DNA of 24,502 nucleotides from a virus: positions 1-24,502 of IMG/VR virus record IMGVR_UViG_3300028822_000091. The stretch is one strand, 5' to 3'. Within the stretch, counting starts at the first letter, position 1. Each line of letters opens with the position of its first letter. This document shows positions 1-24,502 of the stretch, in pieces. The translations under genes and the position numbers were made by a program. The notes beneath the pieces are model-generated. The model was not told the DNA's origin. It saw only the letters and a program-made list of their open reading frames with translations, and did no database searches.

Positions 1-145
1 CATCTCCATCAAAGTTTCTAGTGAAAATATTTATAACTTTAGCTGGCTCATAATTTCTACCAATAAGTACGTCGCCTATTTTAATTTCATTCGGGTGTTT
101 TTCTTCTCCACTAAAAAGCTTGCAAGTCGTTGAAATCATTAAACA
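1..145 (-). mobile_element. N-terminal part of an intein inside the left-edge gene (truncated by window)
   Basis: Forty-eight residues starting at Cys558 of the host frame fit splicing block A and the start of the Hint fold. They comprise CLMISTTCKLFSGEEK, then EIKIGDVLIGRNYEPAKV, then an I-F-x-R-x-x-D-G-D segment. The pattern Cys1-Leu, Thr at position 6, then hydrophobic, 'xGxxK', 'EIKIGDxLI' and 'xPxKV' is typical of class 1 inteins and related Hint domains. The upstream context GRWWEFGK is ordinary protein sequence, so the insertion point would be after Lys557. Blocks B, F and G, any homing endonuclease and the downstream extein lie outside the window. A non-splicing Hint domain at a protein C-terminus cannot be fully excluded. 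Confidence 0.72.
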
Positions 146-1816
146 TTTACCAAATTCCCACCAACGACCTTTCTTTATGGCCACTTCTTCTTCGCCAGAA
201 TATACACGCTGCAATTCTTCTTCTGATTCTTCAGATCCCAATAATGCTACACCAGGAATTGCAGTAAGCGGTTCTCCCTGCAACAAAGATGTAACACTAA
301 CTAAGCCTTGCCATGCTGCCAAACCAGCTAACGCACCTAAAGCAAATGGGCTTTTAACCTTAGATAACTTAGATCCACCCGGAAGAGAAGCTATCTTCTT
401 CCCTAGGCGACTCTCCCAAACCTTCTCGCCAGCAGAACCGGCTATCTCTTCTCTAACTCTTGCAAACAGCCTACCGCCTTCAACAGTACGCTTCTTTACG
501 GATTCCTGTATGCTCTTTTTAAGAAAGCCACCGTAGCCAGCAACACTAGCAGCTAACCCTCCAACACCTGCAAATCCAATAGCAGTTTTAGCCTCTAGCA
601 AACCAGGGGTTACTTCTGACTGTTCTTTCATTGAACGTGTCACGCCTGTAACGTCAGAAGCTTTTGCTCTCATTACATTTGCATCTGTACCTATTGCAGC
701 AGCGCCATGAAATAAACCATGCTCAAAGCGTGGAGCTATAGCAGCAAATAATCCTACTCCTGCACCAATCATAGCTCCTTTTTTAGAAAACGGGATACCA
801 GGAGCTTTAAATGCAAGACCACCAACAGCTGCACCAGCACCAGTTATAGCGGCAGATCCGACAGCAGTCCCTTCGCTACGCTGATAATCTAAATATTCTA
901 ATCCTTTCCATGCAGCACCAACTATTAAGGCTTTTTTAAGATAGCCACCAAACATTTGAGTTGCTGTGCCTTGCTTAACAGTAAGGTTTCTTATGCCTGG
1001 AAGCTTAGAAAGGTAATCCCCAACAACAGGAAGCTCAAATGGTTTACTTAAGAGAACGTTTAGCCTACCAGCAGTGGCAGCAGCTTTAGACCGCAACACA
1101 TTACTAGCAATTTTGCTCTTAGCTAGTCTTGCAGCATTTTGCTGTGAGAGTTTTATGTTTTTGCCGAATAGGGATATATTTCTTTCAATAGACTCGCCGA
1201 CTAAAAGTCTTTGTTCTCTTATTGCTAAATCTAAATTTTGCCGCCATTCAGGATATGGAATGCGAGTGCCAGCAGCTCTCCACTTAGACTTAAGCAGATC
1301 TTCATTAAGAGAGGCATGTTGTGGCATGTCCATACCGATTACGCGAGTATAGTAGTCTGCTATGCTAGAACCCTTTTGAGTTCCACCAGACATGCCCATA
1401 CCAACACCAACAACGTCTCCAGCAGCAGATCTAACTTCACCAAAGATAGATCCAGTCTTGGTTAAAGTTAAACCTTGTGCAGCCTGCTTGCCGAAACGAT
1501 TTTGTAAGAAAGCTGCATATGCACCGCTTTTAGCCTCAAAAGGAGCGACAGAGACATTTTTAAAAGATTCAAGTGGAGATAAAAACTCAGAAATCTTGAA
1601 TGTTCTTAGAACACCACCAGGAGAAACATTTTCTGCTGTCCTAATGGCACTAATGTACGAATCAAAAAGTCTCTTATCTTTACCTAATGGGATAAAGCCA
1701 GAACCTGCAGCTGCTCCAGCAACTAATGTAGTTCCAAATAGACTATTAGACTTTTGGTCTTGTTGCAGTTGAGGCTGTGGACCCAACGCTAAAGGCTGCC
1801 TTGGATCATACGCCAT
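1..1816 (-). CDS. Putative tape measure protein interrupted by an intein; 3' part beyond the window
   Basis: The frame is open without a stop from the ATG at 1816 to the left edge, giving 605 residues of a longer protein. The start follows AAGGTGAT seven bases upstream, an SD-like site overlapping the stop of the preceding gene. The N-terminus is Pro/Gln-rich, and there are several Gly/Ala-rich hydrophobic stretches (near residues 26-41, 320-362, 400-425 and 480-510) separated by Lys/Arg-rich segments. Its place directly after two chaperone-like ORFs is where contractile phages carry the tape measure gene, which sets tail length; that role is inference from order. After the motif GRWWEFGK (to residue 557) the sequence switches abruptly at Cys558 to an intein-like sequence, so the true protein continues on a C-extein that is not visible. 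It could instead be another membrane-active virion or ejection protein. I recognise no enzymatic domain. Confidence 0.6.
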   Translation of the reverse strand, partial: MAYDPRQPLALGPQPQLQQDQKSNSLFGTTLVAGAAAGSGFIPLGKDKRLFDSYISAIRTAENVSPGGVLRTFKISEFLSPLESFKNVSVAPFEAKSGAYAAFLQNRFGKQAAQGLTLTKTGSIFGEVRSAAGDVVGVGMGMSGGTQKGSSIADYYTRVIGMDMPQHASLNEDLLKSKWRAAGTRIPYPEWRQNLDLAIREQRLLVGESIERNISLFGKNIKLSQQNAARLAKSKIASNVLRSKAAATAGRLNVLLSKPFELPVVGDYLSKLPGIRNLTVKQGTATQMFGGYLKKALIVGAAWKGLEYLDYQRSEGTAVGSAAITGAGAAVGGLAFKAPGIPFSKKGAMIGAGVGLFAAIAPRFEHGLFHGAAAIGTDANVMRAKASDVTGVTRSMKEQSEVTPGLLEAKTAIGFAGVGGLAASVAGYGGFLKKSIQESVKKRTVEGGRLFARVREEIAGSAGEKVWESRLGKKIASLPGGSKLSKVKSPFALGALAGLAAWQGLVSVTSLLQGEPLTAIPGVALLGSEESEEELQRVYSGEEEVAIKKGRWWEFGKCLMISTTCKLFSGEEKHPNEIKIGDVLIGRNYEPAKVINIFTRNFDGD

Positions 1817-1821
1817 TTAAA

Positions 1822-2520
1822 TCACCTTTTGAATTTTTGTGCGGTATTCTGGTAAGACTTCTGCCATTGAGAAGTATCTTTGATGTTAGCTCTTTGGTGT
1901 CTAGTATCAAGGTCATGTAGCTCTTTGTTAGAAGATTTCATTATCTCTTCTATTGATTGTGCTTTATTATCATTGCTTTCGTCTAGTTTCGAAATAAATA
2001 ATTCTCTTTCAATTATATCTCGTTTTATACCTAAATGCTCAGCATTGATATAGACACTAAATAGCTCTGGAAGGTCCATTTTGTTTAAATCTTCAATAGT
2101 ATAGCCAGGCATTATCATACAGATAGTGCGCTTCATCACATCAATAGGAGAATACCTAGACTCTTCTCTCAAATAGCTAAGTGAATTGTTTGTATAATTT
2201 ATACTGTCATTTATATCTTGAGCGCCCGATAAATGAAACATAAGCTGCACTATGCTCTGAGGTATTCCAGCAGGAATATTACCGTGTAACAGAATAGAAT
2301 TATCAATAGAATACTCATTAAAGATAGATTCATAGATATCATTCTTCTCCGCTACTGTATCTGATATATTAAGAAGCGTCATAAATTGTAATATTTTCTT
2401 ATGAGGAGGGAGTTTGAAAGCTATGACTATCTCATCAGAGATTTTAGATACATAGATATTGCTATCCCCAGAGTGAATCTCTTTGACTAGAGAAACAACA
2501 TTTGGAGAGAACTCTATCAT
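1822..2520 (-). CDS. Tail assembly chaperone-like protein (second of pair)
   Basis: This 232-residue protein precedes the putative tape measure gene. Residues about 15-105 resemble the C-terminal half of the preceding protein. They share a short beta-rich segment (SNIYVSKISDEIVIAF, against DIFVCNFGERLFVYRY), a helical stretch, and a closing motif (IPAGIPQSIVQLMFHLSG, against MPAGLITMLFQQIQMNSG). The remainder is helical and charged. Tail assembly chaperones of long-tailed phages occur as a pair just before the tape measure gene and commonly end in a 'PAG...SG' helix; this role is inferred from that pattern and position. The ATG at 2520 has no properly spaced Shine-Dalgarno (TAAGGC directly abuts it), so translation probably depends on ribosomes ending at the TAA three bases before. 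The stop overlaps the SD of the next gene. Confidence 0.6.
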   Translation of the reverse strand: MIEFSPNVVSLVKEIHSGDSNIYVSKISDEIVIAFKLPPHKKILQFMTLLNISDTVAEKNDIYESIFNEYSIDNSILLHGNIPAGIPQSIVQLMFHLSGAQDINDSINYTNNSLSYLREESRYSPIDVMKRTICMIMPGYTIEDLNKMDLPELFSVYINAEHLGIKRDIIERELFISKLDESNDNKAQSIEEIMKSSNKELHDLDTRHQRANIKDTSQWQKSYQNTAQKFKR

Positions 2521-2523
2521 GCC

Positions 2524-3186
2524 TTACAACTTAATGGTGAACTGAGTAAGATATTCAGGATTCATAAAGCCAGAATTCATTTGGATTTGCTGAAACAGCA
2601 TAGTTATAAGGCCTGCTGGCATATTGTATAAAAAGGTTTCAGTAACTGAGGGAAATAGCAAACACTTCTGAATAAATATATGCTCAAGTTGGTCTTGAGT
2701 CATTTCGTCCATCCTGGTAGTCTTCTGCATCTGTGTCCATTCAATTCTCTTAAGATACCTGTATACAAAAAGCCTCTCTCCAAAGTTACACACAAAGATA
2801 TCTCCATGAGCTGATTTCCATGTTCTTATTTGTTCTTTAGAAGGGTGATTAGGAAAAGAAGCTTCCATTTGTTTAATAGTCCACTCAAGTCTTTCTTCTG
2901 GGTCTTCAGGAGGCTGATCTTGAATCGGTTCATCTTCATACATTGTATGATCGGGTTCTTCAGGAACACTTACTTCTTCTGGTTCTTCAGGAATAGGTTC
3001 TTCCACTGTAGATTTTGGTGGCGGACTAGCCAAAGATGCGTCTACGGGGATGTTGTCTCTGGCGTCTGCTTTGATTGCATCAGCAACAGAAAAAGAATCA
3101 ACAAAGCCAGCATCTCTAATTTTGGCATGTTCTTCAAGTTTATTTAACATCTCTACATCAACGTCTGGATGTCGTTTCTTATCCAT
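2524..3186 (-). CDS. Tail assembly chaperone-like protein (first of pair)
   Basis: This 220-residue protein starts at an ATG with AAGGAG six bases upstream. Residues about 55-95 form a Pro/Glu-rich linker (repeated EEP, PEEP and PPEDPEER patterns) after a short charged N-terminal part. Residues about 125-210 form the compact domain shared with the next ORF, containing GDIFVCNFGERLFVYRYL and the MPAGLITMLF...NSG motif. The position between the tube-like genes and the tape measure gene and the duplicated domain suggest the tail assembly chaperone pair. In many phages such a pair is joined by programmed frameshifting. Here both ORFs are in the same frame and are separated only by TAA GGC ATG, so expression must use termination and reinitiation, or rare readthrough. 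I see no slippery sequence at the junction. Confidence 0.6.
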   Translation of the reverse strand: MDKKRHPDVDVEMLNKLEEHAKIRDAGFVDSFSVADAIKADARDNIPVDASLASPPPKSTVEEPIPEEPEEVSVPEEPDHTMYEDEPIQDQPPEDPEERLEWTIKQMEASFPNHPSKEQIRTWKSAHGDIFVCNFGERLFVYRYLKRIEWTQMQKTTRMDEMTQDQLEHIFIQKCLLFPSVTETFLYNMPAGLITMLFQQIQMNSGFMNPEYLTQFTIKL

Positions 3187-3212
3187 AATTTTCTCCTTGT
3201 GTTTTTTAGTTG

Positions 3213-4070
3213 TTAGACAACATTCCTAGCTATAAAAGTATACTCTTCTAAGATTGGTTGTCCAGAGGATTCTATGATTTGTGATTGGCCGATAAAACTA
3301 ACGCCCAATATTTTCTTAACGGTGTGATTAAACTGGTCACTAGAATAGTCACCATAAGTTATTGCAATGTCTATCTCAGGATATTGATCTGCTCTTCTAT
3401 GATTCCAAACATCTTCCTTCTCTATTGTTTCTCCAGTGCGTGGTCTTAAGTTCTTTGAAAATAATTGACTCCTGGTGCCTGCATTAGCTGGATCAGAACT
3501 AAACCAAATAGCATCTTCAAATTCTTCTGCCCATTGTTCAAAAGTATCATCGTCTAAAGTGCTAAGCTGGCGATGAAACTGATTAAGTCTTTTTCTATAA
3601 GTGCCGTCTTTTTCATATCTATCGCTTTGTGCTATAGCCTGTTCAACGTTATATTTCATCGCTTTTGAATTTTGTTCTTTCCTTATACTCTCTGCAAATG
3701 TTTCTACTTTCCCTGGGCTTTGAAATTTTGAACCTTCAAAACGCTTAGGCGTAGACACTCTTCCAGTCTGTTGTTGATTAATTACAGATTGTATTGGCCA
3801 AAAAAGATATCCAGCTTCTTTGAAGTTAATTGTTAAGCTTCCACTAACTAAGACATGGCCATCAGCTACAAAAGTATAATATTGAGAGGCATAGCCATAG
3901 ACTGGAGTTCTGGTTTGTTGAACATCAAACCTAATGTTCATTGCTTCGTCTATAAGAATATCGCCAAAATAAACTAATACATTTGAACTGCTAAAGTTAT
4001 CGAATTCATAATGAATAGAGCCTAAATTGCTATTCCCTAGCGCATTGCCATTTTGATCCAAAATACTCAT
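3213..4070 (-). CDS. Tail tube-fold paralog (tube-associated or baseplate protein)
   Basis: This 285-residue protein is the third of three consecutive proteins with a similar layout. Near residues 47-86 it has a segment ending in GHVLVSGSLTINFKEAGYLF, matching the 'RxISGSMIF' strand region of its two upstream neighbours. After a long helical insert (about residues 115-205, with many charged residues) it has PEIDIAITYGDYSSDQFNH, a 'GVSFIGQS' segment and a C-terminal EEYTFIARNVV. These correspond to the 'PPxDI...NEYG...', 'xxEFI' and 'xxYVARDI' segments of the neighbours. By analogy with tube-fold proteins that cap or initiate contractile tails, it may sit at a tube end; this is inference. The ATG overlaps the preceding stop by one base (TAATG) and has no strong SD, pointing to coupled translation. 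Confidence 0.55.
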   Translation of the reverse strand: MSILDQNGNALGNSNLGSIHYEFDNFSSSNVLVYFGDILIDEAMNIRFDVQQTRTPVYGYASQYYTFVADGHVLVSGSLTINFKEAGYLFWPIQSVINQQQTGRVSTPKRFEGSKFQSPGKVETFAESIRKEQNSKAMKYNVEQAIAQSDRYEKDGTYRKRLNQFHRQLSTLDDDTFEQWAEEFEDAIWFSSDPANAGTRSQLFSKNLRPRTGETIEKEDVWNHRRADQYPEIDIAITYGDYSSDQFNHTVKKILGVSFIGQSQIIESSGQPILEEYTFIARNVV

Positions 4071-4999
4071 TAGAAAAAGGGATTCCTTCTGTTTTTAGTG
4101 TTTATCTGTTTGTTATAGTCAGACATAGATGTTGCAGTATCTGCCCAGGCGTTCTCTATTCCATTTTTACCAGTTTTTCTATAACCAATAGGCCCCATTA
4201 GGTCTATATCTCTAGCGACATACTGCATAACGTTTTCAGAATAAATGTCTTCAACAGAAAAAGTAGCTCCATCTTGTATAAATTCTACACCATATAGCCC
4301 CATATAGGAAGAAGAACCATATTCGTTATTAAATACGAGGCTAATATCCAAAGGAGGCAATTGATCAGTTATCGCCGTAGAATCTTTGAGATAATCATAA
4401 TCTTTAACACCAGTGTTGTATTGGCCCTGATTTAATTTTAAAAAATCATAAAAAACATGATGGTTTACAACAGTAAAAATCATACTGCCTGAAATCGTCC
4501 TGCTTCCTCTTGTATAGCTTTTGGGATACACTCTGCCAAGTGATCGAGTAGGAAACTTTTCTCTAAATGTAGAATAAGAGAACGTATGAATAGTACCAAG
4601 AGGAAAAACAACCTCACCAGTGGCTTTTTGGATTGCACTCTCTGCCTTCTTAATTTCCTTTTCTAAATAAATCTTTTTGTCTTTAAGGCCACCAAGACTA
4701 TTGGTTATGTCAGAAGCTATAGCAATATTTGGCTGTGCATTGTTTACAATAGACCTTATGGTAAGATCAATATCATATAGCTCTTCAATAAATTGGTCTC
4801 TCATTTTAGCCAATAACTGAACATCACGTGGATTGGCGCGATAATGAGCGTAAATCTGAATATCAGCACCAGAATAAGAACCATGTCCAAACTCAGATGA
4901 AACTGCATTCTTATTAGGGGAAAGCTCTAGTGGGCTATTTGTTTCTTGCCGATAAGATGTTCTATCTTTTGGCAGCCAGAAGCTATCAGAATCACCCAT
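4070..4999 (-). CDS. Tail tube-fold paralog (tube-associated protein)
   Basis: This 309-residue protein has AGGAGG five bases before its ATG. The N-terminal 130 residues are helical and charged (MRDQFIEELYDIDLTIRSI, then KKIYLEKEIKKAESAIQKA, probably a coiled coil). From about residue 135 it parallels the tail tube protein upstream: GTIHTFSYSTFREKFPTRSL then TRGSRTISGSMIF, against GTLQGISYSVARDKAPIFT then GRGKRHIAGSMVF. Later come PPLDISLVFNNEYG, GVEFIQDGATFSVEDIYSEN and YVARDIDLMGP, against PPFDVILSGANEYG, RAEILNSGYGVSVDDIVSEH and FIATSISP. It therefore looks like a tube paralog with an added N-terminal coiled coil, perhaps a tube initiator or terminator. It lies after a hairpin that may reduce its expression relative to the tube gene. 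Confidence 0.6.
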   Translation of the reverse strand: MGDSDSFWLPKDRTSYRQETNSPLELSPNKNAVSSEFGHGSYSGADIQIYAHYRANPRDVQLLAKMRDQFIEELYDIDLTIRSIVNNAQPNIAIASDITNSLGGLKDKKIYLEKEIKKAESAIQKATGEVVFPLGTIHTFSYSTFREKFPTRSLGRVYPKSYTRGSRTISGSMIFTVVNHHVFYDFLKLNQGQYNTGVKDYDYLKDSTAITDQLPPLDISLVFNNEYGSSSYMGLYGVEFIQDGATFSVEDIYSENVMQYVARDIDLMGPIGYRKTGKNGIENAWADTATSMSDYNKQINTKNRRNPFF

Positions 5000-5010
5000 A
5001 GTGGCCTCCT

Positions 5011-5045
5011 AGAAAGAGAAAGGAAGGGCCAGAATTAACTGGCCC
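5011..5045 (-). terminator. Hairpin with pyrimidine tail after the tube gene (attenuator candidate)
   Basis: On the minus strand a 7-bp perfect stem, GGGCCAG/CTGGCCC with loop TTAATT (5045-5026), is followed by TTCCTTTCTCTTTCT. It lies in the 59-bp gap between the tube stop and the SD of the next gene, the largest gap in the tail block. The tail is interrupted by C, so termination would be partial at best. It may tune output after the abundant tube gene or stabilise the 3' end of its message. Confidence 0.45.
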
Positions 5046-5058
5046 CAAAAGAGAAGAA

Positions 5059-5715
5059 TTACTGATCTGCCATGTCGCTATGCATGCCATAAGACATCCA
5101 AGGACTAATACTAGTAGCAATAAAGGTGTGAGAGTGCTCAGAGACGATGTCATCAACACTGACACCATAACCACTGTTAAGGATTTCAGCACGATGAATT
5201 TTCATTTGAGCAAGGACACCATACTCATTAGCACCAGACAGAATCACATCGAAAGGTGGCACCTGATCTGCATACCATGGTACAGCTGCTCGCTGATCTC
5301 CACCAACAGTAGAGATAGCAGACTCTTGAGACTGCACAGGAGCACCAGGGAAGTTGCTGCTTCCTTCTGCTGCTACGAGTTGTTGATCAAAACCACCAGT
5401 GCGCTCATTTTCTGGACGCAAGTCGTCGATATCACTCAAAAACTTAAGCTGATTCTCTTCCTTGTTAGGATTGGCAAGAACTTCCATGAAAGGATCCATA
5501 TCAAACTGAATAAAAACCATAGATCCAGCGATATGCCGTTTGCCACGCCCAAAAGCACGTGCATCAGCAGACCCCATCGTAAAGATAGGTGCTTTGTCTC
5601 TAGCTACAGAATAACTGATCCCCTGTAATGTGCCTACCGCTCGACCTGCAAAAACAGCTTTAATGTCTACTCCAGACATTGAGTTAAAGCTTCTAACTAG
5701 TTCGCTATTGGCCAT
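5059..5715 (-). CDS. Tail tube protein
   Basis: This 218-residue protein lies directly downstream of the sheath gene, the usual place of the tube gene in contractile-tailed phages. GGGAGG lies six bases before the ATG. The sequence begins MANSELVRSFNSMSGVDIKA and continues with GTLQGISYSVARDKAPIFTM and a basic segment GRGKRHIAGSMVFIQFD. It ends in a PPFDVILSGANEYG strand, VSVDDIVSEHSHTFIATSI and a polar tail. Length and lack of extra domains fit a major tube subunit, which polymerises as stacked hexamers inside the sheath. It appears to be the minimal member of three tandem tube-like genes. It is followed by a hairpin. Confidence 0.75.
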   Translation of the reverse strand: MANSELVRSFNSMSGVDIKAVFAGRAVGTLQGISYSVARDKAPIFTMGSADARAFGRGKRHIAGSMVFIQFDMDPFMEVLANPNKEENQLKFLSDIDDLRPENERTGGFDQQLVAAEGSSNFPGAPVQSQESAISTVGGDQRAAVPWYADQVPPFDVILSGANEYGVLAQMKIHRAEILNSGYGVSVDDIVSEHSHTFIATSISPWMSYGMHSDMADQ

Positions 5716-5731
5716 TTAAAACCTCCCTTTA

Positions 5732-7603
5732 TTAGCCGACCGACAGAGAGATAGGCAAATGAATGTCTCGAATCTCAAATGCAGGCGAGACAGTAAGAGG
5801 AATTTCAACTTCCCCAGCCACTCTCATTGCGGCAGTTTGTATTACTTGAATCGGACTATACGAATTAATGTACTGAGCCTTCTTAGACTGAAGCATCAAG
5901 TTATCAATATCAGTTTGCATCGAAGCAATTCGTGCAGTAGAGCTTCCCTTGCCAATATAGGGCCTGAGAAGTGCTCTGGCACCATCAACAATCGATTTGA
6001 TAATTCTTACGGTACTAAGTCTTCTCCAGTCAGAATCTGATCTTGCGCCAGTAGGAGCATCCACGATCTCAACACCATTAGCAGTCCTACGGAAAATAAC
6101 ATAGCCCTTTCCAACAACAGAATCAATATCCTGTAGCGAGAAGATGTTAACCAATAATGCGCCAGAAATTATTTGTCCAGTAGGGGCAACATTTGGCTCC
6201 AAGCCAATATATCTACCAGCATAAAGAGCAGCAGCAGATTTCTGATAGCCTGCAGTGTCAGTGGCATTGCTCATAAATGGAGAGTCAGCAACAACACTGA
6301 TATACTTTCCTAAGTCTATAGGAATGTTATTGCTATCTTTCTGCTCTTCTCCATCCAAAAACTCAGTATCAGTAAAGATAAATCCTCCACCTGGCTCGCC
6401 AGATCGGAAAGTGTCCATACCCGCCATAAATTTATTACCGAGAACACCAGAGCCATTGTCATCACTATTAGCAATGCTATATTCTCCAGTAAGGCTATCA
6501 TAGGTAAGACTGGGCTCTTCACCTAACCATAGTGCCTTATCTTCGATTTTATTAGTCGAAGGAGGATTGACACCAATGACGCCAGTAGCATCGACGATAT
6601 CAGTACTATACTCGTGAAGCGCTCTTGCTAACTGATAGGCAAAATTAACTTCATGAAAATCAGCTTTGACTAGAGTTGTACCATCAATACCAGTGCTAGC
6701 ATCTGCGCTACCAACCGAAGGATAGATGTCCGCAGCAGAAAAAGCGCCGCTACCGTCGTTAAACCACCACCAGAAGTAATATTTGCCGAGATACTTTTCT
6801 ACATGAACCCTACCCAGAGCATCAACATCAGAACCGCCACTATAAGCACCAGCAGTGGGGTAAGTTTGACCGCCAGGAACCACAGGCGTAACAGCGCCGA
6901 AGCGAGTCCTTTGATCAACAACGTTAAGGTCGTCAAGAAATACATCCATAGGAACTAGAACGTCAAAGTTAAACTGGAGCATATCTTTATATGCAACATA
7001 TAGCTCTTCCCATAGTTCCATTTTAGAAAGACTTGTACCGCTTGATCCTTCTGTAACTGCTGTACCAGTCGCTGAGACGTCAGCCAAATTCACAAAAGAA
7101 CTAGCAGAACCGATATCTTCTTCAGTAGCAGTAGCACGAGTACCACTGACATACACCTCGCCGAGATCGATACCAGCATCATTATCAAAAACAGTTAGAT
7201 CATCACTATTGCGCTTAACAACAAGGTGATCAGCATCAGCATCATAATAAAGAGCATAATCATCTTCAACGTCGTCCTTCTTGGCAACAGTTTCAACTGT
7301 AATGCCTGAGGATCCAGTTTGATCGCCAATATGCTCGACTATGGCGGACTTGCCGCCAATTCTATAAAGCGCAACCTGAGTAGCGCCGCCACTGAAAGCC
7401 TCATACATACCTCGAAGCAGATTTCCATCCGATCCAAACTCAGCCTTAGCTACATTGGTAGTTGGCACAGTATACAGAGTGTTTGCAACACCCTTACTAG
7501 CCTGACCAATAACTAGGACAGTAGGAGCAGGAGAAGCTGCTTCAGGCCTGAGGTTCCCATCTAGCTTAGAGATATGTACTCTTGGGGTGTAATTTAAAGA
7601 CAT
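5732..7603 (-). CDS. Contractile tail sheath protein
   Basis: This 623-residue protein has GGGAGG five bases before its ATG. The N-terminus has the sheath-type beginning: APTVLVIGQASKGVANTLYT, a VAKAEFG segment, and LLRGMYEAFSGGATQVALYR. The C-terminal third matches the sheath core expected to interlock subunits: GYVIFRRTANGVEIVDAPTG, RRLSTVRIIKSIVDGARALL, RPYIGKG and a final beta segment EFEIRD-like (AFEIRDIHLPISLSVG). The middle is Asp/Gly/Ser-rich and probably forms surface-exposed insertions. Length is close to the T4 sheath (about 660). On contraction the sheath drives the tube through the cell envelope. The tube gene follows after 16 bp. Confidence 0.88.
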   Translation of the reverse strand: MSLNYTPRVHISKLDGNLRPEAASPAPTVLVIGQASKGVANTLYTVPTTNVAKAEFGSDGNLLRGMYEAFSGGATQVALYRIGGKSAIVEHIGDQTGSSGITVETVAKKDDVEDDYALYYDADADHLVVKRNSDDLTVFDNDAGIDLGEVYVSGTRATATEEDIGSASSFVNLADVSATGTAVTEGSSGTSLSKMELWEELYVAYKDMLQFNFDVLVPMDVFLDDLNVVDQRTRFGAVTPVVPGGQTYPTAGAYSGGSDVDALGRVHVEKYLGKYYFWWWFNDGSGAFSAADIYPSVGSADASTGIDGTTLVKADFHEVNFAYQLARALHEYSTDIVDATGVIGVNPPSTNKIEDKALWLGEEPSLTYDSLTGEYSIANSDDNGSGVLGNKFMAGMDTFRSGEPGGGFIFTDTEFLDGEEQKDSNNIPIDLGKYISVVADSPFMSNATDTAGYQKSAAALYAGRYIGLEPNVAPTGQIISGALLVNIFSLQDIDSVVGKGYVIFRRTANGVEIVDAPTGARSDSDWRRLSTVRIIKSIVDGARALLRPYIGKGSSTARIASMQTDIDNLMLQSKKAQYINSYSPIQVIQTAAMRVAGEVEIPLTVSPAFEIRDIHLPISLSVG

Positions 7604-7620
7604 ATTTACCTCCCTAATGT

Positions 7621-8322
7621 CTATATTTTAATCGCAGCATTAAGTCCTATCTGCTTAATTGTCTGCGAAGAAACATTGAAGAGTTTCTCATGTCGAACAA
7701 AGAACGACATGGGATACCTTATAAGTTTTAAAGTTTCATGAGAAGCTAATACTTCTCTATCGCCTATTCCTTCTTGAACAACTTTAAACCCATGCGTACC
7801 AAATAAAGGCAAACTAAAATGCATTAAGTCTTCGAACCACAGTGCAGTGTCCATTGCAACATGAGATTCTCTTGCATATACATAAAAGGTTACCCAGCTA
7901 TCATAAGGCAACACATATGTTTGAAGCTCCTCACCAGGAACTGTTGGGTGAGGACCAACGCTTTTAAGTAAAGGCCTGACGGCTTTGATACCTCCGATTC
8001 CGGCAGGTCCTCTGTCTAATCGACCAGGGACTCTACTTTTCAAGAAATAAGTAACTGTTCTTGTTTTTATGGTTTCTGGCGGAATATCTTCCGTAAATAA
8101 CAACCTCTTATCTTCGTCAATACCTTCAGAATCTTGCTTTAGGCTAATAGCCTTATCAATAAGTTTGAAAAAATAGCTAAATGGATAACTTTCTAGTGAA
8201 AACTCTTTGTTGACTGTTTCAATATGCTTTTCGATTAATGTATTCGTGTCTAATTCTTCTTTCGTGAGCCTTGTCGTTAACGATTTTTCATCATCGTATG
8301 TGATTTCATCTATTCTCTGCAT
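7621..8322 (-). CDS. Neck or tail-completion (tail terminator-like) protein
   Basis: This 233-residue protein, counted from ATG 8322, lies just before the sheath gene, where head-tail joining and tail terminator genes usually sit. I chose this start because GGAG lies eight bases upstream; a GTG nine codons further upstream (8349) is possible but would lengthen the overlap. Visible features are an acidic and helical first half, then TRTVTYFLKSRVPGRLDRGP, LQTYVLPYDSWVTFYVYARE, a DTALWFEDLMHFSLPLF segment and LKLIRYPMSFFVRHEKLFNV. The alternating beta segments and one long helix are compatible with a tail terminator fold, but I cannot identify the family. It overlaps the upstream gene by 17 bases, suggesting coupled translation. 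Confidence 0.5.
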   Translation of the reverse strand: MQRIDEITYDDEKSLTTRLTKEELDTNTLIEKHIETVNKEFSLESYPFSYFFKLIDKAISLKQDSEGIDEDKRLLFTEDIPPETIKTRTVTYFLKSRVPGRLDRGPAGIGGIKAVRPLLKSVGPHPTVPGEELQTYVLPYDSWVTFYVYARESHVAMDTALWFEDLMHFSLPLFGTHGFKVVQEGIGDREVLASHETLKLIRYPMSFFVRHEKLFNVSSQTIKQIGLNAAIKI

Positions 8323-8854
8323 ACCAAACACTCCAGCGCCGCTCTTCACTAGCTCTTACTCTCCAATACTCTATTCTTCCAAAATCTGACCTAAAAGCAT
8401 CCGCACTAAAAACCTTAAAGAACTTTTGTCTTTGCTTAGGAGACACTACATCTCCATCTGCGTCTGTTTTAAGAATTATTAAATAATCATCATCAGTTAT
8501 ATCTACATTGTGCTCTATATAAAAATAAGCTTTATCGTATTCTTTATTTTGCCCAGGCTCTCTGCTATACATTGTATCGTCCTGGAAATAATTTATTACA
8601 TGTTCGTCCCAGTAAAAACCATGCCCTCTACAGTATTGGCAAAAATAGTCTCTATCTGGCTCATTAGTTATTTTATCTCGACACGGACAAGTTATCAAAT
8701 TACCATCAGAATCTCGTCTCATCTTGCGCAATAATCCAACTCTGCCTTTAGCTATTTCTACGCGACTGCCATCTAGTAGATTTTTCATCTCTTTGCGCAG
8801 GTCTATCTCTTTAATACCGCTAGAGGAGTATAGGCTTTTGTATGGATCTACCAC
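8306..8854 (-). CDS. Neck protein with a CPC...CxxCxGxG zinc-type motif
   Basis: This 182-residue protein starts at GTG 8854, with AGGAGAGGAAA immediately upstream; the start lies inside the last codons of the preceding gene (7-base overlap). Residues 55-80 contain CPCRD and then FCQYCRGHG, four closely spaced cysteines plus a histidine, like a treble-clef or rubredoxin-like zinc site. The rest is mixed: an N-terminal helix (LRKEMKNLLDGSRVEIAKGR) and later beta segments (KAYFYIEHNVDITDDDYLII, FFKVFSADAFRSDFGRIEYW). Between adaptor-like and tail-completion-like genes, a head-completion or stopper role is plausible. The family is not recognised from sequence alone. Confidence 0.5.
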   Translation of the reverse strand: MVDPYKSLYSSSGIKEIDLRKEMKNLLDGSRVEIAKGRVGLLRKMRRDSDGNLITCPCRDKITNEPDRDYFCQYCRGHGFYWDEHVINYFQDDTMYSREPGQNKEYDKAYFYIEHNVDITDDDYLIILKTDADGDVVSPKQRQKFFKVFSADAFRSDFGRIEYWRVRASEERRWSVWYAENR

Positions 8855-9537
8855 TTTCCTCTCCTATTCTTAGGAACATAAGTTCTATACTTTCTTCTCG
8901 AACTTCTCATATCGTGTCTATACGTTTCTGTATTAGCAATAGGCCTCTCGCCTCTAAAGACTGGAGACCATTCTCTATTGACAGATATAGCATCACTGGA
9001 TAGTGCGCCTTTAACTGTATATTGAGACTTTTCTGCACCAAACCTTCCTAGCTCACCACCAGATTGCAACACACTTAGCCATCCATCAACACACTCTTCT
9101 AAATTATTTAGACGATCTCTTATCATATCGTCATTAGCAAACTTAGAGACAGACAAGTCGCCTAAAGTCTTCTTAAAACCACCCACCAGTGCTCCGTCGC
9201 CACTGAGTGCTTGTAGTAGCATTAACTGAGCCTTGCAGATCGTATATCCCTTTCTAGCCTCTTTAAAATATTTACTATTTTCTATAGTCGCCATAAACAT
9301 ATTTGCATTGGCAGATAAGCTAGCTTCAAAAATAGCTAAGTTTATAGTATCGTCTGTTATGTCTTTTGCTATTGGTCCTAAGCTCAACCTCAACTGAATT
9401 ACACTTGCGTAGAGAGGACTATATGTCGTCGTAAAGCAATATTCAGAATCAGAAGATAAAGAAGACCCGTCTACTGCCTTAATGTCTTCAGACAAATATA
9501 AAGTAACTCTATTGTTTCCTAATAAAACACTTGCCAA
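8848..9537 (-). CDS. Head-tail adaptor-like protein
   Basis: This 229-residue ORF has no usable ATG near its start. TTG at 9537 is preceded by AGGGTGAT seven bases away and by an in-frame TGA at 9546-9544, so TTG is the likely initiator. The segment GPIAKDITDDTINLAIFEAS and the helical region to about residue 135 resemble the alpha-helical adaptor (connector) proteins that dock below the portal. The C-terminus is strongly basic (MRSSRRKYRTYVPKNRRGKW), which could contact DNA or the portal. It is first in the neck cluster, after a 100-bp gap with a promoter candidate. The assignment rests on helicity and synteny. Confidence 0.45.
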   Translation of the reverse strand: MASVLLGNNRVTLYLSEDIKAVDGSSLSSDSEYCFTTTYSPLYASVIQLRLSLGPIAKDITDDTINLAIFEASLSANANMFMATIENSKYFKEARKGYTICKAQLMLLQALSGDGALVGGFKKTLGDLSVSKFANDDMIRDRLNNLEECVDGWLSVLQSGGELGRFGAEKSQYTVKGALSSDAISVNREWSPVFRGERPIANTETYRHDMRSSRRKYRTYVPKNRRGKW

Positions 9538-9595
9538 ACTACATCACCCTATCTGAGGTTTATGGTTAAGTACTGGCCTATATCTTTCTTTTATT

Positions 9596-9604
9596 AGTAT
9601 ACCA
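9596..9604 (-). promoter_or_regulatory. Extended -10 promoter candidate in the 100-bp gap before the neck genes
   Basis: The gap 9538-9637 is the second longest non-coding stretch in the window. On the minus strand it contains TGGTATACT, an extended -10 (TGn plus TATACT) sixty bases before the TTG start at 9537. No good -35 lies 17 bp upstream; TTGTCA is 23 bp away. No terminator hairpin is visible after the preceding stop. The rest of the gap is AT-rich leader. Confidence 0.35.
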
Positions 9605-9637
9605 CACTAGAGGGAAATAAATTTTGACAAGAGAATA

Positions 9638-10720
9638 TTATTGGATTTGTATAGTGAGGACATTGCCGCTAACATCAAGCACAGTGGCTATTTCACCTGC
9701 TGCAGAAATTTCTGGATCACCATTAACTGCAGTTGCTATGACCCTAACGGTTTCAGGCGTTATGGTTGTCGGATCTAAATTTTTATTAAATTTTACTTCA
9801 ATGGTTACAATTGATTCTGGATCTAAGTTGGTGGCTCCATCTACAGGAGTTATTTCAACGATCATCAACGGAGAAGCTTCTTCAGAAGCAATTGACTCTA
9901 TACCGGTTGTTGAGCGTTCAGAAGGGGGGACAACAATAGAGCCACTTCCAGTATAGAATTGAAATGAGTAATTAGTATCCATAAGCTCATAAGGCTTTAC
10001 GATTGCGCTCCATTTGTCTCCAGAAGTGTGAGTAGCGTCTTTATCAAAAAATACACAAACCCCATTTTCTAATTCTCTCTTTCCGGTAGAAGTGAGTCCT
10101 TCAAAAGTAGTAAGAGGGTCAGATCCTTTCCACCAAACATATTCAGCTGCTCCTGTTTCGCCAGCAGATGAAATACGAATAAAGTATTGCTCAGATGCAT
10201 CTCCAGTAAAAGTGCCGCAGAAGTTAGCAGATTCGTTTGTCCCCACTTCTAACTTAGTATCAAATACACTTCTAGTAAAAATACCTGAATCAAAATCACT
10301 ATCAGGGCTAGTATCGCCAGCAACTAAGACGGTATATTTAACATTTGCACGAAAAGGAACTTCAGGAGTGAAGATAGCGGCTGTATTCCAGAGTGCACCG
10401 TCTCCATCGTAATCCTTTGTAGAATCATCAATCAAACCACCACTAGCATTCCTTCTTTCGAACCTTATAGTACCTTTGACCCTACCTCCATAATAAGGCG
10501 AAGAAAGTACGTCTAACTGTTGTAAAAAAGACTCTGGTTCAAATGGTTGCAATTCTCCATTAAAGAGAACATCATTGTCAGGCGCGGAAACAACAAAACT
10601 ACCTTCGTTAATGCTATTAAGATCTATTTCTTGATCGAACACCACAACTACACTATCACCAACTGGCATTCCTTGAGAACCGTGCGCAGGATATACGTCT
10701 ATTATATTCGGAGATGTCAT
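9638..10720 (-). CDS. Ig-like (Big_5-type) domain virion protein
   Basis: This 360-residue protein has a bacterial Ig-like domain at each end. The N-terminal one starts PNIIDVYPAHGSQGMPVGDS and continues VVVFDQEIDLNSIN; the C-terminal one (from about residue 285) reads VEITPVDGATNLDPES then VEVKFNKNLDPTTITPETV. The signatures 'P.dG...v....i.v.F...ld..ti....' match the Big_5/SbsA Ig-like family. The middle carries FTPEVPFRANVKYTVLVAG, typical of the end of such a domain, then a beta-rich region with WWKGSDPLTTF. Ig-like proteins decorate phage capsids, necks or tails and can bind carbohydrate; the location here is inferred from the gene lying just after the capsid cluster. Its ATG directly abuts the stop of the previous gene (TAAATG). 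Confidence 0.65.
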   Translation of the reverse strand: MTSPNIIDVYPAHGSQGMPVGDSVVVVFDQEIDLNSINEGSFVVSAPDNDVLFNGELQPFEPESFLQQLDVLSSPYYGGRVKGTIRFERRNASGGLIDDSTKDYDGDGALWNTAAIFTPEVPFRANVKYTVLVAGDTSPDSDFDSGIFTRSVFDTKLEVGTNESANFCGTFTGDASEQYFIRISSAGETGAAEYVWWKGSDPLTTFEGLTSTGKRELENGVCVFFDKDATHTSGDKWSAIVKPYELMDTNYSFQFYTGSGSIVVPPSERSTTGIESIASEEASPLMIVEITPVDGATNLDPESIVTIEVKFNKNLDPTTITPETVRVIATAVNGDPEISAAGEIATVLDVSGNVLTIQIQ

Positions 10721-11026
10721 TTAAAAATCATCCTCTTCTTCGTAGATGTCAAAGAAGCATTCATCTTCCTCTTCTTCGAACATATTAGTTTCAAGGTTAT
10801 CGTTTTCGTCTTTATTTTGATACAACTTAAGGAGGGCTTTTCTTTTTTCGCTAAGTTTATTTTTCTTAGCTTGTTCTTTACACTCTTTGACTATTTTTTC
10901 AGCAGTCTCTTTAGGAATATTGACAAACTTATCAAAATTATCTTTATCGAATTTGATATATTTTTTATCTAATTCTATTTTACCAAAGTCTACAAATACG
11001 AGATCACCATCTTTTTTCTCAGACAT
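10721..11026 (-). CDS. Small protein with acidic tail, unknown function
   Basis: This 101-residue protein starts at an ATG with AGGAG six bases upstream and overlaps the previous gene by eight bases. The N-terminal half has short beta-like segments (DLVFVDFGKIELDKKYIKF), the centre is a Lys-rich helix (ETAEKIVKECKEQAKKNK), and the end is extremely acidic (MFEEEEDECFFDIYEEEDDF). It forms a small unit with the acidic gene before it, downstream of the capsid terminator and promoter. I recognise no family. The acidic tail could act as a docking peptide or DNA mimic, but that is speculation. The same DNA encodes the SD (GAGG) of the Ig-like gene. Confidence 0.7.
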   Translation of the reverse strand: MSEKKDGDLVFVDFGKIELDKKYIKFDKDNFDKFVNIPKETAEKIVKECKEQAKKNKLSEKRKALLKLYQNKDENDNLETNMFEEEEDECFFDIYEEEDDF

Positions 11027-11552
11027 TTAATTCTCCTATTTTATTATCGACTTCTTTGAGAATGCTTTTTCGATTCTTATTGTCTATCTCTAATTCTTTT
11101 ATCGCCTTTAATAAACCGATAAGCTCTAGATCGTTTTTTAAACTTTTAATTATTTTTCTGCTAGTATTTCCGTTTTTAGACAAGATAGTATCGGCTTTTT
11201 CATAATCTTTTATAGATGGTTCTATTTCTTTATTTTCTTCACTTTTCTCTTCATCATCAGAAACAGTAACGGAAACAATGTCATAAGTAGAATTGTCTTC
11301 CTCTTCTATGTCACTTATATCTGGCGTGCTGTCTTCTGAACCTTGTTTGTATAGAGACTTTATGTCGTTACCTTCTATATCAACAATATCAATACACCTT
11401 GTCCGATAGGACTCTTTAATTATATCATAAGACTGCTTATCTAATGTCTTTAAATCAATAATTGGAGAGATGTCATTCCCATGTATGAAAATATCTAAAT
11501 CCGGTAGGCCCCAAAAAGAAACCTCCAGTAATTTTATTTGTATGTATCTCAT
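11019..11552 (-). CDS. Acidic protein of unknown function after the capsid gene
   Basis: This 177-residue protein has an apparent N-terminal folded part (MRYIQIKLLEVSFWGLPDLD to about residue 58). Then follow an acidic, Ser/Glu-rich linker (about 70-115, with DISDIEEED and SDDEEKSEENKE) and a Lys/Glu/Ile-rich helical C-terminus (KIIKSLKNDLELIGLLKAIK), probably a coiled coil. I recognise no family. Its start region is unusual: the ATG at 11552 overlaps the TGA of a seven-codon ORF generated by a tandem duplication, and the best SD (AAGGAG) is positioned for that upstream ORF. It is the first gene after the capsid terminator and is likely transcribed from the overlapping promoter. Confidence 0.7.
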   Translation of the reverse strand: MRYIQIKLLEVSFWGLPDLDIFIHGNDISPIIDLKTLDKQSYDIIKESYRTRCIDIVDIEGNDIKSLYKQGSEDSTPDISDIEEEDNSTYDIVSVTVSDDEEKSEENKEIEPSIKDYEKADTILSKNGNTSRKIIKSLKNDLELIGLLKAIKELEIDNKNRKSILKEVDNKIGELNV

Positions 11553-11573
11553 ATTATTTGTATGTATCTCATA
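11534..11573. repeat. 20-bp perfect tandem duplication over a translation start
   Basis: Two adjacent identical 20-bp copies, ttatttgtatgtatctcata on the plus strand, lie at 11534-11553 and 11554-11573. Read on the minus strand each copy carries an ATG and begins the peptide MRYIQI. Because 20 is not a multiple of three, the copies are in different frames. Confidence 0.95.
11549..11572 (-). CDS. Seven-codon leader ORF (MRYIQII) coupled to the next gene
   Basis: The upstream copy of the 20-bp duplication gives ATG at 11572, nine bases after AAGGAG, and the frame closes at TGA 11551-11549. That TGA overlaps the ATG of the 177-residue gene (ATGA). The arrangement is classical for translational coupling. 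Whether the peptide matters, or the ORF is only a by-product of the duplication, is unknown. Confidence 0.45.
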   Translation of the reverse strand: MRYIQII

Positions 11574-11594
11574 TAACTAAACTCCTTTTTTATT

Positions 11595-11623
11595 ATTATA
11601 TACAAAAAAAGGGGAGATGTGAA
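11595..11623 (-). promoter_or_regulatory. Sigma70-like promoter overlapping the capsid terminator
   Basis: On the minus strand TTCACA (11623-11618, five of six matches to TTGACA) is followed by a 17-bp spacer and TATAAT (11600-11595). The -35 lies in the loop edge and descending arm of the terminator hairpin, and the U-tract lies in the spacer. The predicted start would be near 11588, leaving a very short leader with AAGGAG before ATG 11572. It would drive the two acidic genes and the Ig-like gene. Confidence 0.55.
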
Positions 11624-11637
11624 GAACACATCCCCCC
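11604..11637 (-). terminator. Intrinsic terminator after the major capsid gene
   Basis: On the minus strand an 11-bp stem GGGGGGATGTG/CACATCTCCCC (ten Watson-Crick pairs and one G-T wobble) with loop TTCTT is followed by seven T residues. It starts 32 bp after the capsid stop codon. The plus-strand reading has no T-tract, so it is one-directional. Confidence 0.9.
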
Positions 11638-11668
11638 TCAAACACAGGAGTTAACAATAAGTTAAGAT

Positions 11669-12913
11669 TTAAAAGATAGCAGTAGTGGCATCAATAGTGT
11701 CGTATTCGCCAGCAGCAGAAATAACGCTCTGAGCAGGAAGAGTAATTTCATTATACTCAATAGGAATACTGCGCATAACAGAGATACCCTTACCTTCATC
11801 GTACATGAAGAGTCCATATTTCTCTTTTAGCTTAATCTTAGTCAATTCAACCGACTTGTCTCGCCAGTCTTCCATAGAAACGCCTTCCTCAACAATCAAA
11901 GCACCAATGGCATTAGAGTCAGCAAGGATGATGTCGCCAAGCTCGTTGTCGACGTCAAATGGCATAAATGGGGAAACCAGCACGGTGAGTGGGTATGGGA
12001 AATAACTAGGAACGTTTGGCTTGCTCGTAAGAGTAGGATCAATCGCACTAAGCTCAGTTGCAGACTCACCAGCAACGTTACTACCAGGAGTAAACGAACC
12101 TAGGCCAGTCTTAGTAATCTGAGACTGGATAAGCTTGCCTTGCTTAGGTGGTTGAGCCTGTTGGAATAGAGTAGCATTGCCGATATTCTGTGCAACTTTT
12201 GCAAGCAGAGGATCGATTAGCCACATGCTCCACATCATAGGCGACATAAGAAGGATATTAGGAATAAATCCTTGCTGCATCTGGAATGCATAAGCCTTCA
12301 TGAGGTCGCGCATAGTCATAGAGCCATTCGCTGCGCCCTGAGCATTACGGCCAGTAGTAACACCAAACATCGAATCAGTTGGGTTCTTGTTGTCAAATAG
12401 CGTGACGCCCATACCGCTCATCATATTAAAGCCTTTTTGCTCTTTCTTACGAGCGAGAGCACGAGACATTTGCCTGATGTGAGTATTGATGATATCGAAA
12501 GTCGCATGGTCCAACATTTCGTCGGAGAGAGCAACCGCGAGACCTGTTTTACCAATACCTACGGTCATCGAACCAGGAGTGATGTTCAGAGAACGCTCGG
12601 GGTACGACTGACCTTCAGCAATCTCGGCAGCTTCCATTGCAGAGATCGATGGGAAATGCCACTCAGTAAGTGGCTGGTTTTCAATAGTGTCCAATAACGA
12701 AGGAATGATCAAAAGAGGCTCAACTGGCTCAACAGCGATTGTTTGAACAATGCGGGGAAGCCATTCACGAGCATTAGGAGTCATAATTGCGTCATTGACA
12801 GATAGTTGGCGATTAGCAACCTTGTTATAGCCGCCGCTCATCCATGTGTCTCGCCACATGTCGAAATCGTCGCCAAATAGTTCTCCGTATGAATATTGTT
12901 TATGTTTAGGCAT
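11669..12913 (-). CDS. Major capsid protein (HK97-fold type)
   Basis: This 414-residue protein has AGGAGGAG before its ATG and lies after the protease-scaffold and one capsid-associated gene. It has a short N-terminal arm (MPKHKQYSYGELFGDDFDMW), then MTPNAREWLPRIVQTIAVEP, and an EWHFPSISAMEAAEIAEGQS segment like the extended loop region of HK97-fold capsids. A central helical part follows (TIMRDLMKAYAFQMQQGF-like, with PNILLMSPMMWSMWLIDP), then YPLTVLVSPFMPFDVDNELG with DIILADSNAIGALIVEEGVS and a beta-rich end containing KYGLFMYDEGKGISVM. This last block, covering P-domain and A-domain strands, is typical of myovirus capsid proteins. A strong terminator follows, fitting an abundantly transcribed gene. 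No cleavage site is assigned; proteolytic maturation is expected because a prohead protease is encoded nearby. Confidence 0.82.
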   Translation of the reverse strand: MPKHKQYSYGELFGDDFDMWRDTWMSGGYNKVANRQLSVNDAIMTPNAREWLPRIVQTIAVEPVEPLLIIPSLLDTIENQPLTEWHFPSISAMEAAEIAEGQSYPERSLNITPGSMTVGIGKTGLAVALSDEMLDHATFDIINTHIRQMSRALARKKEQKGFNMMSGMGVTLFDNKNPTDSMFGVTTGRNAQGAANGSMTMRDLMKAYAFQMQQGFIPNILLMSPMMWSMWLIDPLLAKVAQNIGNATLFQQAQPPKQGKLIQSQITKTGLGSFTPGSNVAGESATELSAIDPTLTSKPNVPSYFPYPLTVLVSPFMPFDVDNELGDIILADSNAIGALIVEEGVSMEDWRDKSVELTKIKLKEKYGLFMYDEGKGISVMRSIPIEYNEITLPAQSVISAAGEYDTIDATTAIF

Positions 12914-12928
12914 ATTTTCTCCTCCTAA

Positions 12929-14317
12929 TTACCGCATAATAAGATTAACAATAAGCATTCTATCCGCAGAGTAGGAATACGAAAGCTGGTCTGTGCGGCC
13001 ACCAGTTGCACTACCAGGCAACTGATTCTTAGGATCAGTAGCACCCGGATGCAGTGTCCGAACTCTGTCTAGATAGGCCTTAGGAAATCTCTCTTCCCCA
13101 ATAACCTGACCAACGACGCCAAATACGTGATGGTCAATGGCCTGTTGAAGCTGAAGTGCGATAGCAGCATCGCTGTCGCTATCGAAATCTGGATCAGCCG
13201 AATAAACGCTACCGCCAGAATCGTATCCTTCGGCAGCGCTAAAGTCCAAGCTTGCAGGAACTAGATTGCTATCTTCGTCATAAGTCAAGACAGTACCAAA
13301 CTTAACATCGCCAGTAGCAACAACAAAGCTTTGCATTCTGCTATCAGACGAACTAACAGTATCCTCATAATGGAAATAAGTTACTGTAGAAGCAGTTGTA
13401 AATGGCGAAGGAATTGCATTCCCGCCAGCTTCGTACAAGAACAAAAGACCAAGCTCTTCATCGATAAAGAAATCGCCAGCTGCCTTAACCAATTCAACAG
13501 AGGCTACTTCGCTAGTAAGTCCGCCTTCAGAGTCAGAGATTGGGGTAGCCAGTGTAGTCTTGGCAACAGGATGTTTCTCAAACGAATAAGCAACAATGTC
13601 GTCACCGTCTGAAATGACATCATCATATTTTGGCAGCTCTGAGAGTGGCTTAGAGCCAAACCAACCGCCGACACGAGCGGTAGTCGACCAATCTAGAGCA
13701 CCAGTAGTATTATCAAGTGCGCCATTCATTTCTTCTGCAGTCGCCTTCGCTGGGAAGTGAGGAACAGTGATAACACGGTCACAAAGAACAGAAACCTGAT
13801 GCTGAGCTTGGAAGTTGTGATACTTAAAGGTTGTGGGGTCGTATGGATCAGATGCGAAAGAATCATACATGTTCATTGGAGCAATACCGATAGGTTTGCT
13901 AATGAAATCAAATGCCCTTTCAGAAGCTCCGATGACGCCCTTGTCACGAAGAGCTGCAGTGACCTGAGCTTCAGTGTAATCGACAGCCGCAGTGACAGCC
14001 ACACCAGTAGTCAAGTCCTTGACTCCAGCTTCAACGTCATTAGCGGTGTAAGACAGAACGGTTGTGCCCGAGGCCACATTGAATTTCTTCTTCAATCCTG
14101 CTGGTACGACATTGCCGACTGCGTCAAGAGCAACAACCTTACCAAGAGAAATGCTAATCCAATGCTCCAGCGCTTTATCATAACGCTGAACTGGGACCCA
14201 AGGGGCAATATGAAATTCTGCATGTGGACGAACGCTTTCGGAATGCTCTACATTAGGAGTAATCCGACCCATTTCGTCGTAAACTTTATGCTGTGGGCTA
14301 TAACCTCTTAGAGACAT
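12929..14317 (-). CDS. Probable capsid-associated (decoration-like) protein
   Basis: This 462-residue protein sits between the protease-scaffold and major capsid genes, with the strong site GGAGGTAAATATGTCT. It is rich in Asp, Ser, Gly and Ala and probably beta-structured. Two segments resemble each other and the core strand of small capsid decoration proteins: LGKVVALDAVGNVVPAGL (about residues 58-75) and FGTVLTYDEDSNLVPASL (about 345-362). Near the N-terminus is FHIAPWVPVQRYDKALEHW. I do not recognise the family with certainty. Given the gene order, an outer-surface capsid component or a second head protein is most plausible. The protein ends in a short hydrophobic segment (LIVNLIMR). Confidence 0.5.
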   Translation of the reverse strand: MSLRGYSPQHKVYDEMGRITPNVEHSESVRPHAEFHIAPWVPVQRYDKALEHWISISLGKVVALDAVGNVVPAGLKKKFNVASGTTVLSYTANDVEAGVKDLTTGVAVTAAVDYTEAQVTAALRDKGVIGASERAFDFISKPIGIAPMNMYDSFASDPYDPTTFKYHNFQAQHQVSVLCDRVITVPHFPAKATAEEMNGALDNTTGALDWSTTARVGGWFGSKPLSELPKYDDVISDGDDIVAYSFEKHPVAKTTLATPISDSEGGLTSEVASVELVKAAGDFFIDEELGLLFLYEAGGNAIPSPFTTASTVTYFHYEDTVSSSDSRMQSFVVATGDVKFGTVLTYDEDSNLVPASLDFSAAEGYDSGGSVYSADPDFDSDSDAAIALQLQQAIDHHVFGVVGQVIGEERFPKAYLDRVRTLHPGATDPKNQLPGSATGGRTDQLSYSYSADRMLIVNLIMR

Positions 14318-14335
14318 ATTTACCTCCTCTATTAA

Positions 14336-16408
14336 TTATTTTTTAACAAGGCTCTCAAATTCAAAATCTTTAGGGAAGATTTTATAGTTACGTATCGACT
14401 CGAAGTATTCTCTGGCTGAGGCTTCTTCACCTAAAGTAAGTCTGTCTTCAATTTCCCTTAAAGCCATTTTAGCGGCTACAGTTTCTTTCCAGGAGTCGCT
14501 AACTTCTTCTGTAGACTCATCCGAAGAGTCGCCTAAGGAATCTGTATCGGCTGGGTTTTCAATTTTTTCTTTTGGTTGACTATCCATTCCATCACTAATT
14601 TTATCAGCAATCTTAGTAATATCAAAATCTGCTACAAGCTTTTCTTTCAGCTCTAAGAGATTATCGGATGCCAATAGTTTCTCTTTAGCTTCATCAGTCG
14701 AAACATTTTCTCCGTTAACAACAGAAATGATAGCACACAAATCAGAAAGATGCTTTTCGTAATCAAGTTTTTGTGCAACATGTTTGTCAAACAGAGCCCT
14801 GTAGTCAGAAAAAGAATCATTCCATTCTTTTCTCAAAACTCTAGAATGATCAGCAAGACGCTTAGCATTGTCTTCGGACTTAGCAAGTTCTTCAGATAGC
14901 TTTTTGCACCCTAGGCACTCTTCTGGTTTTTCAGCCTCTGTATCTTTGCTTTTGTTGCTGTCACAAGACATAGCTTTTGCTTTGCGTTCAATACAGGCAC
15001 TAATTTTGTCTTTGTCGCCAGGACCTTCATATCTGCCGAGTAAGCGCCTAGCAGCAGTCACATGAGCACAATCTGGTACTGGAAAAGATCGATCAGGACC
15101 ACAGAATGCAGACTCAGGAAGCTTCTTTCGCTCTTCTGCGCTAAGCTTAGCATCCTTATACTGTTCTTCTGTAAGTAGTCCTTCTTCAAGCATAAGTTTC
15201 AGTTCTTTTTCGTCTTCAAGCTCTTCGTCTGAATCAAAAAGAGCGGCTTTCTCGTTTACTTTTTCCAAAATGCCGTCTTTGCCATCAAAGTCTTCGCACG
15301 ACTCTAAATAGGCCATTGCAGCATTATAGTGAAGTCTGTCTGGGACAGGAAAAGTCCTATCGGGACCACAAAACGCAGAATCTGGCAAGGAGGCTAGTTC
15401 TCCTTCGAGCTTATCAATAGCAAGATGTTCTGCCATTGATACTGAGCTAAGCATGTCTTTATAAGAAAACTTAACTTCTGCTTTATCTTCTACGCTTTGA
15501 GGATCATTGTCTGGTTTGTTTTTTGGGACCATTATATCCTCCTTATTATCACTAAACACAAATCCTACGGTTTCTGAAGGTTTGCAAGATAAGAGCTGTT
15601 TAATTTTGTCCGGATGTAGCGAAAGCGAATCCTTTGCGCTATCGTTAATGTTGATTACTGTGATAGGGTCTGCCCCATACACAACTAAGCTACATTCATG
15701 ATAAGAATGATAATCTGGAATTAAACAACAAAACACCTTTTCTTCAGGTGTATCGCTATTTTTTTCTTCGTCGTCTGGAATTGGATAAAGACCACCAGGA
15801 ACATGCCCACAGCCTCCACCAAACATAGCATCCATCATACCTTCCCACCTGCCGCCACATACTGAACAATACATGCCTTGAGAGCGGAAAGAAGTAGATA
15901 CAGAATCAAAAAGACCAGACTCTATCTGCCCTATTGTTTTTTCATCTAGTATGCGTGCTCTAATTTTTATGTAGCCAAGGCCTTCCCATCCATCCAAAAA
16001 TGGAATGCCGTCTTTTATAAAATTTCTTGCTGCTACTAACTGGTCTTCAATAGATGCCGAACTATCATTTAGAATCTGAACATCTCTGTTATATTGAAGT
16101 TGATCTGGAGTTGTATCAATATATTCGGCCCCAAGAACAATACCATATGCTTCATCTGCAGTATGATTTTTTAATATCTTTATTGGCTTATTTTCATTTA
16201 TTAAAGAAGGTGCTCCATCTCTCATACGAGAAGGTATGTAAAACCTAGTATTCAAATTAAGCAAGCCAGAATGAGTTGCTATGATAGATATATCTAAATA
16301 TTTCTTCCCGTCGGGCGAAACACCTCTAGCATCCTCTACAATAAAACCAGAAGAAGCCTTAGGGTCTTTTGGCATAAGGGAGAAATCATTAAAATCAAAA
16401 TTACCCAT
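14336..16408 (-). CDS. Prohead protease-scaffold fusion with zinc-type insert and two LPxSAF repeats
   Basis: This 690-residue protein starts at an ATG with AGGAGG four bases upstream. Residues 1-255 look like a prohead protease: IKILKNHTADEAYGIVLGAE (candidate catalytic His82), SGLFDSVSTSFRSQG (candidate serine 171 or 173), and HECSLVVYGADPITVI, the closing strand of these domains. Cys181, Cys184, Cys200 and His202 (CSVC...CGH) form a zinc-type insert right after the serine motif. Residues 341-390 and 430-480 are repeats beginning LPDSAFCGPDRTFPVPD and LPESAFCGPDRSFPVPD, each with a following His. The region from about 485 to 600 is charged and helical, like a scaffold core. The likely role is to scaffold the prohead and then cleave head proteins. 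The SD of this gene encodes the last two arginines of the portal. Confidence 0.75.
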   Translation of the reverse strand: MGNFDFNDFSLMPKDPKASSGFIVEDARGVSPDGKKYLDISIIATHSGLLNLNTRFYIPSRMRDGAPSLINENKPIKILKNHTADEAYGIVLGAEYIDTTPDQLQYNRDVQILNDSSASIEDQLVAARNFIKDGIPFLDGWEGLGYIKIRARILDEKTIGQIESGLFDSVSTSFRSQGMYCSVCGGRWEGMMDAMFGGGCGHVPGGLYPIPDDEEKNSDTPEEKVFCCLIPDYHSYHECSLVVYGADPITVININDSAKDSLSLHPDKIKQLLSCKPSETVGFVFSDNKEDIMVPKNKPDNDPQSVEDKAEVKFSYKDMLSSVSMAEHLAIDKLEGELASLPDSAFCGPDRTFPVPDRLHYNAAMAYLESCEDFDGKDGILEKVNEKAALFDSDEELEDEKELKLMLEEGLLTEEQYKDAKLSAEERKKLPESAFCGPDRSFPVPDCAHVTAARRLLGRYEGPGDKDKISACIERKAKAMSCDSNKSKDTEAEKPEECLGCKKLSEELAKSEDNAKRLADHSRVLRKEWNDSFSDYRALFDKHVAQKLDYEKHLSDLCAIISVVNGENVSTDEAKEKLLASDNLLELKEKLVADFDITKIADKISDGMDSQPKEKIENPADTDSLGDSSDESTEEVSDSWKETVAAKMALREIEDRLTLGEEASAREYFESIRNYKIFPKDFEFESLVKK
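14969..15388 (-). repeat. Two diverged repeats inside the protease-scaffold gene (LPxSAFCGPDRxFPVPD)
   Basis: Repeat 1 (codons 341-390, 15388-15239) and repeat 2 (codons 430-480, 15121-14969) share LP-[DE]-SAFCGPDR-[TS]-FPVPD, then H and an Ala-rich helix ending in a Lys-rich patch. A similar motif without the Cys occurs in many phage and bacterial proteins; I believe it is catalogued as DUF6582, but could not check. The linker between the repeats is an acidic helix. Confidence 0.8.
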
Positions 16409-16409
16409 A

Positions 16410-18578
16410 CTACCTCCTATAGGCTATCGTGCCCTTACATTCGCAATAAGGGTGATATGGTGGTAACTCTTCGTAAATTATATCATTGTTGTTTTTATAC
16501 TTCAAAGCCTCTGTTTTACATTTTTCGCAAGCGTCATCAATGTTTATTGTCATAATGCTGTCTGTAGCCTTAGCTCCAAGTAAAACTCCGTAATTAAATG
16601 CTCGTACATTTTCTGATATATCTATCTGATGAAATCTATATCCAATAGAATCAAAAACTGCCCTAACTTCCCTAATAGAGACTAGTGAATCTTCTGCTTT
16701 TATTAGGCTAATACTTGACTCTATGTCTTTAGCAACTCTATCAATATATTTAGATACGTGCTGCTCTATCTTATCAAAAGCACTAATCACATCTATATCA
16801 AAGATATCAGCAGAGGTTGATCCAACACCAAAACCAAAACTTTTCTTAGCAAGAGAAAATAAAGAATTTTTTGCAGCATTCTTAGCTGTATCTAGCATCA
16901 GACTGACCATATCTTTATCAAGTTTATCAATAGTCATAATATTTTTAATGATTCTATCTTTTGCATCTTTAAAGTTTGTTGTAACTGGAGGAGAAAGAGC
17001 AAACACAGGAGATAGCTCTTGTATTTTTGTTCTATCAGAAAACTCATAGCTATCTTTATTGACTTTTGCAGAGCCTCTAGTGCCATGTTGGTTCGAAGGT
17101 TGATTCTTATTGGCTACTGAATTTCCACCCGAAGAAGGCTTGTTTGTGCTTGCAGCAGTAAGACTTTTAGATTCAGCAGTACCAGGCTCATCTATTGACT
17201 GTAATACTATAGTGTCTCTGCCAAACAATCCATAGTTTGTCCTATCAAATCCTTCTCCACCAGTGCTAGTTTTCCAACCAGAACCGCCAAAAGCTTCTTT
17301 GCCCATAGCTTCTCGTGCTTCGTCATGAGATATGATATTTTTATTAAACATATCTACATAATGATTTTCTTTAACTTGCCTAGATTCAAAATCAATCTCG
17401 TTAAACTGAAGAGATACGTTATTTTCATCAGAAAATATATTAGATTCGCTGAACGTTGATTCAAGAAGAAGTTCCTTAATAACAAAATTATAGAATTGAT
17501 CAGAGAATGTAGCCTGATCTGACTTAATTTCATCAATTAGGTTTCTTGACATTTGATTGGCTGTACTTCTATTGCTAGTATCAGCTTCTCCCATATCAAT
17601 ACTAGAAACACCTAGCCCTGTATAGATGCGCTTTTTAAAGTGATCCATAATCTTAACGATTTCAGCTACACCACTTTTAGATTCAATAGTGTCTATATCG
17701 ATATGGCCAGGAGTAACTAATGCGCCGTCAGAAGGAACTCTAGCTAAAAGCTCTTCTATATAGGTAATTTCGTCTGTGCCGTCAGGCATTCTTTGAGGAA
17801 GTCGATCTTTATCTCCCACCTTGGCATGAAGCAATGGAATTAGATTCTGATGCACCAACAATTCTACATTGCCTTCCATCCTTCTAAGCGCCCTAATGTC
17901 ATCTTTGACTGGTACTATAGGTGGAGTTCCAACGGCCATTCCAGGACGCTTATCATAGTAAAAATGTATAATATCGTCAGGAGAAAATTCAACAGGGTTT
18001 TTACCATCTATGACTTGTCGTATTTTTACTATCTTACCAAACTCATCTCTTTTTATTTGTACTGTTTCCATAGGGAGAAGCCAATAACCAGCAACAGGCT
18101 GAACTAACTTTTTCCCTATCATTCTTACCTTGCCGCCAGAAGCACTTTTCTTTCTGCCTTTGACCCAAATAGCATTACGGTGAGTTTGTAGCGAACTAAC
18201 TGTTTCTCTAAGGAGAGTATGAAATGGTATGCCAGTTGCTTCTCCAATCTGACTTAGTCTATTTTTTATGTACCTAGACCTTTCTGGATTAGAGCTGACA
18301 AGATCATACCCTTCCTTAAGAAAAAGATTTGTTTTGATCCTAAAAGCCCTTGCAACAAAAGACTCAGTATCCATAACTCTACTAGTAAGAGCAAAATCCC
18401 AATCAGTCTCTTCCCACATTAAAGCGTTTTGTCTAGTTCCTGTATTAAAAGTGTAAGCTTTCACTCTAGATTTAACACTTTTTGGCTTTACAATTTGTTG
18501 AGTAAGTCCAGCTTTCTCAGAGACTCTATTGACAATTTGGTCTTTGATTATTTTATCTTTATTGAGTGTTAACTTCAT
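16410..18578 (-). CDS. Portal protein with C-terminal MuF-type domain
   Basis: The product is 722 residues from ATG 18578, chosen because AGAGGAG lies eight bases upstream; an in-frame TTG at 18605 is less likely. The first ~450 residues fit a portal: WDFALTSRVMDTESFVARAF, LLRETVSSLQTHRNAIWVKG, PVAGYWLLPMETVQIKRDEF, FSPDDIIHFYYDKRPGMAVG, DIRALRRMEGNVELLVHQNL and AGVSSIDMGEADTSN-like residues. After a Ser/Asn-rich linker the last ~170 residues resemble a Mu gpF-type head morphogenesis domain, ending ENVRAFNYGVLLGAK, then DACEKCKTEA and PPYHPYCECKGTI. The paired CxxC and HPxCxC positions suggest a metal site. Portal and MuF proteins are usually adjacent genes; here they are one polypeptide. It overlaps the previous gene by 20 bases. 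Confidence 0.8.
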   Translation of the reverse strand: MKLTLNKDKIIKDQIVNRVSEKAGLTQQIVKPKSVKSRVKAYTFNTGTRQNALMWEETDWDFALTSRVMDTESFVARAFRIKTNLFLKEGYDLVSSNPERSRYIKNRLSQIGEATGIPFHTLLRETVSSLQTHRNAIWVKGRKKSASGGKVRMIGKKLVQPVAGYWLLPMETVQIKRDEFGKIVKIRQVIDGKNPVEFSPDDIIHFYYDKRPGMAVGTPPIVPVKDDIRALRRMEGNVELLVHQNLIPLLHAKVGDKDRLPQRMPDGTDEITYIEELLARVPSDGALVTPGHIDIDTIESKSGVAEIVKIMDHFKKRIYTGLGVSSIDMGEADTSNRSTANQMSRNLIDEIKSDQATFSDQFYNFVIKELLLESTFSESNIFSDENNVSLQFNEIDFESRQVKENHYVDMFNKNIISHDEAREAMGKEAFGGSGWKTSTGGEGFDRTNYGLFGRDTIVLQSIDEPGTAESKSLTAASTNKPSSGGNSVANKNQPSNQHGTRGSAKVNKDSYEFSDRTKIQELSPVFALSPPVTTNFKDAKDRIIKNIMTIDKLDKDMVSLMLDTAKNAAKNSLFSLAKKSFGFGVGSTSADIFDIDVISAFDKIEQHVSKYIDRVAKDIESSISLIKAEDSLVSIREVRAVFDSIGYRFHQIDISENVRAFNYGVLLGAKATDSIMTINIDDACEKCKTEALKYKNNNDIIYEELPPYHPYCECKGTIAYRR

Positions 18579-20592
18579 TCGCGAGTCTCCTCTCGTAATA
18601 ATCAATCCACTTCTGAACTTTCTGCACGTTTTCTACGTCAGTTTTAGAAAAACAACTCTTTACAAGTATACTTGATTTCTGTGAACTTTGCTTAATACCA
18701 GGACTTGTATTTACATCTCCAACAGCAGTGCTTACTGTTTCTGTAGCAGAAGGAGTCTCGGCGTCATCGTCTAAAGAAGATTTATCGGAAGTAGATTTAG
18801 CTTTGCTTTTCCCCGGTAAGTCTATTTGAACATCTCCATTGTCTTTAACGCTAAAATCATAAGGAGTCATATCGCTTAGTTCTTTTTCTACGATATATTT
18901 CATTTGACTTGGATCTAAATTAGAATCAGTGCCACATCTTAAGCTATTTTTAGAAATTGCTTGAATAATAGATTTTATCAGCTTGAGAATCTGAATAATG
19001 TCGGTTTTTATTTTTGTTGTACCGCTTTTATTTTTCATCCAGCCAATTTCAGTACCAAGAAGATCATATATCATCTGAGAAATATAAGTAAACCAATCAT
19101 TTATATAGCTAATAGAAGTCTGAGCTATATTCCTTATTTGGACTACACCAGAGACTAACGCATCTGGAGTCCAATATCTTTGTGCACTCTTTGGTGGTTT
19201 TTGGCGCTCTGGATAAGCAACATCCTTCCTGAACATATAGTCGTCGTTAACTGTTTTCTCTGAAGGAGGAATATCGTCTTTGCTCCATCTGCTACCATTC
19301 GGGTTGCGATTCTTAGCAGCCCTATAGGCTTCTTCTCTCTCTCTACGTCTCCTTGCTGCATTCTTGTCATGTACCTTTTGTGTCTGCTCTTCTCTTCTCT
19401 CTTTGTCAATGAAATATGGCTCACGTAGCTCATCAAGTTCTATCCTGCTTGCTCTATACTCTTCTCTCTTAGTTGGTACTGGAGTATTATATTTCTCGTT
19501 GTCTGGTGTATCAAAGCTTTCGCCAATAGTGCCTGCCCAAGCTTCATCTTCTTTGAAATCATATCCTGCGCTAGATTCCAATGTGGCATTATTATGTCCT
19601 ATATTAGCGATATTTAGGTCTACGTCCAAACCACCCTTAGACTGAGAAAATGGAATTTTAGCGTTTTGGGCCAAAAATATTGTTTCATTTATGTGGTCAA
19701 CAACACATATCATGGGCTCAATAATAAGCTGCATCCATTTATCTAGCCATTGTGATAGCGCATCTAAAAAAGGACTAAGCATAGATCCAACAAGACTTAT
19801 AATAAAGTCTAGATTAAATTTAATTTCTAAATTAAGTTTTGCCAAAAATTGACTTAGCATCACAGAGAGAGCAAATAAATCAGACGGACACAGCCCAGCC
19901 AAAAGCTTTAACAGCTCGCAGATATCAAGATACATGCCAGGACCAGAAAACATGTCTTTTAGGTCTTTTAAAAAATCTAACCTAATGTTTACGTTCATGA
20001 GATGCATTTCTATGATATCGCCATTAGGCAACAAGTTGTTTATATCCAATAGGCGCTTAAAACAAGGAATGCATTCTGTGTGCATTTTTCCCAATTCTTT
20101 AGCCCTATCAGTAGCAGAGCCCTGAGATCCAAATATCTTAGCGTAATCAAAATCCTGCTGTCTAGACCTTAAACCGCCCATAAATGCACCTGGACTAGTC
20201 ATAGAGTTTTCCCATCCTCTAAGATTGTTTTCAGCTTTTCTTTGTCCTGCAGTATAAAATGGATCTTCTTCTGAAGCGCCTTTGGCTGATTGATGCAAAC
20301 CGGGATATTGATCTAGTTGGTCTTGTACACGCTTAGAGAACTGCTTTGTAGAATATACATCTTTATAATGATTTGTAGCGCTATAGTCTTCTTCTTCCCA
20401 ATCTGCAGAGCCAGATTCAAAAGCATTGATGATATTTACATAATCTTGTGGCGCAAATATATTATTTTTATTAATATTTACATTAGTGCCAGTAAGCTGC
20501 TGTTCTTTGGTCTTGTACTGGCTAGAAGAAGTTCGTTGAGCATGCCTCTTCATATCAGAAGACGAAGAACTTGTATCCTTAGTAAAGCCCAT
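18559..20592 (-). CDS. Large protein of unknown function next to the portal
   Basis: The product is 677 residues from ATG 20592, which is preceded by TGGAGG five bases away and lies one base after the stop of the previous gene. The N-terminal ~190 residues are polar and Ser/Gln/Asn-rich, probably disordered. Near residue 175 is HTECIPCFKRLLDINNLL. Residues about 205-320 are a hydrophobic, helical block (CELLKLLAGLCPSDLFALSV, FIISLVGSMLSPFLDALSQW). A long Arg/Glu/Lys-rich segment follows (REEQTQKVHDKNAARRRRER), then another helical block (about 475-545) and a Ser/Asp-rich tail. I recognise no family. Its place between terminase and portal suggests a virion or head-vertex component, and the helical block may associate with membranes or bundle with itself. 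This is inference. Confidence 0.7.
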   Translation of the reverse strand: MGFTKDTSSSSSDMKRHAQRTSSSQYKTKEQQLTGTNVNINKNNIFAPQDYVNIINAFESGSADWEEEDYSATNHYKDVYSTKQFSKRVQDQLDQYPGLHQSAKGASEEDPFYTAGQRKAENNLRGWENSMTSPGAFMGGLRSRQQDFDYAKIFGSQGSATDRAKELGKMHTECIPCFKRLLDINNLLPNGDIIEMHLMNVNIRLDFLKDLKDMFSGPGMYLDICELLKLLAGLCPSDLFALSVMLSQFLAKLNLEIKFNLDFIISLVGSMLSPFLDALSQWLDKWMQLIIEPMICVVDHINETIFLAQNAKIPFSQSKGGLDVDLNIANIGHNNATLESSAGYDFKEDEAWAGTIGESFDTPDNEKYNTPVPTKREEYRASRIELDELREPYFIDKERREEQTQKVHDKNAARRRREREEAYRAAKNRNPNGSRWSKDDIPPSEKTVNDDYMFRKDVAYPERQKPPKSAQRYWTPDALVSGVVQIRNIAQTSISYINDWFTYISQMIYDLLGTEIGWMKNKSGTTKIKTDIIQILKLIKSIIQAISKNSLRCGTDSNLDPSQMKYIVEKELSDMTPYDFSVKDNGDVQIDLPGKSKAKSTSDKSSLDDDAETPSATETVSTAVGDVNTSPGIKQSSQKSSILVKSCFSKTDVENVQKVQKWIDYYERRLANEVNTQ
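18587..18593 (-). promoter_or_regulatory. Ribosome binding site deciding the portal start
   Basis: AGAGGAG on the minus strand, eight bases before ATG 18578, lies inside the last codons of the preceding gene. It supports the ATG over the TTG at 18605, which has no comparable site. Confidence 0.7.
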
Positions 20593-20593
20593 A

Positions 20594-20917
20594 CTAGCCT
20601 CCAGCCACTTCCGAAAGAGCGCCCAATGCTCCATCGATAGCGGCTCCACCTGCAGCTAAGTCAGCCTCCCTTCTTGTTCGCAAAGCAGCTGTTCCAGGGC
20701 TAGCAACAGAGCCATTATAAATAGCAGCAGTATTTGCGCCAGCACCTGTAGCAGGCCCAACTTGAACAGAAACTTGAATATTCCCTGCCATAAGCGCAGC
20801 TTTTAAATCTTCTCTAGTTACAAAGTCGCTCATCATGTGTTTAAACAGTTTACAGTAAATTATTTTCGTTGCTGCCATGTCATAAGCATCTAAGTTTATT
20901 TCTGAGAATACCATCAT
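20594..20917 (-). CDS. Small Gly/Ala-rich protein, unknown function
   Basis: This 107-residue protein starts at ATG 20917 with GGAGG nine bases upstream; a second ATG follows at once, and a later start at the internal MMSDFVTREDLK is possible but has no clear SD. The N-terminal third (INLDAYDMAATKIIYCKLFK) and the segment TREDLKAALMAGNIQVSVQV look folded. The rest is Gly/Ala-rich (ALRTRREADLAAGGAAIDGA). No family is recognised. It lies one base after the previous stop and one base before the next start, so it is part of the same operon. Confidence 0.65.
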   Translation of the reverse strand: MMVFSEINLDAYDMAATKIIYCKLFKHMMSDFVTREDLKAALMAGNIQVSVQVGPATGAGANTAAIYNGSVASPGTAALRTRREADLAAGGAAIDGALGALSEVAGG

Positions 20918-20918
20918 G

Positions 20919-21326
20919 CTATAAGTCCTCCGGAGAAGGAATATTGTTTGTTATTCTGTCTAATTCTTGAATACATGTTTTATACATAGCAAATGTTATT
21001 TCTGTAACTCCAGCGCCAAAAACCCTAGCAAGAGCTTGACGGGTATTGCTATCTGTTTGGTCTATTGGGACCACAACATCCTTGCATTTTTCTTCCAATG
21101 TTTCTTCTAGGGCCAAACACTGATTGATAACATCTGTATAACCGTCATATGCTTCTTGAGCCTTTTCTCTCCTCTTTTCTAGATCCGACTTTTCTTCTTC
21201 AGTCATTTTGACCTGTTGAAGGTATGGGAGAATAAGCTCCTCTGGGTCATCAGGGACCCATTTGACGGTTGTATCTTGCTCTAGAATCATTCTATCGAAA
21301 TCAGATATTGATCTACCAGATGACAT
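20919..21326 (-). CDS. Small helical protein, unknown function
   Basis: The product is 135 residues from ATG 21326, which overlaps the previous stop by one base (TAATG) and follows AGAGGG. A longer reading from upstream codons would run far into the previous gene and is unlikely. The protein is acidic and helical: SISDFDRMILEQDTTVKWVP, then a charged helix (MTEEEKSDLEKRREKAQEAY), CLALEETLEEKCKD, and a TRQALARVFGAGVTEITFAM segment near the end. It may be a coiled-coil structural or assembly factor. No family is recognised. Confidence 0.7.
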   Translation of the reverse strand: MSSGRSISDFDRMILEQDTTVKWVPDDPEELILPYLQQVKMTEEEKSDLEKRREKAQEAYDGYTDVINQCLALEETLEEKCKDVVVPIDQTDSNTRQALARVFGAGVTEITFAMYKTCIQELDRITNNIPSPEDL

Positions 21327-21784
21327 TACACTGCCCTCTCTATATAGTCTACGACAAGCTGAATGTCTTTTTTGTTTTGTGCAGCAGCAGATGGTGGACA
21401 AGTAATAAGAGCCCAGAATGGACGGTAAGTAGATTGGTCTCCACTATCAGCAGATCCAATATTTGGGATAGAAATTGCATTACCCCATGATATGTCTTCC
21501 CATTCTGCATCACTAGGTTCTGAGTTTCCTTCGCTAAGCTTTACTCCCCAGCCTGTTTCATTATAAACAATATCTTCATAGATATAATCGCTATCAGAGT
21601 CTTTGGCAAATACTCTTATGTCAGTATAGTATTTTGTATCGTCAGTGTTCCTCAAGAAGACTTTTTTGACAGAAGTACTACCATTTTTGCCATCATGAGC
21701 AGTTTTAAGCGGGTTAGTAAACGCTTCGTCTATACTAAGCTCACTATATGCTTCATCTTCGTATATATATGGTTTTAGTGGCAT
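21326..21784 (-). CDS. Protein of unknown function after the terminase
   Basis: The product is 152 residues from the second of two consecutive ATGs (21784), which has AGGAGG four bases upstream; the first ATG (21787) is only one base from that site. The sequence is rich in Asp, Ser, Tyr and Trp and looks beta-structured: SVKKVFLRNTDDTKYYTDIR, VYNETGWGVKLSEGN, EWEDISWGNAISIPNI and a C-terminal QLVVDYIERAV. It resembles small virion or tail-fibre-type beta proteins in composition only; no family is assigned. The SD of this gene overlaps the terminase stop codon (TAGGAGG). Confidence 0.65.
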   Translation of the reverse strand: MPLKPYIYEDEAYSELSIDEAFTNPLKTAHDGKNGSTSVKKVFLRNTDDTKYYTDIRVFAKDSDSDYIYEDIVYNETGWGVKLSEGNSEPSDAEWEDISWGNAISIPNIGSADSGDQSTYRPFWALITCPPSAAAQNKKDIQLVVDYIERAV

Positions 21785-21792
21785 CATTCCTC

Positions 21793-24129
21793 CTAAAAGT
21801 TACTTCTCGATGGTTTATTTTTAGATCTTCCTGATCTGGTATTACTAACCGTTGACCTATTGTAACCTTTTTTCGATCCAAAATCACTACGTCCTTTATT
21901 TAAAAGGCCAAGACTGTTTCTATCAAGCTTGCTATACATCCTTCTTTGCACTGCATCTGGTTTTTGTTTTTTTGTTGGTTCAGCAAGGCCGCGTTCGCCA
22001 TGGTCTTCTTCATCGAAATCTTGGTCTCCTTTTAAGGGATTGTTTGCGACAGCCCCGCCAAGAATATATTCTCTCTTAAATAAATCAGCAAACTCAAGCT
22101 GAAAGGCTACAACTGCCAAGTTAAAAGCATCTAATCTATGGTCCCCCACGGCAGTATCTAATAAACCAAACTTAGGAATATTTGTTTCTGTATATCTTTC
22201 AATCATATAGTTTCTAAGCTGTTTCTCAAGCACAGAGTCATGCTCAGAAATATCAATTCTATTCTGTTCGAACATTCTAATAGAGGCGTCAACCATAAAA
22301 GGTTTAGCTGCTTTCTTAACTTTTTCGCCAGTTATAATATCCCTAACTTCTACTTTAGCTCCAGAATCATATTTTTTTACTACATATCTCAAATTAGCAA
22401 TCTCATCGTTTGGCATAGCTTTCTGAGACATATGCAACAAAAGCTCATGGTTCGTGCTTCCATTTCCACTATCTACGTACATAAAATCAGGCCGCCATTT
22501 CTTATATATTTCAACAACTTTAGCAACACTATTCAACTGAGTAAATGCAGCACCACCAACATGCACTGCTTCGACTAATCTAAACTTTCTTAAATGAGGA
22601 TTATGCCCAAGAACAACAATTTCTGCGCCGTGTTTCTCATTCCAGTCAACACCCATACAATAAGACCAAAACCCTTTTTTGGTTTCATCTTCATACTTAT
22701 ATTTAGTCAGTGCTCTATCTATGTATTTAGGCTTATACACACCAGCGCTAATATCAGCAAATGAAGCTTCATATTCACGATTCCAACGTTCTTCGGTCAT
22801 ATTATGGCGTTGCTTTTCTACTTCTTTATGCCAAGGCAACACCCTATAAGTAAAATGGAATTCTTTATAGTCAGGACTAGAATTACATAACTTGTAGAAT
22901 GGCGTAGTAGTGAAACCTAGTGGAGTGGAAAATGCGATTAGTTTTGTATCTGGACTAGTAGACAATAGAGGTATAATTGCGCCTGTAAAAGCCTGTTCAG
23001 ACACATAGTCTGCCTCTTCAATCAAGACAATGTCTGCATCCTGTCCACGGATAGTAGTACCATCTCCACCTCTAGCAACTGAACCAGCAGCAAATCCTTT
23101 TAAGATAGAGTCATTTTTAAGCATAAGTTCATGAGGGCTTCTTTTAAATTTCATAATCGCCGATTTTAAAGCAGGGCTGGCATAAAAGAAATCTCTAACC
23201 CTAACAAAGATATTTTCAATTTGCTCAATCATTGGGGCAGCAAGGATTATTCTTACTCTAGGGATAGTTAGCATTTTATGGATAAGTTGAACACAAATCG
23301 AGGCAGTATTGTGAGATATAATGTCGTCTGCTATTAAAGTATGAGTCTCTGGAACAGTGAGATCGAATGTCTCTTCTTCTCCGGCATATTCTATAGATTT
23401 AATTTCATCCCATTCTACGTCTAAACTGCTATTAGACAAGACAGCTACAGTATCGCCAACTTCTAAATTCTTTAGTTCTATCCAATCTGCCCAACCATCA
23501 TAACTGCAAATCTTAAAAAATGGATGATTGTCGGTGATTTTTGTTTCTTTTCCAGAATATGTCTTAAGTTTATAGACAGGCTTTGTTCCATTGCTCCATA
23601 TCCTATAAATATCAGAAAACTTTACATTAAAGTTTTCTTCATCAAAAGTTGCTATGCTTGGTTTATGCACCATATTAACCAAATCTTTAGCAAATATTCT
23701 ACCTTTTTTGGTTAAAACTTTAGAGTCCCCAGAAATACACTTCCCCGTCCTCCTGCTCCATCTAAGAACTTGTCTAGGAGATGTACACCTAAGAACTAAT
23801 TTTTGGTAATCTCTTGGAACAAAAGGAGCATTATCTTTTGGGTTTATGATAAAATGCTCAGAAAAAAACACAGGATCAAGCATAGATTTAACTTTAAATA
23901 ACTCTTCAGGTGAATACTTATGCTCTAACTGCTTAGGTATTATGTTTTTTTTGATGCCCTCACAATCTACCCGAAACTCGCCCTCCGCTCTTTTGCCATC
24001 TGGATATACGAATTGTTTGTATTTCTTTAATTGATTTAATACGCATTCGTGGCATTCTGGTATAACTTCATCTATGTCAAAAGGTAAATTAAGTCTTCTT
24101 AAGACTGCAAGTGAATCTTCTTTTCCCAT
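21793..24129 (-). CDS. terL: Terminase large subunit (ATPase-nuclease) interrupted by a mini-intein
   Basis: The precursor is 778 residues; removal of residues 131-274 leaves a 634-residue terminase. The extein join restores the Walker A motif RRTGK|TAS. Upstream is FVPRDYQKLVLR, the adenine-binding type Q motif. Downstream are the Walker B-like DIVLIEEAD (residues 366-374; Glu371 stands where Asp is usual, followed by Glu372) and a coupling motif KLIAFSTP. The C-terminal nuclease has acidic residues in MGVDWNEKHG (Asp495), FMYVDSGNG (Asp553) and GDHRLDAFNLA (Asp663/Asp667), in RNase H-like order. The tail after about residue 700 is Lys/Arg/Ser/Asn-rich. The protein translocates DNA into proheads and cuts it. 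The start has TAGGA six bases upstream. Activity requires intein removal because the P-loop threonine lies in the C-extein. Confidence 0.93.
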   Translation of the reverse strand: MGKEDSLAVLRRLNLPFDIDEVIPECHECVLNQLKKYKQFVYPDGKRAEGEFRVDCEGIKKNIIPKQLEHKYSPEELFKVKSMLDPVFFSEHFIINPKDNAPFVPRDYQKLVLRCTSPRQVLRWSRRTGKCISGDSKVLTKKGRIFAKDLVNMVHKPSIATFDEENFNVKFSDIYRIWSNGTKPVYKLKTYSGKETKITDNHPFFKICSYDGWADWIELKNLEVGDTVAVLSNSSLDVEWDEIKSIEYAGEEETFDLTVPETHTLIADDIISHNTASICVQLIHKMLTIPRVRIILAAPMIEQIENIFVRVRDFFYASPALKSAIMKFKRSPHELMLKNDSILKGFAAGSVARGGDGTTIRGQDADIVLIEEADYVSEQAFTGAIIPLLSTSPDTKLIAFSTPLGFTTTPFYKLCNSSPDYKEFHFTYRVLPWHKEVEKQRHNMTEERWNREYEASFADISAGVYKPKYIDRALTKYKYEDETKKGFWSYCMGVDWNEKHGAEIVVLGHNPHLRKFRLVEAVHVGGAAFTQLNSVAKVVEIYKKWRPDFMYVDSGNGSTNHELLLHMSQKAMPNDEIANLRYVVKKYDSGAKVEVRDIITGEKVKKAAKPFMVDASIRMFEQNRIDISEHDSVLEKQLRNYMIERYTETNIPKFGLLDTAVGDHRLDAFNLAVVAFQLEFADLFKREYILGGAVANNPLKGDQDFDEEDHGERGLAEPTKKQKPDAVQRRMYSKLDRNSLGLLNKGRSDFGSKKGYNRSTVSNTRSGRSKNKPSRSNF
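23308..23739 (-). mobile_element. Mini-intein in the terminase Walker A motif (GK^T site)
   Basis: Residues 131-274 (144 aa) form a complete Hint splicing domain. Block A is CISGDSKVLT with Cys1. Block B is GKETKITDNHPFF, with the TxxH signature at Thr199-His202. A segment ELKNLEVGDTVAVL follows. Block F is ETFDLTVPETHTLIADD with His263, and block G ends IISHN (His273-Asn274). The +1 residue is Thr275. The length and the short B-to-F spacing leave no room for a homing endonuclease, so this is a mini-intein. GK^T/S sites in ATPases are a classical intein target. Confidence 0.93.
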
Positions 24130-24145
24130 AATAGTCCTATTATTT

Positions 24146-24502
24146 TTACATGTGAGCGAAAGCGGCTTCTCTTCCTAAGACAGAACGACTTGCCATCATT
24201 CCTCTATTCATAGCGCTTAATGATTGTTGTCTCATAGTGGCTGCTTTGCGTGTTCTAAAAGCAGTAGCATCATTTACCCAATTGAGGTGACGTTTTTGTC
24301 GCTCAGATGCCACTAGTTTATCAGCAAACTGAAAACCAATTCGAGGAACAGCTCTTCCTATCTCATCGCCAGCAAAACCACCTAACAAGCCACCGACGAC
24401 AAAACCAACAGGCGCTAGAATTCCACCACTAATAGCGCCAGCAAATGCAGCACCAGCAACAGAGCCGACTTTAGCGCCAACAGCAAACCCAGCGGTTGCT
24501 CC
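24146..24502 (-). CDS. C-terminal part of a glycine-zipper protein upstream of the terminase (partial)
   Basis: The frame is open from the right edge to TAA at 24148-24146, giving 119 residues. It begins with a run of small residues (GFAVGAKVGSVAGAAFAG, then GFVVGGLLGGFAGDEIG), a glycine-zipper pattern typical of membrane-spanning or membrane-lining helices. A polar, Arg-rich helical part follows (SERQKRHLNWVNDATAFRTR, then MNRGMMASRSVLGREAAFAH). The start lies outside the window. A virion protein that enters or crosses the host membrane during ejection is possible; no family is recognised. The terminase gene follows after 16 bp. Confidence 0.75.
   Translation of the reverse strand, partial: GATAGFAVGAKVGSVAGAAFAGAISGGILAPVGFVVGGLLGGFAGDEIGRAVPRIGFQFADKLVASERQKRHLNWVNDATAFRTRKAATMRQQSLSAMNRGMMASRSVLGREAAFAHM

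Follow-up and report, generated by a model that had tools for sequence, protein, structure and literature searches.

A class-1 intein cut by the edge of a viral contig lies in an orf145-like virion protein gene that is an intein hotspot with nine sites

The left edge of the window, by which we mean the whole stretch of 24,502 bases analysed here, cuts a class-1 intein after Lys557 of an orf145-like large virion protein of a 0305phi8-36-like contractile-tailed jumbo phage. The intein would be removed by protein splicing and spread by homing, and we put the probability of this reading at about 0.92. The element is of a known kind, and the surprise lies in its host gene and in the density of insertion sites: the host gene family is a multi-site intein hotspot.

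The intein start at the left edge

The open reading frame 1816..2 (minus strand) starts with ATG, encodes 605 residues and is open at the contig end. It reads AIKKGRWWEFGK up to the join and CLMISTTCKLFSGEEKHPNEIKIGDVLIGRNYEPAKVINIFTRNFDGD after it, the change beginning at Cys558 (codon 145..143), in agreement with the position at which the earlier note had drawn it. Segment 145..2 (minus), which directly follows GRWWEFGK, constitutes the first 48 residues of a class-1 intein, with the cysteine at position 1 in a block A context (CLMISTTCKL). An HMM built on the N-terminal 52 residues of six inteins from other contigs at the same site (site a), with the window copy excluded, matches residues 558–604 with E=7e-22, and the next match in a six-frame search of the window has E=0.2. 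The 48-residue stub alone has no Pfam match. The window is the entire virus record, and blocks B, F and G of this copy fall beyond its end; an exact search for a common 30-mer near position 1 returned no viral contig that overlaps past the edge. We infer that the copy is complete there. The element is, as previously noted, the second intein of the window, the first being located in the terminase gene (Table 1).

Table 1. Features of the window. A slash within a motif marks a splice junction.
Feature	Position	Strand	Evidence
Intein, N-terminal 48 residues, site a	2..145	minus	Block A CLMISTTCKL, then EIKIGDVLIGR and PAKVINIFTR; cut by record end; HMM E=7e-22
N-extein, residues 1–557 of orf145-like virion protein, ending in conserved motif SGEEEVAIKKGRWWEFGK	146..1816	minus	Match to L002; family alignments
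Small gene just upstream, second tail-chaperonin position (orf144-like)	1822..2520	minus	Synteny with ME3 gp34 and 0305phi8-36; no clear family match
Acidic small gene, first tail-chaperonin position (orf143-like)	2524..3186	minus	Synteny with ME3 gp33; phrog_29362 E=8e-4 only
Tail sheath protein	5732..7603	minus	phrog_16991 E=2e-55
Terminase large subunit, carrying the window's first intein	21793..24129	minus	phrog_2 E=4e-33
Complete terminase mini-intein, about 145 aa, RRTGK/CISGDS...ISHN/TASICVQ	23308..23742	minus	PF14890 E=1e-17; TIGR01445 and TIGR01443 above cut-off

A complete allele of this intein is found in L002, a 120-kb contig that is 48% identical along the window ORF (tblastn E=1e-171 over residues 9–605). 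Its single ORF of 1554 residues reads GRFWEFGR/CLAEHT at the window's site, continues through a mini-intein of 166 residues and leaves it at PFLVHN/SSFEGDKIQYF, with the terminal HN/S followed by the C-extein. The window and L002 inteins are about half identical over their first 48 residues. The L002 intein is predicted to adopt the HINT fold: its AF2 model has a mean pLDDT of 88.9, and the top Foldseek matches in the PDB are solved inteins, with Prp8, PhoCDC21-1, DnaB and gp41-1 among the best and target-normalised TM-scores of at most 0.82. Intein-free relatives run straight across site a with GRWWEFG[RK][ST]P[FY]EG or close variants (for example GRWWEFGR/SPYEGE, GRWWEFGR/TPFEGG and GRWWEFGK/TPYEGT), and the +1 residue is Ser or Thr in most of them. 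The comparison with intein-free homologs thus finds the exteins continuous across the join, which lies on a strongly conserved extein motif, as the earlier note had suspected.

Hint folds are shared more widely, and the L002 model also matches hedgehog 1at0 and BIL domains, so that the window stub might be read as an ordinary C-terminal autoprocessing domain of hedgehog or BIL type. In seven relatives, however, the homologous domain is followed by HN/S and then by an entire C-extein, which can be aligned with intein-free proteins; this refutes an ordinary C-terminal domain for the relatives and leaves it scarcely credible for the window. A copy that is degenerate or truncated, with a homologous Hint start and a frame that breaks past the edge so that the protein ends or splicing is lost, is also highly improbable. 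Half of the window element lies beyond the record end, and alleles that lack the endonuclease or are of odd size (151, 166 and 246 residues) indicate that decay happens in the family. On the other hand, block A and the IKIGDVLIGR stretch are intact and the frame is open throughout the 48 visible residues, and a dead intein would break a virion protein that all relatives have kept. A class-1 intein is therefore the reading adopted for the window.

An intein hotspot with nine sites

Relatives of the host gene were collected in three viral-contig scans whose main search patterns lie upstream of the sites, with no selection for inteins, and were reduced to 73 distinct relatives by clustering the core at 95% identity. 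Inteins were located by comparing each ORF with intein-free references. Fourteen of the 73, a count drawn from IMG/VR fragments, carry 21 complete inteins in the host gene, distributed over nine sites (Table 2), and many of these contain a LAGLIDADG endonuclease. The earlier note had called the placement of the intein unusual, which holds but understates the case for a family invaded at this number of sites. No earlier description of inteins in this virion protein, or of its insertion sites, was found in a literature search that covered few subscription papers.

Table 2. Intein insertion sites in the host gene, with the relatives (L numbers) that carry an intein at each.
Site	Junction	Carriers
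a	GRWWE.GR/[ST]	L002, L032, L033, L034, L035, L106, L138 and the window
a2, five residues past a	[YF]xG/S	L138, L140
b	GGxxG(A)/S	L034, L138 (offset by one codon when aligned)
f	GDPY/TK	L134
c	RLPGxGY/SALHPE	L035, L141
g	AWEMF/S	L129
h	LYGRE/SAFW	L138
d	LPGxDW[LV]GW/SP	L034, L037, L045, L141
e	KLKLVQTMG/S	L053

All 21 complete inteins begin with Cys1 and contain blocks A, B, F and G, block B having the form TxxH with its Thr at about residue 62–68; the C-terminal junction is HN/S in 20 and HN/T in one. Their lengths range from 144 to 457 residues, that is, from mini-inteins to full inteins. At site a, a DOD endonuclease is inserted between blocks B and F in L033, L034, L035 and L106 and is absent from L002 and L032, and the window copy ends short of this region. 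Sequence, fold and boundaries all place the host-gene inteins in class 1, with either a DOD endonuclease or what remains of one. The density is highest in L138, in which one ORF holds four inteins, two of them only five residues apart, with four separate PF14890 stretches. The 2610-residue ORF of L034 holds three, with three PF14890 stretches and both PF14890 and LAGLIDADG_3 above cut-off. The insertions listed separately as b and b2 may represent a single site that the alignment has displaced. The residue at site d is His in empty alleles and Ser in invaded ones. A further contig, L062, was picked up by the pattern WWEFG[KR]C and rejected as a chance match, with no long ORF containing the motif.

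The inteins occupy well-conserved positions, with a mean conservation of 2.81 bits around the nine sites and 2.18 bits at random core positions (p=0.0019). Beside the intein start in the window stand complete allelic inteins, empty sites and a patchy distribution among relatives. On an extein tree built from 330 residues on each side of the motif, in which the window row is 46% filled, the state changes eight times for site a and 12 times for the presence of any intein. The inteins of L032 and L034 are 48% identical, versus 33–35% for their exteins; this greater closeness, together with the eight changes at site a, is as expected of mobile elements.

To place the host gene among other carriers, 64 whole records were searched with PF14890 (Intein_splicing). 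Of 40 matched places, 18 lie in the host gene, which takes up about 5% of the 5.47 Mb. The binomial probability of this enrichment (p about 2e-13) is indicative only, as the records are related, incomplete and were fetched because they hold the host gene. Other identified carriers are the large terminase (six of the 64 records, and the window), ribonucleotide reductase, a UvsX/RecA-like recombinase and one tail protein, to which a DNA polymerase III-like and a further reductase-like ORF, recognised from sequence alone, can be added. With carriers in several other genes, the lineage is therefore intein-rich in general, and the host gene is its most frequent carrier.

Identity of the host gene

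The gene order of the window (sheath, tube-like genes, two small chaperonin-like genes, host gene) is the same as in Acinetobacter phage ME3, and the presence of a tail sheath gene implies that the operon comes from a contractile-tailed phage. The host-gene homolog of ME3, gp35, carries an annotation that relates it to YP_001429636 of Bacillus phage 0305phi8-36, an accession whose number is two higher than that of the chaperonin (YP_001429634) and two lower than that of the hub protein (YP_001429638). In 0305phi8-36, orf143/144 are the chaperonins, orf146 the tape measure and orf147 the hub (PMC2147016). Judged by ME3 synteny, the published gene order and the accession order, the intein host is the homolog of orf145. 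Its product is most likely a virion component encoded between the tail chaperonins and the hub, either the tape measure or a protein travelling with it.

Searches of orf145-like proteins against Pfam, NCBIfam and solved structures gave nothing beyond the intein domains, and PHROGs returned only a weak tail-lysin match for the window ORF and nuclease matches to an insert in L005. The conserved C-terminal core (797 residues) is predicted to be mostly helical (AF2, mean pLDDT 79). Foldseek found no PDB match to this model, VIA-align rows had Z<6 on short helical stretches and were judged uninformative, and the four viral models that match the core at E<=5e-10 all lack functional names. A scan of bacterial genomes with the family profile gave no confirmed member.

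The earlier note had labelled the host gene as the putative tape measure, a label that is not established. The tape measure of the published account is the adjacent gene, orf146, whose own assignment is doubtful. That the host protein is the tape measure itself is possible, but we hold it to be the less probable case. The protein is long, and its gene directly follows the G/GT chaperonin genes in the window and in ME3, which is the canonical position of a tape measure. The N-terminal length of the protein also varies widely, the motif beginning anywhere from residue 387 to residue 1152 among relatives. Against this stand the lack of any match to a tape-measure family, the mostly helical C-terminal core without a counterpart in the PDB, and the assignment of the 0305phi8-36 tape measure to orf146, made mainly from tail length (PMC2147016).

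The neighbour that bears the published label shows features that recall a two-barrel RNA polymerase. In 26 aligned relatives, the orf146-like protein has invariant or nearly invariant K...K, R-x-P, DxDxD and K residues, the aspartate motif occurring in versions such as IGDFDGD and RGDYDGD. The only natural proteins that its profile matches in the PDB are RNA polymerase beta' subunits (E=0.87), aligned exactly on the DxDxD motif; we take these to be from the RNA polymerase of phage AR9. An hhalign comparison with a YonO alignment also lands on the DFDGD motif, with a non-significant P=0.075. The polymerase known in 0305phi8-36 is orf99, not orf146. From these residues, it is possible that the orf146-like protein is an unrecognised virion RNA polymerase. 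The tape-measure assignment published for orf146 may thus be mistaken, and the intein host could be the real tape measure after all. The orf146-like gene follows the host gene downstream, past the left edge of the window; examples in relatives are L003:13756-18396, L097:12139-17517 and L143:12085-16518.

The host protein also contains insertions of other kinds. A Cas4/RecB-like nuclease domain lies inside the host protein of L005 (ORF 6671-12856, residues 1447-1567; phrog_1706 E=7e-17), and L061, L129, L134, L138 and L139 have a nuclease insert at the same place by sequence resemblance. An apparent SNase-like stretch, without Pfam confirmation, is present further along in L002 and in gp33 of Bacillus phage vB_BauM_KLEB27-3. 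Such nuclease inserts in the virion protein appear to be exchangeable. In KLEB27-3, a region between gp31 and gp33 (L028:10137-11235), which encodes the HNH-like gp32, interrupts the host gene after NPIRNQMPDW, close to intein sites f and c. The arrangement looks like a mobile intron; no Rfam intron family matched the split gene at gathering score.

Proposed mechanism and significance

Protein splicing of the site-a inteins is presumed from their motifs. The precursor would be translated as one chain, in which Cys1 would start an N-to-S acyl shift, the acyl group would pass to the +1 Ser/Thr of the C-extein, and the terminal Asn would cyclise, with the exteins joined to the intact motif GRWWEFGK-[ST]P[YF]EG. 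DNA homing is the likely route of spread, with several site-a alleles carrying a LAGLIDADG endonuclease and others having presumably lost it to become mini-inteins. The host gene would likewise have been targeted at no fewer than eight other positions. A probable reason is that the gene is essential, occurs in every relative seen and shows strong local conservation. Splicing might in addition act as a maturation gate, the protein becoming competent for assembly into the tail or virion only after all inteins excise and the invaded motifs forming an unrecognised functional centre; we regard this as very unlikely.

Standard accounts place inteins in enzymes of replication, repair and nucleotide metabolism, a preference usually explained by the conservation of these genes, their sharing between hosts and their essentiality. 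Nine sites in a virion protein suggest that essentiality and local conservation, rather than DNA metabolism as such, can make a hotspot. In this family, alleles that are empty, hold a mini-intein or hold an intein with an endonuclease form a natural series in which intein invasion, decay and interference in co-infecting phages can be studied. The conserved motifs GRWWEFG[RK][ST]P[FY]EG, RLPGxGY and LPGxxWxGWHPxVDL probably mark functional centres of the host protein. The inteins are also a warning that gene callers can split or mislabel the host gene.

Comparison with known systems

The host-gene inteins share with class-1 DOD inteins and mini-inteins (PF14890, TIGR01445, TIGR01443) the Cys1, the TxxH of block B, block F, the HN/Ser or HN/Thr junction and the HINT fold, as well as in-frame insertion at a conserved extein motif and empty alleles in relatives. 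They differ in their host: here it is a virion protein, and its conserved core matches no recognised domain. A terminase is an ATPase and nuclease and a classic intein host, whereas a large virion protein is not. Both are late genes, and terminase inteins are carried by the same lineage, including the window's own. Among described cases, BtI1, a relative of 0305phi8-36, has an intein in its large terminase (PMC2147016), and TerL of cyanophage Mic1 has two (PMC7156551).

The haloarchaeal MCM gene (CDC21), with four intein sites a–d (PMC10643990), is analogous in having several non-allelic sites in one gene and a patchy distribution. At MCM-d, Ser of the invaded allele stands in place of Pro of the empty one (PMC10643990), which resembles the change between His and Ser at site d. 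MCM is, however, a replicative helicase with four sites, while the virion gene has nine, with up to four inteins per ORF. Phage inteins have been described in terminases, reductases, polymerases, helicases and a dCTP deaminase, and the interruptions of structural genes in the papers covered are mainly introns (PMC10448857, PMC7886860). Delta and Zeta crAss-like phages are rich in introns and inteins (PMC7886860), and ICP1 has tape-measure introns (PMC10448857). As in the host gene, mobile self-splicing elements are concentrated in essential late genes, structural ones included; in the published examples, structural genes carry mainly introns (group I, or HEG-bearing in ICP1) and the inteins are in TerL, whereas here inteins dominate in one virion gene.

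Other inteins and window genes

The terminase mini-intein of the window apparently sits in the Walker A loop. An intein also occurs in another virion protein, at L146:1149-3515 (minus), a homolog of window 4999..4070 (phrog_9206/phrog_34314). Just before the terminase gene, window 24146-24502 (minus) encodes the C-terminus of a protein with a glycine-zipper stretch that is cut by the right edge and bears a weak likeness to tail or tape-measure families.
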